In this document: positions 1-64,000 of the stretch, in pieces
Numbering within the stretch: position 1 is the stretch's first letter
How the letters are laid out: the number at the start of each line of letters is the position of its first letter
Origin: Tritonibacter multivorans
GTDB lineage: Bacteria; Pseudomonadota; Alphaproteobacteria; Rhodobacterales; Rhodobacteraceae
Length of the DNA: 64,000 nt
Assembly: GCF_001458415.1 (NCBI RefSeq)
Contig: NZ_CYSD01000012.1
Coordinates: forward strand, 186,001-250,000
Direction: 5' to 3'
Notes under the pieces: generated by a model
The model's input: the letters and a program-made list of their open reading frames with translations, nothing else
What the model was told of the DNA's origin: nothing
Database searches by the model: none
Position numbers and translations under genes: made by a program

Positions 1-3
1 TCC

Positions 4-630
4 ATGTGGGATCGTAACCAAATGGCGGCCCGCGCCGCACAGGAACTGCAAGACGGCTGGTATGTGAACCTCGGCATTGGTATTCCGACGCTGGTCTCGA
101 ACTACATCCCCGAAGGGATCGAGGTCACCTTGCAGTCGGAAAACGGTATGCTGGGCATGGGGCCTTTCCCGATTGACGGCGAAGAGGACGCTGACCTGAT
201 CAATGCAGGCAAGCAGACCATCACCGAACTGCCGCAAACCGCTTATTTCGACAGCGCACAATCCTTTGCGATGATCCGTGGCGGCAAGATCGCCATGGCA
301 ATTCTGGGCGCAATGGAAGTGGCCGAAAACGGTGACCTTGCAAACTGGATGATCCCCGGCAAGCTGGTCAAAGGTATGGGCGGCGCAATGGATCTGGTCG
401 CAGGTGTCGGCCGCGTGGTGGTGGTCATGGACCACACCAACAAACACGGCGTCTCCAAGCTGCTGAAAGAATGCACCCTGCCGCTGACGGGCAAAGGCGT
501 GGTGGACCGGATCATCACGAACCTTGGGGTTCTCGATGTGGTCGAAGGCGGCCTCAAAATCGTTGAGCTCGCCGACGGTGTGACCGAATCCGATCTGCGC
601 GCAGCGACCGAGGCGACGCTGGTCGATTAA
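4..630 (+). CDS. scoB: 3-oxoacid CoA-transferase subunit B
   Basis: Beta subunit of succinyl-CoA:3-ketoacid CoA-transferase, which moves CoA from succinyl-CoA to acetoacetate in ketone-body or PHB-derived acetoacetate use. The 208-residue product has the N-terminal GIGIPTLV segment and the QSENGMLG motif, whose Glu46 is the residue that forms the CoA thioester in this family. Length is normal for a separate B subunit. Only three bases precede the ATG in the window, so the expected A subunit must lie just outside. No gene follows on this strand; a strong hairpin pair lies downstream. Confidence 0.93.
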   Translation: MWDRNQMAARAAQELQDGWYVNLGIGIPTLVSNYIPEGIEVTLQSENGMLGMGPFPIDGEEDADLINAGKQTITELPQTAYFDSAQSFAMIRGGKIAMAILGAMEVAENGDLANWMIPGKLVKGMGGAMDLVAGVGRVVVVMDHTNKHGVSKLLKECTLPLTGKGVVDRIITNLGVLDVVEGGLKIVELADGVTESDLRAATEATLVD

Positions 631-733
631 TCAGGCTTGCCCTTGTGCCAGCCCATGTGACTGCCCATGTGCCTGACTAAGTGCCCGCACATTGCGGTTG
701 TTTCACATGGATCATGACACGTCAGACACAGAC

Positions 734-764
734 GGGGGCGCCGAACCAAAGGTTCGGCGCCCCC
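734..764. terminator. Perfect hairpin between convergent scoB and transglycosylase genes
   Basis: Arms GGGGGCGCCGAACC and GGTTCGGCGCCCCC (14 bp, perfect) flank an AAA loop. A second hairpin, GGATCGC with GCGATCC around a 4-nt loop, follows at 771-788. The position between two convergent 3' ends suits a bidirectional terminator, although neither side has a clear T tract. Confidence 0.6.
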
Positions 765-822
765 GCTGTCGGATCGCGGCAGCGATCCGAAACCTCACGC
801 TCCGGCACCTGCGGCAGGGCCG

Positions 823-1722
823 TCAGTTCATACTGTGGAAAATGCACCCGTCCGAAATCATGATCGGTGGAGTCCGACAGAGACTGCGCGCCATCTGATA
901 GGCCGCCAGCACTTTGGGCACATAGTCCCGCGTCTCCGTATAGGGCGGCACCCCGTCATGATCGCGCACGGCACCAGGGCCCGCATTATAGGCCGCCGCA
1001 ACCAGCATCGGGTCACCTCCGTACAGGGCCATCAGCTGGTCGATGAACCGCACGCCACCTGCAATGTTGTCCTTTGGGGTAAAAGGGTCCGTGACCCCAT
1101 GTTCGACTGCTGTTTCGGGCATCAGTTGCATAAGCCCCTGCGCCCCTGCACTGCTTACAGCATCCGCCCGTCCCGAGGATTCCACCGCGATCACCGCCAG
1201 GACCCAGGCTGGCGACACCTGCGTACCCAGGGTGCCCGTCAGAATATCAATGCCGTATGCATTCACAATGTCCTGCATCTGCTGCAGTCGCGGGGCTGTG
1301 ACCTCGGGATGAGCGGCGATCACCTCTAGCGCAGTCTCCAGCCGCCCGGCGCTTGCTGCCTCCAATGCTGGCGAGACCTCTTCCCAAAACCATGCGAAGC
1401 GCGCCTCTTGCGGCACGGGTGTCGCTGCGGTGCTGTCTGTTTCTTCTGCGGGCGGATCGTCGCTCTCTGTCCGTCTCGACAAACGCGCCGCCTGTTCCGC
1501 AGGATCAATCTGAATAGTGATCAACCGCCCGCTGCCGGGTTTTGGTGGGCGGATACGTTTAGCGGTGAAATCATCATACTTGGAGGCTGCCTCGGCTGGG
1601 GCTGCATCTTGTGCGGCCAGAGGCTCAGCCGTGAGCGCAAGCACCGTGGCACAAACACAGACGCCGCTCCACCAGATCCTGTCCGCCCAAGACCCAGCCC
1701 GTTGTGGCGATCGAGGCGCCAT
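823..1722 (-). CDS. Lytic transglycosylase (SLT domain), periplasmic
   Basis: Predicted to cleave peptidoglycan glycan strands with 1,6-anhydro product formation. With the ATG at 1722 the protein has 299 residues: a signal peptide (hydrophobic stretch about 16-36, ending PLAAQ), a low-complexity acidic linker to about 105, a helical stretch, then the SLT domain from about 165. Family hallmarks are visible: catalytic Glu181 in AVESSGRAD, then GAQGLMQLMP, and AAAYNAGPGAV. The frame is open up to an ATG at 1884 with a fair AGGG upstream, which would add 54 residues before the signal peptide. I prefer 1722 because it puts the signal peptide at the N terminus, though its Shine-Dalgarno is poor. 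Confidence 0.88.
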   Translation of the reverse strand: MAPRSPQRAGSWADRIWWSGVCVCATVLALTAEPLAAQDAAPAEAASKYDDFTAKRIRPPKPGSGRLITIQIDPAEQAARLSRRTESDDPPAEETDSTAATPVPQEARFAWFWEEVSPALEAASAGRLETALEVIAAHPEVTAPRLQQMQDIVNAYGIDILTGTLGTQVSPAWVLAVIAVESSGRADAVSSAGAQGLMQLMPETAVEHGVTDPFTPKDNIAGGVRFIDQLMALYGGDPMLVAAAYNAGPGAVRDHDGVPPYTETRDYVPKVLAAYQMARSLCRTPPIMISDGCIFHSMN

Positions 1723-2230
1723 CGCATGCGAGTCGTCTTTCGTAGTGGCAAACAGCGCTTCAGCACGATTCCCCGCCCGATTCTGGGCATCTGACCGTAA
1801 ATTCGCGTGTATTTGGCCGCAAAGGGACAGGAATCCGGGCAAGAGCGCGGATGGAATCCCACTTAACTCTGTTTTTTTGCCCATTTTACCCTGCCTTGCC
1901 TCAACTCCAGTTTAGGAAAGTTCTAACGAAACGCCCACAAATGAGCAGGGAATCTGTCAAAATCGCCTCATTTCCCACCATTGCGTGGCAGACTTGCTGC
2001 GTGAAACAGGCATCAAATCACTGATTACTTAATAAATTCAAAATCCTAACCGGTCGGTAATTCATTTTTAAGATTTTCAGCCCTTTTCCCCCATTCGGCC
2101 CCAATCCTGCCACGCTGCACCGTCAAAACTAACTCATCCAAGACGGGCAGCCACCAAGCAGGTGAGAGAGCAGGTGGCACAGATGCTCAAAGGGATGAAA
2201 CTTTTTATCGATCCTCAGGAGGGACGAACT
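1723..2230. promoter_or_regulatory. Divergent intergenic region upstream of the Tad locus with a CtrA-like half-site pair
   Basis: This gap between the transglycosylase and the first pilin gene is AT-richer than its neighbours at about 1980-2090. It holds GTAA at 2057-2060, seven bases, then TTAA at 2068-2071, one mismatch from the alphaproteobacterial CtrA consensus TTAA-N7-TTAA. CtrA control of pilin genes is established in Caulobacter; its action here is inferred. No convincing -35/-10 pair was found. Part of the interval could be the 5' end of the transglycosylase gene if the longer start is used. Confidence 0.35.
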
Positions 2231-2422
2231 ATGATCAAATTCATCAAAAACTTCCGCAAAGACGACTCTGGCGCCGTGACCGTTGACTGGGTTGTTCTGA
2301 CCGCTGCTATCGTTGCGCTGACTGTTGCAGTCTTCACTTCCATCCAGACTTCCACAACCGGCCTGACCTCCACCGCGGCATCCAACGTGACCACCGGTGT
2401 TGCGGCTCCGACCGTACCCTAA
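2231..2422 (+). CDS. flp: Flp family type IVb pilin (first copy)
   Basis: Major subunit of the Tad pilus. The 63-residue prepilin has a short basic leader, a cleavage site after Gly14, and the hydrophobic assembly helix VDWVVLTAAIVALTVAVF. The mature N terminus is AVTVDW, so the usual Glu at +5 is Asp and the following Tyr is Trp; this variant is known in Rhodobacteraceae. The start at 2231 is set by AGGAGG seven to eight bases upstream and by leader length. A hairpin with a T-rich tail follows at 2481, so this pilin is probably transcribed largely on its own. Confidence 0.92.
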   Translation: MIKFIKNFRKDDSGAVTVDWVVLTAAIVALTVAVFTSIQTSTTGLTSTAASNVTTGVAAPTVP

Positions 2423-2480
2423 GTTTACCGTGGCTTCTGTGGCAGCTGGTTTCAGCGCCTCAGAGGTTGTGTAATCTTGC

Positions 2481-2514
2481 TCCGGGCCGGGACCGCCTGG
2501 CCTGGAGTTTCTTT
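2481..2514 (+). terminator. Probable terminator after the first pilin gene
   Basis: TCCGGGCC (2481-2488) pairs with GGCCTGGA (2499-2506) across a 10-nt loop with one G-U pair, followed by GTTTCTTT. It would separate high-level pilin transcription from the assembly genes. Confidence 0.55.
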
Positions 2515-2526
2515 ACAAGTGATCTG

Positions 2527-2536
2527 CCCCCCCCCC
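2527..2536. repeat. C10 homopolymer tract between the two pilin genes
   Basis: Ten consecutive C residues in non-coding DNA, about 150 bp upstream of the second pilin start. It is the longest single-base run I saw in the window. Confidence 0.9.
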
Positions 2537-2683
2537 AAATGAACGGGGCCACAGGTACTGCTCGTTAGATCCGGGTCGACAGTTCCGATCTGACAGTTCC
2601 GGTGTGACATTCCCCACCTGGCACCGGCAGTTTGGTAGCTGAACTTTTGACTGAGCCCGCAGGGAGCCCCAAGGAGCAATGTG

Positions 2684-2860
2684 ATGAAACGCCTGAAACA
2701 CTTTCTGGCCGATGACCAAGGAGCAGTAACCGTCGATTGGGTGGTGCTTGTCGCTGCCGGAGTCGCGCTGACCCTTGCTTTGCTGAATGCGTATGGCACC
2801 TCCATGGGCAGCTTGGCGACAAACATCTTCAACAATATGAACCTGAGCCTCTTTAGCTGA
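2684..2860 (+). CDS. Flp family type IVb pilin (second copy)
   Basis: Second Tad pilin or minor pilin, 58 residues. It has a basic leader (MKRLKHF), the same processing region as the first copy (QGAVTVDWVV, cleavage after Gly13, Asp at mature +5), then a hydrophobic helix and a short tail ending in FS. AAGGAG at 2671-2676 is seven bases before the ATG at 2684; the in-frame GTG at 2681 would be too close. The body and tail differ clearly from the first pilin, so this is a diverged paralogue and not a recent duplication. It precedes cpaB by 105 bp and probably heads the assembly operon. Confidence 0.88.
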   Translation: MKRLKHFLADDQGAVTVDWVVLVAAGVALTLALLNAYGTSMGSLATNIFNNMNLSLFS

Positions 2861-2965
2861 TCCATCTGGCTGTTCCTCGGAGCAGCCTTTCGGATTTTCT
2901 GCCAAACACGCCTGGCGCTAACCCGCCCTGTCTCAGGGCCCAAAAGATCAAACGGAGGCAACCTT

Positions 2966-3826
2966 ATGCGAGCGGTATTTGGTCTCGTCCTTATTGCTGG
3001 TATCGCCCTCGCGGGCGGCGCGGTGATGATGGCAAAGAATTATATTGAAGCTTACCAGCAGGCTTTGGCCGATGAACGGGCCAAGGGCGTCAACTATGTG
3101 CCGACCGTCCCGGTTTTCGTCGCGACGAAGGCGCTGAAATATGGTGAACGCCTCACGGAAGAGGACGTAAAAACAGTTTCTTGGCCCGAAACCGCCCTTC
3201 CCGAGGGGGCGTTTGTTTCAGCGGATGTATTGTTCCCGAAGGCCACAGGTGACCAGACCCGCCACATCCTGCGCGCAATGGAACCCGGCGAGCCGCTTTT
3301 GAAAGTGAAACTGTCCGAACCCGGTCAGGGCGCGGGTCTGACCTCGCTTCTTAAAACCGGTATGCGAGCCGCCGCCATCAAGGTCGATGTGGCCTCTGGC
3401 GTTTCCGGCTTCTTGCGCCCCGGCGACCGCGTAGATGTCTATTGGACCGGCAATATGGTTGATGCCGAAGGGCGCCGTGCCGGTGAAGTGACCCGCCTTA
3501 TCCTGTCGAGCATCGAATTGATCGCCGTAGACCAAACTGCGGGCCACGACGTCAGCGCAACAACCATTGCACGCACCGTGACCATCACCGGAACACGCGA
3601 CGACGTGGGCATCCTGCAGCACGGCCAGGCCACCGGCCGACTGTCTTTGTCGCTTGTTGGCGCCGGGGATACCACCGTGGGCACGATCGAAGACGTCGAC
3701 CAGCGCCGACTGCTGGGTCTTGCCGCTCTGGAGGTTGAACAGGCGCAGGAAAAAGAGCGCGTCTGCACAATTCGCAACCGCCGTGGCGCCGAGGTGGTCG
3801 AGGTTCCGATCGCTTGCCGCGACTAG
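2966..3826 (+). CDS. cpaB: Flp pilus assembly protein CpaB (RcpC)
   Basis: Periplasmic Tad component that works with the secretin. The 286-residue protein has an N-terminal membrane segment (about 4-24), an SAF domain from about residue 48 (PVFVATKALKYGERLTEEDV), and the RcpC/CpaB domain around 130-230 with AIKVDVASGVSGFLRPGDRV, the usual signature. The start is preceded by CGGAGG. It lies between the pilin and secretin genes, the normal Tad order. The length matches the family. Confidence 0.93.
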   Translation: MRAVFGLVLIAGIALAGGAVMMAKNYIEAYQQALADERAKGVNYVPTVPVFVATKALKYGERLTEEDVKTVSWPETALPEGAFVSADVLFPKATGDQTRHILRAMEPGEPLLKVKLSEPGQGAGLTSLLKTGMRAAAIKVDVASGVSGFLRPGDRVDVYWTGNMVDAEGRRAGEVTRLILSSIELIAVDQTAGHDVSATTIARTVTITGTRDDVGILQHGQATGRLSLSLVGAGDTTVGTIEDVDQRRLLGLAALEVEQAQEKERVCTIRNRRGAEVVEVPIACRD

Positions 3827-4125
3827 CGATCGAACAGATCACACCAGTTCACAAAAAGGCCGCCCCAACTGCTTTTGGTTGGGGTGGCGTCCTGCATCTT
3901 CAGCTGCGCCCCAAGCCCAACGGCCCCCTGGCTGCCCCCCTGGTTTTCCCCGGCACAGGTCTGACAAAAGACCGGCAACTTTCCCCGTGTTGCCCCGCCT
4001 CCACATCAAAGACGCCTGAAAACCCATTGATTATTGCAATGTAATCGGAAGTAGCGCAGGGTGTTGACAAAAATCGGGGCAACTCAGACCCCAAAGAAAA
4101 TTTCGTGATCGGAGAGGCAGGTCAC
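3827..4125. other. cpaB-cpaC intergenic region with an 11-bp hairpin
   Basis: GCCGCCCCAAC (3859-3869) pairs with GTTGGGGTGGC (3878-3888) with one G-U pair. Five A residues precede the left arm, so a T tract follows the hairpin only if it is read on the minus strand. A TTGACA stands at 4064-4069 but no matching -10 element is visible. No gene was recognised in the gap. Confidence 0.4.
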
Positions 4126-5544
4126 ATGGTATTTAGAAGTTTCGTTGCAGCGGCTCTGACTGGCCTTGCAGTTTTGGGGGCGTCTGTTCCTCAGAGTGTA
4201 CAGGCCAATGGGCTCAAAATCGTCAAACAAGGCACCAACGCAAAGCTAGAGGTGCCGATGAACCGCGCTGTCGTGGTGGAATCGGAACAGCCTTTTGCTG
4301 AGCTGAGCATTGCCAATCCTGGCATTGCGGACATTTCGTCCCTGTCGGACCGGTCGATCTATGTTCTGGGCAAATCGCCGGGGCTGACCACGCTGACACT
4401 GTTGGACGGCTCTGGCCGGCTGATCACCAATGTCGACGTCCGTGTGGCCGCTGATGTCAGCGAGTTCAAAGAACGTCTGCGCCAGATCCTCCCCAATGAA
4501 AAAATCGAGGTGCGCACCGCAAACGACGGCATTGTGCTGTCGGGGACCGTTTCAAGCGCCGCGCGGATGCAGCGCGCGCTGGATCTTGCCTCGCGTTATG
4601 CGCCGGATCGTGTGTCCAACCTGATGAGTGTCGGCGGCGTGCAGCAGGTCATGCTGAAAGTGCGTTTTGCGGAAATGCAGCGCAATGTCTCCAAACAACT
4701 GGGCACCTCGCTTGCGTTTCTGGGCAGTGACTCCGCCGGGGAGACCAATGGTTTCCTTGTGGATGGCAACAATCTGAACCTAAGCTTTGGCAACTCGAAC
4801 TCTACTGAGCGCGGCTATGCCACAGCAGAGAACACCTTTGGTGCAGCCCTTTTTGGCTTTGACATCGGCAATGTGGCACTTGGCGTCGTTCTCGAGGCGA
4901 TGGAACAAAAGGGCCTTGTCAGAATGCTGGCAGAGCCGAACCTCTCTGCCCTGTCGGGCCAAGAGGCCTCTTTCCTTGCAGGTGGCGAATACCCGGTGCC
5001 CGTGGCGCAGGAAGACGGTGTTATCACCATTGAATTCAAACCCTTTGGTGTTGAGCTGGACTTTATCCCCCGGGTTGTGGACGGCGATCTGATCAATCTC
5101 GAAATGCAGGCCTCTGTCTCTGCAATTGACCCGACTGTGACCTTTGAATCCGGTGGCCTGATCATTAATGGTTTCTCGCGTCGCGCGACGGAAACCACGG
5201 TCGAACTGCGTGACGGCGAAAGCTTTGCCATTGCCGGTCTGATCGAAGACGACTTCCTCGACAATGCCGCGCAAGTGCCGTGGCTGGGGGATGTCCCGAT
5301 CCTGGGCACCCTATTCCGCAGCGCCGATTTCGAACGCCGTCAAAGCGAACTGGTGATCATCGTCTCGGCCCATCTGGTCAGCCCAACCCGCGGTGATGTC
5401 TATGCCCTGCCTACAGATCGCATCCGCCCACCGAGCGAGCGTGACCTGTTCCTTCTGGGCAAGACCGAGCGCACCCAGCGTGGCGCGGCCGGTGAAGTTG
5501 CAAAGCAGGACTTCAATGGCTCTTACGGCTATATTCTTGACTAA
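4126..5544 (+). CDS. cpaC: Tad pilus secretin CpaC (RcpA)
   Basis: Outer-membrane channel through which the Flp pilus exits. With the ATG at 4126 the protein has 472 residues: a signal peptide ending near VQA, a pilus/secretin N-terminal domain (about 30-115), a BON-like segment, and the C-terminal secretin domain with VPWLGDVPILGTLFRS, the family signature. A GTG at 4105 in frame would add seven residues; the ATG has GGAG/AGG upstream and puts the signal peptide at the N terminus. It is followed after 12 bp by the OmpA-like gene, so the two are probably co-transcribed. Confidence 0.94.
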   Translation: MVFRSFVAAALTGLAVLGASVPQSVQANGLKIVKQGTNAKLEVPMNRAVVVESEQPFAELSIANPGIADISSLSDRSIYVLGKSPGLTTLTLLDGSGRLITNVDVRVAADVSEFKERLRQILPNEKIEVRTANDGIVLSGTVSSAARMQRALDLASRYAPDRVSNLMSVGGVQQVMLKVRFAEMQRNVSKQLGTSLAFLGSDSAGETNGFLVDGNNLNLSFGNSNSTERGYATAENTFGAALFGFDIGNVALGVVLEAMEQKGLVRMLAEPNLSALSGQEASFLAGGEYPVPVAQEDGVITIEFKPFGVELDFIPRVVDGDLINLEMQASVSAIDPTVTFESGGLIINGFSRRATETTVELRDGESFAIAGLIEDDFLDNAAQVPWLGDVPILGTLFRSADFERRQSELVIIVSAHLVSPTRGDVYALPTDRIRPPSERDLFLLGKTERTQRGAAGEVAKQDFNGSYGYILD

Positions 5545-5556
5545 CCCGCAGGCAGG

Positions 5557-6201
5557 ATGGTGACGCGCATGTTGAAACAATCGGCCCTGATTTTAAGCCT
5601 CGCAGCCGTAACAGGCGCTTGCGCCTACAAGGAGGCCGGAGAGCCGCTGGACACGCGCTACTTCGGCAGCGCCACCCATGAAAACGCAGCGATCATCTCT
5701 GGTGACCTGAGCTACACGGTGCAACTGGCAAACCGATTTGCCTCCGAGGTGCCCAGCACCATCACCTTCGACTTTGACAGCGCCCGTCTGGACGAAAGCG
5801 CGCGTCTGGTGCTCGACCAGCAGGCGGGCTGGATCAAACAGTTCCCTGAGGTGCGGTTCAAAGTGTTTGGTCACACCGATGCGGTCGGCTCTGAGCGCTA
5901 TAACAAGTCGCTGGGTCTGCGCCGGGCGCGGGCTGCTGTGAATTATCTTGTGCGTCATGGGATCAGCCGCAAGCGTCTGGAAGCTGTCGTCTCTTTTGGC
6001 GAAACGCAGCCGCTTGTCCTGACCGACCAGCGCGAACGCCGCAACCGCCGCACAGTGACCGAAGTGTCGGGCTTTGTGCAATCGCGCGTCAATTCGCTGG
6101 ACGGGCGCTATGCAGAGATCATTTACCGCGACTATGTGGAAAGCGCTGTTGCAGAACGCACCCTGACCCACGAATCGGCGATCGAAGCCTCGCTCGATTA
6201 A
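5557..6201 (+). CDS. OmpA-family lipoprotein of the Tad locus
   Basis: Probable outer-membrane lipoprotein anchoring the Tad secretin to peptidoglycan. The 214-residue product has a lipoprotein signal peptide with Cys22 in VTGAC and an OmpA-like peptidoglycan-binding domain at about 68-170 (TFDFDSARLDESA, FGHTDAVGSERYN, RRARAAVNYL, ERRNRRTV). It occupies the place where other alphaproteobacteria encode the pilotin-like CpaD, and no cpaD was recognised in the window. A terminator follows, so cpaBC and this gene end one transcription unit. An alternative ATG at 5569 would shorten the signal peptide by four residues. Confidence 0.88.
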   Translation: MVTRMLKQSALILSLAAVTGACAYKEAGEPLDTRYFGSATHENAAIISGDLSYTVQLANRFASEVPSTITFDFDSARLDESARLVLDQQAGWIKQFPEVRFKVFGHTDAVGSERYNKSLGLRRARAAVNYLVRHGISRKRLEAVVSFGETQPLVLTDQRERRNRRTVTEVSGFVQSRVNSLDGRYAEIIYRDYVESAVAERTLTHESAIEASLD

Positions 6202-6225
6202 CCGCCACACCGCAAAAACGGTTTC

Positions 6226-6253
6226 AAAAGGCTCCCACCCTGGGGGCCTTTTT
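6226..6253 (+). terminator. Rho-independent terminator after the OmpA-like gene
   Basis: AAAAGGCTCCC (6226-6236) pairs with GGGGGCCTTTT (6242-6252) across a 5-nt loop, giving an 11-bp stem with one G-U pair that runs straight into the T tract. Confidence 0.85.
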
Positions 6254-6496
6254 GCTGTCCGGGCGACAGAAACTGTCGGCGACGCCCCCTTTGGGCACCG
6301 TTCGGTCAGACCACATTAGGATTCCGTTAGGTATGTTTAACATTCCAAACAATTGGGGCTTTTTAGCCCAAATCTTGCCCAGATTGGGAACGAAGCTCTG
6401 ATCAAGGGGCGCCGTGTACCTTGTGGTGGGGGCGGCACCGGTCCGATTGAGCGCAGTTTCGCGGCTCCGTCGGGCGAGATTTAAGGATACTGGCGT
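6254..6496 (+). promoter_or_regulatory. Probable promoter region of the cpaE-tadV operon
   Basis: The upstream unit ends in a terminator, so the eight genes from cpaE onward need their own promoter here. TTAA at 6334 followed after seven bases by AACA resembles a degenerate CtrA site, but the match is weak. No standard -35/-10 pair was identified. Confidence 0.3.
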
Positions 6497-7747
6497 ATGA
6501 GTACTGCGGCTTCGCAACAAGAGACACCGCCGATCGTGGCCTGCACGATCTGCCGGGACGTACAGAATTTCGACCTCCTGATCGAGGATATGGAAACCGC
6601 CATGGGTGAAGCCTGGGGGGATCTTGATTTCACCGAGGCGCTGGCGTTCTTCTACCAGCCCGAAGCCGAGGCCGTGGAATTTGTGGCCCTGGCGATGGAA
6701 AGCGCCGATGAGGACAATCTGGACCTCATGGGCGAAATCATCACCCAGGCCAAATCTCGCAATATCAAAGTCATCCTGGTGGCCGAAGATGTCACCCCCG
6801 CGGCGCTGCACAAGCTGCTGCGTCTGGGCGCAGATGAGTTCATTCCCTATCCGCTGCCCGAGCACGAACTGGCCGCCGCAATTGAGCGTCTGCGCGCTCA
6901 AAACCCGGTCGCACCGGAAACCCCGGCCGCATCGGCCGCAAACAGCCCCAAACTGCATGCCGACAGCCGCCGCGAGGGCGCTGTGATTGTGACCCACGGC
7001 ATGGCCGGTGGCACAGGTGCCACCACCTTTGCGGTGAACCTTGCCTGGGAACTGGCGCAGCTCTCCGAAGGAGACACGCCGTCGGTCTGCCTTCTGGATC
7101 TTGATCTTCAGCACGGCTCTGTGTCGACCTACCTCGACCTGCCCCGCCGCGACGCGGTGATGGAAATGCTGAGTGAAACCGAAGTCATGGACGAAGACAT
7201 CTTTGGCGGCTCGCTTGTGACCTATCAGGACCGCCTGCAGGTCCTGACCGCCCCGGCCGATATGGTGCCACTGGAATTCATCACCCCCGAAGACATCCTG
7301 CGGGTGGTGGAGATGGCGCGCAGTCACTTTGATTTTGTGGTGATTGACCTGCCTCACACCTTGGTTCAATGGACCGAAACCGTGCTGAATATGGCCCATG
7401 TCTATTTCGCGCTGGTGGAGCTTGATATGCGCTCGGCGCAGAACACGCTGCGGATGAAACGGGCGCTCCAGTCCGAAGATCTGCCCTTTGACAAGCTGCG
7501 CTTCCTGCTGAACCGCGCGCCGAAGTTCACCGATCTCAATGGCAAAAGCCGCGTCAAACGCATGGCAGAAAGCCTTGGGATCGCCCTGGATATTCAGCTG
7601 CCCGATGGCGGCAAACCAGTGTTGCAAAGCTGTGACCATGGCCAGCCTCTTGCCACGTCGGCACCAAAGAACCCGTTGCGCAAGGAAATCGCCAAGCTCG
7701 CCAAGAGCCTGCACGAATTGGGCGCCAGCGAAGCCAAAGCCGCCTAA
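6497..7747 (+). CDS. cpaE: Tad pilus localization ATPase CpaE (TadZ)
   Basis: MinD/ParA-like protein that places the Tad machine, usually at a pole. The 416-residue protein has an N-terminal receiver-like domain (about 12-130) and a MinD-type domain from about 160. The P loop at 168-177, GMAGGTGATT, lacks the signature lysine of true MinD proteins, as is usual for CpaE/TadZ. LLDLDLQHGSVS follows at 199-210. The start at 6497 is preceded by AAGGA. It heads the second Tad transcription unit, 84 bp ahead of cpaF. Confidence 0.93.
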   Translation: MSTAASQQETPPIVACTICRDVQNFDLLIEDMETAMGEAWGDLDFTEALAFFYQPEAEAVEFVALAMESADEDNLDLMGEIITQAKSRNIKVILVAEDVTPAALHKLLRLGADEFIPYPLPEHELAAAIERLRAQNPVAPETPAASAANSPKLHADSRREGAVIVTHGMAGGTGATTFAVNLAWELAQLSEGDTPSVCLLDLDLQHGSVSTYLDLPRRDAVMEMLSETEVMDEDIFGGSLVTYQDRLQVLTAPADMVPLEFITPEDILRVVEMARSHFDFVVIDLPHTLVQWTETVLNMAHVYFALVELDMRSAQNTLRMKRALQSEDLPFDKLRFLLNRAPKFTDLNGKSRVKRMAESLGIALDIQLPDGGKPVLQSCDHGQPLATSAPKNPLRKEIAKLAKSLHELGASEAKAA

Positions 7748-7831
7748 GCAAACTGTGACGCAAAACGGCTAACTGCCGCCGCAAAGACAGCGATACGCCG
7801 CGCGCGGCACCTGTGGATCTGGGATTAGACG

Positions 7832-9268
7832 ATGTTTTCGAAGTACAAGAAACAAAGTGCACCAACAGCAGCCGCGGCTGCCCCTGCCCCGCGTGCGGCT
7901 TCTACGGCAGAACCCGCCAAGACCGTCTTGCGCCGTCCTTCCCCGCGTGTTGCCGCAAAAGCTTCGCCGGATGATCGCGACCGCAAGCGCAAAGAGCGCC
8001 TGGGTGAAATCAAGATCGAAATGCACCGCGAGCTGCTGGAGAACCTGAACCTCAGCGCCCTGGAAAATGCCGCCGAAGCAGAGCTGCGCAACGAGATTTC
8101 AGCCATTGCGGCCGAAATCCTGAATGAGCGCAATATTGTTCTCAACCGCGAAGACCGCACGCAGCTGAACAAAGAACTTTATGACGAGGTCCGCGGCCTT
8201 GGCCCGCTGGAGACCCTGCTGCAGGACGACACGGTTTCGGATATTCTGGTCAACGGGCCGCAACAGATCTTTATTGAACGCAGCGGTAAGCTCGAGCTGT
8301 CGGACGTCACCTTCAAAGATGAAAAGCACCTGATGCGGATCATCGACAAAATCGTGTCGGCCGTGGGTCGGCGTGTTGATGAATCCAACCCCTATGTGGA
8401 CGCCCGCCTGGCGGACGGGTCCCGCTTTAACGCCATGGTGCCGCCGATTGCGGTCGATGGCTCGCTGGTCTCTATTCGTAAGTTCAAAAAGGACAAGCTT
8501 CAGATCGACGATCTGGTGAATTTTGGCGCCTTTACCGAAGAGATGGCCGCCTATTTGCAGGCTGCTGTGTCCACCCGCCTGAATGTGATTGTCTCGGGCG
8601 GTACCGGTTCAGGTAAAACCACCACGCTCAATGCGCTGTCGTCTTTCATCGACAACTCAGAACGGATCCTGACGATCGAGGATACCGCCGAACTGCAGCT
8701 GCAACAGACCCATGTGGGCCGTATGGAGAGCCGCCCGCCCAACGTTGAGGGCAAAGGCGAGGTTTCGCCCCGCGACTGTCTGAAAAACGCCCTGCGGATG
8801 CGCCCTGACCGCATTATCGTCGGCGAGACCCGCGGCGAAGAAGTGATCGACATGCTGCAGGCGATGAACACCGGCCACGATGGGTCGATGACCACGATCC
8901 ACGCCAACTCGGCCCGCGACGGGATTTCCCGTCTGGAGAACATGATCGCGATGGCTGGTATTGAGATGCCGATCAAAGCAGTGCGCAGCCAGATTTCCTC
9001 GGCGGTGAACCTGATCGTGCAGGCCTCGCGCCTGCAGGATGGCTCACGCCGCATGACCTCGATCACCGAAATTACCGGGATGGAAGGCGATGTGATTTCC
9101 ATGCAGGAGATCTTTCGCTTCCAGCGCGTGGGCCTGACGCCCGACAACAAGATCATTGGCCATTTTACCGCCACCGGCGTGCGCTCTAACTTCTCAGAAC
9201 GCTTCCGCCTGTGGGGATATGACCTGCCTGCCTCGATCTACGAGCCGACGATTATGGAGCCGCGCTGA
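7832..9268 (+). CDS. cpaF: Tad pilus assembly ATPase CpaF (TadA)
   Basis: Cytoplasmic secretion ATPase that powers pilus assembly and probably retraction. The 478-residue protein has an Ala/Pro-rich N terminus, then the secretion-ATPase core: Walker [10 protein letters not shown] at 256-264, Asp box near IEDTAEL (282-288), Walker B/GETRGEE at about 326-337, and the His box GSMTTIHAN. Its stop overlaps the tadB start (TGATG), indicating translational coupling with its membrane partner. Confidence 0.96.
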
Positions 9269-10236
9269 TGAATATCGGGATGGAACCTGTCATCTACGGC
9301 CTGATTTTTGTCGGCGTCGTGGCGCTGGTCGAAGGCATCTATCTGGTGACCTTTGGCAAATCGATCAGCCTCAACAGCCGGGTCAACCGTCGTCTTGAGA
9401 TGCTGGAAAAAGGCGGCCAGCGCGAACAGGTGCTGGAACAGCTGCGCAAAGAGATGCAACAGCACCTCAGCTCGCAGAAGATCCCGCTTTATTCGCTGCT
9501 GGCCGAAAAGGCGCAGAAAGCGGCAATCGCGTTTTCGCCAAAACAACTGATGATGCTAATGGTCGGCCTAGGCACGGCTGCCTTTATTGTTCTGAGTGTG
9601 GCCACCCAGACGCCCCTGCCCGTGCGGATTTTGGGCGGCATTATCATTGGCGTCGGTGCGATCTATTTCTGGGTCAATTCCAAAGCCAAAAAACGCATGG
9701 CCATGCTGGAAGAACAGCTGCCTGATGGCGTCGAACTGATGGTGCGGTCCTTGCGCGTCGGCCACCCGTTTTCCTCGGCCATTCAGATGGTGGCCAAAGA
9801 AGTCGAAGACCCGCTGGCCACCGAATTTGGCATTATCGCCGATGAATGCGCCTATGGCCGCGATGTCGGCGAAGCGCTCGAGGATATGGCGAACCGTCTG
9901 GACCTGCAGGATTTGCGCTTCCTCACGGTGGCGGTGTCCATTCAGCAGAAATCGGGTGGTAACCTGGCCGAAGTACTGGCCGGCCTGGCCAAAGTGATCC
10001 GCGCCCGTTTCCGCCTGTTTCGCCGCGTCAAAGCCATCACCGCCGAGGCCCAGTGGTCGGGCAAGTTCCTGTCGGGCTTCCCGTTGGTGTGCCTTGGCTT
10101 CATCCTGTTTAACGATCCGGGCTATTATGACTCTGTCATTGATCACCCCTATTTTATTCCGGCCTGTTTTCTTGTCGGGGCCATGCTGACGGCAAACCTG
10201 ATCGTTATGCGCATTCTCACCAACATTAAGGTCTAA
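9268..10236 (+). CDS. tadB: Tad inner-membrane platform protein TadB (CpaG)
   Basis: One of two type II secretion F-domain proteins forming the Tad platform with CpaF. The 322-residue protein has an N-terminal membrane helix (about 6-28), a pair of helices near 90-135, the F domain (PDGVELMVRSLRVGHPF to SGGNLAEVLAGLAKV) and C-terminal helices near 265-320. The ATG overlaps the cpaF stop by one base. tadC follows after 12 bp behind AAGGGGC. Confidence 0.94.
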   Translation: MNIGMEPVIYGLIFVGVVALVEGIYLVTFGKSISLNSRVNRRLEMLEKGGQREQVLEQLRKEMQQHLSSQKIPLYSLLAEKAQKAAIAFSPKQLMMLMVGLGTAAFIVLSVATQTPLPVRILGGIIIGVGAIYFWVNSKAKKRMAMLEEQLPDGVELMVRSLRVGHPFSSAIQMVAKEVEDPLATEFGIIADECAYGRDVGEALEDMANRLDLQDLRFLTVAVSIQQKSGGNLAEVLAGLAKVIRARFRLFRRVKAITAEAQWSGKFLSGFPLVCLGFILFNDPGYYDSVIDHPYFIPACFLVGAMLTANLIVMRILTNIKV

Positions 10237-10248
10237 AGGGGCAAGCAC

Positions 10249-11223
10249 ATGAATCCAGTGACCTTTATTCACGACCTTCTGGTGTCCCAGCTTGGCGAAT
10301 TCGGCCCCCTTATGGTGGTTGGCTTCCTTGGCCTTGTGCTGATCGTGCTGGCAGTTCCGCTGCTTCTCAATCAACCGGAAGATCCGCTGAAAAAGCTGCA
10401 GCGTCAGGTGCAGGATGAAACCCGCCCAAAGTCCACACAGGCGCGGTTGCGCAATACGGACCGCAACGAGCAGCTGCAGAAATTTGCCTCTTTCCTGGAG
10501 CCTCAGGACGCTGAAGAGCTGTCCGCAATGGAACTGAAACTGCGTCAGGCGGGATATCGCTCCCGCGACGCCGTGCGCGTGTTCCACTTTGCACAGTTTG
10601 CACTTGGCCTGATCGGGCTCGTGGCAGGTCTTGCCTTTGTTTATGTGTTGAATGCAGGCTATGAGTTCACCACACAGCAGATCATTATTCGCATTCTGGG
10701 CCCGGGCGGTGCGGGTTATATGCTGCCCAAATACTGGGTGACCCGCCGGGTGACGGAACGACGTGGAAAGATCGCCGATGCGTTCCCTGATTCCCTCGAC
10801 ATGATGCTGGTCTGTGTGGAAGCGGGCCAATCGCTCGACCAGGCGATTGTGCGCGTCGCGGCAGAGCTTCGGACGTCTTTCCCGGAACTTGCGGAAGAAT
10901 ACCAAATCGTCGCGCAGGAACTGAAAGCCGGTAAAGACAAAGACCGTGTTCTGCGCGACATGGGCACCCGCTGTGGCGTGCAGGATATCTCGTCTTTTGT
11001 CACCGTGATGATCCAGTCCTCGACATTTGGTACCTCGATCGCCGAAGCGCTGCGGGTTTATGCCGGGGAAATGCGGGACAAACGGGTGATGCGCGCCGAA
11101 GAGGCCGCAAACAAGTTGCCTGTTAAAATGACTCTTGCCACAATGGGGCTGACGGTTCCGCCCTTGCTGATCATTCTCGTCGGCCCCTCTGCCGAGGTGA
11201 TTTCCAAACTGGGCGACATGTAA
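10249..11223 (+). CDS. tadC: Tad inner-membrane platform protein TadC (CpaH)
   Basis: Second F-domain platform protein, paralogous to TadB. The 324-residue protein has an N-terminal helix (about 18-42), a hydrophobic region around 105-150, the F domain (FPDSLDMMLVCVEAGQSLDQAIVRV, read in shorter blocks, and SSTFGTSIAEALRVYA) and a C-terminal helix with MGLTVPPLLIILVGPS. The order tadB-tadC directly after cpaF is standard for Tad systems. Confidence 0.93.
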   Translation: MNPVTFIHDLLVSQLGEFGPLMVVGFLGLVLIVLAVPLLLNQPEDPLKKLQRQVQDETRPKSTQARLRNTDRNEQLQKFASFLEPQDAEELSAMELKLRQAGYRSRDAVRVFHFAQFALGLIGLVAGLAFVYVLNAGYEFTTQQIIIRILGPGGAGYMLPKYWVTRRVTERRGKIADAFPDSLDMMLVCVEAGQSLDQAIVRVAAELRTSFPELAEEYQIVAQELKAGKDKDRVLRDMGTRCGVQDISSFVTVMIQSSTFGTSIAEALRVYAGEMRDKRVMRAEEAANKLPVKMTLATMGLTVPPLLIILVGPSAEVISKLGDM

Positions 11224-11310
11224 TTCCCGCGCCGCCCTCAGCCGATCCGGGGGACAAAGCCCGCGTAAGTCGGGTCGGCATTTTTCGGGCAGGAGATGGA
11301 GCACAGGATC

Positions 11311-11937
11311 ATGCCAGTTCCAAGAAGCCGCCATTACGCGCGGCTTTTTCCCTTTGTTTTGGGTATTTGCGCAGTCGCCCTTGGTGCAGGCTGCGATGCC
11401 ATTTCGACATCTTCGCATGATCCAGACAGCCCTCATGCACCCGGTGTTGACCTGCGCAAGGATGCTGTCAGCGGGCTAGAAGTAGGTCACCGGCTGATGG
11501 CTGCCGGAGAATACGAGCTGGCGCTGGATGCCTTTACCCGCGCCTATCTGGAAGAGGGCCCCAAGCCCGAAGTGTTTTCATCCTTGGGCAGTGCCAATCT
11601 GTCGCTGGGCCGACTGGGCCAAGCCGAAGACCTTCTGCGCCGCGCGGTGGACATGGAACCCGATTGGCCCGAAGCGCTGAACAACCTTGGCCTTGCGCTG
11701 CTGCAACAGGGCAAAGCCGCTGAGGCCGAGCAATACCTGCGCCGGGCCTATGCGTTGGACAATGGCGAAAGTGACGCAATCCGTGATAATTTGCGCCGCG
11801 CCCTCGAAATGCTTGAAAATTCCGATCATACTGACGCCGACGGCACAGCGTATAATCTGGTGCAATATGGAGGCGGGGTATACCGCATCCAGAGCGCAAC
11901 AGGGGCCAGCGCACAAGAGGCCGAGCAGCAACCCTAG
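11311..11937 (+). CDS. tadD: TPR lipoprotein TadD
   Basis: Tetratricopeptide lipoprotein needed for Tad secretin or pilus assembly. With the ATG at 11311 it has 208 residues, a lipoprotein signal with Cys28 in LGAGC, and TPR units over about 55-160 (EVFSSLGSANLSLGRLGQAEDLL, then EALNNLGLALLQQGKAAEAE, each read from shorter blocks). An ATG at 11296 is in frame but its AGGAG touches it directly, whereas GGAG lies nine bases before 11311. Confidence 0.88.
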   Translation: MPVPRSRHYARLFPFVLGICAVALGAGCDAISTSSHDPDSPHAPGVDLRKDAVSGLEVGHRLMAAGEYELALDAFTRAYLEEGPKPEVFSSLGSANLSLGRLGQAEDLLRRAVDMEPDWPEALNNLGLALLQQGKAAEAEQYLRRAYALDNGESDAIRDNLRRALEMLENSDHTDADGTAYNLVQYGGGVYRIQSATGASAQEAEQQP

Positions 11938-11975
11938 GCCCGAAACGAGGCCAGAGCAGTAAAGGACGCAGGAAC

Positions 11976-12827
11976 ATGCGCCACGTCTTATCTATTTCCG
12001 CCGCGCTTGCGGCCGTCGTCACCCTGTCTGCCTGTTCCGAATCCGCTGATGACAGTGTGGAACGCGCGTTGCAGCAGACTGTGAATGTGGTTGATGAGAG
12101 CGATCTCAACGACGTGATCCTGAACTCTGCTGATCCCAACGAAGCGGTGCGCTATTTCCAGCGATCCTTGGGTGAAACCCCCGACCGCATCGACCTGCAG
12201 CGCGGGCTGGCGCATTCTCTGGTGCGTGCGAAACGCTTTGCCGAAGGGAAACTGGCCTGGCAACGCACAGTTGCGATGAAGGGCGTGACCAACGAGGACC
12301 GGGTCAATCTGGCCGATGCGCTGATCCGCACAAACGACTGGGCCGAAGCCAAGACCGTGCTGGATCAGGTGCCCCCGACCTATGAAACCTTCAAACGCTA
12401 CCGTCTTGAAGCGGTTGTTGCCGACAGCAACAAAGACTGGAAACGCGCCGACAGCTTCTATGAAACCGCTGTTGGCTTGACCACCACACCCGGTAGCATC
12501 TTCAACAATTGGGGCTATTCCAAGCTGACCCGCGGCGACTATAGCGAAGCAGAGCGCCTGTTTGGCGAAGCCCTGCGTCAGCAGCCCGACCTTTTTACTG
12601 CCAAAAACAACCTGATCCTGGCCCGAGGCGCACAGCGCAACTACACACTGCCGGTGCTGCGGATGAACCAGACCGAACGGGCGCAGCTTCTGTACACGCT
12701 GGCGCTGTCGGCGGTGAAACAGGGCGACACCAATATCGGCGAAGGCCTGCTGCGCGAGGCGGTGGACACCCATCCGCAGCATTTCGAGGCCGCAGCTCAG
12801 GCGCTTCAGGCGCTCGAACAAGGCTAA
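11976..12827 (+). CDS. Second TPR lipoprotein of the Tad operon
   Basis: 283-residue tetratricopeptide protein with a lipoprotein signal (Cys20 in TLSAC). TPR-like helices run from about 45 to 215 (EAVRYFQRSLGETP, NNWGYSKLTRGDYSEAERLF, AKNNLILARGAQRN). It lies 38 bp after tadD and 12 bp before the prepilin peptidase gene, so it is part of the operon. It is probably a second TadD-type assembly factor acting at the outer membrane; the division of labour with the first is unknown. Confidence 0.85.
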   Translation: MRHVLSISAALAAVVTLSACSESADDSVERALQQTVNVVDESDLNDVILNSADPNEAVRYFQRSLGETPDRIDLQRGLAHSLVRAKRFAEGKLAWQRTVAMKGVTNEDRVNLADALIRTNDWAEAKTVLDQVPPTYETFKRYRLEAVVADSNKDWKRADSFYETAVGLTTTPGSIFNNWGYSKLTRGDYSEAERLFGEALRQQPDLFTAKNNLILARGAQRNYTLPVLRMNQTERAQLLYTLALSAVKQGDTNIGEGLLREAVDTHPQHFEAAAQALQALEQG

Positions 12828-12839
12828 GGCTTCAGGCAT

Positions 12840-13340
12840 ATGATCCATCTGCATTCTGAAACCGCGCTGTGGTTCCTGCCCTTTGTGCTGCCGTTTTGCG
12901 CAGCCACAGCGTTTTGCGATCTGGCGATGATGCGCATTCCAAACTGGATCAACTACGGCCTTGCAGCGGTTTTTGTGAGTGTCGGGCTGGTCGCGATGCC
13001 GACCTGGGCCGATTACGGCTGGCATTTCCTCCAGCTGCCAATTGGGATCGCCTTTGGCATGTTCTGTTTCTATGGCGGCCTGATGGGCGGGGGCGATGCC
13101 AAGTTCATTGGTGCTGCCGCGCCTTTTGTGGCCTTTGGCGATCTGGCTCTGATGGCGATTGTCTTCTCGGCCACTTTGCTTGGCGGTTACGCCACACATC
13201 GCTTTGCGAAATACACCCCCCTGCGCCAGCTCGCCCCAGACTGGAAAAGCTGGAACGTGGGCTATAAATTCCCGATGGGCTTCTGTCTTGGCGGCAGCCT
13301 TGTGGCTTACCTTGGACTGGCGGTGGCCTTTGGCCAGTAG
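12840..13340 (+). CDS. tadV: Tad prepilin peptidase (TadV/CpaA)
   Basis: A24 aspartic peptidase that removes the Flp leader. The 166-residue polytopic protein shows both catalytic-site aspartates of the family: Asp27 in FCDLAMMRIPNW and Asp86 in GGLMGGGDAKF. It lacks the N-methylating domain of long type IVa prepilin peptidases, as expected for TadV. It lies at the end of the Tad operon with no other prepilin peptidase in the window, so it should process both GAVTVDW pilins. Confidence 0.92.
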   Translation: MIHLHSETALWFLPFVLPFCAATAFCDLAMMRIPNWINYGLAAVFVSVGLVAMPTWADYGWHFLQLPIGIAFGMFCFYGGLMGGGDAKFIGAAAPFVAFGDLALMAIVFSATLLGGYATHRFAKYTPLRQLAPDWKSWNVGYKFPMGFCLGGSLVAYLGLAVAFGQ

Positions 13341-13465
13341 GCTCCCGCTGCGCCATTTCCCCAATTGCGCCCCCCTTCTGCCACAGTGCTGAATAAGCTG
13401 TTGCCTGAGCTTTCGCCTCGCGCTGATCCCGCGCGCGGGCACACAACAGATGACAGGCCACCCCG

Positions 13466-14773
13466 ATGAACATGCAACCCCAGCCGATCATTGCCCCGCC
13501 GCCGCCGCGTGGGCTGTCCGAGATGCAGCTGCCGCTGGTGATGATGCGGGATATCCTGCTAAAAACCCTGTTTCGCAAGAACCTTGCCATCGTCACCGAT
13601 ATCGCTGAGGCGATCTGCCTGCCTGTTTCGATCACCCAAGAGCTGGTGGATATGGCCCGCGGACAGAAACTGCTGGAGGCGACGGGTACGCTCAATGCCA
13701 ATTCCGGCAATGAAATGGGCTATCAGCTGACCGATGCGGGCAAAGCGCGCGCGCTGGATGCGCTGGCGCAGTCCGAATACTTCGGCGCGATGCCCGTGCC
13801 GCTGGCTGTCTACCGCGAACAGGTCAAACGCCAGTCGATCCGCAATATTATGGTGACGCGCCAGCAGCTGACCGGAGCGATGGGGCATCTGGTCCTGCCC
13901 GACACTCTGCTGGATCAACTTGGCCCGGCGGTTAGCGCCGGTCGATCCATTCTGATGTATGGCCCACCGGGCAACGGTAAATCTTCGATCTCGAACGGCA
14001 TTCGCGACGCGCTTGGCGACCATGTCTTTGTGCCCCGCGCATTGGAATATGCCGGGCAGGTGATCACGGTTTATGACCCGATTGTCCACAATGCCCTGCC
14101 CGAACCAGAGCAGGACCCCAATTCCCTGCGCAAACACCGCCCCTATGACGAACGCTATGTGCGTTGTGAACGCCCGACGGTTATCACCGGGGGGGAATTG
14201 TCGCTGGATATGCTTGATCTGGTGTATAACCCAACCGCGCGCACCTATCAGGCCTCGCTGCAGCTGAAATCCACCGGCGGCATCTTCATTGTCGACGACC
14301 TTGGCCGCCAGAAGGAACCCCCGCAGTCACTGGTGAACCGCTGGATTGTTCCGCTGGAAGAAAGCCGGGATATCCTTGCCCTGCAATCGGGCGAAAAATT
14401 CGAAGTGCCCTTTGACACGCTGGTGATCTTCTCCACCAACTTCCACCCCAACGAGATCTTTGACCAAGCGGCCCTGCGCCGGATCTTTTTCAAGATCAAG
14501 ATCGACGGTCCGAACCAGGAAAACTTCCTGAAGATCTTTGCCATGGTGGCCCGCAAAAAAGGCCTGCCGCTCGACGAGGCAGCACTGATCCATCTGTTGA
14601 AGGTGAAATACCCGACGATCGACAATATCTATGCGAATTACCAGCCGGTGTTCCTGATCGACCAGATGATCGCCATCTGCGAATTTGAAGGCATCCCCTA
14701 TCAGATGAGCCCCGACCTGATTGACCGCGCCTGGGCCAACATGTTCGTCAAAGACGAGCATATCGTGAAGTAG
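13466..14773 (+). CDS. AAA ATPase associated with the Tad locus
   Basis: 435-residue protein with an N-terminal winged-helix-like region (about 22-105) and an AAA-type ATPase domain containing Walker A GPPGNGKSS at 166-174 and a probable Walker B IFIVDDLG near 273. The late segment LVIFSTNFHPNEIFDQAALRR looks like sensor and arginine-finger regions of an AAA ring ATPase. It follows tadV by 125 bp on the same strand and has no conventional Tad name. Related ATPases beside tad genes are common in Rhodobacteraceae; the function is not established to my knowledge. A G7 run occurs inside the gene near 14189. Confidence 0.82.
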   Translation: MNMQPQPIIAPPPPRGLSEMQLPLVMMRDILLKTLFRKNLAIVTDIAEAICLPVSITQELVDMARGQKLLEATGTLNANSGNEMGYQLTDAGKARALDALAQSEYFGAMPVPLAVYREQVKRQSIRNIMVTRQQLTGAMGHLVLPDTLLDQLGPAVSAGRSILMYGPPGNGKSSISNGIRDALGDHVFVPRALEYAGQVITVYDPIVHNALPEPEQDPNSLRKHRPYDERYVRCERPTVITGGELSLDMLDLVYNPTARTYQASLQLKSTGGIFIVDDLGRQKEPPQSLVNRWIVPLEESRDILALQSGEKFEVPFDTLVIFSTNFHPNEIFDQAALRRIFFKIKIDGPNQENFLKIFAMVARKKGLPLDEAALIHLLKVKYPTIDNIYANYQPVFLIDQMIAICEFEGIPYQMSPDLIDRAWANMFVKDEHIVK

Positions 14774-14775
14774 AC

Positions 14776-14868
14776 CACCGCGCGCCAGCCGCAGGCGCTC
14801 CCGCCCGTCGTTCCATCATCAAAGAGGATGTCCTCCCGTTGGGCGTGGCACCGCGCTGGCGCGCGGTG
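14776..14868 (+). repeat. Dispersed structured intergenic element, copy A
   Basis: Begins 3 bp after the AAA ATPase stop. Outer arms CACCGCGCGCCAGC (14776-14789) and GCTGGCGCGCGGTG (14855-14868) are perfectly complementary. Inside are core 1 GCTCCCGCCCGTCG, a variable CATC/GATG hairpin, and core 2 CTCCCGTTGGGCGTGG. The right end can also fold alone as CACCGCGC-TGGC-GCGCGGTG. Other copies are at 39619, 59623 and 63513. Confidence 0.8.
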
Positions 14869-14946
14869 CAGGCGCATTTGGATCGCGTGTGCGCAATTCG
14901 ACGCTTTTCGTTTTCCGGCACGACCCAGTTGGACTAAACAGGGAAC

Positions 14947-17373
14947 ATGGTGGCGATTCCCGACGCGATTCAAAGCTGGTTTTCATCCCGAGGCTGGTCC
15001 CCTCACCCGCATCAGCTAGACATGCTGGCGCGGACCAAAGAGCCTTCGACTTTGCTGATTGCCCCCACCGGCGGCGGCAAGACCATGGCCGGGTTCCTGC
15101 CCTCCTTATGCGAACTGGCTGATGGAACACACGAGGGGCTACACACGCTTTATGTCTCACCATTGAAGGCTTTGGCTGCGGACATCAAACGCAACCTATC
15201 CGGCCCCGTGGCGGAAATGGGCCTGCCCATCCGCATTGAGGACCGCACGGGCGATACCTCGGCCTACAAAAAACGCCGCCAACGCGGCGACCCGCCACAT
15301 ATCCTACTGACCACCCCCGAGAGCCTGGCGCTGCTGACGTCCTACCCAGATGCGCCACGCATATTTCAGGGACTGCGCAGGGTGATTGTGGACGAAATTC
15401 ACGCGCTGGCCGAAAGCAAACGCGGCGCGCAGTTGATGTTGGCCCTCGGTCGGCTGCAAACCCTATGTCCCGATCTGCGGCGTGTGGGCCTGTCTGCAAC
15501 AGTCGACGATCCCGAGGCCATTGCACGAACGCTCGCCCGGCACCCCGACCCCTGCCCGATCCTGATGGCCGATCCCGGTCCCGCGCCAGACATCACAATG
15601 CTCGACCTGCCCGAAGCCCCCCCCTGGGCGGGCGGCGGCGCTGCACATGCCATCCCCGAAGTCCTGCGCCAGATCAAAACCCACAACACCACGCTGATTT
15701 TCCACAACACCCGCGCGCAGGCGGAAATCTTCTTTCACCGGCTGTGGCTCGCCAACGAAGATGCCCTGCCGATTGGTATCCACCATGGTGCATTAGACCG
15801 CGCGCAGCGTGAAAAGGTTGAGGCAGCCATGGTCGCAGGGCAATTGCGCGCCGTGGTCTGCACCGGGTCGCTCGATCTGGGGATCGACTGGGGCGACGTC
15901 GATCTGGTGATCCAGATCGGCGCGCCGAAAAACGTCAAGCGACTGGTCCAACGCATTGGCCGCGCGAACCACCGCTATAACGCCCCCTCCAAGGCGCTCT
16001 TGGTGCCCGCAAACCGGTTTGAGGTGGTCGAATGCCGCGCGGCTCTCGAAGCGGTCGCAGCCGGGGATCTGGACGGTGACGCCCTGCCCCCCGGCCCGCG
16101 CGACGTTCTGTGCCAACATATTCTGATCACCGCCTGCACCGGTCCGTTTGAAGCGGAAGCACTGTTTCACGAAATCCGCACGGTGGGGGCCTATACCAAT
16201 CTGAGCCGCGCGGACTTCGACGCCTGCCTCGATTTCTGTGCCACCGGTGGTTATGCGCTCAAAGCCTATGATCAATGGCGGCGGCTGTTGCGGCGCCCGG
16301 ATGGGCTTTACCAGCTGCGCGATCCCCGTGCGGCGGCCCGCATCCGCATGAACCTTGGCACCATTCAGGACACGGATACGCTGAAGGTGCGCTACAAGAA
16401 CAGCCGTGGTGGCGCGCCATTGGGAGAGATCGAGGAAGGCTTTGCCGCAACTCTGGTCCCCGGTGATACGTTCCTGATTGCCGGCAAGGTGGTCGCCTAT
16501 GAGGGGCTACGCGAAATGGTCGTGCAGGTCAGCCGCAACGCTGCAAAGAAACCAAAAGTCGCCACCTTCAACGGTACCAAGTTCGCCACCTCAACGCAGC
16601 TGAGCAGCCGGATCCTGCGCATACTGAAACAAGACAGCTGGCCCGATCTGCCTGCCCACACGGCTGACTGGCTGGCACTGCAACGGGAGATGTCGCAAAT
16701 GCCGCGGCGCGGGCGGCTGCTGGTCGAAAGCTTCCCGCTTGATGGGCGCGAATACATCTGTGCCTATGGCTTTGCGGGACGCAATGCCCAGCAGACGCTC
16801 GGCCTGCTCCTGACCAAACGGATGGAAGAACTGGGCCTTGATCCGCTGGGGTTTGTGGCCAGTGATTATGCGACCCTGATCTGGGGGCTTGAGCCGGTTC
16901 TGGATCCTGCGGGGCTGTTCGACATTGCCAATCTGCGCGACGGACTGGACGGCTGGCTTGGCGAAAACGCAGTGATGAAACGAACCTTCCGCGCGGTGGC
17001 GACCATCGCGGGACTGATCGAACGCAACACGCCGGGGGCGCGCAAATCCGGGCGACAGGCGACGTTTTCTTCAGACATCCTTTATGACACGCTGCGCAAA
17101 TACGACCCGGAACACGTGCTGATGCAGATCACCCGCGAAGAAGCCCTGCGGGGGCTGGTGGATTTTGGGCGCATCGAAGAATTGGCGGCGCGCATCGAAG
17201 GTCGCGTTGACCTCCTGCGCCTGCCGCGTGTGACCCCGCTCGCTGCGCCATTACTGCTCGAGGTTGGCAAAGTGCCAATCAAAGGCGCCGGTGTAGAGCG
17301 GCTCCTGGAGCGCGAAACCCAAGCGCTGATGCAGCAATCGGGCCTTGGCATGCTGGATGAGGCAACGGGATAA
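14947..17373 (+). CDS. Ligase-associated DNA damage response DEXH-box helicase (Lhr type)
   Basis: Superfamily 2 helicase of the Lhr group, 808 residues. Visible motifs: Walker A APTGGGKT at 39-46, motif Ib/TTPESLALL near 122-130, DEIH at 149-152, motif III GLSATVDDP, and HHGALDR with QRIGRANHR in the second RecA domain. In bacteria this subfamily is normally encoded with an ATP-dependent DNA ligase, an exonuclease and PdeM. Here the stop overlaps the pdeM start by one base, but no ligase or exonuclease gene is adjacent. A C8 run lies within the gene near 15609. Confidence 0.92.
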   Translation: MVAIPDAIQSWFSSRGWSPHPHQLDMLARTKEPSTLLIAPTGGGKTMAGFLPSLCELADGTHEGLHTLYVSPLKALAADIKRNLSGPVAEMGLPIRIEDRTGDTSAYKKRRQRGDPPHILLTTPESLALLTSYPDAPRIFQGLRRVIVDEIHALAESKRGAQLMLALGRLQTLCPDLRRVGLSATVDDPEAIARTLARHPDPCPILMADPGPAPDITMLDLPEAPPWAGGGAAHAIPEVLRQIKTHNTTLIFHNTRAQAEIFFHRLWLANEDALPIGIHHGALDRAQREKVEAAMVAGQLRAVVCTGSLDLGIDWGDVDLVIQIGAPKNVKRLVQRIGRANHRYNAPSKALLVPANRFEVVECRAALEAVAAGDLDGDALPPGPRDVLCQHILITACTGPFEAEALFHEIRTVGAYTNLSRADFDACLDFCATGGYALKAYDQWRRLLRRPDGLYQLRDPRAAARIRMNLGTIQDTDTLKVRYKNSRGGAPLGEIEEGFAATLVPGDTFLIAGKVVAYEGLREMVVQVSRNAAKKPKVATFNGTKFATSTQLSSRILRILKQDSWPDLPAHTADWLALQREMSQMPRRGRLLVESFPLDGREYICAYGFAGRNAQQTLGLLLTKRMEELGLDPLGFVASDYATLIWGLEPVLDPAGLFDIANLRDGLDGWLGENAVMKRTFRAVATIAGLIERNTPGARKSGRQATFSSDILYDTLRKYDPEHVLMQITREEALRGLVDFGRIEELAARIEGRVDLLRLPRVTPLAAPLLLEVGKVPIKGAGVERLLERETQALMQQSGLGMLDEATG

Positions 17374-18038
17374 TGGGTTTCGATTTCACCTTTCACGGCG
17401 CGCAACTGACAGCGCTCGGACACCGCGCAGTGTGGTGGGCCTCGCAGCGCACGCTTGTGGTCTCGGACCTGCATCTGGGCAAATCGGAACGGCACGCACG
17501 GCGCGGCGGCGCGGCGCTGCCCCCCTATGAAGGGCGCGATACACTAGAGCGGCTTCGCGCGCTGACCGACCGCCTGGACCCCAGCACCGTTATTTGTCTT
17601 GGCGACAGCTTTGACGATGATAGGGCCGCAGGCGCATTGATCACAGAGGAACGCGAATTACTTGCGGCTCTCCCAAAGGGTCGGCGTTGGGTCTGGATCG
17701 AAGGCAACCACGATCCCTCCCCACCTGCTTTTGGCGGAGAGGCCCTGTCCAAGCTGACCCTTGGCCCGCTCACCTTCCGGCATATTGCAACAGACCAATC
17801 GGGCGAGGTCAGCGGCCATTACCACCCCAAAGTGGTTGTCCGGCATCAAAGCCGCCCCGCCTTTCTGGTGGACCGGGACAGGCTGATCCTTCCGGCCTTT
17901 GGCACTTATACCGGAGGATTGCGGGCAACCGACCCGGTGCTGCAGGATCTTATGCGGCCCGACGCCATCGCAATCCTCTGCGGTCCCCGCGCCCTGCCCT
18001 GCCCCATGCCCCGCATAAAACCACACGCTCGGCGCTAG
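17373..18038 (+). CDS. pdeM: Ligase-associated DNA damage response endonuclease PdeM
   Basis: Calcineurin-like metallophosphoesterase, 221 residues. Metal-binding motifs are intact: SDLHLGKSERH at 31-41, GD at 77-78 (CLGDSFDD), GNHD at 111-114, and GHYH at 148-151. The ATG shares its A with the helicase stop (TAATG), so the two are translationally coupled and probably act together on damaged DNA. The assignment rests on the motifs plus this coupling. Confidence 0.9.
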   Translation: MGFDFTFHGAQLTALGHRAVWWASQRTLVVSDLHLGKSERHARRGGAALPPYEGRDTLERLRALTDRLDPSTVICLGDSFDDDRAAGALITEERELLAALPKGRRWVWIEGNHDPSPPAFGGEALSKLTLGPLTFRHIATDQSGEVSGHYHPKVVVRHQSRPAFLVDRDRLILPAFGTYTGGLRATDPVLQDLMRPDAIAILCGPRALPCPMPRIKPHARR

Positions 18039-18070
18039 GCAGCTTCGCAAACAGCCCCTAGGCTGGCCCC

Positions 18071-18484
18071 ATGACACAGCAGCGAATCCAACAAAGCTTT
18101 GATGCGCAGACCATGATGACAACCCTTGGCGCCACGCTCGACAGCGTGGAAGAGGGCCGCGTTGTGATCTCTGCACCGATCCTGCCGACCAGCTTGCAGC
18201 AGCTGGGCGCAGCCCATGCGGCGCTGCCCTTTGCCATTAGCGACAGCGCTGCAGGCTATGCGGCGCTGACCGTGATGGAGCAGGGCCTAGAGGTGGTCTC
18301 GGCCGAGGTCAAAATCAACCTCCTCGCGCCCGGTCTGGGCGACCGCCTGCGCGCTACGGGCAAGGTGGTGAAGGCAGGCAAGCGGCTGGTGGTGGTCACG
18401 GCAGAGGTGCACGCGTTGGATCAGGGCCGCGAAACGCTCATCGCGCTCTTACAGGGGACAATGGTACCGGTTCCCGTCCGCTAA
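18071..18484 (+). CDS. PaaI-family hotdog thioesterase
   Basis: 137-residue single hotdog-fold protein, probably hydrolysing an acyl-CoA or aryl-CoA. SDSAAGYAALTV over about 56-68 matches the PaaI active-site helix, and VVSAEVKINLLAPGLGDRL is the following strand pair. The segment usually reading HGG is AAHAALPF, so the catalytic detail is atypical and the substrate cannot be named. It follows pdeM by 32 bp but with no evident functional link. Confidence 0.75.
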   Translation: MTQQRIQQSFDAQTMMTTLGATLDSVEEGRVVISAPILPTSLQQLGAAHAALPFAISDSAAGYAALTVMEQGLEVVSAEVKINLLAPGLGDRLRATGKVVKAGKRLVVVTAEVHALDQGRETLIALLQGTMVPVPVR

Positions 18485-18611
18485 ACCCGGCGGCCTGTCG
18501 CACATCCAAAGCAATAGGGCTCGGGCCCGCTAGAACGCATGTGTGAAGGCCCCAACAGCGCCTCGGCTGTCCTGCGCTATCCTGCAAATTACCTTCCATC
18601 ACAAGCAAGAA

Positions 18612-18646
18612 CGGCGCTCCGAACCGGAACGCCGCTTTTCATCTTT
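18612..18646 (+). terminator. Probable terminator downstream of the thioesterase
   Basis: CGGCGCTCC (18612-18620) pairs with GGAACGCCG (18626-18634) with one mismatch, followed by CTTTTCATCTTTTT. Confidence 0.65.
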
Positions 18647-18669
18647 TTCCAAATATCCCCGCCGGAGGC

Positions 18670-18690
18670 AGCGGAGCCAAAGGCTCCGCT
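18670..18690 (-). terminator. Hairpin downstream of folD
   Basis: AGCGGAGCC and GGCTCCGCT flank an AAA loop, 28 bases beyond the folD stop. It has the same AAA-loop design as the hairpin at 734. The preceding AAATATCCCCGCCGGAGGC at 18651 resembles a motif that I recall as frequent near gene ends in Rhodobacteraceae. No T tract is present on the minus strand. Confidence 0.45.
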
Positions 18691-18717
18691 TTACGCGGTC
18701 AACCCTTCCAGCCCAAC

Positions 18718-19608
18718 TTAGGCTGTGAGCCCTTCCGGCTCGGCCAGATTGTTGGCGCGGCAGCAGGCGGTCACGGTGTTGGCCAGCAGGCAGGCGATAG
18801 TCATCGGACCCACACCGCCCGGAACTGGGGTGATTGCACCGGCACGTTCCGCGCAGGAGGCAAAGTCGACGTCGCCCACAAGCTTGTTCTTGCCGTCGCG
18901 TTCAATGCGGTTGATGCCCACGTCGATCACGGTGGCGCCTTCTTTGATCCAGTCACCCGGAACCATTTCAGGACGGCCCACAGCGGCGACAACGATGTCT
19001 GCACGGCGGACAACCTCCGGAAGGTCTTTGGTGCGGGAATGCGCAATGGTCACGGTGCAGCTGTCGCCCAGCAGCAGCTGCGCCATCGGCTTACCAACGA
19101 TGTTGGAACGGCCGATCACAACCGCGTCCATGCCAGAGAGCGAACCGTGATAATCACGCAGCATCATCAGGCAGCCCAGCGGGGTGCAAGGCACCATGGA
19201 TTTCTGACCGGTGCCCAGAAGACCCACGTTGGAGATGTGGAAGCCATCCACGTCTTTTTCCGGCGCGATGGAGTTGATGACCAGATCTTCGTCCAGGTGC
19301 TTGGGCAGCGGCAGCTGCACCAGAATACCGTGCACGGTCGGGTCATTGTTCAGCTTGTCGATCAGCGCCAGCAGGTCCGCCTCAGAGGTCTCGGCATCGA
19401 GCTTGTGCTCGAAAGAGTTCATGCCGACCTCAACGGTCTGTTTGCCTTTGGAACGCACGTAAACCTGAGACGCCGGGTCTTCGCCCACCAACACCACGGC
19501 CAGGCCGGGGGTGATGTCGTGCTCTTCTTTCAGGCGGGTCACATGGCCCGCAACCTTTTCGCGGACGGTTGCGGCAAAGGCTTTGCCGTCAATGATATTC
19601 GCTGCCAT
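18718..19608 (-). CDS. folD: Bifunctional methylenetetrahydrofolate dehydrogenase/cyclohydrolase
   Basis: Interconverts 5,10-methylene- and 10-formyl-tetrahydrofolate with NADP. The 296-residue protein has the catalytic Tyr50/Lys54 pair in YVRSKGK, the [10 protein letters not shown] signature, the dinucleotide-site motif [14 protein letters not shown] and [10 protein letters not shown] near the C terminus. It is the third gene of a minus-strand fhs / chorismate mutase / folD run and shares the one-carbon pathway with fhs. Confidence 0.96.
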
Positions 19609-19648
19609 TGCTGTCTTCCTTGTTGCTGCGGGCCCCGGTACGGGCCGC

Positions 19649-19954
19649 CTATTCTTCTCGGATTACCTGCGCTTCGCGGGCAATCGACCAATCAACCAGT
19701 TGCCGCCAAAGACGTTCGACCAGTTCGCGGTCCAGCCCGGCTGCTTCGGCCCGGTCGCCCGCATTGGTCACCACCTCTTCGACCCGTTCAGGGATCCGCG
19801 CTGGCCAGCCATTGATCTGTTTCAGCGCGATGGCCCGGTCAATGTATCCCGCACGTTCTACAAACAGCGCCACCAGATCTTCGTCTAGCGCATCGATTTG
19901 CGCACGAAGGTCGGTCATGTCGTTGCAGTCTTTCGGCGGAATACGGTTGGTCAT
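19649..19954 (-). CDS. Chorismate mutase (AroQ type)
   Basis: 101-residue all-helical chorismate mutase that converts chorismate to prephenate. Family features: [20 protein letters not shown] with the first conserved Arg, [10 protein letters not shown] with the active-site Lys, and the C-terminal helix ending with REAQVIREE. The length fits a monofunctional AroQ domain (PchB-like). It sits between fhs and folD, an odd neighbour for folate enzymes, unless chorismate supply is tied to folate or aromatic metabolism. A 13-bp hairpin lies directly upstream and touches its Shine-Dalgarno. Confidence 0.85.
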
Positions 19955-19966
19955 CGTTTCAAACTC

Positions 19967-19996
19967 CTACGGCCCGGGAATACTCCCGGGCCGTAG
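19967..19996 (-). promoter_or_regulatory. Perfect 13-bp intercistronic hairpin overlapping the chorismate mutase ribosome-binding site
   Basis: On the minus strand CTACGGCCCGGGA pairs perfectly with TCCCGGGCCGTAG across a 4-nt loop. The 3' arm ends in TAG, which is followed by GAG, so AGGAG, the best Shine-Dalgarno for the ATG at 19954, is partly inside the stem. No T tract follows, so an RNA-processing or translation-control role is more likely than termination. Confidence 0.7.
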
Positions 19997-20013
19997 GTGA
20001 CGCAATTTGCGTC

Positions 20014-21690
20014 TTAGAACAAGCCTTCGATCTGGCCTTCTTCGTTCAGACGGATGCTTTCCGACGCAGGTTTGCGCGGCAGACCCGGCATGGTCATGAT
20101 CTCACCGCAGACAACCACGATGAAGCCAGCACCCGCAGAGAGGCGAACCTCACGAACCGGAACGGAGTGGCCGGTGGGCGCACCGCGCAGGTTCGGGTCG
20201 GTGGAGAAGGAGTACTGGGTTTTCGCCATGCAGACCGGCAGGTTGCCATAGCCCGCTGCTTCCCACTCTTTCAGCTGGTTGCGGATCTTCGCGTCAGCCA
20301 GAACCTCGTCGGCGCGGTAGATGCGCTTGGCGATGGTTTCGATCTTCTCGAACAGCGGCATGTCGTCCGGGTAGATCGGCGCGAAGGACGCGGCACCAGA
20401 TTCGGCCAGCTCGACCACTTTTTCAGCCAGCGGTGCGGAGCCTTCAGAGCCCAGCTCCCAGTGACGGGACAGGATCGCTTCCACACCGTGGGAGGCAACA
20501 TAGTCCTTCACGGCCTGGATTTCTGCGTCGGTGTCGGTGACGAAGTGGTTGATCGCGACAACCGCCGGAACGCCGAAGGATTTGACGTTCTCGATGTGAC
20601 GGCCAAGGTTTGCACAACCGTTGTTCACAGCTTCGACGTTTTCCGCGCCGAGGTCTGCTTTGGCAACGCCGCCGTTCATTTTCATTGCGCGCACAGTGGC
20701 AACAATCACAACCGCGTCGGGTGCGATGCCTGCTTTGCGGCACTTGATGTTCATGAACTTCTCAGCACCGAGGTCGGCACCAAAGCCTGCTTCGGTCACA
20801 ACGTAGTCCGCAACTTTCAGCGCAGTCTTGGTTGCGATCACAGAGTTACAGCCGTGTGCGATGTTCGCGAACGGGCCACCGTGGACAAACGCCGGGTTGT
20901 TTTCCAGAGTCTGAACCAGGTTCGGCTGCATTGCGTCTTTCAGCAGAACGGTCATTGCGCCTTCTGCTTTGATGTCGCGGCAGTAAACCGGGGTCTTGTC
21001 GCGGCGGTAGGCCACGATGATGTCGCCCAGACGCTTTTCCAGATCCTGCAGGTCGTTTGCCAGGCAGAGGATCGCCATAACTTCAGATGCCACGGTGATG
21101 TCGAAACCGGTTTCACGCGGGAAGCCGTTGGACACGCCACCCAGGGAGGCGGTGATCTGACGCAGGGCGCGGTCGTTCATGTCGACCACACGACGCCATG
21201 CAACACGACGGATGTCGATTTCGCACTCGTTGCCCCAGTAGATGTGGTTGTCGATCATCGCCGACAGCAGGGAGTGCGCAGAGGTGATTGCGTGGAAGTC
21301 ACCGGTGAAGTGGAGATTCATTTCCTCCATCGGGACAACCTGCGCCATGCCGCCACCGGCCGCGCCACCCTTCATGCCGAAGTTCGGGCCGAGGGACGCT
21401 TCGCGAATACAGATCATCGCGTTTTTGCCGATGCGGTTCAGGCCATCGCCCAGACCAACGGTGGTGGTGGTCTTACCTTCGCCCGCCGGGGTCGGGTTGA
21501 TGGCGGTCACGAGGATCAGCTTGCCGTCTTCCTTGGATTTCACCGAGTTGATGAAGTCCTGGCTGACTTTGGCCTTGTCGTGGCCATAGGGCAGCAGATC
21601 GTCGTTGGACATGCCGATTTTGGCACCGATCTCTTGGATCGGGAGCTTGTTCGCCTCGCGGGCGATTTCAATGTCACTCTTGTAGCTCAT
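20014..21690 (-). CDS. fhs: Formate-tetrahydrofolate ligase
   Basis: ATP-dependent synthesis of 10-formyl-tetrahydrofolate from formate. The 558-residue protein matches the usual length and has the N-terminal P-loop region [11 protein letters not shown] at 66-76, followed by [11 protein letters not shown] and [10 protein letters not shown]. In Roseobacter-group bacteria this enzyme is linked to oxidation of methyl groups from compounds such as DMSP, here paired with folD two genes downstream. Confidence 0.97.
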
Positions 21691-21840
21691 GGCCTTGAGT
21701 CCTCAGTCTCGAGTTCTGGGTTTGCGGCGGGACCGCCGTCTGGCTCAAGGCTTAGCTTGTCGTATTCAGACTTCGCCCTCTGTTTTCGACATAATTCTGT
21801 CCCCGAGCGTCTTATTTGAATTTCACGCCGCCCTCAGTGA

Positions 21841-21883
21841 CGCGGAAAGGAAACATGTCGGATCTGAAATGTCGCTTTCCGCG
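21841..21883. other. Inverted repeat upstream of fhs
   Basis: CGCGGAAAG (21841-21849) and CTTTCCGCG (21875-21883) form 9-bp arms around 25 nt. The site lies between the MOSC stop and the fhs start on the same strand, so it may be a weak terminator for the former or an operator or leader element for the latter. Confidence 0.4.
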
Positions 21884-21900
21884 CATGAGCTGTCTGGGCG

Positions 21901-22485
21901 TCAGCCCGCCTCGCCCAGCCATCCGCGCTGGTCGGGCACGAACAAACGAAGAGATTCGCCCAGCTTCAAGCTGCCCGGACGTTCGACCCAAGCGGTAACC
22001 CCGCGGCGATTGGTTGCAGCTGTTTTGAATTTCGGCCCGTAACCAGCGTGATCTTTTTCAATCTCGCGACCGGGAATAATGCAGGGGCGGTTCTCCATAT
22101 CGATGGTCAGCGTCACCCCGTCCGGTCCCTGCAGACGCGCCGACGGCGGCACATGGGTAAAGTCCGGGATGCCACGAAGGATCAATGAAGCTCCCAAATA
22201 CGACGGATCGAGCGCCTCCATGCCCATTTCTGCGGCAATCGCGTCCAGCTCTTCCTGCGCCAAAATCGTCAGCTGGCGCACGTTGCGGATCTCTGTTCCC
22301 TTGTCATAAAGGTTGGTCATCCGCACACAGGAAGGGCGGTTTTCGCCCGCGTGGCGTTCGCCAGTGACACCGTGGAAGCCCAGTTCCATCGCCTCGCGCG
22401 GGCTGGCGGTAATGCCTGCTTCTGCGGGCACATGCCCCATCCAGACAATTTCCCCAGCAAATTCAGTTTCGCGCAAGACCGGCAT
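21901..22485 (-). CDS. MOSC domain-containing protein
   Basis: 194-residue protein with an MOSC (molybdenum cofactor sulfurase C-terminal) type domain, a fold that carries or transfers sulfur in molybdoenzyme or thiol chemistry. Visible family features include GFHGVTGERHAGENRPSCVRM near the N-terminal third and WVERPGSLKLGESLRLFVP near the end. The Cys in the RPSC segment is a candidate reactive residue. Translation is taken from the ATG at 22485, which has AAGGAGAG upstream; the open frame extends further but without a site. Substrate unknown. Confidence 0.8.
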   Translation of the reverse strand: MPVLRETEFAGEIVWMGHVPAEAGITASPREAMELGFHGVTGERHAGENRPSCVRMTNLYDKGTEIRNVRQLTILAQEELDAIAAEMGMEALDPSYLGASLILRGIPDFTHVPPSARLQGPDGVTLTIDMENRPCIIPGREIEKDHAGYGPKFKTAATNRRGVTAWVERPGSLKLGESLRLFVPDQRGWLGEAG

Positions 22486-22661
22486 GGTGCTCTCCTTCAA
22501 AGATCGGTTCGCGCCGAAAATGCCCCTGCCCTGTCCCCATGACAACCCCATGCGGGTCATCAATCGCTGGCGCGCACAGGAAAGCGGCGCGTGCCAGACC
22601 GGGCGCAGTGGCGAAAACAGTCGACTGTCAAAAAATTAGGAGAAACAGAGCAGCGCCGCGC

Positions 22662-23354
22662 TCAGACGCGACGGCTGCGGGCCTCAAACATGCAGACCGC
22701 TGCGATCATGCCCACCACAAAGACCAGTTCCATCAGTTCTTCTGCGACACTGAAACCAGCAACCGTCTCGGGTGACAAGGTCACACCGAACTCAGCCATC
22801 TTGCGCCCAATCCCATCAATTGTTTTGGCGACAACACCCAAGCCGAGGGTACCAACAACCATCCAAGCCCAAGCCGCGCGCTCTGACCAAAGCGCTGTCC
22901 ACATCAACGGCATCTGCCGCGCCAGCTTCCAAAGCACCGTCAAAATAAGAGCGATCACCGCGGCGCCAATCAGTTTTTCACCCATCGGCGCATCTCCGGA
23001 GTACAGCCGCAGCTGCAGGATACCTTCGGACAAAAACGCCTTGTCCCAGTCCAACTCTCGAGCGGCAAACAGGGAAAACCCAACAACAATCGGCCAACGA
23101 TAGGCAAGCTGCGCATAGGACGACAGGCTGAGCACGGTGACCGCAGCCAGCCCCCACAGCACGGCAGAGGCCACTTCGATCGGCCCGGCTTCCTTGGTGA
23201 CGGCATAAAATATGTCATCTGCCCCCAACGCCCGAAACCCGGCAAAAAGGGCGATCGCAACAGCGGCGTAGGCAAAGAGCCACGGCGACGGGGCAACGTC
23301 GGCATGCACAGAACCTTGCGCGTCCTGCGGCCAGTTTTCGCGGACTGCTGTCAT
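22662..23354 (-). CDS. Multi-pass membrane protein of unknown function
   Basis: 230-residue integral membrane protein not recognised as a known family. Hydrophobic segments are visible near 25-45, 57-78, 82-98, 126-143, 158-176 and 204-223. A conserved-looking loop AARELDWDKAFLSEGI lies between segments three and four. It stands alone on the minus strand with about 160-bp gaps on both sides. The start ATG at 23354 is preceded by GGAGGG. Confidence 0.7.
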   Translation of the reverse strand: MTAVRENWPQDAQGSVHADVAPSPWLFAYAAVAIALFAGFRALGADDIFYAVTKEAGPIEVASAVLWGLAAVTVLSLSSYAQLAYRWPIVVGFSLFAARELDWDKAFLSEGILQLRLYSGDAPMGEKLIGAAVIALILTVLWKLARQMPLMWTALWSERAAWAWMVVGTLGLGVVAKTIDGIGRKMAEFGVTLSPETVAGFSVAEELMELVFVVGMIAAVCMFEARSRRV

Positions 23355-23437
23355 TCTACCCTCCGGCTTTTGTAACGAATTTACAAAAGCTAGAGGGCCG
23401 CCTTGTTACATTCAAGTCATGCGCGGCGTGAAAACAA

Positions 23438-23466
23438 CAAAAAAGCCGCCCCGAAAGGCGGCTTTT
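23438..23466 (-). terminator. Rho-independent terminator of ftsH
   Basis: Read on the minus strand, AAAAGCCGCC pairs with GGCGGCTTTT across TTTCGG, and the T run continues. It starts about 50 bases after the ftsH stop. Confidence 0.88.
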
Positions 23467-23517
23467 CCGTCAGTGCATAGCGTGGCTTGGGTGTCAGGCT
23501 GTGCCGACAGGTCCCAA

Positions 23518-25437
23518 TCAGGCGGTAGGTTCAGGCTCCATATCGCCGCCCGCGTCGCCATCCGTCGAAGGCTTCTTAGCCTTCGGGATCGCCGTGACAG
23601 AGGCCGCAGCTTCTTCTGAGCCGCTACCAGCATCATCATCGCTGCTGGGGGGCTCGCCATTCATCACACGCTTGATCTCTTCACCGGTGAGAGTCTCGTA
23701 TTCCAGCAGACCTTCGGCCAGACGTTCCCACTCTTCTTTGTGGTCTTCAAGGATCTTAAACGCACGGTCATAGGCGTTCTGGATGAAGGCTTTGACCTCT
23801 TCCTCGATCAGCTCTTTGGTATTCGCCGAGACCGAGAAGCCCGCGGTATTGCCAGAATAGCCTTCGTGCGCTTCGGCGTAGTCAATATTGCCGACCTTAT
23901 CCGACATGCCCCAGCGCAGCACCATGGCGCGCGCCAGTTGGCTTGCCTGCTGAATGTCACCGGCAGGGCCGTTCGACACATGGTGTTCACCGTATTTCAG
24001 GATCTCTGCGGCCTTGCCCGCCATGGTCATGGCCAGCTTCTGTTCACATTCATCCTTGTGCCAGTTCAGGCGGTCGATTTCTGGCAGGGACACAACCATA
24101 CCCAGCGCACCACCGCGTGGGATAATGGTGGCCTTATAAACCGGGTCACATTCCGGCAGCACCAGACCAACCACTGCGTGGCCTGCCTCGTGGTAGGCGG
24201 TTTTCTCTTTTTGATCCTGCGTCAGGACCATCGACCGGCGCTCTGCGCCCATCATGACTTTGTCCTTGGCGTTCTCAAAATCTTCCATGGTGACAAAGCG
24301 ACGGCCCACACGTGCGGCCATTAGCGCGGCTTCGTTCACAAGGTTCGCCAGATCCGCACCCGAGAAACCGGGTGTACCACGGGCGATGATTCGCAGGTCT
24401 ACATCGGCCCCCAGCGGCGTCTTGCGGGCATGCACGCCAAGGATCTTTTCGCGGCCTTTGATGTCGGGGTTGCCAACAGTCACGTTGCGGTCGAAACGAC
24501 CCGGACGCAGCAGCGCGGGGTCCAGAACGTCGCGGCGGTTGGTCGCGGCCAGAATGATCACGCCTTCATTCGCTTCAAAACCGTCCATTTCGACCAGCAG
24601 CTGGTTCAGCGTCTGTTCGCGTTCGTCGTTGCCGCCGCCATAACCGGCACCACGATGGCGCCCTACAGCGTCGATTTCATCGATGAACACAATACAGGGC
24701 GCGTTCTTCTTGGCCTGTTCGAACATGTCGCGGACACGGCTTGCACCAACGCCCACAAACATCTCAACAAAGTCGGAACCCGAGATGGTGAAGAAAGGGA
24801 CACCCGCTTCGCCTGCAATCGCACGCGCCAGCAGCGTCTTACCGGTGCCCGGAGGGCCCACCAGCAGCGCGCCTTTGGGGATCTTGCCGCCCAGACGGCT
24901 GAATTTCTGCGGATTGCGCAGGAATTCAACGATTTCCTCGAGTTCTTCCTTCGCCTCATCAATGCCCGCAACATCGTCAAAGGTCACGCGGCCCTGCTTT
25001 TCGGTCAGCATCTTGGCCTTGGATTTGCCAAAGCCCATAGCGCCACCTTTGCCGCCGCCTTGCATCCGGTTCATGAAATAGACCCAGACACCGATCAACA
25101 GCAGGAACGGCAGAAGCGTTATAACAAAGCTCTGCAAACCTGACTGCTCCTGCTTTTCAGCTTTGACCGGAACACCCTGCGCGATCAGCAGATCCGTGAC
25201 CTTGGCATCGCCGGGAACAATGGTCACATAGCTTTCACCCCCTGCTGTGGTGTAGCGGACCTGTTCACCATCCAAGGTGGCTGCTTTGACCTGACCACCG
25301 TCTACGGCGGCGACGAAGTCGGAATAAGTTCTTTCGCGGCTTTGCAATGTATTGCCGGTTCCGCTGAACAAATTGAACAGCGCGAGGACCAGCAGGAACA
25401 GAACAACCCAAAAGGCGATATTACGTGCGTTGCCCAA
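23518..25437 (-). CDS. ftsH: ATP-dependent zinc metalloprotease FtsH
   Basis: Membrane-bound AAA protease for quality control and for turnover of regulators such as LpxC in other bacteria. The 639-residue protein has two membrane helices (about 7-23 and 104-122), Walker A GPPGTGKT at 194-201, Walker B FIDEID at 251-256, and the zinc site HEAGH at 416-420. The C-terminal tail is acidic and Ala/Ser-rich. It follows tilS on the minus strand with a 78-bp gap and ends at a strong terminator. Confidence 0.97.
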
Positions 25438-25515
25438 GGAAATCTCCTGAAGAAGTCATAACGCCCAAAGGGGCGCGTGGGGTTACCTTCTAAAATAGGG
25501 ATGATTGACAGAGGT

Positions 25516-26817
25516 TCAATGAGATAAAAGCCTGCTGTAAAACTCTGCGCCCGAACGGGCTTGTTCGACACGGTATCCGGCGCTCCAGCCTGCTAAAGGG
25601 GCGGCCAGCAGCTTGTCCCCACGCCAAACTCCCGGACTTGCGGCTAAAACGCTCCGCGGGAGATCCAGATCCCGCCAGTCTGAGAACTGCAAAAGCCCTT
25701 CGTGGCCAACTGCCCGGACGCGCGCGCTGGACTGATTCATATCGGTGTAGGCATCAACCTGACGCACGCTGGGCGCATGCAGGCTGAGCTGATTGTCCCA
25801 GGTCGCCCCGATGTCAGCAGACAATCCTGCAACTGCGTTCAATTCCCGCGTGACCCAAGTGCTGCCTTTGCGGGTCACCAGCTGGCAACCGGCCAGAGTA
25901 AAGGACGTCCCGTGGCGCACGGCCCGCAAGGCCGCCAACATCGGATCGCGACGCGGCGGATACACCTGCCCGGACATCCAGCCCAAGGAATGCCGCAGCA
26001 GACGAAATGCGATTTCTTCGGGCAACACCCGAAATCCGCGCTGATTTATCCGCACCCCAAGGGGACTGACCTGCAACAGCTCTTGAGCCGAAGTAAACGC
26101 ATACCAATCCAGGGCATCCCGCGAACGGGCCATGTTTTCGGCCACGGCGGTCAGGGTTGAAACGGTCAGCCCCAAAGGTTCCAGCAGGTCCATCGCCTGA
26201 CGGATGCGAACCCGTTCGAATTTGGTGTTTTCATTGCTGGGATCATCGATCCAGGCAATATCGCGGGCCTGCAAATAGGCCTGAAGCTCTGCACGCCGCA
26301 GGTCCAACATCGGGCGCGCCAGCATTATACCGTTGCGCATCCGTCGGGGCCGCATGGCCGCGAGGCCTGTCACACCGGACGCCCGACGCAGGCGCATCAG
26401 AACCGTTTCAGCCTGATCATCGGCGGTATGGCCTAACGCAATCATTGGAATGTCACGCCCTTTGGCCCAGCGGGTCAGCAGATCATACCGCGCCTCGCGC
26501 GCTTGGTCTTGCAGGTTGCCCCCCTGCGGCCCTGCCTCCCAGACCAATGTGTCATGGGGCACACCCAACTGATCGCACACGGCTTTGGCCGCAGCCGCCT
26601 CTTCTTGTGAAGCCGCCCGCAAACGGTGATCGACGGTTGCGGCAAACAGTTCAATGCCGGTGCCTGCCAGACCTTCTACAGCCAAAGACAGCAGCGCCAA
26701 AGAATCACTCCCGCCGGACACCGCAATACCAAGGCGCACAGGGGCCGCACGCAAAATATCACTGCGCACCGCCGCGATGAGACTCTCAAACGGCTGGCTG
26801 TCTTTGGCAGGTGTCAT
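25516..26817 (-). CDS. tilS: tRNA(Ile)-lysidine synthetase
   Basis: Converts cytidine 34 of tRNA-Ile(CAU) to lysidine so that AUA is read as Ile. The 433-residue protein has the PP-loop motif SGGSDS at 34-39 and, further on, IALGHTADDQAETVLMRL, the usual N-type ATP pyrophosphatase features, with a diverged C-terminal region. It lies 18 bp after cpoB on the same strand, the common tol-pal / tilS / ftsH order of alphaproteobacteria. Confidence 0.92.
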   Translation of the reverse strand: MTPAKDSQPFESLIAAVRSDILRAAPVRLGIAVSGGSDSLALLSLAVEGLAGTGIELFAATVDHRLRAASQEEAAAAKAVCDQLGVPHDTLVWEAGPQGGNLQDQAREARYDLLTRWAKGRDIPMIALGHTADDQAETVLMRLRRASGVTGLAAMRPRRMRNGIMLARPMLDLRRAELQAYLQARDIAWIDDPSNENTKFERVRIRQAMDLLEPLGLTVSTLTAVAENMARSRDALDWYAFTSAQELLQVSPLGVRINQRGFRVLPEEIAFRLLRHSLGWMSGQVYPPRRDPMLAALRAVRHGTSFTLAGCQLVTRKGSTWVTRELNAVAGLSADIGATWDNQLSLHAPSVRQVDAYTDMNQSSARVRAVGHEGLLQFSDWRDLDLPRSVLAASPGVWRGDKLLAAPLAGWSAGYRVEQARSGAEFYSRLLSH

Positions 26818-26835
26818 AGCAGCAGCATCAGGTCA

Positions 26836-27669
26836 TCAGGGGCAGCCAAGAGTGCCGCGTTCTGCCTCTGCGGTTTGGACGGCGGCGCTGCTGGGAAAAC
26901 GGACCGCCACCTCGGACAGGGTCACACAGGCCTGATCCACCTGATCCAGACGCCCCAATGCGGCCCCCAGTTCAAACAGCGCATCCGGTGCCTTGGGTCC
27001 AGTTGGCGCGGCGGTAAAAGCAGCAAGATAGGCGCGCGCGGCATCGCGGGTATTGCCCAGACCCTCCAGCGCTTTGCCACGCCCAAAATCCGCTTCAGGC
27101 CCCAAGGGGCTGCCGGGATAGGCAGATTGGAACGCCGCCAGTTTGTCCGCGGCCGCCTGATAGGACCCCGCCTCGAGATCCGCCTGCGCCGCTGCAAAAT
27201 CCGCCGCCTCCCCAACAGCCAGTTCGCTGCTGGTCGGGTCTGGTGCGGTCACTGTTTCGCCGTCCGCCACAGCAGCAGTGTCACCGCCCAGCGTGCTGGC
27301 TTCGCCAAGCAGTGTCACGTCACCGCCTTCAAGTTCGACCAGCCGAAACTCCAGATCGCCAATGCGGTTGGTGCCATCGCGCACCACATTCTGAATACGA
27401 ATATCCAGCTCTTCGGTCTGAGCGGTGAGGCGCTGAAGTTCTGCTTCAATAGCGCCCACCCGCTCCAGCACAGAGCCCCCGGCCAGCGTGCCTGTGGGCG
27501 AGCCAGTGGTCGACATTTCACGCTTCAGGCGTTGGATTTCCACATGCAGCACAGTCAGTTCCTGACGGATATCCGCCAGCGTCTGATCCTGCTGCTGCGC
27601 GAGGGCCGGAGACACCGCCGTCAGGAAACACAGGGCGGAAGCTGCCAGAACGGATCGAAAGCCCCCCAT
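26836..27669 (-). CDS. cpoB: Tol-Pal system protein CpoB (YbgF)
   Basis: Periplasmic coordinator of outer-membrane constriction and peptidoglycan synthesis in division. The 277-residue protein has a signal peptide (ending near LAQQ), a coiled-coil segment at about 28-90 used for trimerisation in the family, an acidic linker, and C-terminal TPR units from about 155 (FAAAQADLEAGSYQAAADKL). It starts 3 bp after pal and is certainly co-transcribed with it. Confidence 0.92.
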   Translation of the reverse strand: MGGFRSVLAASALCFLTAVSPALAQQQDQTLADIRQELTVLHVEIQRLKREMSTTGSPTGTLAGGSVLERVGAIEAELQRLTAQTEELDIRIQNVVRDGTNRIGDLEFRLVELEGGDVTLLGEASTLGGDTAAVADGETVTAPDPTSSELAVGEAADFAAAQADLEAGSYQAAADKLAAFQSAYPGSPLGPEADFGRGKALEGLGNTRDAARAYLAAFTAAPTGPKAPDALFELGAALGRLDQVDQACVTLSEVAVRFPSSAAVQTAEAERGTLGCP

Positions 27670-27672
27670 GGC

Positions 27673-28203
27673 TTAGCCCACCAGACCGCCAGCCAGCACA
27701 GTCACAGCGCGGCGGTTTTTAGAATAACAGGCCTCGGCCGAGCAGATCTCGATCGGGCGTTCTTTGCCAAAGGTCACCACCTGAATGCGGCTGCCTGCGA
27801 TGCCCTGCGAAATCAGATATTCCCGCGCTGCATTGGCGCGGCGAGCCCCCAGCGCAAGGTTGTATTCGCGGGTGCCCTGTTCGTCAGCATGGCCTTCGAT
27901 GGTGATGGTGTAGTCGGGGTTGGCCGTCAGCCAACGCGCCTGCCCCTGCAACACCGCCTGTGCGGCGGGGTTGATCGAGGATTGATCCACCTCAAACAGG
28001 ACCCGATCCCCGACAGTTTCACGGAAATACACCGGGCTGCTGGGATCAGCGGCCGCCCCAAGCGCCCCGGCGCCAGCGCCGTTTGCGCCAGCACCCGCGC
28101 CATTTGCACCGCTTTCCCAGGGTTTTGGGCCACATCCCGCCAGCGCCAGAGCCACTGCCGTCACAAGGATAATCTTCGAGGGGATAATCTTGGAACCGCT
28201 CAT
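27673..28203 (-). CDS. pal: Peptidoglycan-associated lipoprotein Pal
   Basis: Outer-membrane lipoprotein that ties the outer membrane to peptidoglycan in the Tol-Pal complex. The 176-residue precursor has a lipobox with Cys24 (LALAGC), a Gly/Ala/Asn-rich linker with repeated AGANGAG units at about 35-50, and an OmpA-like domain from about 60 (VLFEVDQSSINPAA, TIEGHADEQGTREYN, GARRANAAREYL). The repeated linker units are encoded by near-identical DNA at 28060-28115 and could vary in length between strains. Confidence 0.95.
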   Translation of the reverse strand: MSGSKIIPSKIILVTAVALALAGCGPKPWESGANGAGAGANGAGAGALGAAADPSSPVYFRETVGDRVLFEVDQSSINPAAQAVLQGQARWLTANPDYTITIEGHADEQGTREYNLALGARRANAAREYLISQGIAGSRIQVVTFGKERPIEICSAEACYSKNRRAVTVLAGGLVG

Positions 28204-28342
28204 TTAACCTGCCTCTTATCTGTTTGCCGCAATGGCTGCCGCCCCGCAGGGCCAATCCATCGCCGGGTTCACCCCGGCTGTTTCAAAAAAACTCTAGCAT
28301 AGTTCACCCCGAGGCACCAAGCGGCGCTCCGGGGCAGATTGA

Positions 28343-29707
28343 TCAGTTCTGCAACGGCGACCACGCCGGATCAGAGCCGCCCTCTGGCGTGCGCACCGGC
28401 TTGAGGTTCCGACCCGACACATCGACCGAATACAACAGTGCGCGGCCCGTCGGTCCCTGGGTTTCGCGGGTGAACATAATGACGCGGCCATTGGGGGACC
28501 AGGTGGGGCCTTCATCAAGGAACGACGCTGTCAGCAGGCGCTCTTCGCTGCCATCAGTGCGCATGACGCCGATGTGGAACCGGCCTGCGTTCTGTTTGGT
28601 GAAGGCTACAAAATCCCCGCGCGGCGACCAGACAGGCGTGCCATAGCGCCCGGACCCTTTGCTGATCCGTGTTGCTGGCCCACCCGATGCGGGCATCACA
28701 TAAAGCTGTGGCTTACCAGAGCGGTCGCTTTCAAAGACGATCTGACGGCCATCGGGCGAAAACGACGGCGCGGTCTCGATCGAGGGGGCCGATGTCAGGC
28801 GCTTGCGCGCACCGCTATCAATATCGAGCGTATAGAGGTCGGTATTGCCGCCCTCGGATTGGGAATAAACGACGGTCCGCCCGTCAGGCGCGAACCGCGG
28901 CGCAAAGCTCATTATGCCATCGCCCGCCGACAAGACACGCTGCTGCACCTGCCCCACATCCAGAACATGGATCTGCGGAAAGCCGCTTTCGTAGCTGGTA
29001 TACAGCACCCGATCCCCAGTGGGCGAAAACCGCGGCGCCAGTACAATCGCATTGGAATTGGTCAGATACTGAACATTCGCGCCGTCATAATCCATGATCG
29101 CGAGGCGTTTTTTGCGGTCGTTCTTGGGCCCGCTTTCGGACACGTAAACTACGCGGCTGTCGAAATAACCGCCCTCGCCGGTGATCTTGGAATAGATCAC
29201 ATCCGCCACTTTATGGGCGATGCGGCGCCAGCCATCCGTGCCTCCAACCAACTGCAGCCCGGCGCCGTCGATCTGTTTGCCGGCAAAGACGTCAAAGCCG
29301 CGGAACTTCACCTTGACCAGATTACCTTCGACCGCGACCTCACCTGTGATCAGCGCCTGCGCATTGATCGCTTTCCAATCCGTGTAGTTCACCGGAGCCG
29401 AGAAATCCGTGAGATTCGAGATATATGCCCCCTTGGGCACCTCGCGGAACAGGCCCGTGCCTGCCAGATCTTCGGCGATGACGCGCGAAATCTGGGCCGC
29501 AAACTGCGACGCGGCCGCATCTGCGGGGATAAAATCCGGCACCGCAAAGGGCAGCGGCTCAATCACACCATCGGTGATCTCAATGCGCAATGGGCCAGTT
29601 TGAGCCACAACGGCCCCAGGCGCTGTGGCGGCGACCAGCGACGCCATCGCCAGACCGACCACCGCAGCCTGTTTTACAAAACCCTGTCTAACCCAAGCTA
29701 ATGTCAT
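28343..29707 (-). CDS. tolB: Tol-Pal system beta-propeller protein TolB
   Basis: Periplasmic protein linking TolA and Pal. With the ATG at 29707 it has 454 residues: signal peptide ending near VVAQ, an N-terminal domain to about 165, and a six-bladed propeller with repeated motifs such as [45 protein letters not shown] and [14 protein letters not shown]. The frame is open for 29 more residues upstream, but these would precede the signal peptide. tolA ends 153 bp upstream. Confidence 0.95.
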
Positions 29708-29860
29708 CTGATCCGCGTCCTTTCCGGAGTGACCGCCTATTGGTCGTCGTTTGGTTAACACGCGTTTGCGCGCTTTGTGCAGGGGGAAGATCACAGCGCG
29801 ATGCCCCGCCTTATGAATTTTCTGACATGCGACACAATAATGTCCGCCTGCCCGTTTTTG

Positions 29861-31003
29861 TCATCGCAGCCGCATTTTGGCCGGGTTGAAGGTGATCTCC
29901 ACCTCTTTCCATTGCTGATACTTTTCTGTCGGCAAATCATAGCCCACGCGCCCGCCGCTGCGTGAACAGCGCAGAATAGCCCGGCGCGCCGCTGCAAAGG
30001 CTGTATTCGCAGAGGCCTGACTGCCGCCATCGAATGACAGCATGCGAATACTGCTGCTCTCTGGCATGCCGTTTTCCTGCAGCGACACGCCCACAACCAC
30101 CACAGTCCGCATGACTTCAGTCGATACAGTGCCAAGGTTCCAACACCCGGCGATCTGGCGACGCAGACCGTTTCGCTCCCCTTCGGTCAGCGGCGGCCCA
30201 GAGGGCACTGGGGCTTCGACCTCGCCCAGATTGGCAAGCGCATCCGAGATGGCTGAGCTCACATCCGCAGCGCGGGTATCTTCCGGCTCGGGCTGCGGCT
30301 CTGGTTGAGGCTCAGGCTGCGGGTCCGGGTCGGGCTGTGCGGCCAGATTGCGCGGACGCAGTCGCGGGCGCGGCGTGCTTTGCAGCACGGTCGGATTGTC
30401 GCTCTCGCTTTCTGCTTCGGTGACAATGCGGTCGCTGGCGGCCTCTTGCTGCGAGGCATCCTGTACCGGCTGGTTGGCTTCCGCGCCCGCGTCAGGGGTA
30501 ACCTCTTCCTGCGTCACATCCGCGATTTGGCTGTCTGGCTCTGGCGGCGCAATGGGTTCGGGGGCCACGCGATCATTTTCGCGCCCCACTTCTGGTTCGG
30601 CCAATTGCGGTGTTTCGCTCAGCGGCTCGGGCAAATCTGGCGGTGTCGGCGCCACGTCTGGCACCTCGGGCTCTGGTTCGGGCTCGGGTTGCACCACTTC
30701 GGGCTCAGGCTCTGGCGCCGGTGCAACAGGCGCAGGTTCAGGCCGCTGCGGGCGCGGCGCATCTTCCGGCGCCAGCTCTGGGGTCTCAACCGGGGTTTCT
30801 GCCGGGTCGCGCAGCACCGCCGGTTCAGGTGCGACCTCGGGGGCTGCGACCTGCGCGCTGAGCTGTGCAAACTCCTCAGCTGAAATAACGGATACATCCT
30901 GCACCGTGAATGGCAGCGGTTCAGACTGGAACGCGCCGCCAAACAGCGCCCAGGTCACCAGCGCGCCATGGCCAAGAAGTGAGATTTTGGTGCCGGTCTG
31001 CAC
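29861..31003 (-). CDS. tolA: Tol-Pal system protein TolA-like
   Basis: Inner-membrane protein that spans the periplasm and transmits the TolQR proton-driven force. The 380-residue protein has one N-terminal helix (about 8-25), a long Pro/Glu/Ala-rich stretch (about 55-250) and a C-terminal domain starting near 265 (NGLRRQIAGCWNLG), which carries the FDGGSQASANTAFAAARRAILRC region (read in shorter blocks). The middle is PE-repeat based, unlike the long helix of the E. coli protein, and its DNA contains repeated GGCTCTGG/GGGCTCGG units. Identity rests strongly on position between tolR and tolB. Confidence 0.88.
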   Translation of the reverse strand: MQTGTKISLLGHGALVTWALFGGAFQSEPLPFTVQDVSVISAEEFAQLSAQVAAPEVAPEPAVLRDPAETPVETPELAPEDAPRPQRPEPAPVAPAPEPEPEVVQPEPEPEPEVPDVAPTPPDLPEPLSETPQLAEPEVGRENDRVAPEPIAPPEPDSQIADVTQEEVTPDAGAEANQPVQDASQQEAASDRIVTEAESESDNPTVLQSTPRPRLRPRNLAAQPDPDPQPEPQPEPQPEPEDTRAADVSSAISDALANLGEVEAPVPSGPPLTEGERNGLRRQIAGCWNLGTVSTEVMRTVVVVGVSLQENGMPESSSIRMLSFDGGSQASANTAFAAARRAILRCSRSGGRVGYDLPTEKYQQWKEVEITFNPAKMRLR

Positions 31004-31009
31004 GGGCCC

Positions 31010-31501
31010 TTACCCATCGCTCGCGGGTTGGTCCCCGCCATCCAACGCAGGGCCGCCCGTGTCGGTGACAAGGCCCACATTGGCAAAACCGCCTGCATTC
31101 AGCGCGCCCATGACCTCCATCACCTGCGCATATGGAATGCTGCCATCCGCACGCAGGAACACCCGATCCGAGGCGCGTTCGCTTGCAATGGCCTGCAGAC
31201 GCGAAATCAGCTCTTCGCGCGGCACCGATGTGGTCATGATCTGAATGTCACCTTCTGCGGTCAATGTGACCGACAGCGGTTCTTCATCTTCGCCCGGCAA
31301 TGCGCCTGCTGCGGTTTTGGGCAGCTCGACCGGCACGCCCACCGTCATCAGCGGCGCCGCCACCATGAAGATGATCAACAGCACCAGCATCACGTCGACA
31401 AAGGGGGTGACGTTGATTTCGGCCATCGGCCGCGCCCGCGACCGGCGCCGACCGCGCCGTCTGCCGCCGCCTGTATCTTTGACCTGTACACCCGCGCCCA
31501 T
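31010..31501 (-). CDS. tolR: ExbD/TolR family protein TolR
   Basis: Proton-channel partner of TolQ in the inner membrane. The 163-residue protein has a basic Arg-rich cytoplasmic N terminus, a single helix with INVTPFVDVMLVLLIIFMV where Asp36 corresponds to the functional membrane aspartate, and a periplasmic domain ending in an acidic tail. It lies 3 bp after tolQ and 6 bp before tolA, so it belongs to one transcript. Confidence 0.95.
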   Translation of the reverse strand: MGAGVQVKDTGGGRRRGRRRSRARPMAEINVTPFVDVMLVLLIIFMVAAPLMTVGVPVELPKTAAGALPGEDEEPLSVTLTAEGDIQIMTTSVPREELISRLQAIASERASDRVFLRADGSIPYAQVMEVMGALNAGGFANVGLVTDTGGPALDGGDQPASDG

Positions 31502-31504
31502 CGA

Positions 31505-32200
31505 TCAGCCGTCCAGCTGGCGCGAGAAAATGGTGGCAAACTCATCAGCAAAGGCTTCATAGCCGCCAATGATCCGGTCACTGTCCGCGCTGAGCTTGTT
31601 GTAAAAGATCACCGCCGGGATCGCCGCCAGCAGGCCCAGACCTGTGGCCAGAAGCGCCTCGGCAATGCCCGGCGCCACCACGGCGAGGTTGGTATTCTGT
31701 GCCTCGGCGATTTCAATAAAGGCATTCATAATGCCCCAAACGGTCCCAAACAGACCGATAAACGGCGCGGTAGACCCGATGGTTGCAAGCACCTGCAGAC
31801 CGCTTTGCAGGCCTTCGCCTTCTTTGGCAATGGCCACATCCATCGACCGGTCAATTCGCGCCTGCGCGCCGGGGATCAGCATGCCGTCGGTGCGATGGCT
31901 GCGGCGCCATTCGGTCATGCCGGCGGCAAAAATACGTTCAGAGTGCCCCGCAGGTTCGGGTCCGATTTGGTCAAACAGCTCGTCCAGCGGATTGCCGGAC
32001 CAGAAGGAGCGGTCAAACTGCGCTGCTTCGCTGCGCGCCGACCGATAGGTCAGAAGTTTTTGGATAATAATCGCCCATGACCAGGCCGAGGCCCCCACAA
32101 GGATGATCATCACCAGCTTCACCGTGAGCGTCGCCCGCGCGAACAGCCCCCACATGGAGAAATCGATCTCCTGCGCCAATGCCAGAGTTTCTGCTTCCAT
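31505..32200 (-). CDS. tolQ: Tol-Pal system proton channel TolQ
   Basis: MotA/TolQ/ExbB family channel subunit, 231 residues, with three hydrophobic helices (about 15-40, 130-155 and 165-190) and the family segment STAPFIGLFGTVWGIMNAF. It powers TolA through the TolQR proton channel. The gene is 105 bp downstream of ybgC on the same strand and starts the tolQRA block. Confidence 0.96.
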   Translation of the reverse strand: MEAETLALAQEIDFSMWGLFARATLTVKLVMIILVGASAWSWAIIIQKLLTYRSARSEAAQFDRSFWSGNPLDELFDQIGPEPAGHSERIFAAGMTEWRRSHRTDGMLIPGAQARIDRSMDVAIAKEGEGLQSGLQVLATIGSTAPFIGLFGTVWGIMNAFIEIAEAQNTNLAVVAPGIAEALLATGLGLLAAIPAVIFYNKLSADSDRIIGGYEAFADEFATIFSRQLDG

Positions 32201-32305
32201 CTGCCTGCTCTTTGTTCCGCGCCGCGTGGTTCACGGCTTGTTTGCCCGGACGCTAGCCCAATTTGGACCCTCTTGCCAAGAAAACACCGCGTGAGCAGGA
32301 AAAAG

Positions 32306-32692
32306 TTAACGCAATGCGCGAACTTCTGCCGGAAGCTTTGCCGCCCGTTCGGTGTTGGTATCCATGCCGACAATGATCACTTTGGCTGCAAACAGCTCTT
32401 GGTCGCCGCGCATCACCCGCTGGTTCAGGATCAGCTTAACAGCCGCGACGCTTTCGACCTCGGTCAGAACGGTCAGCTGGTCGTCAAATTTTGCAGGCGC
32501 TTTGTAGTCTGCCTCGATCCGCACCACGACAAAGACATGGCCGCTTTCGCGCATGGCGTTCTGGTCGACGCCCAGCTCGCGCACCCATGCGCTGCGGGCG
32601 CGTTCAATGAAACGCAGGTAATTGGCGTGATAGACAATCCCGCCCATATCTGTGTCTTCGTAATAAACGGTGACCGGGAATTCATGTGTCAT
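32306..32692 (-). CDS. ybgC: Tol-Pal-associated acyl-CoA thioesterase YbgC
   Basis: Hotdog thioesterase, 128 residues, that is nearly always encoded ahead of tolQ. The active-site segment YYEDTDMGGIVYHANYL is intact, with Asp15 as the catalytic aspartate. Its start overlaps the stop of the upstream unknown gene (ATGA), pointing to coupling. It probably acts on short acyl or acyl-ACP substrates in phospholipid metabolism at the inner membrane. Confidence 0.94.
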   Translation of the reverse strand: MTHEFPVTVYYEDTDMGGIVYHANYLRFIERARSAWVRELGVDQNAMRESGHVFVVVRIEADYKAPAKFDDQLTVLTEVESVAAVKLILNQRVMRGDQELFAAKVIIVGMDTNTERAAKLPAEVRALR

Positions 32693-33354
32693 TGCTCGAC
32701 CTCCGGCGTCACAGGGGCCTGCAGGCGCGCGAACAGACGCAGCGCATGGCTGGCATCATCGGCCGAGGGTGGCATCATCCGGTCATAGGCCGCCGCAATC
32801 ACGCCAGCGATCTCGGGGCGCAGAATGGTTGCACCGGTGTCAGGCAGAACCGCCAGCGGCGAGGTGTCTGCAAAGGCCGCTTCGCCCCACATCAGCATGA
32901 TTTGCACCGCTTGCGTCAACGCCAGGGTTTCCGCAGGCAGCTCCGCCATCGGACCCTTCATCCGGAGGAAAACAAAAGCTGCCTGAATGGCGCCCTGATC
33001 GTCGAAACGAAAGGCCCGGTACTGACTCGCGTCAGCCTCTGACAGACGCGGCACAAGGGTTGGAAGCTCTGGGATCATCCGGTCCAGATCCGGCACCGTC
33101 AGCAGCTCTTCCCACTCGCGGAAGAAGAAAAACATCAGGTTTGACCCAAGCTCCGGGTCGGTTTCCGCCATCTGATGCCCTGCCAATGTCGCCACCGCCT
33201 CAATGGCGCCTTTGACCACAGCCAGCGTCTCGTCCTCGACACCGAACACGATCGGTGCAATCGGACGGCCCCAGCGGGCAAAGGCATAGCCCCCATCCGG
33301 GCGGGTAAACAGGCGGGTGATTTGCTCGGGCGTGAGGTTCACGGTGCTGGACAT
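32689..33354 (-). CDS. Hypothetical protein translationally coupled to ybgC
   Basis: 221-residue soluble-looking protein that I do not recognise. It has no signal peptide or membrane helix. Noticeable segments are ITRLFTRPDGGYAFARWGRP near the N terminus, IVFGVEDETL, SNLMFFFFREWEELL and a central QYRAFRFDDQGAIQAAFVFL. The ATG at 33354 has AGGAG eight bases upstream; the frame is open for 26 more codons. Its TGA overlaps the ybgC ATG, so it is expressed with the Tol-Pal genes and may belong to that process. Confidence 0.75.
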   Translation of the reverse strand: MSSTVNLTPEQITRLFTRPDGGYAFARWGRPIAPIVFGVEDETLAVVKGAIEAVATLAGHQMAETDPELGSNLMFFFFREWEELLTVPDLDRMIPELPTLVPRLSEADASQYRAFRFDDQGAIQAAFVFLRMKGPMAELPAETLALTQAVQIMLMWGEAAFADTSPLAVLPDTGATILRPEIAGVIAAAYDRMMPPSADDASHALRLFARLQAPVTPEVEQ

Positions 33355-33517
33355 GCAAGGCTCCTGCGGGTCTTTGGGGCAGTCTTGGGCGCTTAATGCC
33401 GCGCAACGGCCGCCGGGGCAAGAGGGAGGCATAGAAGGGTCGTGAGGTCAGCCAACACCCCTCAATACCCTGCCCCGACGCCAGCAGAAGGCCTGATAGG
33501 GCTGGAACGCACATCGC

Positions 33518-33820
33518 CTATTGATCAGAGGCCAGGTAAGCGCCCCATTTCCGCTCCAGCGCGGCGCCGGCGTCAATCCCCTGCCACCGGGCAAAGAGCA
33601 GCACAAAGCCCAAAAGATCGGCAACCTCATCCTCCAGATCCGCGCGGGTTCCCGTGCCTCGCCCCTGTCCTTGCAGCTTGAGGTAGGCGGATGTGACTTC
33701 GCCCAGCTCCTCGGTCATTTTGCCCAGATACCATGTGGCGTCGCGGTCAATGCCAAAGCGTTCAGCATATATGGCAGAGATCCGCTCTGCCAGATCGGCG
33801 AGGTCCTCAATATCGGCCAT
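33518..33820 (-). CDS. MazG-like nucleotide pyrophosphohydrolase domain protein
   Basis: 100-residue all-helical protein resembling the MazG/dUTPase-type NTP pyrophosphohydrolases. The metal-binding pattern is visible as KMTEELGEVTSAYLKL at about 34-49 and LEDEVADLLGFVLL at about 62-75, with acidic residues in E-x-x-E and E-x-x-D spacing. Such enzymes remove non-canonical or excess nucleoside triphosphates. It starts 11 bp after ruvB on the same strand, so it is likely co-expressed with ruvCAB. Confidence 0.8.
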   Translation of the reverse strand: MADIEDLADLAERISAIYAERFGIDRDATWYLGKMTEELGEVTSAYLKLQGQGRGTGTRADLEDEVADLLGFVLLFARWQGIDAGAALERKWGAYLASDQ

Positions 33821-33831
33821 GCCAGCCCCCT

Positions 33832-34863
33832 TTAAGTAAACAAATCGCTCTGGCTGCGCGGTGGTGCGATCCCCAGATGCGCCCAGGCCTTGGCGGCCAG
33901 CATCCGCCCGCGCGGGGTCCGCTGGATCAGGCCCTGTTGCAGAAGGTAGGGTTCGATCACCTCTTCCAGCGCATCGCGGCTTTCCGAGAGGGCTGCCGAA
34001 ATCGTCTCGATCCCCACCGGACCACCGCCGTAGTTTTCGGCAATCAACGCCAGATAACGCCGGTCGGCCCCATCAAGCCCTAGCTGATCCACGCCAAGCC
34101 GTGTAAGGGCCCCATCGGCCAGTTCCTGGGTGATCTTTCCATCGCCCTCCACCACCGCGAAGTCCACCACGCGGCGCAAGAGCCGTCCTGCGATCCTTGG
34201 GGTGCCGCGCGCGCGCCGCGCGATCTCTCGGGCGCCGGCGTCATCCGCTGGCGCGCCCAGTTTGCGGGCGTTGCGGCTGACGATCTGGAACAGCTCGTCC
34301 TCAGTATAGAATTGCAGCCGGGTCGGAATGCCGAACCGGTCGCGCAGCGGTGTGGTCAACAGCCCCATACGTGTTGTCGCGCCAACCAGCGTAAAGGGCT
34401 GCAATTCAATCCGAACGGTGCGCGCAGCCGGGCCTTCGCCGATCACCAGATCCAGCTCGAAATCCTCCATCGCGGGATAGAGCACTTCTTCCACGGCAGG
34501 GTTCAGGCGGTGGATCTCGTCGATGAACAGCACATCGCGTGCCTCGAGGTTGGTCAAGATCGCCGCCAGATCGCCCGCCTTGGCCAGAACAGGCCCCGAG
34601 GTCATGCGGAAATTCACACCCAGTTCGCGTGCGACAATCTGCGCCAGGGTGGTTTTCCCCAGACCGGGCGGGCCATGAAACAGCGTGTGGTCCATGGCCT
34701 CTGCCCGGCGGCGGGCGCTTTCGATAAAGACACGCAGGTTGGCGCGGGCCTCGGCCTGGCCGATAAAATCACCCAGCTCCTGCGGGCGCAGGGCGCGGTC
34801 ATTGTCACTGCCGCCATCTTCGGGCAGCGGGTCGGGGCGCAATGTGGGGTCGCTGTCGATCAT
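33832..34863 (-). CDS. ruvB: Holliday junction branch migration helicase RuvB
   Basis: Hexameric AAA motor of the RuvAB complex. The 343-residue protein has Walker A GPPGLGKT at 64-71, Walker [10 protein letters not shown], sensor 1 GATTRMG and the C-terminal winged-helix region with [13 protein letters not shown]. It starts 3 bp after the ruvA stop on the minus strand in a ruvC-ruvA-ruvB operon. Confidence 0.97.
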
Positions 34864-34866
34864 CGC

Positions 34867-35550
34867 TTAGCCCTTCGGCGCCAGAAGGCGCAGGGCGGCG
34901 CGGATCAGTTCGGCTTCATTTGCATCCGGGTTGTCGCCCGCCGCCTCGGCCACGGCGGCGGCCGCATCTGACGGCCCATAGCCCAAATTCCCCAGCGCCG
35001 AAAGCGCCCCCGCAGAGGCCGCAGCTGCGCCAGACGGCTTCTTGGGCGCGGTTTTCTTTGTCGGCTTGGGCGCAGGATCCGCGGCCTCGATCACATCCAG
35101 ATCCGGCCCCTCCATCGCTTCGGTCACCGTGCCGCCCATGGCCATAACGCCGGGGGCCTTGTCCTTGAGGTCCAGCACAATGCGCTGCGCGGTTTTGGGT
35201 CCAACCCCTTTGGCGGCCTTCACGCTAGCCCAATCCCCCAGCGCAATGGCGCGGCTGACCCCATCAGGCCCCAGCGTGCCGAGGATCGCGAGCGACACCT
35301 TTGCGCCCACGCCTTGGACCGATGTCAGCAGGCGATGCCATTCTTTTTCCACCAATGAAGTAAAACCAAACAGCTGCATCAGGTCTTCGCGGACGACCAT
35401 ATCGGTATACAGCGACACCCCCTCGCCCACCGGCGGCAGGGTTGCCATGGTGCGGTCCGAGAGATAGACAATATAGCCCACGCCGCGCACGTCGATCAGC
35501 ACGTGATCCAGCGCCTTGTAATCCAGACGACCTGTCAGCTTACCGATCAT
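34867..35550 (-). CDS. ruvA: Holliday junction branch migration protein RuvA
   Basis: Holliday junction-binding subunit. With the ATG at 35550 it has 227 residues: OB domain from [10 protein letters not shown], helix-hairpin-helix regions around [17 protein letters not shown] and [18 protein letters not shown], a Lys/Ala-rich linker (about 150-170) and the C-terminal RuvB-interacting domain ([16 protein letters not shown]). The start overlaps the ruvC stop (ATGA). Confidence 0.96.
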
Positions 35551-36044
35551 GCGCGTTTCTCCTTCAGTTGCCGCTGTTGCGTTCCACCGTAATAGGCATG
35601 ACAGATTGCAATCGCCAGCGCATCTGCAGCGTCCGGCCCTTTGGGCTCGCAACCGGGCAGCTGCAGTTTCACCATGTGAAGGACCTGCTCTTTTTCAGCG
35701 TGGCCGACGCCCACCACTGTTTTCTTTACCCGGTTCGGAGCATATTCGCCCACCGGCAGGCCGGCCTTGGCCAGCGTCAGCAGCGCCACACCGCGCGCCT
35801 GCCCCAGTTTCAGGGTGCCCGCGCCATCTTTGTTCACAAAGGTCTGTTCGATCGCGGCCTGATCGGGCGCGTAGGCTTCGATGATTTCGGTGACCTGATT
35901 GTGCAATGACAAAAGCCGCTCGCCCAGATCATCGCCATCCGAGGTGCAATGGCCATTGGCCACATGGGACAACCGCGAGCCATTTGATTCGATGACACCC
36001 CAGCCGAGGGTCCGAAGCCCCGGGTCGATTCCCAATATTCGCAT
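35547..36044 (-). CDS. ruvC: Holliday junction resolvase RuvC
   Basis: Crossover-junction endonuclease, 165 residues. All four acidic catalytic residues are in place and fall at the same numbers as in E. coli: Asp7, Glu66, Asp138 and Asp141. It is the first gene of the ruvCAB run and is divergent from the DUF1127 gene across a 430-bp gap rich in inverted repeats. Confidence 0.97.
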
Positions 36045-36474
36045 TTTGTTCTCGCCGTTCTGCCCGTAACTGCCCGGTGCTTTGCTGTCAGTGGTCTATG
36101 TTTTCTCAGGCGCATTCAAAATGACGCGGGGAAAAAACCAGATTTTTTGTCTTTGCTGCTGCTTCCGCTCTAGCACAAAAGGCGAACATGTCAAATTGGC
36201 TTCGGCCGCCCCTTAACTTTCGCGCGCAAATTTTAAGCAGAAAGCGACACTTTCCTTTTTGCGCCAAGTCGCTTTTGGAACAGTTGGCGCAAAACCGGCT
36301 TAATATGTAAATCGCCCTTATTTTTAAGGCGATTTAGCTATGCACACTGATCATGGGACACTTGCAAAAATCCCCATTGCTCAGGTCGCCCTCCCATCCT
36401 AAATGCCGCAATACGCAAACACATTAGGTGTTGCGATGAAATTTTGACCCGTTTGAAAAAAGAGGAACGTGGAT
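36045..36474. promoter_or_regulatory. ruvC/DUF1127 divergent intergenic region with inverted repeats
   Basis: 430 bp without a recognised gene, AT-rich in its middle. It contains TTTTGCGCCAA (36257-36267) and TTGGCGCAAAA (36284-36294), a perfect 11-bp inverted repeat with a 16-nt spacer, and a second stem built from AAATCGCC (36309-36316) and GGCGATTT (36328-36335) plus an inner TTA/TAA. A small GAAAG/CTTTC pair precedes them near 36240. The arrangement fits operators for the divergent genes or a structured leader or small RNA. Confidence 0.55.
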
Positions 36475-36672
36475 ATGGCTGCAATCGAAACCAACCGCCC
36501 CGCATTTGGCGCCACCGGCTTGACTGGCCGTATCGGCGCTCTTCTGGCCCAAGCTGAGGCCGCCGTTGCCGCATGGAGCGACACCCGCGCGACCCGCAAG
36601 GCCCTTTCCGGTCTGACCGAGCGTGAACTGAACGACATCGGCCTGACACGCGACGATCTGCAGGCGATGTAA
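36475..36672 (+). CDS. DUF1127 domain small protein
   Basis: 65-residue protein whose C-terminal half, KALSGLTERELNDIGLTRDDLQAM, read in two blocks, is a DUF1127 domain. Members of this family in Rhodobacter sphaeroides (CcaF1) bind RNA and are tied to stress-induced small RNAs. The ATG at 36475 is eight bases after GAGGA; an in-frame GTG lies two codons earlier. A strong terminator follows directly, so the gene is monocistronic. Confidence 0.88.
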   Translation: MAAIETNRPAFGATGLTGRIGALLAQAEAAVAAWSDTRATRKALSGLTERELNDIGLTRDDLQAM

Positions 36673-36722
36673 TCGCCACATTTCCCTCCCCGCCGTGGCC
36701 CTCCCTGCGCGGCGCATCTTGA

Positions 36723-36754
36723 CCGCATTCTCCTTTGTGAGGATGCGGTTTTTT
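36723..36754 (+). terminator. Rho-independent terminator of the DUF1127 gene
   Basis: CCGCATTCTC (36723-36732) pairs with GAGGATGCGG (36739-36748), one G-U pair, 6-nt loop, followed by six T residues. Confidence 0.92.
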
Positions 36755-36794
36755 CGTGCCTGACGGTCGGCTCTGCCCCCCCTGTTGCGGCAAA

Positions 36795-36823
36795 GAAAAA
36801 GCCGCGCCTTTTCAGGCACGGCT
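36795..36823 (-). terminator. Rho-independent terminator of the small membrane-protein gene
   Basis: On the minus strand AGCCGTGCCT pairs with AGGCGCGGCT around GAAA with one mismatch, followed by TTTTTC. It sits 26 bases after the stop at 36849. Confidence 0.85.
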
Positions 36824-36848
36824 CACATCTTCGGAGATCCATCCGAAA

Positions 36849-37199
36849 TCAGGGCAGCAGCGGCCCCAGCTTCTGGGCAACCAGGGTGGACACCGGGTCA
36901 GCCTGCATCAAGAAGGCACCGGCCTTTTCGACCTGAGTGCCATCGGCCAATTTCGCCACACGTTCGTCATAGCTGTCAAAACCGAGCGAGGCCATCAACA
37001 GCCCCTTGAACAGAAATGCCGCAGCAATGAACAACAGCAGCGAGCGCCCCGAGATGCGCGATTTCACTTTGGGCTGCTGGACGACCTCAATAAGCCCATC
37101 CGACCGCAACCGCGCTGTATACCCATCGCGCGCATAGCCCGAATGACGTTTTTCAATTAAACGCAACCGTCCGCGGAAGTCCGCACGTTGATCGCTCAT
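36849..37199 (-). CDS. Small single-pass membrane protein of unknown function
   Basis: 116-residue protein with a basic cytosolic N terminus (RGRLRLIEKRHSGYARDGYT), one hydrophobic helix at about 52-74 (RSLLLFIAAAFLFKGLLMA) and a C-terminal domain of about 40 residues, probably periplasmic. I do not recognise a named family. It is monocistronic between its own terminator and the prmA 3' end. Confidence 0.75.
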   Translation of the reverse strand: MSDQRADFRGRLRLIEKRHSGYARDGYTARLRSDGLIEVVQQPKVKSRISGRSLLLFIAAAFLFKGLLMASLGFDSYDERVAKLADGTQVEKAGAFLMQADPVSTLVAQKLGPLLP

Positions 37200-37304
37200 A
37201 TCCTTAACTCCAACTGGCCCCCACCAGTGGTCAAGTCCAACTCTACCTTAGGTTAGGGTTCAGACAAGTGGAGTTAAGGAAAATTCGCTATAAATCGCTT
37301 TTAC

Positions 37305-38177
37305 TTACGATTTCTTCACCAAAGTAAGGGTCGTCCATTCACCAATCTCCTCGCGGTGGTGAACATTGATGCCATTTTGAGAATAAACCTCAACGACCTC
37401 ATCGGCCTGTTCATTGAGAATACCCGACAGAATCGCATAGCCCGCGTCGCGCAGATGGGCTGCCACATCGGGGCTGAGCATGATCAGCGGGCCCTTGAGG
37501 ATATTGGCAAAGATCAGATCATAAGGCGCGTTTTCCTGCAGGGCCGGGGCATCAAAACCCGCGGCTTCAAGGCAGTGAACAGCCCCTTCCATACCGTTGG
37601 CCCTCAGATTGGCTTCGGCCACGTCCACAGCGACCTGATCGATGTCAGAGGCAAGGAACGTGCCGTCCCAGACGCGCGCAGCCGCCATCGCCAGCACGGC
37701 GGTGCCACAGCCAATGTCAGCCACCTTGTTGCCAACGAACCCTTCGTCGATCAGACGGTCCAGCGCCTTGAGGCAACCCAGCGTGGTGCCGTGGTGGCCG
37801 GTGCCGAAGGCCATTGCGGCCTCGATCAGCAGCGGCACTTTGCCCTCGGGCAGCTGGTCGGCATCATGGGAGCCGTAGACAAAGAAACGGCCAGCCTCTA
37901 CGGGCACCAGTTCGCGTTTCACATGGGCGACCCAATCGGTTTCCGGCAGCTCGGAAATGGCGAAAGGTTTGGCGTCATGGATGGTGGCCAGCAGCGCCAG
38001 CCCCGCCACATCGGGTTCTTCGGTGAAGTAACCGCCCACTTCCCACAGGCCAGAGCCGTCTTCGATCTCGAACACACCAACGCCAGTGGGTTCGGGGATC
38101 AGGTTTTCCATTGCATCGCCCAGCGCCTCGGCCTGGGCTTTTCCGGGGAGGGTTGTAAGAGCGGTGAATGTGGGCAT
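37305..38177 (-). CDS. prmA: Ribosomal protein L11 methyltransferase
   Basis: SAM-dependent methyltransferase that trimethylates ribosomal protein L11. With the ATG at 38177 (AGGAGG upstream) it has 290 residues. The central domain carries AMAFGTGHHGTTLGCL and the SAM motif VADIGCGTAVLAMAAA, followed by DIDQVAVDVAEANLRANG and the NPPY-equivalent FANILKGPL, all typical of PrmA. The frame is open 15 codons further upstream without a site. Confidence 0.93.
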   Translation of the reverse strand: MPTFTALTTLPGKAQAEALGDAMENLIPEPTGVGVFEIEDGSGLWEVGGYFTEEPDVAGLALLATIHDAKPFAISELPETDWVAHVKRELVPVEAGRFFVYGSHDADQLPEGKVPLLIEAAMAFGTGHHGTTLGCLKALDRLIDEGFVGNKVADIGCGTAVLAMAAARVWDGTFLASDIDQVAVDVAEANLRANGMEGAVHCLEAAGFDAPALQENAPYDLIFANILKGPLIMLSPDVAAHLRDAGYAILSGILNEQADEVVEVYSQNGINVHHREEIGEWTTLTLVKKS

Positions 38178-38271
38178 GGGAGCCTCCTGAATGGATAAGG
38201 GCGCAAGCGCAGGCAACATCAATTTGCCTCGCGCCTACGCCGCTGCCCGGATCAGGTCAAGCGAAAGCGGA

Positions 38272-39507
38272 CTATTCAGCGGCCTGTGCCGCGGCCGAGC
38301 CTTGGAAAATCGTTTCATTCCCCGGTTCAGGGGTGCGCGGGATCAACAGCGCCAGTGCAAACGACCCACCCGCCATCAGGGCCGCCAATACGAATACGGA
38401 AGACGGCGATGCCACCCACAACAAGCCCAGAAGCACCGGCAGGAACACCGCAGCAATGTGATTGATGGTGAAAGCCACGGCCGCCGTTGGCGCAATATCA
38501 GCCGGGTCCGCGATCTTCTGGAAGTAAGTCTTCAGCGCCAGCGCCAGCGAGAAAAAGATATGGTCGATCACATAAAGCGCAGCCGCCACGGCGAAGCCCC
38601 AACCAAACCAATAGACCCCGCCATAGGCGGTGAAGACCAGCACAAGGCCAAGATATTCAAACAGCAGCGTGCGGCGTTCGCCGAAAAAGGCCACCGCATG
38701 GCCCAGCACAGGCGCAATCACCATATTCACCAGCAGGTTCAGCAGATAAAGGCCGGTCAAATGGTGGACCTCAAAGCCGAACTTTTCGACCATCATAAAG
38801 CCCGCGAACACCACAAAGATCTGGCGGCGCGCCCCCGCCATGAACTGCAACGCGTAGTAAAGCCAGTAACGGCGGCGCAGCACAAAGGATTTGGTCTGCG
38901 GGGTGGGCGCATCAAACTGCGGCACGGCAAACAGACAGAACAGCGCAATCGCCGCGCAGATGCCGCCGGTCAACAGGAACACCAGATTATAGGTCAGCGA
39001 CAAAGGCTCCCACAGCAGCACAATCAGCCCGTAGACCACCAGCGTCGCAGCCGATCCAGCCGCCACCAGCCAGCCCAGCACCTTGGGGGCTTCGTCTTTT
39101 TTCAGCCACTGCAGCTGCAGCGACTGGTTCACGGTCTCGTAGTAGTGAAAGCCAATGGAGCTGAGGAGCGTGATCATCAGAATCCCGCCCAACGACGGGA
39201 ACATCGCAGTCACGGCTGTGGCCACCCCAAGGAGCGCGAGCGAAATCAGCCCCAAGACCTGTTCACGAATAAAGATGATGAGAGCAATAACCCCCACGGC
39301 CAGAAAACCCGGGATCTCGCGTACGGAATGCAAAAGCCCGATGTCCGCCCCATCAAAGCCCGCCACTTCGATCACGAAGTTATTCAGCAGGGCCAGCCAA
39401 GTCGAAAACGCAATCGGCATGGCAATGGCCATGAGAAACAGAAGCGTCACAGGACGCCGCCAGAGCGGCAAGAAGCGGGCCTGATCAAGGGCGATGGGGG
39501 TGAACAT
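38272..39507 (-). CDS. MFS transporter
   Basis: 411-residue polytopic protein with about 12 hydrophobic helices in two halves around a central charged loop (RRRYWLYYALQFMAGARRQ), the organisation of a major facilitator superfamily carrier. The loop DIGLLHSVREIPGFLAVG sits in the region between helices two and three. The substrate cannot be inferred. It lies downstream of priA on the minus strand, separated by the repeat element at 39619. Confidence 0.82.
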   Translation of the reverse strand: MFTPIALDQARFLPLWRRPVTLLFLMAIAMPIAFSTWLALLNNFVIEVAGFDGADIGLLHSVREIPGFLAVGVIALIIFIREQVLGLISLALLGVATAVTAMFPSLGGILMITLLSSIGFHYYETVNQSLQLQWLKKDEAPKVLGWLVAAGSAATLVVYGLIVLLWEPLSLTYNLVFLLTGGICAAIALFCLFAVPQFDAPTPQTKSFVLRRRYWLYYALQFMAGARRQIFVVFAGFMMVEKFGFEVHHLTGLYLLNLLVNMVIAPVLGHAVAFFGERRTLLFEYLGLVLVFTAYGGVYWFGWGFAVAAALYVIDHIFFSLALALKTYFQKIADPADIAPTAAVAFTINHIAAVFLPVLLGLLWVASPSSVFVLAALMAGGSFALALLIPRTPEPGNETIFQGSAAAQAAE

Positions 39508-39618
39508 GAGTTTCCTTTACGCCTGCAAAAGCCACGGCGCGAGAAAAGAATTGTACCAAATCACCCGCAGGGGCGCACAGACGCCCTGCGTTCGTGCAGA
39601 GGTCACGCCGCAATCGCA

Positions 39619-39738
39619 GGCTCTCCCGCCCGCCGTCCAAGCCCCCTTCGGGCACTCGGGCGGCCGTTGGGCATAGCGCCGCGCGCGCCCCTGCGGGGCG
39701 CGCGCGGCGCCGGTCGCTTCGGGCGAAGCCCGAAGCGA
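39619..39738 (+). repeat. Dispersed structured intergenic element, copy B (longest)
   Basis: Core 1 CTCTCCCGCCCGCCG and core 2 CCGTTGGGCATAG match the other copies. CCGCCCG (39627-39633) pairs with CGGGCGG (39657-39663). The right arm forms a perfect 16-bp hairpin (39676-39691 with 39695-39710, loop TGC), and a further perfect 11-bp hairpin TCGCTTCGGGC/GCCCGAAGCGA with loop GAA follows at 39714-39738. It lies between the priA stop and the MFS start, on the strand opposite to both genes. Confidence 0.75.
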
Positions 39739-39773
39739 AACCCCTGAAGCGCTGGGATGATGCTCCTCAAGCG

Positions 39774-41981
39774 CTAGAAGAAATTCTGCGGATCGATATC
39801 AACGTTCAGGCGCAGATCGCCCGCCAATCGCGCCGGTGCAATCCAACGCGAAATCGCCTCTTGAAGCGGCGCACCTTTGGCGGCCTTGATCAACAGCCTG
39901 ACCCGGTGGCGCCCGCGCACACGGGCGATCGGCGCGGGGGCTGGGCCATAGACCATTGCGTTGATCTCCCGCAGCGGGCGATCGTTGCGGGCAAGCGCAT
40001 TGCCCAGATCAAAAACCTGCGCCAGATCTGTGCCCGACAGGATAATCCCCGCCATGCGTCCGTAGGGGGGCACGCCTGCCTCTTGTCGCTGCTGCGCCTC
40101 GGCACGCCAGAACTCCTCCTCATCGCCAGACAGGATCGCACGGATCACCGGGTGCTCGGGCTGGAAGCTCTGCATCAGCGCTTCGCCCTGACGTTCGGCG
40201 CGGCCTGCACGGCCTGCGACCTGGCGCATCAACTGGAAAGTCCGTTCCCCCGCCCGCAGATCCGATCCCTGCAGGCCAAGATCCGCATCAATCACCCCGA
40301 CCAGCGTCAGCAGCGGGAAGTTGTGCCCCTTGGCCACCAGCTGGGTGCCAAGGATAATATCGGCTTCGCCTTTTCCGATCTCCTCGATCCGGGCTTTCAG
40401 CGCGCGGGCCGATCCGAACAGGTCGGAACTCAGCACCGCAATCCGAGCGTCGGGGAACAGGGCCGCCGCCTCTTCGGCCAGACGTTCGATGCCGGGGCCG
40501 ACGGGGGCCATTTTGCCTTCGACCCCACAGGAGGGGCATTCCTTTGGCACCGGCTTTGTCGCCCCGCATTGGTGGCACAACAGCTGGTTCATAAACCGGT
40601 GTTCGACCATGCGCGCATCACAATGATCGCAGGAGACCTGCGTCCCGCAAGCCCGGCAAATGGTGACAGGGGCAAAGCCGCGGCGGTTCAGAAACAGCAG
40701 CGACTGTTCCCCGCGTTCCAGCCGCAGTTTGATCGCCTGCTTCAACGTCGGGGAAATCCAGGTGGAGGGCAGCAGTTCCTCGTTTCGCATGTCCACCGCC
40801 TTCATGGTCGGCAGGACCGAGGCACCAAAGCGTGATTTCAGATCCAGACGGCGATATTTCCCGGCTTCTGCATTGACCCAGGTCTCGAGCGAAGGTGTGG
40901 CCGACGCCAGCACCACCTGCGCCGAATTCAGCGAGGCCCGCCACACTGCCAGATCACGGGCATTGTAAAGGACGCCTTCGTCTTGCTTATATGACGTGTC
41001 ATGTTCTTCATCGATGATGATCAGGCCGAGATCGCGGTAGGGCAGAAACAGCGCCGAGCGCGCGCCAATCACCAGCTGTGCGCCCCCCTGCCCCACCATG
41101 CGCCAGACCCGGCGGCGTTCGGTCATGGTGACGCCCGAATGCCATTCGGCAGGCAGCGCGCCAAAGCGCGCCTCGACCCGTTTCAGAAACTCTGCGGTCA
41201 GGGCAATTTCTGGCAACAGCACCAACGCCTGACGGCCCTTTTTCAAACAGGCGGCGACGGCTTCTAGATAGACCTCTGTCTTACCCGAGCCGGTTACACC
41301 TTTCAAAAGCGTGGTGCCGTATTTGCCGGACATCACGCCTTCTTCCAGCGCCGCTGCTGCGGCGGCCTGATCCTCGGACAGGGTCTTACCGGGCAGGGTC
41401 GGGTCCAGCGTCGGAAAGGCACTGTCGCGGGGGGCTTCGACTTCGGCTATGGCGCCTTGCTTCACCAGCCCTTTGACCACCGACGGGGTCACACCGGCAA
41501 GATCGGACAGTTCCTTGGGGGTAAAGGACGACCCTTCGAATTCATCCATCACGTCCAGAACACGGGCGCGCGCATCGGTCATGCGATCAGGATCAGAGCT
41601 GCCCCGGCGCAGCACCTTGCGCATCGATGGCGGATCGGCCAGCCCCGGCGCGCGAGTGGCAAGCCGCAGCATCATCGACAGGGGCGTTAACGTATAGGCC
41701 CCAGCGCGGGTCAGAAATTCGCGCATCTCGCCGCGCATCGGCGCAAGGTCCAGCACCCGGATCACGCGGCGCAGTTTGGCAAAGTCGAAATCCCCAGCCC
41801 CCGGCCCCCAGACAACACCGATCACTTTGCGCGGGCCAAGCGGCACCTCGACAAAGGCGCCCAGAAAACAGCCGTCTTCGGGCGCTTTGTAATCCAAAAA
41901 GCGATCGAGCGGCTCTGTGGTCAGCACCGCCACGCGGGCGCCTGAGGGAAAGAACTCAGGAGATTCGGGTGTTGCAGTCAT
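39774..41981 (-). CDS. priA: Primosomal replication helicase PriA
   Basis: Restarts stalled replication forks. The 735-residue protein has the N-terminal DNA-binding domain, Walker A VTGSGKT, the DEEH box ([12 protein letters not shown]), a zinc-binding region with paired cysteines ([24 protein letters not shown]) and helicase motifs up to [13 protein letters not shown]. The start ATG at 41981 faces a divergent transaldolase-family gene; a 7-bp inverted repeat lies in between. Confidence 0.95.
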
Positions 41982-42013
41982 TCTACGCTTGGGATCCTTG
42001 CCATGTTTTCGTT

Positions 42014-42033
42014 ATATGTTTCCGCTAACATAT
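42014..42033. promoter_or_regulatory. Operator-like palindrome between priA and the transaldolase-family gene
   Basis: ATATGTT (42014-42020) and AACATAT (42027-42033) are perfect 7-bp arms around TCCGCT, lying 33-52 bases upstream of the priA start and about 140 bases upstream of the opposite gene. The symmetry and location suit a transcription-factor site. Confidence 0.45.
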
Positions 42034-42174
42034 GCTATGTCCGCCGCGGAAACCCCGCAGGAAGCCCACAGAATTCCCGTGGCGGGCATCCCACTGTTTC
42101 GTACTTTCCGTCAGCCTTCCTATCAGGTAAAGGCAAGGCGCACTGAGGCCAAGCCATCCAGAGGACCAAAGCCC

Positions 42175-42828
42175 ATGAAATTCTTCGTAGACACCGCAGA
42201 TATCGACGCCATTGCCGAGCTGAACGACCTTGGCATGGTTGACGGTGTGACCACCAACCCTTCGATCATCAAGAAGTCCGGCCGTGACATTATTGACGTC
42301 ACCAAAGAGATCTGCGCGCTGGTCGACGGCCCGGTGTCCGCAGAAGTGACCGCGACCGACGCAGAAACCATGATCGCCGAAGGCCGCAAGCTGCTGGAAA
42401 TCGCGGACAACATCACCGTCAAAGTGCCGCTGACCTGGGACGGCCTGAAAGCTTGTAAGACCCTGACCGACGCGGGCCACAAGGTGAACGTAACCCTGTG
42501 CTTCTCGGCCAACCAGGCGCTGCTGGCAGCCAAAGCGGGCGCGACCTTCATCTCTCCGTTCATTGGTCGTCTGGACGACATCAACCTTGATGGCATGGAG
42601 CTGATCGAAGACATCCGCACCGTCTATGACAACTATGGTTTCGAGACCGAGATTCTGGCGGCTTCCATCCGCACCGTGAACCACGTGCTCGACTCTGCGC
42701 GCATTGGCGCGGATGTGATCACCGCTCCGCCCGCTGTGATCAAAGCAATGGTCAACCACCCGCTGACAGACAAAGGTCTGGATGCCTTCCTGAAAGACAT
42801 CGCAGCGGCAGACATCAAGATCCTGTAA
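42175..42828 (+). CDS. fsa: Fructose-6-phosphate aldolase/transaldolase (TalC family)
   Basis: 217-residue small transaldolase-family enzyme that makes or splits fructose 6-phosphate through a Schiff base. The catalytic lysine is Lys83 in [32 protein letters not shown] and [19 protein letters not shown] are family motifs. The ATG at 42175 is preceded by GAGGA; the longer open frame upstream lacks support. Short members are annotated either as fructose-6-phosphate aldolase or as transaldolase, and the sequence alone does not settle which. Confidence 0.92.
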
Positions 42829-42855
42829 GCGCAGCTGAAGGATCCAAATTCTGTG

Positions 42856-42889
42856 ACGCCTCCGCACCATGCGGGGGCGTTTTTCTTTT
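42856..42889 (+). terminator. Rho-independent terminator of the transaldolase-family gene
   Basis: ACGCCTCCGCA (42856-42866) pairs with TGCGGGGGCGT (42870-42880), loop CCA, followed by TTTTCTTTT. Confidence 0.92.
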
Positions 42890-42981
42890 CCGTTAACGCG
42901 CCTTATTGTCGCCGCAGCATGAATGCATCAATTTGCGCACAGCACCGAAACAGGTGCGACACAAGGCGGGTGACAGGACAA

Positions 42982-44802
42982 ATGGTAGACTATACCGATA
43001 CGATCGAAGTGCATGGGCTTCGTGTGCCCTTCGTGCCCGAGATCATCACGCCGAAAATCGAAAAACCGCTGCGCCGGGGCCGCTATGGCAAGGGCGAGGT
43101 TGATCTGCTGCTGTCCGTTCTGAAACCCGGCGACCGACTTTTGGACTTAGGCGGAGGCCTTGGTATTGTCTCTGCTGCGGTGGCACAGACCCTGCGAGAC
43201 ATTGACGTGCTGACCATTGAGGCTGATCGCCGCCTGACACGGCTGATCCGCAAAGTTTGGCACCTGAACAACGTCACCACGCCGAACCTGATACAGGCCG
43301 CTGTTGTGAACAAAGACGCGTCTGCAACGGGCCCCGTCGCCCCCTTCTATATCCGCCCGAATTTCTGGTCCAGCAGCGCCGCCCCGGATGACCGGCCTCA
43401 TGATGCCGTGGCAGAGGTGCCAAGCGTCTCTTTGGGGGACCTTCTGGCTGACCACCACCCAACCGTGCTGTTTTGTGATATCGAAGGCGGTGAGCTGGAT
43501 CTCTGGCAAGGGGCCGATCTGTCCGGTCTGCGCCAAATCGTGCTGAAACTGCACCCCGAGGTCTATGGGCAGGACGGTATGCGAGTGATTGTCGACCGTC
43601 TCGCGGAACTGGGGTTCCTGCCCAATCATGCGATCACGCCTGATGGCGCATTGCGCCTGTTTGATCGCATTCCAACCGGCGCCGAAACCGGGGCCGAACG
43701 CGACATCGAAGACATTATGCCCCGCCGACGCTACCGCGCCGAACGGTCCGAAAGCAGCGCGCCCCTGCGCATCCTTCTGCCCACCTGCATGAAGAACGAA
43801 GGCCCGTTCATTCTGGAATGGCTGGCTTGGCATCGTGCGATTGGGGTCACCGATTTCGTTGTCTACACAAATGGTTGCACCGATGGGACCGACCGCCTGC
43901 TGGATCACCTGGCCCGCCGCGGTCTGCTGCGCCATATGCCCAACCCGGCCCTTGCGGTGACAGCGACCAATTTCCAGCCCGTCGCCCTGCAGTATACCCA
44001 TTTCCTGCCGGAGTTTGAGGCCGCCGATTACGTGCTGTCGATGGACGTAGACGAATTTGTAAATGTCCGCGTGGGCGATGGCACGCTGGCGGCCCTGATC
44101 AAAGCTGCGGGAGATTTTGACGTCCTGTCGATCAGCGAGCTGAACCACGGCTGCAATGGGCAGAACCGCTATCAGGAAGGTCACGTGACGGCGCTGTTTC
44201 CCGCCCATCAGACCGAGACCCCTGGCAATAAACGCGCCCAGCGTGGGGTGAAATCTCTGGTGCGCATGTCGCCACGGGTCAGCCGCATCCGCAATCACCG
44301 CCCCGATATGTACCCAAGTCTGGGCACAGTGCTATGGCGCGACGGCTCGGCCCAACTGCGCCAAGAGCTGATGCAGGAGCCCGGCGACAATGGCTGGGAC
44401 TGCCGCGGCACCTATGATTTGGTGAGCCTAGATCACTTCCCGCTGCGATCGCTAGAAAGCTTCCTTGTCAAAATGCACCGCGGCGATGTGGTGGTGGCCA
44501 ACAAGAAAGCCTCGAACCGCTATTGGCGCACACGCAACTTCTCGGAAGCGACCAATTCGAACCTGACCCGGATGCGGGACCGGATGCAGGACGAATATGA
44601 CGCATTGCTGGCTGTGCCGGAAACACGCCGCCTGCATGATGCCTGCGTAGCGGCCCACCGCGCGCGGATTGCGGCCCTCTCGGACGAGCCAGAATACCTG
44701 GAACGCAAAGCCTGGATCTACAATGAGGCCTGGCGCGACGACTTTCCGGAAGAAGCCGCAGGCTTCCTGCGGGAAACGCCACAGTCGCCTCAAGACGATT
44801 GA
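42982..44802 (+). CDS. FkbM-like methyltransferase fused to a DUF4422/GT92-like glycosyltransferase
   Basis: 606-residue two-domain protein. The N-terminal half (about 45-215) is a SAM-dependent methyltransferase with LLDLGGGLGIVSAAV (motif I, 53-67), TIEADRRLT (acidic loop) and FCDIEGGELDLW at 164-175, the FkbM-type arrangement. The second half (from about 262) is a glycosyltransferase with ILLPTCMKNEGPFILEWL, YTNGCTDGTDRLL and a DVDEF metal motif at 355-359. The ATG at 42982 follows AGGACA; upstream in-frame starts lack such a site. It is probably cytosolic and acts on a surface glycan or glycolipid. Substrates are unknown. Confidence 0.82.
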   Translation: MVDYTDTIEVHGLRVPFVPEIITPKIEKPLRRGRYGKGEVDLLLSVLKPGDRLLDLGGGLGIVSAAVAQTLRDIDVLTIEADRRLTRLIRKVWHLNNVTTPNLIQAAVVNKDASATGPVAPFYIRPNFWSSSAAPDDRPHDAVAEVPSVSLGDLLADHHPTVLFCDIEGGELDLWQGADLSGLRQIVLKLHPEVYGQDGMRVIVDRLAELGFLPNHAITPDGALRLFDRIPTGAETGAERDIEDIMPRRRYRAERSESSAPLRILLPTCMKNEGPFILEWLAWHRAIGVTDFVVYTNGCTDGTDRLLDHLARRGLLRHMPNPALAVTATNFQPVALQYTHFLPEFEAADYVLSMDVDEFVNVRVGDGTLAALIKAAGDFDVLSISELNHGCNGQNRYQEGHVTALFPAHQTETPGNKRAQRGVKSLVRMSPRVSRIRNHRPDMYPSLGTVLWRDGSAQLRQELMQEPGDNGWDCRGTYDLVSLDHFPLRSLESFLVKMHRGDVVVANKKASNRYWRTRNFSEATNSNLTRMRDRMQDEYDALLAVPETRRLHDACVAAHRARIAALSDEPEYLERKAWIYNEAWRDDFPEEAAGFLRETPQSPQDD

Positions 44803-44898
44803 TCCCCAAGCCCCATGTGGGGCATAAAGACTTGGACAAACCGAGGCCGCGCACCGGCCCATCAGAACGCGAGACACCTCGCAGTCGAGTAGAGGCCC

Positions 44899-45621
44899 AT
44901 GAGCACAAAGTCCCCCACTGCCCTGCCTTTGGCAGATGATGCCCGCGAGAAGATTCTCTCCGCACCCGAGGTCATTCTTGAAGATCAGGCGGTGATGCGC
45001 GCGCTGGTGGGCGCAAACGAACGCGCAATGGGGGCCAATGTGATTGATATGCGTGGTCTGGCAATGGAGCGACTCGAAGCCCGACTGGACCGGCTTGAAG
45101 ACACGCATCGTTCGGTGATTGCAGCGGCTTACGAGAATTTGGCCGGGACAAACCAGATCCAGCGCGCCGTGCTGCGCCTACTGGACCCTGTTGATTTCAA
45201 CGCCTTTCTCGCGGCGTTGCGCGGTGATCTACCCGAAATCCTGCGCGTTGACGCGCTGGCGCTGGTGCTGGAAAGCGCCGAGGCTGATGGCGCATCTTCG
45301 GTGACATCCATGAGCGATGTGCTGAAGATCTGCGCGGAAGGTTTCTGCAACGAATACCTGTCCGACGAACGCGGCCGTGCCAGCGAACGCCCCGTCCTGC
45401 TGCGCCAGATCGACGGCGGCAGCACACGCGTCTTTGGGGCGGCGGCAGCTGATATCCAATCCGAGGCCTGCTTGCGGCTGGATCTTGGCACCGGCCGCCT
45501 GCCCGCATTGCTGGTGCTGGGGTCGCGGGATGAATACCAATTCACCACCCAACACGGCACGGATCTGCTGGGCTTCTTTGGTGGGGTGTTCGAGCGCTGC
45601 CTGCGGCGCTGGCTGTCATGA
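44899..45621 (+). CDS. DUF484 family protein
   Basis: 240-residue GAF-like DUF484 protein. The N-terminal EKILSAPEVILEDQAVMRALVGAN and the coiled helix ERLEARLDRLEDTHRSVIAAAYEN, read in shorter blocks, are typical, and the C-terminal LVLGSRDEYQFTTQHGTDLLGFFG is the best-conserved segment. Its TGA overlaps the xerC start (ATGA). DUF484 next to xerC is a widespread arrangement, but its role is not established. Confidence 0.9.
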   Translation: MSTKSPTALPLADDAREKILSAPEVILEDQAVMRALVGANERAMGANVIDMRGLAMERLEARLDRLEDTHRSVIAAAYENLAGTNQIQRAVLRLLDPVDFNAFLAALRGDLPEILRVDALALVLESAEADGASSVTSMSDVLKICAEGFCNEYLSDERGRASERPVLLRQIDGGSTRVFGAAAADIQSEACLRLDLGTGRLPALLVLGSRDEYQFTTQHGTDLLGFFGGVFERCLRRWLS

Positions 45622-46550
45622 CACCCCGCGCGGCCGCCATATCCCCTGCGGCCCGCGACGCGCTGCAGCGTTGGCTCGAAACCCTTGCTGCGCTGGAAGA
45701 TGTGGCAGAAAATACCGTTGCCGCCTATCGCGGGGATGTCACGGATTTCCTCGGCTTTATGACATTGCATTTCGGCGAACCTCAGGGGCTTGGTGCGCTG
45801 TCCGACATTGCCACCGCTGATATGCGCGCCTGGATGGCAGAGCTGCGCAATGGCGGCACCGGGGCGCGATCCCTTGCGCGCAAACTGTCCGCCGTCAAGC
45901 GGTTCTATGGCTGGCTGGCCGAACGCGAAGGTTATGAGCCCACCGCCGTCCTGTCGACCCGCGCGCCGAAGTTTCAGAAAAAACTGCCCCGCCCATTGGC
46001 GCCCGATGCGGCCAAGGCAATGATTGAAACGGTCGAGTTGCAATCCGCCAAAGACTGGGTTTCTGCCCGCGATGTGGCTGTGGTCACCCTTTTGTACGGC
46101 TGCGGGCTGCGCATTTCCGAGGCGCTGGGGCTGCGTGGCCAAGATGCGCCCCTCCCAGAGGTTCTGCGGATCACGGGCAAGGGCGAAAAGGAACGCATGG
46201 TGCCGGTGCTGCCGGTGGCGCGCGCGGCGGTGGAACGCTATCGCAAGCTTTGCCCGCATCCGCTGACCGCTGATACAGCGCTGTTTCGGGGCGTGCGTGG
46301 CGGGGCGCTGAATCCCGGCGCAATCCGCACCGCGATGCAGGCCGCACGGGCGCAACTGGGGCTGCCCGACACTGCCACACCACACGCCATGCGCCACAGC
46401 TTTGCCACCCATCTGCTGGAGGCAGGGGGCGATCTGCGTGCTATTCAGGAACTTCTGGGTCACGCATCCCTCTCTACCACGCAGGCCTATACAGCAGTGG
46501 ACACTGCGCATTTGATGGAAATCTACAACCGCGCGCACCCAAAAGCCTGA
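45618..46550 (+). CDS. xerC: Tyrosine recombinase XerC
   Basis: Chromosome dimer resolution recombinase acting at dif with XerD. The 310-residue protein has the SAM-like core-binding domain (about 14-115) and all catalytic residues: Arg165, Lys188, His256, Arg259, His282 and Tyr291. Length and the coupled DUF484 partner support XerC and not XerD, which is consistent with the housekeeping position. No integration site was seen nearby. Confidence 0.94.
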   Translation: MTPRAAAISPAARDALQRWLETLAALEDVAENTVAAYRGDVTDFLGFMTLHFGEPQGLGALSDIATADMRAWMAELRNGGTGARSLARKLSAVKRFYGWLAEREGYEPTAVLSTRAPKFQKKLPRPLAPDAAKAMIETVELQSAKDWVSARDVAVVTLLYGCGLRISEALGLRGQDAPLPEVLRITGKGEKERMVPVLPVARAAVERYRKLCPHPLTADTALFRGVRGGALNPGAIRTAMQAARAQLGLPDTATPHAMRHSFATHLLEAGGDLRAIQELLGHASLSTTQAYTAVDTAHLMEIYNRAHPKA

Positions 46551-46614
46551 TCCGTCTTAGGGGCGTCATATCCTGCGGTTAAGACAGATCAGACGACCAC
46601 CAACAGGATCACCG

Positions 46615-48264
46615 ATGCAGAAGTTTGACGCGCTTTTGACCCGTTTGTCCAACGGCCCGCGCGCCTGGGTCATGCTGTTTCTGGTGCTGCTCACCCTGCT
46701 GATGAGCCTGCCCGGTTTCTTTGACCTCCCCCCGATTGACCGCGACGAAACCCGGTTTTCGCAGGCCTCGCGGCAGATGGTTGAAACCGGAGATTTCATC
46801 GATATCCGGCTCGGAGAGGGCACCCGCTATAAGAAGCCCATCGGCATCTACTGGCTGCAAAGCGCCAGCCTTTCGCTGTTGGGGCCAGAGCATCTGCACG
46901 ACATCTGGGCCTACCGCCTGCCCTCGGCCCTGAGCGCTGTTGTCGCGGTGCTGCTGACTTATCTGATCACCTTGACGCTGATGGGCGCACCACAGGCGTT
47001 AGGGGCGGCTGTAATGCTGGCCAGCTGTTTTGTTTTTGGCGCTGAAACACGTCTGGCCAAGACCGACATGACCCTGCTGGCGACTATACTCGCTTGCCAA
47101 TATGTGCTGGCACGGCTCTGGCTGGACCGGATGCTGCGCGCGGGACTGGCCTATGGGTTCTGGGCCGCATTGGCGGTCTCGGTTTTGATAAAAGGGCCGA
47201 TTGGGCTGTTGGTTGTGGGCAGCACAGCGCTGGTGCTTTGTGCGCAACAACGCAGCCTGCGCTGGCTGGCACCTCTGCGCGCCGGGCGCGGTATGCTGCT
47301 GCTGCTCGCTTTGGTGTTGCCTTGGTACATTGCCATTACGATCAAATCTGATGGCGCGTTCTGGGTGGAAAGCCTTGGCAAAGACCTTTTGGCAAAAATC
47401 GGCGAAGGGCAAGAAAGCCATGGCGCCCCGCCTGGATTTTATCTGGGGCTGGTGTGGGTCACCTTCTGGCCCGCCTCGATCCTGCTGCCGTTTGGGATCT
47501 GGTTCGCCTTTCGCCAGTGGCGCGCGCCCGAGGTGATATTCTGCCTTGCCTGGATCATCCCCACTTGGCTGCTGTTCGAGTTCACCGCAACCAAGCTGAT
47601 CCATTATGTTCTGCCCACCTACCCTGCCCTTGCAGCCCTTTGCGCGGCCGGGTGGATGGCCCGCCCCAAAGCGCCTTTGCACTGGACCATGAAGACCTGT
47701 GTCGCGGCGCTGCTGGTGCTGGGCACGGTGTTTCCTGTGGCTTCTGTCTGGTTTGGACATCAGATGGGGGTGTCCCCGACCCGCTACTGGATCTTTGGCG
47801 TTGCGCTATCTCTGGCCGGTGCTGTGCTGATGTGGCGCACAATTGGGCGTGGACGGGTGCTGGCTCCGGTGCTGGCGCTTGCCTTGCTAAGCTTGGGGAT
47901 GACATCCAGCTTGTGGTCTCACCTGGCCCGTGCCCCTGCGCTTTGGCCCTCGGTTGCGCTGTCACAGAAGATCCGCTCGGCAGACCTCTGCACTGCGCCC
48001 TTGGTCCTATCTGTGGGCTATCAGGAAGAATCGCTGATGCTGCTGAGCCCGCATCCCGTCACCTTTGACCACAACGCGGCCTCGGCAGTGGAACGTTTGA
48101 GCCGTGCGGACTGTGCGCTGGTCTTTGTGGACGCCCCCAAACGGGCCGCGTTTGACAATGCTGCGACAGAGATCGGACGGGATCTGACCCCCGTGGGACA
48201 GGTGACCGGATTCGCCATTGGCGGTGGCGATGAAGTTGCTTTGACCCTCTATGAAATGCGCTGA
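46615..48264 (+). CDS. ArnT-like glycosyltransferase of family GT39/GT83
   Basis: 549-residue polytopic membrane enzyme that transfers a sugar from a polyprenyl-phosphate donor to lipid A, a protein or another acceptor on the periplasmic side. The N-terminal loop IDRDETRFSQASRQM with DRDE at 42-45, then RYKKPIGIYWLQS, is characteristic of the ArnT branch. About 11-12 hydrophobic helices follow, and the last ~140 residues are a periplasmic domain. It is convergent with the lipid-modification operon at 48301-52412 (36 bp between stops). Confidence 0.88.
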   Translation: MQKFDALLTRLSNGPRAWVMLFLVLLTLLMSLPGFFDLPPIDRDETRFSQASRQMVETGDFIDIRLGEGTRYKKPIGIYWLQSASLSLLGPEHLHDIWAYRLPSALSAVVAVLLTYLITLTLMGAPQALGAAVMLASCFVFGAETRLAKTDMTLLATILACQYVLARLWLDRMLRAGLAYGFWAALAVSVLIKGPIGLLVVGSTALVLCAQQRSLRWLAPLRAGRGMLLLLALVLPWYIAITIKSDGAFWVESLGKDLLAKIGEGQESHGAPPGFYLGLVWVTFWPASILLPFGIWFAFRQWRAPEVIFCLAWIIPTWLLFEFTATKLIHYVLPTYPALAALCAAGWMARPKAPLHWTMKTCVAALLVLGTVFPVASVWFGHQMGVSPTRYWIFGVALSLAGAVLMWRTIGRGRVLAPVLALALLSLGMTSSLWSHLARAPALWPSVALSQKIRSADLCTAPLVLSVGYQEESLMLLSPHPVTFDHNAASAVERLSRADCALVFVDAPKRAAFDNAATEIGRDLTPVGQVTGFAIGGGDEVALTLYEMR

Positions 48265-48300
48265 CCGGGTGCGGTTTTTCTGCCGCCAAAAGGCCAAGGC

Positions 48301-48990
48301 CTACACCCGCATCCCCTTGTCGCGCCATGATCGCACGTGCCGGACGGCCATCACAGCGCGTGCGCCGAGCCAACCCAAGCCGATGGCGCAACCGCGCCAA
48401 AACCGACCAAAGGCGCGATCAAACGCCACAAGGGATGCGGCCTGCACCACAAACCCCAACACAGCCCCTGCCAGCACTTGCAAAGCCGAGTGCGCATTGT
48501 GTTCGATCCGTGTGGTGCCGACAAATCCGGCCGCGATCACCACTGCAGCCTGCGCGCTTTTGTTCGACCGCAGGCACCCTTGAACCAGGGCTGTGGCCCC
48601 AAAAGCGGCCGCTGACGTGTGCCCTGACGGAAAGCCACGGTTGCCACCGCTGGGCCTTAAATTGATCGGTTGATCCCCCAGCAGGTTCTTTGACGAATGA
48701 ATGCCGACCTCAAGCAAAAGGAAACGCCCAAAATACTGCACGCCGCGCCCTTCGGCCGTCGCACAGGCAAGCCCGGTCAGGGGCAGAGCAATCTGCAGGT
48801 TGTCGCCCAGCTTCTCGACGTCGCGCGCGCCGCCCAGCATGACACACACCATAATGACCCCAAGGACGACCATCAGTCCAAAGTGGCGCATCGCACGTAA
48901 GACAAGCCATCGCAGGCGAGCGCTGAAACACTTGTCTTTCTCTGGCTCAATGCGCGGGTGAACCTCTGCGGCGGGTGGAAAATCAAACAT
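48301..48990 (-). CDS. PAP2-family phosphatase (first, downstream)
   Basis: 229-residue membrane phosphatase of the PAP2 superfamily. The signature is present as KNLLGDQPINLRP, then FPSGHTSAAAF (motif 2 intact) and TTRIEHNAHSALQVLAG, where the usual SRx5HxxxD has Thr before Arg and Gln in place of Asp. It probably removes phosphate from a lipid A, undecaprenyl or phosphatidyl substrate. Its start overlaps the end of the upstream PAP2 gene by 8 bp, so the two are coupled. Confidence 0.85.
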   Translation of the reverse strand: MFDFPPAAEVHPRIEPEKDKCFSARLRWLVLRAMRHFGLMVVLGVIMVCVMLGGARDVEKLGDNLQIALPLTGLACATAEGRGVQYFGRFLLLEVGIHSSKNLLGDQPINLRPSGGNRGFPSGHTSAAAFGATALVQGCLRSNKSAQAAVVIAAGFVGTTRIEHNAHSALQVLAGAVLGFVVQAASLVAFDRAFGRFWRGCAIGLGWLGARAVMAVRHVRSWRDKGMRV

Positions 48991-49807
48991 TTCGCATGTC
49001 CCCTTTGCGCATATAGCGGCTCAACAAAGTCAGCCTGTGCCAGCTCAGACGCAGCATACGCAGCCAGAGCTGCCCGGTTTTTCGGATGTCGCGCCAAAAG
49101 CTGCGTGCATCCGTGCGCAACGCCGCCCAGGTCACCCGCTGCACAGCCGGACCCAGATTGAAGGCACGCGCCAATACCTGCGCCAAAGTCCCCATGAAAA
49201 TCCACGCCCAGACAACGTCAGACAGGAAATGGCGCCCCTTCATCACCCGCATGATCGATGCCACCGCCACAAAGGTCACAAGCACCACAAGCAGCACCCG
49301 GCGGCGCGCCGGAGGCACCACATTCCAAAGCATCAAGCCTGCCAGAATGGCCGCCACCGCCGCCGCCGATGCCTCACCCGAAACAAAAGAACAGTTGTTG
49401 CTGCATTGATCTGCCCATTGCAGCGCCGGGGTAAAGGTCGATGTTCCGCCGAACTCTGCCACCTCGGCCGGGCGGGCCCGCCCCCAGTTGGACTTCAGGC
49501 CAAGATTGACCAAAGCAACCGGACCCAGCACGACAAGGGTGACACAATAGCCCCAGAAACGGCCTGGAATACGCAGCGGCGCTTTGGTGTACAGCGCCTG
49601 AATCCCGAAGATCAGCGGCACCAGCGCCACAAGGTGAAACAGATTCCAGATGAGCTCGCGCAGCGTTTGAAGGGCCGGCAAAAGGTCGGTCGGAAACACG
49701 CCACGTTGGGCATCAAAAAACAAGGCCGCCACAGCCAGGTCCAAACCGGGGGCAACCGCAAACAACAGCGCGGCGATCAGCCAGATCCACAGAAGGGGTT
49801 GCGTCAT
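48983..49807 (-). CDS. PAP2-family phosphatase (second, upstream), LpxE/LpxF-like
   Basis: 274-residue membrane phosphatase. Motif 1 is KSNWGRARPAEVAEFGG. Motif 2 reads NCSFVSGEASAAA, where the His of the usual PSGH is replaced by Glu. Motif 3 is RVMKGRHFLSDVVWAW with the catalytic His. SGEAS variants occur in lipid A phosphatases of the LpxE/LpxF type and in related alphaproteobacterial PAP2 proteins. The ATG at 49807 has GGAGG upstream and overlaps the GT39 stop by four bases. Confidence 0.85.
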   Translation of the reverse strand: MTQPLLWIWLIAALLFAVAPGLDLAVAALFFDAQRGVFPTDLLPALQTLRELIWNLFHLVALVPLIFGIQALYTKAPLRIPGRFWGYCVTLVVLGPVALVNLGLKSNWGRARPAEVAEFGGTSTFTPALQWADQCSNNCSFVSGEASAAAVAAILAGLMLWNVVPPARRRVLLVVLVTFVAVASIMRVMKGRHFLSDVVWAWIFMGTLAQVLARAFNLGPAVQRVTWAALRTDARSFWRDIRKTGQLWLRMLRLSWHRLTLLSRYMRKGDMRNV

Positions 49808-51288
49808 TTTCGGTCCTCCAGACACCGGCTAGGCAGGACAAAGAAAGCAAGATTCTGGTCGTTGTAGGCTCCGTCCTGCGGCGGCAGAAAGTGGATCAGT
49901 CGGGCCTCGTCACATGGCGCGTGATCTGCATGTGCAATGAACAAAACATCCCCCGACAGCCCCATCGGCAGCTTATGTTTCTGCGCGTAATAATGCGGCG
50001 TCGGTCCTTTGTAGGGCGCTGCGTAAACCTGAAGCCCGCTGTCCCGGCCATAGTAATAAAGATCCGCCAGCACATGGCGACTGGAGGCCACGATTGTGGA
50101 CAGACCATTGTCGTGGGCCGTTTTTTCAACTGCCTCGGCCATTACGGCCCGACCCGTATACCGGTCGAGCAGCAGCCCGCCCCCGCGCTCCCAGCGGGTC
50201 ACTTGTGTGGCCGCAACCCCAACAGCAAGGCACAGGGCAAGGTTTACCGCTATGCCAGCCCACAAGATCCAGCGCGCCTGATCCCAGAGGTAGAGAACCA
50301 CCAGAACAACGCCGGCCGGATAGGTCATTGCCGCCCAATTGGCAAAAGCTTTGGACAACAATGCCTGCACACACACAATTGCAAGCACCGGCAACGAAAA
50401 CCCGATGAGCCATCGCGCCAAGGGACCACCCCGCCAGAACCCCTGAACAACCGCAGCAAGATAGGCCAGAAACAGCACCGGCCCCATCACAGCCAATTGC
50501 GCGAGGGAGAATTCAAGCAGTTTGTCAAAATTCAGCTCGGGGGATTTACCCGGCTGCACCCAGTCCACATTGTCGGCTGTGTGGTGCAGGGTTTGCAGGT
50601 CATGCGTGATGTTCCAGATCACATTCGGCGCGATCGCCACGCCAAAACCTGCAAATGCGATCAGCAAATGTGACAGCTTCAGGCGGGCTTGCGGCAGGCA
50701 TATCCAGACCAAAGCGCCACAGACAAAGAAATAGAGGGCCGCATATTTGCTCATCATGCCAAGCCCAAGGCAAAGCCCCATCAACAGCGCCAAAGCGGCG
50801 CTTGGCTGTGGAACCTGCCGCAGCCAAAGCCACAGCGCGGCCGCCCAAAATGGCAGAAGAACGCTATCGGTCGAAATCAAAACAGAGCCCACAGCCACCA
50901 GGGGCAAGGTCACATAGGTCAGCGCCACCACGGCGGCTTGCGCGCGCGGCAGCACCTCTTGGGCAGCGCCCATCAGCAAAAGGGCTGTCACCCCATGCAG
51001 GATTGGTCCCGGCAATCGCACCCAGAACTCTGCATCACTGGCAGCCAGATCGGTGACCGCCCGGATCAGCCAGCCAATAAGCGGCGGCTTGGAATAGTAT
51101 CCCCAGTCAAGCTCTTGCCCCCACAGCCAATATTGCGCCTCATCGACAAACAGATCGGCGTCCGAAATCGCAAGCGCGAGAATACGCAGGGCCGTGATGA
51201 AGCCGACCCCGACAAAGACAAGCCAGCGCGGATCACGCCGCCACACTGTGTTAGAGGACAATTGAAGCGGCGAGGTCAGCTCGGTCAT
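49804..51288 (-). CDS. GT39-family polyprenyl-phosphate-sugar transferase
   Basis: 494-residue polytopic glycosyltransferase of the PMT_2/ArnT-like group. The first periplasmic loop has LFVDEAQYWLWGQELDWGYY with the Asp49-Glu50 pair and SKPPLIGWLI, both typical. About ten helices and a C-terminal soluble part of roughly 100 residues follow. It lies between the LAB_N protein and the PAP2 phosphatase in an operon, the context expected for a lipid A glycosyltransferase that uses a donor made by the GT2 gene. Confidence 0.88.
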   Translation of the reverse strand: MTELTSPLQLSSNTVWRRDPRWLVFVGVGFITALRILALAISDADLFVDEAQYWLWGQELDWGYYSKPPLIGWLIRAVTDLAASDAEFWVRLPGPILHGVTALLLMGAAQEVLPRAQAAVVALTYVTLPLVAVGSVLISTDSVLLPFWAAALWLWLRQVPQPSAALALLMGLCLGLGMMSKYAALYFFVCGALVWICLPQARLKLSHLLIAFAGFGVAIAPNVIWNITHDLQTLHHTADNVDWVQPGKSPELNFDKLLEFSLAQLAVMGPVLFLAYLAAVVQGFWRGGPLARWLIGFSLPVLAIVCVQALLSKAFANWAAMTYPAGVVLVVLYLWDQARWILWAGIAVNLALCLAVGVAATQVTRWERGGGLLLDRYTGRAVMAEAVEKTAHDNGLSTIVASSRHVLADLYYYGRDSGLQVYAAPYKGPTPHYYAQKHKLPMGLSGDVLFIAHADHAPCDEARLIHFLPPQDGAYNDQNLAFFVLPSRCLEDRK

Positions 51289-51297
51289 AGGGCTGCG

Positions 51298-51612
51298 TCA
51301 CGCCTCCTGCGCCAAGCATCGCTTCTCGGCGTAGATCAGCCAGAGGTTCCGCGCATAGATCACCACGCCCAGCGATTGCCCGAGCAGGAAGACAGGGTCG
51401 CCCCGGTGCAACGCATAGGCAAACAATGTCAGCCCACCAAAGATCGAGAACCACCAAAAGGTTTCCGGAACGACCGAACGCCCTTCTTTTTCGGACGCCC
51501 ACCATTGCAGAATGAACCGCATGGAAAACATCAACTGCGCGCACAGGCCAATCCCGACCCAGACCAGCTCTGCGGTGGAATGAACCTGAAAGAAAGCCAG
51601 AACCTTGTCCAT
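51298..51612 (-). CDS. Lipid-A-disaccharide synthase N-terminal (LAB_N) domain membrane protein
   Basis: 104-residue protein with three hydrophobic segments (about 16-36, 52-68, 74-94) and the LAB_N-type FILQWWASEKEGRSVVPETFWWFS region. It resembles small membrane proteins commonly found beside ArnC-type GT2 genes, where a role in flipping or supporting the lipid-linked sugar has been suggested. It shares a start-stop overlap (ATGA) with the GT2 gene and is 9 bp ahead of the GT39 gene. Confidence 0.85.
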   Translation of the reverse strand: MDKVLAFFQVHSTAELVWVGIGLCAQLMFSMRFILQWWASEKEGRSVVPETFWWFSIFGGLTLFAYALHRGDPVFLLGQSLGVVIYARNLWLIYAEKRCLAQEA

Positions 51613-52412
51613 CACTCTGCCGCCTTGCTGTTGCTGGCGCGCGGCGCGACAATTTCCTGCGCCCGCGCGGTTTTGGCGCGGGCAATCAGCCAGGCCACCC
51701 CAAGAAGATCCGACGCGCCCACCAACGCTCGTTGCAGGTTGGTGTATTTCGACACCCCCCCGCTGCGTTCCCGATGCGCGACATCCACATGCGTCACCTC
51801 CCAGCCCGCACGCGCAAACAATGCCGGCAAATAGCGATGCATGTGATTGAAGAAAGGCAGATCCAGAAATGCCTCGCGGCGAAACGCCTTCAGACCGCAG
51901 CCCGTGTCGCGGGTGGCATCCTTCAGGACCCAAGCGCGCAACCGATTGGCAAAGCGCGACGCCAGTCGTTTTGACAGCGTATCCTGCCGACGCGCCCGCT
52001 GGCCTGCCACCAACCCAAGGGTTTCGGCGGCGCTGGCATCCAGAAGGGGCGCACACATTTTTGGAATTTCAGCGGGCGGGTTTTGCAAGTCCCCATCTAG
52101 CGTACAGATGATCTGCCCGCGCGCGGCGCGCACGCCGGAATGGACGGCCGCAGATTGTCCGCCCGCCACAGCATGCTGCAACAGACGCAACCAAGGACGG
52201 CTTTGCTGATGTTCAACGATAAGCTCTGCTGTTTTGTCACGGGACCCGTCATCCACAAGGATGACTTCGCTCTGAGGCAGCGCGGGACGAATGGCTTCGA
52301 TCTCGGAAATCAGGGCCGCAACATTTTCGGCCTCATTGTGCATGGGGCTGATGATTGTCACCACCGGCAACTGACTGCTGCGCTTTATGAACCCTGCGTC
52401 TGCTTGCATCAT
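51612..52412 (-). CDS. Family 2 glycosyltransferase, polyprenyl-phosphate sugar synthase type
   Basis: 266-residue cytosolic-face enzyme of the DPM1/ArnC/RgtE group that joins a nucleotide sugar to polyprenyl phosphate. Motifs are DDGSRDKT with DDGS at 54-57, then TLDGDLQNPP with DGD at 106-108, followed by DTGCGLKAFRREAF. It has no C-terminal membrane anchor helices, a shorter form than ArnC. I chose the ATG at 52412 (GGGAAG upstream); an ATG at 52409 is equally possible. It starts the five-gene operon. Confidence 0.85.
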   Translation of the reverse strand: MMQADAGFIKRSSQLPVVTIISPMHNEAENVAALISEIEAIRPALPQSEVILVDDGSRDKTAELIVEHQQSRPWLRLLQHAVAGGQSAAVHSGVRAARGQIICTLDGDLQNPPAEIPKMCAPLLDASAAETLGLVAGQRARRQDTLSKRLASRFANRLRAWVLKDATRDTGCGLKAFRREAFLDLPFFNHMHRYLPALFARAGWEVTHVDVAHRERSGGVSKYTNLQRALVGASDLLGVAWLIARAKTARAQEIVAPRASNSKAAE

Positions 52413-52624
52413 ACGCTCTTCCCGTCGGCCAAGTCTGGGCTCCAACCGTTGTGAAGCACGCCACCTTGCCGGTGCCTTTGGGATCCCGGAGAACCAGCAT
52501 AGAACGCCGCACAAGCGGAGGAGGTTGGTCGATGAGTAGAGTCGCATTATTGCGACTTCGTGACGGCTAAACGACAGTCAGATGAATATTGCCACACAAG
52601 TTTACAAAGGAAACGACACCCCGA

Positions 52625-53743
52625 TCAGTTGCCTGTGTTCGGGCGACGCAAAGGGCGTCCGGCGAAATGCAGGAACACCAACGACAAGGCAAAGCCAATG
52701 GCTGTGGGCGCATGATAAGCCCACCACATGGAGGGATCTTCGCCAACCATCTTGCCCGCAGCACCCCGCGCCCCCTCCAGCCCGATCAGCACAACAAAGG
52801 AAATGCCAATTTGCGCCCAAAGCCCGAACCGCGAATGTGCGCCCATCAAAAGCGCGGCAAAGCCGACCATTGCAACGGTTGCACAGATCCCGATCCAGGA
52901 CAGCCGTTCCTGCAGCTCTTCGGCCATTTGACCTTCGGTGAAGCGCCCCGTCGCGGCAAGTTGCGCACGCTGGGACATCAGCTGCCACGTGGGCAGAGAC
53001 CGCAGTCCGCGCTCTGCGGTTTCATCAAAGCGGCCGAAACTCGAAACATCAAAAGTGAAGTCTTCGAACCAGGTGACCGACAGGGCCTCGGTCTGGGTCG
53101 AATACCGCGCCGCCATACCATTGACCATGACAACATAAAGTTCGTCGTCTTGCGGCACCAGATAGGCCTCAGACGCGGTATAGGTCAGGGTCTGATCCGG
53201 ATTGCGGCGATCGGACAGGAAGACATCCCGCAAAGTGCTGTCGGAGTTCACCTCGCCAAAATATAACACCACCGAGTCCATCGGATGCAGAAACGTCCCC
53301 TCGCGCAACAGTTTGGCGGCCACATCCTGTTCGAGCTCTGCCTCGCGGCGGTCATAGGCCGCGATGGACTCGGGGCGAAGATAGAGCGTAATGGCCCCGA
53401 TCATCACCGAGCTCAGCAGCGCGAAATACAGGATGGGTCTGGCCAGGCGCAGCGGGCTGGTGCCAATGGCCTGCAAGACCACCAGTTCACTCTCTCGCCG
53501 CAGCCGGTTGGTAACGTAGACCACCGCCGCAAACACCGCCATTGGCATCACCGTGCGCACCAGGGTCGGCAAGGTAAAGGCGGTCAGCTCAAAGAACACC
53601 CAAGGGGAATGCCCCCCAGCCAGAAGCGTCGAAAACAGCCCAATCGACCGCGAAATCCAAAACACGCCCGCCAAAACGAGAGTGAAAAACCCCCACATGG
53701 CGATCAGCTGGCGCAGCATGTAGCCATCGTAACGCGCAATCAT
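52625..53743 (-). CDS. LptF/LptG family LPS-export permease, unpaired
   Basis: 372-residue inner-membrane permease of the YjgP/YjgQ family that takes part in lipopolysaccharide extraction from the inner membrane. Two hydrophobic clusters (helices near 12-35, 55-78, 95-118, then 285-355) flank a large periplasmic beta-jellyroll domain. The RESELVVLQAIGTSPLRLARP segment is the LptF-type coupling-helix region. Usually lptF and lptG are adjacent and lie near lptD; here only one is present, next to lipid-modifying genes. Whether it is the housekeeping LptF or a third permease cannot be decided from this window. Confidence 0.85.
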   Translation of the reverse strand: MIARYDGYMLRQLIAMWGFFTLVLAGVFWISRSIGLFSTLLAGGHSPWVFFELTAFTLPTLVRTVMPMAVFAAVVYVTNRLRRESELVVLQAIGTSPLRLARPILYFALLSSVMIGAITLYLRPESIAAYDRREAELEQDVAAKLLREGTFLHPMDSVVLYFGEVNSDSTLRDVFLSDRRNPDQTLTYTASEAYLVPQDDELYVVMVNGMAARYSTQTEALSVTWFEDFTFDVSSFGRFDETAERGLRSLPTWQLMSQRAQLAATGRFTEGQMAEELQERLSWIGICATVAMVGFAALLMGAHSRFGLWAQIGISFVVLIGLEGARGAAGKMVGEDPSMWWAYHAPTAIGFALSLVFLHFAGRPLRRPNTGN

Positions 53744-54086
53744 GGCTTTGGCATCCTTCGGGCTTTTTTCCGGACGATCAGATCAGTGTTTCGCAGGACT
53801 AGCCGAATTTCGCCGGAAAGGAAACGCGGCAATCAAACCGCCCCGGCCACAGCCGCACATATATTATGTCCACCCCCACTCAGCCCCTGACGCCTGTCCC
53901 GACAGCAGAGCCGAAATCGCCGGGACGGCCCCGTTCCCCTGTGTTTCCCTGTGTTTTTTTTCGCATGATTGACGAAACTGCGTGGGTTCAGGCCCGACTC
54001 ACCACCTGTGGTTAGGGAAGCGTTAGGCATAATCGCCAACAATGATTGCGAGTTCCGATAGTCATTGCCCTGAAAAGGATGTTTCC
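53744..54086. promoter_or_regulatory. Divergent intergenic region upstream of lptF-like and a small gene
   Basis: 343 bp without a recognised gene. It includes a tandem 10-mer, CCCTGTGTTT twice at 53937-53956, running into a T8 tract (53954-53961). CATAAT at about 54028 is a possible -10 for the plus-strand gene. Nothing more specific was recognised. Confidence 0.35.
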
Positions 54087-54389
54087 ATGTCCACCGAGCC
54101 GACAGTCGAGGAGAAGGACCAGCCGCACCTGCCGGTCGGCGCACATCCAGCATCCATCCAGTCGCTGGAAAAAGCGTTAGAGCAGCTGCGCCAAACTGCA
54201 AACCGAAGCCAGTTCCCGGTGGAAGTTCCCGCCGACCCAAAACTGCGCGCGACCGCCGCCAAACCACAAAAGTCAGCTCCGACTGTGGAACCTGCAGCCT
54301 ATGTCGTCCTTTCTTCGAGCAAAGATCGTTTCGCAACCTCCGAACGCGAAGCCAGCCGCCGCTATATGGGTGCTAAGAACTTTTTCTGA
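54087..54389 (+). CDS. Hypothetical protein
   Basis: 100-residue protein, not recognised. It is hydrophilic and mostly predicted disordered by composition, with a short amphipathic helix around SLEKALEQLRQTA and a basic end (EASRRYMGAKNFF). No signal peptide or membrane helix. AAGGA lies nine bases before the ATG at 54087. It is the first of three unrecognised plus-strand genes in a row; a long hairpin follows its stop. Confidence 0.6.
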   Translation: MSTEPTVEEKDQPHLPVGAHPASIQSLEKALEQLRQTANRSQFPVEVPADPKLRATAAKPQKSAPTVEPAAYVVLSSSKDRFATSEREASRRYMGAKNFF

Positions 54390-54806
54390 GCGCCAGCCTG
54401 CGCATCCTGCCACCCTTTGCCCAAGGGCGGCTTAGGTACTGGCAGGCGCAGAACGGCCGGATCGACCCCGCTGGCCAAAAGTGGCTTCGCGGCCAAGCTC
54501 TGCCCATCATATCCCACCAGAACCAACCGCTTTGGCGCTGGCGCCGCGAGAACAATTCGCGAGCATTGATTCTATCCGACTCCGCGAAAACGAAGCGGAA
54601 ACATTTAAAATTTTCAATTGCCAAACATTGGTCAAATTTGCTAATATAAATTAACCAAATTTTCCCATACAAAAGTATTAAACACCCTATACGTGTGCAT
54701 AGGAAGCTATCCTTTTTCGCGCCAATCGTTAAAATTTCTATAATTCCAAACCCGATCTATATTTTGTAAAACTTTCCTTAAGGATAGTTCAAACGAGGAA
54801 AAGATC
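54390..54806. promoter_or_regulatory. AT-rich promoter region of the second hypothetical gene
   Basis: The first 60 bases hold the hairpin described separately. From about 54590 to 54800 the DNA is markedly AT-rich for this genome. TATAAT at 54739-54744 would place a start site about 55 bases before the ATG at 54807; no good -35 is visible. TCCTTAAGGA, a 10-bp palindrome, lies near 54776. Confidence 0.4.
54398..54451 (+). terminator. Long hairpin downstream of the hypothetical gene
   Basis: CTGCGC (54398-54403) and CTGCCA (54407-54412) pair with TGGCAG (54440-54445) and GCGCAG (54446-54451), with a further CCCTT/AAGGG stem inside. It follows the stop at 54389 by 8 bp. No T tract follows, so it may stabilise the 3' end instead of terminating. 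Confidence 0.45.
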
Positions 54807-55190
54807 ATGTCCATGTCGATCAGTCAGGTTGGTGTTTATCGTATGCTCAACGGCCACACAGATGGCTACGCCTCGGCACGCGCAGCGACCTCTGCCCGCA
54901 ATGGAGAGCTGAACGAAAACCCGCGCCTTAATGGGCTCGCGGCTGGCGCTCCCCAAACAATGGCGCGCAATATTGAACGTGAAATGTCCCTTGAAAGCAG
55001 CCGCCTGGCCAATTCTGCAGTGAATGAGAACGCCCGCATCGGCGACGCGGACATCACCCAGTTGAATGGCGGCAGCATCAATATGGCAAAGTTTTTCTTG
55101 AACCTCGACAGCGGCACCGCGCCGGGCCCGGTTCCAATGCGCGCACAAATGGCCGAGGAGAACTACCTTAAAGCCATGGGGATGTTCTAA
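54807..55190 (+). CDS. Hypothetical protein
   Basis: 127-residue protein, not recognised. It is Ala/Asn/Gly-rich without signal peptide or membrane helix, with a central helical part (RNIEREMSLESSRLANSAVNEN, read in two blocks) and the segment GDADITQLNGGSINMAKFFL. The ATG at 54807 is preceded by GAGGAAAAG. The own AT-rich promoter suggests strong or regulated expression. A resemblance to flagellin C-terminal motifs was noticed but is too slight to use. Confidence 0.65.
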   Translation: MSMSISQVGVYRMLNGHTDGYASARAATSARNGELNENPRLNGLAAGAPQTMARNIEREMSLESSRLANSAVNENARIGDADITQLNGGSINMAKFFLNLDSGTAPGPVPMRAQMAEENYLKAMGMF

Positions 55191-55349
55191 TCCCCTTTTG
55201 GCTGCGCCTTTGCGCTTCTATCCGAAAAGGGCGTGCTCAATCTTACTCTGCTCTGTTAAACTTGTTTCCATATTTCCTTTCTGAATTATGAACGACTGCG
55301 GTATTGTCTTAATGGAAGCACTTAGGATGCCCCGTGACACGCAGGGTTT

Positions 55350-55382
55350 GGCACCTTTATTTGCCATTTTATAAAGGGTGCC
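55350..55382 (+). other. Hairpin in the leader region of the third hypothetical gene
   Basis: GGCACC plus TTTAT (55350-55360) pairs with ATAAA, a one-base bulge and GGTGCC (55371-55382) across a 10-nt loop. It lies 80 bases before the start at 55463 and may be part of a structured 5' leader. Confidence 0.35.
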
Positions 55383-55462
55383 CCAATTCCGGCCAAAAGG
55401 CCCTTTGGTAGAAATGCCATAAGCGGATCGCATCAGCGTAACGATTATTGAAAGGGCAAGAC

Positions 55463-55954
55463 ATGACTCCACAATCCGGGTTTGGCCCCACGTCTGGACC
55501 GCCTCAATTGCCAGCTCCACCCGAAGGGCTGAGCACCGCTGCGGCGCCGACACGGCCGGAATCTCAGGACGAAGTTCAGGGCTCACGGTTATCAAACTTC
55601 CTCAGCGACGATATTTCTGCCGAAGGGCGCGACAGCGATCCGACCCGCAGCGGTCGCAGCTTTGTTCCGGCCATTACAACCGAGGAAGACGTCGCGCCAA
55701 GTCTCCATGACGAAAGCGCTCCGCCGCCGCCGCAGGAACAAGCCGCCAGTGACGACATTCCTGCGCCAATGCGCGGTGAAACGCAGATCGTGGCGGCCTC
55801 ACCGGTGGAAACCGCCATTCGCAGTGTTTTGGACCGCCAATCAGAGATGGAGCCAAGCGAGGCTGACGCCCCTGCCCTGTCCACGCATCAAAGCCTTGAT
55901 GCGGTCGCCCAATACAGCAACGTACAGGATGTGTTGACGCGACTGTCAGCCTGA
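55463..55954 (+). CDS. Hypothetical protein
   Basis: 163-residue acidic, Pro/Glu/Ser-rich protein, not recognised and probably largely disordered (PPQLPAPPEGLSTAAAP at the start, DESAPPPPQEQAASDD in the middle). The C-terminal part SLDAVAQYSNVQDVLTRLS may form a short helix. No signal peptide or membrane helix. GGG lies upstream of the ATG at 55463. It ends the run of three unknown genes and has its own terminator. Confidence 0.6.
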   Translation: MTPQSGFGPTSGPPQLPAPPEGLSTAAAPTRPESQDEVQGSRLSNFLSDDISAEGRDSDPTRSGRSFVPAITTEEDVAPSLHDESAPPPPQEQAASDDIPAPMRGETQIVAASPVETAIRSVLDRQSEMEPSEADAPALSTHQSLDAVAQYSNVQDVLTRLSA

Positions 55955-55998
55955 CCCCCAAAGCCAGACCGCCATTCCCAAATGGTGCCTCCTGTATA

Positions 55999-56031
55999 AA
56001 AGCCCGGATCTTTCGATCCGGGCTTTCTTTT
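55999..56031. terminator. Bidirectional terminator between the hypothetical gene and ileS
   Basis: AAAGCCCGGATC (55999-56010) pairs perfectly with GATCCGGGCTTT (56015-56026) around TTTC, followed by CTTTT on the plus strand. It lies between two convergent 3' ends (55954 and 56054). Confidence 0.92.
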
Positions 56032-56053
56032 ACTACAGGCTGTAAGGCCGGGC

Positions 56054-58978
56054 TTAGTCCGCCAGCGCCTCAGCGCAGCGGCCACAGGTACCGGGGAAGG
56101 CCGGTGTCATGCCGACGTCCGGCAGGATCTTCCAGCAGCGCTGGCATTTTTCGCCTTCGGCTTTTTCAAACACCACCGACACACCATCAACTTCGGGCAT
56201 GCGGAAGGCGTCAGACGGGCTCGGGTCGCCGGTCAGGCTGATCGCGGAGGTGATGCAGATATCGGCAAAGTTCACCGATTTCAGCGCCGCGAGCGCAGCT
56301 TCGTCGCGGATATGGACCACCGGGGCGGCCTCGAGGCTGGCACCGATCACCTTGTCCACACGCTGCACTTCCAATGCGGCGGTGACAACGCGGCGGGCCT
56401 GACGGATCTGCGCCCATTTCGCCGCCAGCGGCTCGTTCAGCCAGTCGCGGGGCGTGTCGGGCATGTCGATAAGATGAACAGAGCTATCGTCGCCGGGGAA
56501 ACGCTCCAGCCAGACCTCTTCCATGGTGAAAACCAGGATCGGCGCAAGCCAGGTGGTGAGGCGGTGGAACAGGATATCCAGAACGGTGCGCGCCGCACGT
56601 GCGTTCAGCGTGTCGCCATCGCAGTACAGCGCATCCTTGCGGATGTCGAAGTAGAAGGAGGACAGATCCACGGTCGCGAAGGTAAAGATCGCCTGCCAGA
56701 CACCATTGAAGTCAAAGGATTTATACCCCTGACGCACCTGGTGATCCAGTTCGGCCAGACGGTGCAGCACCCACTGCTCCAGCTCGGGCATATCCGCCGG
56801 GTCCACCCGCTGATCTTCGGTGAAATCCCCAAGCGAGCCGAGCATGAAGCGCATGGTGTTGCGCAGACGGCGGTAGCTGTCGGCGGTGCCCTTCAGGATC
56901 TCCGGGCCGATCCGCTGGTCGGCAGTGTAATCGGTCTGGGCCACCCACAGACGCAGGATGTCAGCGCCATATTGTTTGACGACCTCTTCCGGCACGATGG
57001 TGTTGCCGAGCGACTTGGACATCTTCATGCCCTTGGCGTCCAGCGTGAAGCCGTGGGTCACCACATTGCGGTAAGGCGCACGGCCCTTGGTGCCGCAGGC
57101 CTGCAGCAGCGAGGAGTGGAACCAGCCTCGGTGCTGGTCGGTGCCTTCCATGTAGACATCGGCAATGCCGTCCTCGGTGCCATCTTCGCGGTCGCGCAGA
57201 ACGAAAGCGTGAGTGGAGCCAGAGTCGAACCACACGTCCAGAACGTCAAAGACCTGATCATAGGCTTCGGGGTCTGCCAGACCGTCGAGGATCTGTTCCT
57301 TGAAGCCTTCGGTGTACCAGACATCGGCGCCATCTTTTTCAAAGGCGGCGGTGATGCGGGCGTTTACTTCGGGGTTGCGCAAGAGGAAGTCCGCATCGGT
57401 CGGCAGCGCGCCCTTCTTGGTAAAGCAGGTGAGCGGCACACCCCAGGCGCGTTGGCGGGACAGAACCCAGTCAGGGCGGGATTCGATCATGGAATACAGA
57501 CGGTTGCGGCCGGTCTGCGGGGTCCATTTGACCAGCTCATCGATCGACCGCAGGGCGCGTTCGCGGATGGTGTCGCCGTAATCGCCCATGCCGTCATCGA
57601 GCGTGCGATCCACACCGGCAAACCACTGCGGGGTGTTGCGGTAGATGATCGGTGCCTTGGAGCGCCAGGAATGCGGGTAGCTGTGCTTGATCTTGCCGCG
57701 CGCCAGCAGGCCTCCGACTTCGACCAGCTTGTCGATGACGGTTTTGTTCGCGTCGCCTTCACCGCCTTTGCGGTTCAGGATGTATTTGCCGCCAAAGAAC
57801 GGCAGGTCGGCGCGGAAGCCGCCGTCGTCCATGACGTTATAGGTGATCACCTGTTCGAGCATGCCGAGGTCACGGTAAAGCTCGAATTCTTCCATACCGT
57901 GGGACGGCGCGCAGTGGACAAAGCCGGTGCCTTCGGTGTCGGTCACGAATTCTGCCGCGCGGAAGTCGCGGATGTCGTCCCATTCGCCATTGGCGCCTTC
58001 GGCACCCGCCAGCGGGTGGGTCAGCTGGGCATCGGCCAGCTCAGATACCGGCACGTCCGCGACGCGGGTGTACTGGTCATCGGACAGGCGAGCCTTTTTG
58101 AACACATCGGCGGCCAGATTGTCGGCGAGAATGTATTTTTCGCCGACGGACAGCCAGCATTCCTCCGGCGTGCCGGTGACCTCGTAAAGGCCATAGGCAA
58201 TGTTTTCGCCAAAGACGACGGCTTTGTTCGACGGGATGGTCCAGGGGGTGGTGGTCCAGATCACCACATGGGCACCGGCGTGTTTGTGATCGGCGTTGGA
58301 GACCTTGAACTTCACATAGATGGTGAAGCTTTCCTTGTCGTGATATTCAACCTCGGCCTCGGCCAGGGCGGTTTTCTCGACCGGGGACCACATCACGGGC
58401 TTAGAGCCTTGATAGAGCGTGCCGTTCATGAGGAACTTCATGAACTCATCCGCAATCACGGCCTCAGCATGGTAATTCATGGTGAGGTAGGGGTCAGCCC
58501 AGTTGCCGGTGATGCCGAGGCGTTTGAATTCCTCGCGCTGGATGTTCACCCATTTGTCGGCAAAGGCGCGGCATTCCTGACGGAATTCGACCACAGGAAC
58601 GGCGTCTTTGTTTTTACCTTTTTTGCGGTACTGCTCTTCGATTTTCCATTCGATCGGAAGGCCGTGGCAGTCCCAACCGGGGACGTAACGCGCATCAAAA
58701 CCCATCATCTGATGGGCCCGGACGATCATGTCCTTGATGGTCTTGTTCAGCGCGTGACCAATGTGCAAATGGCCGTTGGCATAAGGAGGACCATCGTGCA
58801 GCGTAAACGGCTGGCGGCCTTCCTTTTCGCGCAGGCGGTCATAGACCCCGATCTTTTCCCAACGCTCCAGCCATGCGGGTTCGCGCTTGGGCAGGCCTGC
58901 GCGCATGGGGAAATCGGTTTTGGGCAGATTGAGGGTGTCTTTGTATTCGGGGGTATTTTCGGGTGTGTCGGCGCACAT
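56054..58978 (-). CDS. ileS: Isoleucine-tRNA ligase
   Basis: Charges tRNA-Ile. With the ATG at 58978 the protein has 974 residues, with HIGH at 72-75, the editing (CP1) domain in the middle, KMSKS (GMKMSKSLGN), the anticodon-binding domain and a C-terminal zinc site of two CxxC pairs (KCQRCW and TCGRC). The open frame continues 20 residues upstream without a better start. It is divergent from the hemoglobin gene. Confidence 0.97.
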   Translation of the reverse strand: MCADTPENTPEYKDTLNLPKTDFPMRAGLPKREPAWLERWEKIGVYDRLREKEGRQPFTLHDGPPYANGHLHIGHALNKTIKDMIVRAHQMMGFDARYVPGWDCHGLPIEWKIEEQYRKKGKNKDAVPVVEFRQECRAFADKWVNIQREEFKRLGITGNWADPYLTMNYHAEAVIADEFMKFLMNGTLYQGSKPVMWSPVEKTALAEAEVEYHDKESFTIYVKFKVSNADHKHAGAHVVIWTTTPWTIPSNKAVVFGENIAYGLYEVTGTPEECWLSVGEKYILADNLAADVFKKARLSDDQYTRVADVPVSELADAQLTHPLAGAEGANGEWDDIRDFRAAEFVTDTEGTGFVHCAPSHGMEEFELYRDLGMLEQVITYNVMDDGGFRADLPFFGGKYILNRKGGEGDANKTVIDKLVEVGGLLARGKIKHSYPHSWRSKAPIIYRNTPQWFAGVDRTLDDGMGDYGDTIRERALRSIDELVKWTPQTGRNRLYSMIESRPDWVLSRQRAWGVPLTCFTKKGALPTDADFLLRNPEVNARITAAFEKDGADVWYTEGFKEQILDGLADPEAYDQVFDVLDVWFDSGSTHAFVLRDREDGTEDGIADVYMEGTDQHRGWFHSSLLQACGTKGRAPYRNVVTHGFTLDAKGMKMSKSLGNTIVPEEVVKQYGADILRLWVAQTDYTADQRIGPEILKGTADSYRRLRNTMRFMLGSLGDFTEDQRVDPADMPELEQWVLHRLAELDHQVRQGYKSFDFNGVWQAIFTFATVDLSSFYFDIRKDALYCDGDTLNARAARTVLDILFHRLTTWLAPILVFTMEEVWLERFPGDDSSVHLIDMPDTPRDWLNEPLAAKWAQIRQARRVVTAALEVQRVDKVIGASLEAAPVVHIRDEAALAALKSVNFADICITSAISLTGDPSPSDAFRMPEVDGVSVVFEKAEGEKCQRCWKILPDVGMTPAFPGTCGRCAEALAD

Positions 58979-59211
58979 GACGGTGGCGTCCTTTGAAAAA
59001 TCTGGTCGGTTTGGGGATATTCGGTTCGGTGCGATCACTCAAGCACCTTTGCCCGGCGGCTCGTCTGTTCAGAGCGCCGGGTTGGTAATTCGAATAATGA
59101 TGGCCACGGTGTTCAGATGTGCGCGGGTCATGAGCCGCCTTATAGGCCGCGCAAGCACGTTGCACAATAGGGGCGAGGGTGGCATGAGGGGCCAAGCAGA
59201 CAGGAGCTTTC

Positions 59212-59622
59212 ATGACCGATCATCCCCTCGCCCGGTTTCAGATCACCCGCAGTGAAATCTCTCGAGTTGTCGAACGCTTCTATGCGCGCGTGCGCGCTGA
59301 TGCGGTTCTGGGACCGGTGTTTGGTGCCCATGTTCAGAACTGGCCGGAACATGAAGAAAAGATCGCCGCCTTCTGGCGCAATGCAATCCTGCGCGAGCCA
59401 GGCTATGACGGGTTTCCCATGCGCGAACATCTGACGCGCCCCGATGTGAAGCCAGAGCATTTTCCGATCTGGCTGGGGCTGTTCCACGAGACCCTGCACG
59501 CGGAGCTGACCGAGCGCCAAGCGCTGCAATGGGGCGATCTGGCGGATAAGATTGGCGAAGGGTTCCGTGCAGGCGTTGAGAACGTCCGCCGTCCTGCGGA
59601 TCAACCACCCCGCCTGATCTGA
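59212..59622 (+). CDS. Group III truncated hemoglobin
   Basis: 136-residue 2-over-2 globin. Family-typical blocks are RVVERFYARVRADAVLGPVF (B helix and start of the distal region), NWPEHEEKIAAFWRN and KPEHFPIWLGLFHETLH, which carries the proximal His region. These proteins bind O2 or NO and often relate to nitric-oxide or low-oxygen life. The gene is divergent from ileS with a 233-bp gap; the repeat element C begins right at its stop. Confidence 0.9.
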   Translation: MTDHPLARFQITRSEISRVVERFYARVRADAVLGPVFGAHVQNWPEHEEKIAAFWRNAILREPGYDGFPMREHLTRPDVKPEHFPIWLGLFHETLHAELTERQALQWGDLADKIGEGFRAGVENVRRPADQPPRLI

Positions 59623-59717
59623 GCGCCGCACCACAAGCGGGGGGCTCCCGCCCGTCGAGCGGCCACTTGACAGTGGCCGTCTCCCGTTGGGCGTGGCGCC
59701 GCGCAAAAGCGCGGCGC
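59623..59717 (+). repeat. Dispersed structured intergenic element, copy C
   Basis: Outer arms GCGCCGC (59623-59629) and GCGGCGC (59711-59717). Core 1 GCTCCCGCCCGTCG, an inner hairpin GGCCAC-TTGACA-GTGGCC, and core 2 CTCCCGTTGGGCGTGG. The right end also folds alone as GCGCCGCGC-AAAA-GCGCGGCGC (59696-59717). It fills the whole gap between the convergent hemoglobin and ycjF-like genes. Confidence 0.8.
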
Positions 59718-59718
59718 G

Positions 59719-60720
59719 TCAGTTCTTGGGGCCGCTGTCCCGCGACACAAGGCCGGTCAGAGCGTTTTGGATCACCTTGCGGGTCGATGGTTTGGCGCGC
59801 GCCGAAAACGGCAAAGGTCGACAGACCTCCATCGCCGCAAGACCGACACGTGCGGTCAGCGCGCCATTGACCAGACCTTCGCCAAACCGGCGGGACAGTT
59901 TCGACAGCACAGAACCGCCAAGGATCGGCTCTAGCAGATCATCCCCCACCGCCATCGCACCGGTCGCCACCAAATGAGTGAACACCGCGCGGGTCAGCCG
60001 CCAAGAGCTGAAGAATCCCGAACGTCCGCCATAGATTTCCGCGATCCGGCGGATCATACGCAGCGAGGACAAGAGCGCTGCCACCACATCCGCCAGAGCC
60101 AGCGGCACCAGTGCTGTGACTGCCGCGACTTGACGGGCGGCCTGTTCGACCTCGGCCTGTGCCTGCCGATCAAGGGATGTCAGCAGAATATCCTCGGCCT
60201 GATCCAGCAGAGCATCTGCATCCAGGACTTCGGCCCGACGCTCTGACAGGCGCGCGCGCGCCCAGGCGAGGTCCTTTCGCGGCGCGTAAAACCGATCGAG
60301 GTCAGAGACAACTCGCCGGGCGCGATCCAGATCCTTGCGCCCCCCCTCCGCACGCTGTCGCAGCCCGTCTGTCCGCCGAAGCCGCGACAAGGCCGCCAGT
60401 TCACGCAGCCCGAACACCAGTGCAAGTCCCAGGAGCACCACAATCGCCGCAGCCACAGCCCAGCCGAGCAGCGGAATACGGGCAATAAGCGTGGTTGCAT
60501 AATCCCACGCTGCCAGCGACACCAACGTCCCCACAAGACCAAGCAAGACAGACCAGAACCAGCGGCCAAGTCCGGATCCCCCTTGCAGGCTGCGACGCCC
60601 TGCGTCCGCTGCCGCCTCCTGTTCTGGCGCGGTCTGCGGTTCCGGCACGGGCGGCGCATCCGCGACCGAAGGGACGGTTTTGCTATCCTCCAGATCAAAG
60701 ACGACAGGTTTTCGGCTCAT
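59719..60720 (-). CDS. YcjF family (TIGR01620/DUF697) membrane protein
   Basis: 333-residue inner-membrane protein with a disordered acidic N terminus, two hydrophobic helices at about 52-75 and 80-105, a coiled-coil region of Arg/Asp-rich helices (about 115-195), and a C-terminal DUF697-like part (LVPLALADVVAALLSSLRMIRRIAEIYGG, read in shorter blocks). The ATG at 60720 (AGGA upstream) overlaps the stop of the GNAT gene. Partner YcjX lies two genes upstream. Function is not established; the pair belongs to the phage-shock regulon in E. coli. Confidence 0.87.
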   Translation of the reverse strand: MSRKPVVFDLEDSKTVPSVADAPPVPEPQTAPEQEAAADAGRRSLQGGSGLGRWFWSVLLGLVGTLVSLAAWDYATTLIARIPLLGWAVAAAIVVLLGLALVFGLRELAALSRLRRTDGLRQRAEGGRKDLDRARRVVSDLDRFYAPRKDLAWARARLSERRAEVLDADALLDQAEDILLTSLDRQAQAEVEQAARQVAAVTALVPLALADVVAALLSSLRMIRRIAEIYGGRSGFFSSWRLTRAVFTHLVATGAMAVGDDLLEPILGGSVLSKLSRRFGEGLVNGALTARVGLAAMEVCRPLPFSARAKPSTRKVIQNALTGLVSRDSGPKN

Positions 60721-61196
60721 GCGTCGTCCTCTTGCGCCAGGGCCTCTTTCATCTGCAGCTCTTGCGCGATGGTCCAACGATAGAGGATATCGGGCAGGCC
60801 TTCATCATTGTCGCCTTCCGTCCTGCGCTTTTCGACAAAGCCTTCGCGCAGGTAAAACCGCTGTGCGCCTTCATTGGCCTGAAAGGTCCAGAGCATCAGC
60901 TCGCCCTCAGTGGATTTGGCGTTATCCAACAGTGCCTTGCCGATGCCCTGCCCCTGCATATCCGGGTGCACATAGAGCGAACATATCTGGCCACCGTCGC
61001 GAGCAAGGAAACCCACCACCCGGTCGGTCAGGGCCACGGTCACCCAGCCGCGGTCGATCATCGTGCCACAAAAGGCGATGGCCTCGGCTTCGCAATGGGT
61101 TTTGGGCATCCAAGGCGTGTCCACCTCAAAGCGGTGCAGAATAGCGCCAAGTTTTCCCGCATCTGTGGGTTGGGCGTTGCGCAAATATAGGGTCAC
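60717..61196 (-). CDS. GNAT family N-acetyltransferase
   Basis: 159-residue acetyltransferase with the GNAT fold. Acetyl-CoA binding is marked by LYVHPDMQGQGIGKALL (motif A) after a beta-strand GQICSLYV, and FYLREGFVEKRR ends the domain. Substrate unknown. The start shares four bases with the ycjX stop and the stop shares four bases with the ycjF start, so all three are coupled. Confidence 0.88.
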   Translation of the reverse strand: MTLYLRNAQPTDAGKLGAILHRFEVDTPWMPKTHCEAEAIAFCGTMIDRGWVTVALTDRVVGFLARDGGQICSLYVHPDMQGQGIGKALLDNAKSTEGELMLWTFQANEGAQRFYLREGFVEKRRTEGDNDEGLPDILYRWTIAQELQMKEALAQEDDA

Positions 61197-62629
61197 AGTC
61201 GATCTCCGATCAAAAACTCAGTGGCGCGATCCAGACGGATATGCGGTGGGCCGTCCCCGGGGCGCAACGTCAGCGGCTGCGGGGCAAAGGCCATGGATTG
61301 ATAGTCCCCGTCCAGCCACGCGCCTTCGCCGTTGCGGGCAGGCACCAGCACTTCGCTTGGGTCGCGTGGCAATGCGCCGGGGTAAAAAGCTGCGGCCTTG
61401 CCCGTGTCCAGCAAGGTTCCACGCACACAGGGCAAATCACTGCCGTGGTGGCTGCGCATTTCTTCGGTTGTGGCCCGCAGCGCCGCCAGTGACAGAGCCG
61501 CGGTCTCGGCCCCCGAAAACTGGGCCCGATCGCGGGCTTCGCGGGTCAGGGCCTCGATCAGAGCGGTCATCTGCGGGTGCTGTTGATGGTGCAGGTGATC
61601 GGCCTTGGTGGCCGCAAAGAGGATCTTTTCGACGCGTTTTCCACGCAGGATCTGGCTCAGCACGCCATTGCGACCGGGGCGAAAGGCCGTGAGGATATCC
61701 CCCATCGCACGGCGCAAATCCTCGACCGCAGCCGGACCGGCATGCAGTGCGCTCAGCGAATCGACCAAGACGATCTGGCGATCAATACGCGAGAAATGCT
61801 CTTGAAAGAACGGGCGCACCACGCGAGTTTTATAAGCCTCGAACCGGCGCGCCATTTCGCGGGCAAGACTGCCACGTGGGCTGGATCCCGCAGGCAGTGG
61901 CGCGAAAGTCAGCGCAGGCGAACCGGCCAAATCGCCGGGCAGCAGAAACCGCCCCGGTGTGCAGTCGTAATAGCCTGCCTTTCGCGCCGCACGCAGATAG
62001 TCGGTGAATGCGGCCGCCAAACCTTGGGCAAGAGGCTCATCATGGGCCGCAGCCCCGTCCGCCCTGGCAGCCGCGTCCAGAAAGGCCGCTGCCTCGGACC
62101 GTGCGGGAAGGCGCGCCATAACGTCGGCGGACCAGTCGGCATAATCCTTGTCGAGAAGCGCCAGATCCAACAGCCATTCGCCGGGGTAGTCGATAATATC
62201 AAGATGCAGAATGCGCGGCCCCGACACCGTTGCCCAAAACCCTTTGGGACGGATTTTGAGGCTCAGGCGCAACTCCGACACCGACGACGTGCTTTCCGGC
62301 CAATGCGGCGTGGGCCCAGTCAGCGCCGCGAGGTGGCGTTCAAAATCAAACCGCGGCACCGTGTCATCGGGCTGCGGCTGTAGAAAGGCAGTCTCGATCC
62401 GCCCCTCCCGGATCGCTTCGACCTGCCCCATGCGGCCACGATCCATCAGATTGGCCACAAGCGAAGTGATAAACACAGTCTTGCCCGCCCGGGCAAGTCC
62501 GGTGACCCCCAGACGCAAACGCGCCTCAGTGAAGGGGCTGGTGAGCGTGTCACTCAGATCCTCGGCCCGGCGGATGACACCTTCAGCGAGCCCGCCAATC
62601 GCGTCTCCAATTTGCCCGATCGGCTGCAT
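61193..62629 (-). CDS. YcjX family GTPase-like protein
   Basis: 478-residue P-loop NTPase of the YcjX family. Walker A is GLARAGKT at 44-51. Further family features include [16 protein letters not shown] (switch II-like), an [15 protein letters not shown] strand and [13 protein letters not shown], the base-specificity region. The ATG at 62629 is preceded by AGGTGA; an in-frame GTG at 62641 is less likely. In E. coli YcjX and YcjF are co-regulated by envelope stress (PspF), which is suggested but not shown here. Confidence 0.9.
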
Positions 62630-62735
62630 TCTGTTTGTCACCTGTGGTGCGCCCCGCGTTTCTGAATGGTGCGTTCAACATAAGGGGGCGCCGCGCCCCT
62701 TGCTAGGGGGCCGCTTTGCCTGTAACTCCCCGCGC

Positions 62736-63512
62736 ATGCCCCGTATTGCCCTCAAAGTCGAATACAACGGAAAGCCCTTTGCCGGATGGCAACGGCAGAA
62801 AGATCAGCCCTCGGTTCAGGGCGCGATCGAGGATGCGCTGTGCAAACTGGAACCCGGCCCGCACACAATTGCGGCAGCCGGGCGCACCGACACAGGCGTG
62901 CATGGCCTGGGTCAGGTGGCGCATTGTGATTTGCAAAAAGAATGGGACCCATTCCGACTGAGCGAGGCGCTGAACCATCACCTGAAACCGCTGCCGGTGG
63001 CGATTGTCGACGCGGCGCGGGTAGACGAAGACTGGCACGCGCGGTTTACGGCGGTCGAGCGGCAATATCTGTTCCGCATTCTGATGCGCCGCGCGCCTGC
63101 AACCCACGACAAAGGTCAAGTCTGGCAGATCAACCATGCGCTGGACATCGAAGCCATGCAGGAAGGGGCCAACCACCTGCTGGGCTTGCATGATTTCACA
63201 ACATTCCGGTCGTCTATCTGCCAAGCGGCAAGCCCAGTGAAAACGCTGGACGAGCTGCGGATTGAACAGGTTCAGGGGCTCTCGGGGCCCGAGGTTCACT
63301 TTCACGTCCGTGCCCGTAGCTTCCTGCACAATCAGGTGCGCAGCTTTGTCGGCACGCTGGAACGTGTCGGAGCGGGCAGCTGGACACCCGACGACGTGCG
63401 CAGCGCGCTCGAGGCGCAGGATCGCGCCGCCTGTGGCCCGGTCTGCCCCGGACATGGGCTGTATCTGGCGCGCGTGGGCTATCCCGACCCCGTGTTCAAA
63501 ACCGACAGCTAA
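62736..63512 (+). CDS. truA: tRNA pseudouridine(38-40) synthase
   Basis: Makes pseudouridine in the tRNA anticodon stem-loop. The 258-residue protein has [12 protein letters not shown], the catalytic [12 protein letters not shown] with Asp52, the [12 protein letters not shown] region and [14 protein letters not shown], all typical. The start at 62736 has no strong Shine-Dalgarno, but no alternative fits the family N terminus ([12 protein letters not shown]). It is divergent from ycjX and followed immediately by repeat element D. Confidence 0.95.
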
Positions 63513-63599
63513 CCGCCGCGCTCGGGGGGCTCCCGCCCGTCGGCGGATCATCAAAGATGACCACCTTCCGTTGGGCCATGCGCCGCTGGCGCGGCGCGC
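63513..63599 (+). repeat. Dispersed structured intergenic element, copy D
   Basis: Starts at the base after the truA stop. Left arm CGCCGCGC (63514-63521) is complementary to GCGCGGCG (63589-63596). Core 1 GCTCCCGCCCGTCG, inner ATCATC/GATGA hairpin and core 2 TTCCGTTGGGCCATG. The right end also folds alone as GCGCCGC-TGGC-GCGGCGC (63580-63597). Confidence 0.78.
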
Positions 63600-63670
63600 C
63601 ACCGCGTGAAAGACACGTCAGGGTGCCACTGGGGCGGCCCGTCCGCAGCCGCAGGCGCAGGACCGGCCGA

Positions 63671-63698
63671 AAAAGCAACGGGGCCCGCAGGCCCCGTT
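63671..63698 (-). terminator. Rho-independent terminator of gcvP
   Basis: On the minus strand AACGGGGCC pairs with GGCCCCGTT across TGCG, followed by GCTTTTT. It starts 14 bases after the gcvP stop. Confidence 0.85.
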
Positions 63699-63711
63699 TC
63701 CTTTTGACAGT

Positions 63712-64000
63712 TTACTCCGCCGCCTCGGCATAGTCCTCCATCGGCGGGCAAATACAGACAAGGTTTCGATCCCCAAAGGCGTTGTCCACACGGTTCACCG
63801 GCGGCCAGTATTTATCCACACGGAAAGCACCCGGCGGGAAGCAGCCCTGTTCGCGGGAATACGGACGGTCCCATTCCCGCACCAGATCTTCCATCGTGTG
63901 CGGCGCGTTCTTCAGCGCATTATTGGCCGGGTCCACGTCCCCTGCCTCAATGGCTTTGACCTCATCGCGGATCGACAGCATCGCCTCAATGAAACGATCC
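63712..64000 (-). CDS. gcvP: Glycine dehydrogenase (decarboxylating) P protein, C-terminal part
   Basis: 3' end of the gene for the pyridoxal-phosphate P protein of the glycine cleavage system; the rest lies beyond the window edge. The visible residues start with [14 protein letters not shown] and run through [10 protein letters not shown] and [34 protein letters not shown], read in shorter blocks, the conserved end of GcvP. It would supply methylene-tetrahydrofolate, the same pool used by folD and fhs at 18-22 kb. Confidence 0.93.

Follow-up and report, generated by a model that had tools for sequence, protein, structure and literature searches.

A family of dispersed structured repeats that follow genes in Rhodobacterales was characterized, starting from four copies in a 64,000-nucleotide stretch of Tritonibacter multivorans DNA, which is referred to here as the window. 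The chances appear about even that these are REP/BIME-like repeats at the gene ends of Rhodobacterales, with no RAYT transposase detected, and that they form a boundary between transcription units and act at least partly as DNA hairpins.

The first-pass annotation of this DNA had listed four copies with shared cores and with an inner hairpin differing between them. Exact cores were indeed located at 14798, 39623, 59645 and 63530, all on the plus strand, and the hairpin differed between the window copies as described. The exact core pattern gave these four plus-strand matches in the 64-kb window and none in 100 shuffles (expected number 0). If the starts assigned in that annotation are used, a stop codon lies no more than 3 nt from the start of three copies, as it had stated; the exception, the copy at 39619, is antisense to both flanking minus-strand genes, after the priA stop codon and before an MFS gene. 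The model start of copy 1 lies 17 nt past the stop of the ORF 13466-14773, encoding an ATPase-like protein. Copy 3 is placed between an ORF with its stop at 59622 and a minus-strand DUF697 gene ending at 59719, and copy 4 between the tRNA pseudouridine synthase gene (truA, stop at 63512) and a minus-strand ORF ending at 63712. The names priA, MFS, tRNA pseudouridine synthase (truA), Lhr and DUF697 were based on Pfam. No Pfam match at E ≤ 1e-5 was obtained for the ORFs before copies 1 and 3 or for the minus-strand ORF after copy 4, which we take by eye to be an ATPase-like (MoxR) gene, a globin gene and gcvP, respectively. About 80 nt past copy 4, at 63674-63705, there is a separate GC-rich palindrome flanked by A and T runs, which has the look of a classical bidirectional terminator.

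Analysis of 16 own-genome copies with RNAalifold gave three helices. P1 is formed by core 1 (GCCCGTCG) and core 2 (CGTTGGGC) and has G.U and T.T inside it; P2 corresponds to the inner hairpin that varies between copies, and P3, a hairpin rich in GC, lies a few nucleotides 3' of core 2. The order within the unit is CTCCC, P1, P2, CCTCC and P3 (Table 1). The pairing of the two cores, the right arm as a hairpin of its own and a second type of unit (type II) were absent from the first-pass annotation, which had instead proposed covariation of each left arm with the right arm of the same copy. In a set of 204 copies, such complementarity was no better than chance: when the 45 nt before core 1 were compared with the 40 nt after core 2, the longest complementarity averaged 5.5 nt whether the pairs were real or swapped. 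In the window, copy 1 was an outlier with 14 nt, and the other copies had 6, 7 and 8 nt. Outer-arm covariation was rejected as a family feature by this swap test. The dispersed structured family with covariation was supported, but not its specific design with covarying outer arms.

Table 1. Coordinates of the window copies and their parts (R1, covariance model built from 10 own-genome copies)
Feature	Coordinates	Strand	Remark
Copy 1, whole type I element (model extent)	14790..14877	+	R1 91.6 bits, E 1.9e-15
Copy 1, core 1: CTCCC and 5' strand of P1 (14803-14810)	14797..14810	+	pairs with 14837-14844
Copy 1, P2 variable hairpin	14814..14830	+	
Copy 1, core 2: CCTCC and 3' strand of P1	14832..14844	+	
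Copy 1, P3 GC-rich hairpin	14848..14869	+	
Copy 1, left arm of the first-pass annotation	14776..14789	+	14 nt complementary to right side; not family-wide
Copy 2, long-P3 subfamily	39615..39719	+	exact cores; R1 24.2 bits, E 0.0098 for the window
Copy 2, long P3 hairpin	39676..39710	+	
Copy 2, extra hairpin P4	39715..39737	+	common to four other distinct own-genome copies
Copy 3, type I element, convergent genes	59637..59725	+	R1 80.2 bits, E 2.7e-13
Copy 3, P3 hairpin	59696..59717	+	
Copy 4, type I element, convergent genes	63522..63605	+	R1 66.8 bits, E 9.1e-11
Copy 4, P3 hairpin	63580..63597	+	

The annotation had proposed a covariance-model search as a check and had named a lack of significant covariation in a larger alignment as a refutation; the outcome of both spoke for the family. 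In 127 aligned copies, changes on both sides were found at every P2/P3 pair (15/15) and at 2/7 of the P1 pairs. Double-changed cells numbered 490 against a shuffled mean of 138, and pairing was kept in 93.7% of cells against 36-43% in slid versions, so covariation was far above both controls. This alignment was fitted to the covariance model; MAFFT alignments, which were not, agreed on the covariation. The sense G.U of P1 was nearly invariant (121 of 124 scored cells). These cells come from loci fetched by the exact-core pattern, and core conservation in the loci named here is thus a selection effect; P2 and P3 were unselected.

The search with R1 yielded further copies in the own genome (G000, 4.17 Mb) and in relatives. 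In G000 there were 45 matches at E ≤ 1 and 30 at E ≤ 0.001. A looser core pattern detected 16 copies there, and the reversed core pattern none. The single orientation noted for the four window copies did not extend to the whole genome, in which 12 of the 16 were forward and 4 reverse. On contig C12 of this genome, 7 of 8 exact-core copies had the same direction. At E ≤ 0.001, R1 matched 22 of 61 genomes, comprising all 18 of the same genus and 4 of 19 from other genera of the family; none of the 24 genomes from other families of the class was matched. In a wider draw of one genome for each genus of the family (248 with the own genome), at least 24 had matches at E ≤ 1e-5, which is a lower bound given the strict filters and the 17 scored candidates per genome. 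Among the matches listed (80 of at least 118 titles), named contigs belonged to Phaeobacter, Leisingera, Ruegeria, Tropicibacter, Tritonibacter, Falsiruegeria and Tropicimonas, and plasmids of Leisingera, Ruegeria sp. TM1040 and two Parasedimentitalea carried matches at E ≤ 1e-7.

Otherwise lone copies are often faced by the related type II unit (CTCCCGCGCCCG ... CGGCCTTGGGC, with its own P2 and P3), the two types being arranged tail to tail. They are considered related because R2, a model built from type II, also matches type I copies; for the same reason the R2 matches found in 17 of the 18 same-genus genomes are partly type I copies and do not count pure type II. In P1 of type II, G-C was exchanged for A-U in 5 of 17 sequences, with no mixed case. 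P3 was shared in 13 of the 25 type II units, namely those facing a type I core 2 within 50 nt. At one locus in four species, the composites measured 153-161 bp from CTCCC to GGGAG, that is, between inverted CTCCC ends. Pairs were oriented tail to tail in 34 cases and head to head in 1 (68:2 when both members are counted). The head-to-head pair consists of type I units overlapping at GGCGGGAGCTCCCGCC and is present in both of the species compared for retention below (L388 2001-2161 and L435 2001-2161); the other counted pairs are tail to tail. Subfamilies were also seen. A long P3 followed by a fourth hairpin (GGTCGCTTCGGGC..GCCCGAAGCGA) occurs at 39712-39740 of the window and at L006, L022, L048 and L049, in at least five distinct own-genome copies. 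Downstream of the ORF that lies before copy 3, G000 and G014 have a type I unit and G002 and G008 a type II-like unit at the same boundary (L368, L369, L376, L377); a weak match was also found there in G017.

The position relative to genes was consistent. R1 gave 217 distinct matches; an upstream neighbour was called for 206 of them, and in 170 of these it is a gene on the same strand, at a median distance of 22 nt from the stop codon to the model start. R1 and R2 together placed 276 elements in 203 gaps, of which 128 were convergent, 68 codirectional and 7 divergent; for comparison, 116 of 449 gaps of at least 90 nt were divergent in the loci of the R1 position analysis, element gaps included. 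In the codirectional gaps, the stop-proximal unit was sense in 52 and antisense in 16 (p=1.4e-5, a nominal value since the copies are interrelated, as with the other p-values). The gene caller was home-made; four annotated plasmid sites, each with an R1 match at E ≤ 1e-7, agreed with it. On plasmids of Leisingera and Parasedimentitalea, the element lies at a caspase-family/DUF4384 gene boundary, 23-28 nt past the stop (L519, L521, L522). Orientation by replication strand was rejected, as the strand bias in a GC-skew test of G002 was not significant (31:21, p=0.21).

Placement behind stop codons is what would be expected of an element acting in the 3' UTR of the sense RNA, where P3 would end or protect the mRNA and P1/P2 with the CTCCC strands would serve as a binding site for an RNA protein or as an sRNA sponge. 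The short distance to the stop codon, the excess of sense units in codirectional gaps and the near-invariant sense G.U of P1 are all in favour of such a role, which we regard as possible but clearly short of probable. Against it stands the kind of variation within the stems. In the 127 aligned copies, G.U occupied 21 P2/P3 cells as against 482 double changes in P2/P3. U-tract terminators from the same loci were used as a control, and their interior mispairs comprised 53 G.U and 16 A.C, as expected of RNA. In type I P2 this relation was reversed, with 10 G.U and 38 A.C, and a stricter count by eye, with at least three pairs outside the mispair, gave 5 and 19. Type I P3 had 12 G.U and 6 A.C, which was not significant and leaned to sense RNA; in type II, the G.U to A.C counts were 1 to 6 for P2 and 2 to 2 for P3. 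In this test, G008 loci were left out as orthologues and near-identical P2s were removed; both the test and the 127-copy covariation comprised model matches only. Between G002 and G008, Watson-Crick pairs had changed to G.U 11 times and to A.C 19 times, which did not differ from even. Considering the rarity of G.U in P2/P3 and the preference for A.C in P2 mispairs, the RNA reading implied by the first-pass annotation is doubtful.

The loops were also informative as to the strand. T..C tetraloops, which are GNNA on the complementary strand, made up 31 of 61 tetraloops in P2 and 32 of 61 in P3, compared with 2 of 43 at control gene ends, and GNNA in the sense direction never occurred among the P2/P3 tetraloops of the element. 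Loops of the form C(GNNA)G have an unusual stability in DNA. Among P3 triloops, GNA was present on the complement in 34 of 98 and in sense in 8 of 98. P2 triloops showed the opposite, with GNA in sense in 23 of 85 and on the complement in 11 of 85, which is against a complementary-strand fold. Taken together, the wobble and loop data speak against a structure of the sense RNA alone and in favour of a DNA hairpin, with P2 perhaps formed by the complementary strand.

The gene-end position and the GC-rich P3 could also be explained if the copies were plain intrinsic terminators with a common lineage-specific sequence. This is improbable. A U-tract is missing after P3, where the mean was 1.7 T in 9 nt and at least 4 T were present in only 23 of 183 copies, a regex-derived set that contains chance matches; this equally counts against a role of the sense RNA. 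The conserved cores and P1/P2 would be needless for termination, the P2 wobble pattern is opposite to that of U-tract terminators, and copy 4 has the separate palindrome between A/T runs further on. Gene ends that carry an element showed no depletion of U-tract terminators (9/36 vs 36/163 and 23/121 vs 20/74), another point against the sense-RNA role, and the idea that the element replaces classical terminators was rejected on this ground.

Retention was studied in two species about 84% identical, represented by G002 and G008. G002 had 52 R1 matches at about 45 sites, of which 40 were used, the five left out being weak matches. At 34 of the 40 loci, the sequence aligned to an element-bearing G008 locus with 79-88% identity; at three of these (L391, L399, L400) the element was not spanned by the alignment, and the only unit seen in G008 at L391 is on the minus strand. 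As to the six remaining loci, G008 has the element at four and not at one, and the sixth lies at a contig break. Therefore, the element was kept at 38 of 39 assessable sites. Over 49 units, identity between the two species was 93.9% in stems, 85.6% in unpaired parts and 77.6% in alignable flanks; some of the 15 double changes seen between them were counted twice, because shared P3 palindromes read both ways. The single empty site was too diverged for its boundaries to be read for target-site duplications. Among more distant congeners, the element was often absent: it followed truA in 1 of 17 genomes, the ATPase-like ORF in 8 of 18 and the ORF before copy 3 in 5 of 15; three of the last five were weak matches, and the two of the three that were read resemble type II. 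Since the element is missing from these three sites in such congeners, it may be concluded that it is dispensable there. The gaps are short where congeners lack it.

Such presence and absence, together with the short empty gaps, would suit a degenerate mobile repeat that is non-autonomous (MITE or REPIN-like) and has no host function; it would survive behind genes, where it is harmless, and its palindromes would be kept perfect by template switching. The composites with inverted CTCCC ends and the modular subfamilies would be in line with this origin, as would the nearly wobble-free covariation, for which template-switch perfection of palindromes is an alternative source. A repeat of this kind would not be expected to stay at nearly all assessable sites of the two species, nor to be more conserved than its alignable flanks with its unpaired parts included. 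Moreover, the Y1 (RAYT) transposase, PF01797, was absent from G000 and present in only 2 of the 18 same-genus genomes, the search having covered the Y1 family only, and mobilisation by RAYT was rejected since G000 has no Y1 gene. We hold this origin to be a tentative alternative that is rather less likely than a REP-like boundary element. Phage origin was rejected as well: among 80 R1-scored viral stretches, drawn from at least 120 matched by a loose pattern, two had matches at E ≤ 0.1 (0.024 and 0.07), both weak, a result that also counts against the mobile repeat.

The first-pass annotation knew of no named family with this design. At gathering score, none of 4227 Rfam families matched the window or eight relative loci, and at E ≤ 10 there was one weak and unrelated match; the kind of element, however, is known, as its placement is REP/BIME-like (available portion of PMC3733652). 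According to that portion, REPs lie between convergent and unidirectional ORFs near ORF 3' ends, some without a transposase, and head-head dimers, the head being the tag end, predominate in most REP families. In the present family, too, palindromes are scattered over the genome at gene 3' ends and occur in inverted pairs. It resembles the GTAG super-family with RAYT transposases (PMC3733652; also listed, PMC2817692) in its short palindromic repeats, tens of copies per genome, gene 3' ends, location between convergent or unidirectional ORFs and frequent inverted pairs. Unlike REP/BIME, its unit has two hairpins and a conserved paired core, and an unpaired GTAG tag is not a regular part of it. 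The linker between P1 and P3 consists of GTAG/GTGG in 34 of 204 copies, with the complement after P3 in 11 of those, and a looser scan (GTAG or GTGG with a stem of at least 6 bp, either strand) found 106 of 330 copies, a minority in both counts. Its pairs are joined P3 to P3, often sharing P3, and the REP head has no sure counterpart. CGTC-tagged REPs are alphaproteobacterial too, have no dedicated transposase known, form heterodimers in some families and are found at gene ends (same portion of PMC3733652). The letters CGTC are present in 228 of 330 copies, but the CGTC of core 1 lies inside P1, and the CGTC-REP design (CGTC/TGTC/CCTC unpaired, an AT-starting stem of 8-9 bp and a loop of 4-5 nt) was found in 0 of 330 copies, or 28 of 330 with any stem start. 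Considering the REP-like placement together with the failed tag tests, the two-hairpin unit and the lack of Y1, the family is regarded as REP-kind of a new form.

Other systems were less similar. The BOX elements of Streptococcus pneumoniae and similar repeats are likewise composites built of modules, in which the end modules are distinct and the middles vary; BOX is likened to the present element by this modular make-up and belongs to another phylum. The HRC-8-4 and uORFC-8-2 motifs (available part of PMC8632094) and the SAM/SAH riboswitch (available part of PMC2864571) are structured and confined to Rhodobacterales but tied to cco, cysS and metK, whereas the gene-end element follows unrelated genes. 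Recombination sites of the attC type, which act as single-stranded DNA folded from the bottom strand and are placed after stop codons, were also considered in view of GTTRRRY in 265 of 330 copies and of the tetraloop and P2 mispair signatures, which point to the complementary strand. As the partner box RYYYAAC precedes GTTRRRY in just 18 of 330 copies, leaving the boxes without their inverted arrangement, and the copies are scattered outside cassette arrays and stay put, this explanation is very improbable. No description of the family was found in the available parts of PMC4809877, PMC12306157, PMC3733652, PMC8632094 and PMC2864571, and relevant terms had a count of 0 in PMC2267715 and PMC11109978, within a literature search confined largely to the main text of openly available papers.

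If the reading as a REP-like boundary element is correct, the element would mark the boundary between transcription units. Its Watson-Crick palindromes would fold at the DNA level, or would be bound there by a candidate host protein, and a hairpin or cruciform may form where transcription converges; secondarily, P3 may close mRNA 3' ends. This reading draws on the position at gene ends, the tail-to-tail pairing, the covariation with its rare wobble pairs, the P2 mispairs, the T..C tetraloops and the conservation and retention between G002 and G008. The sense orientation after stop codons fits an RNA role as well, and template-switch repair of palindromes could be a selection-free cause of covariation limited to Watson-Crick pairs. 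A more specific version, which we put forward with still less confidence than either main alternative, is host-maintained DNA punctuation: a two-part (I/II) palindrome at gene ends, selected as a DNA hairpin, with P2 perhaps on the mRNA-complementary strand, and read by a putative Rhodobacterales protein that would insulate neighbouring transcription units.

With these findings, the ecologically important Roseobacter group gains a REP-like family with no RAYT detected and no earlier description found. They also provide a worked case in which covariation alone suggests RNA and the wobble test points elsewhere. Given its slow evolution, consistent placement and up to tens of copies per genome, the question of whether gene-end palindromes serve the host or merely survive there becomes testable by deletion.
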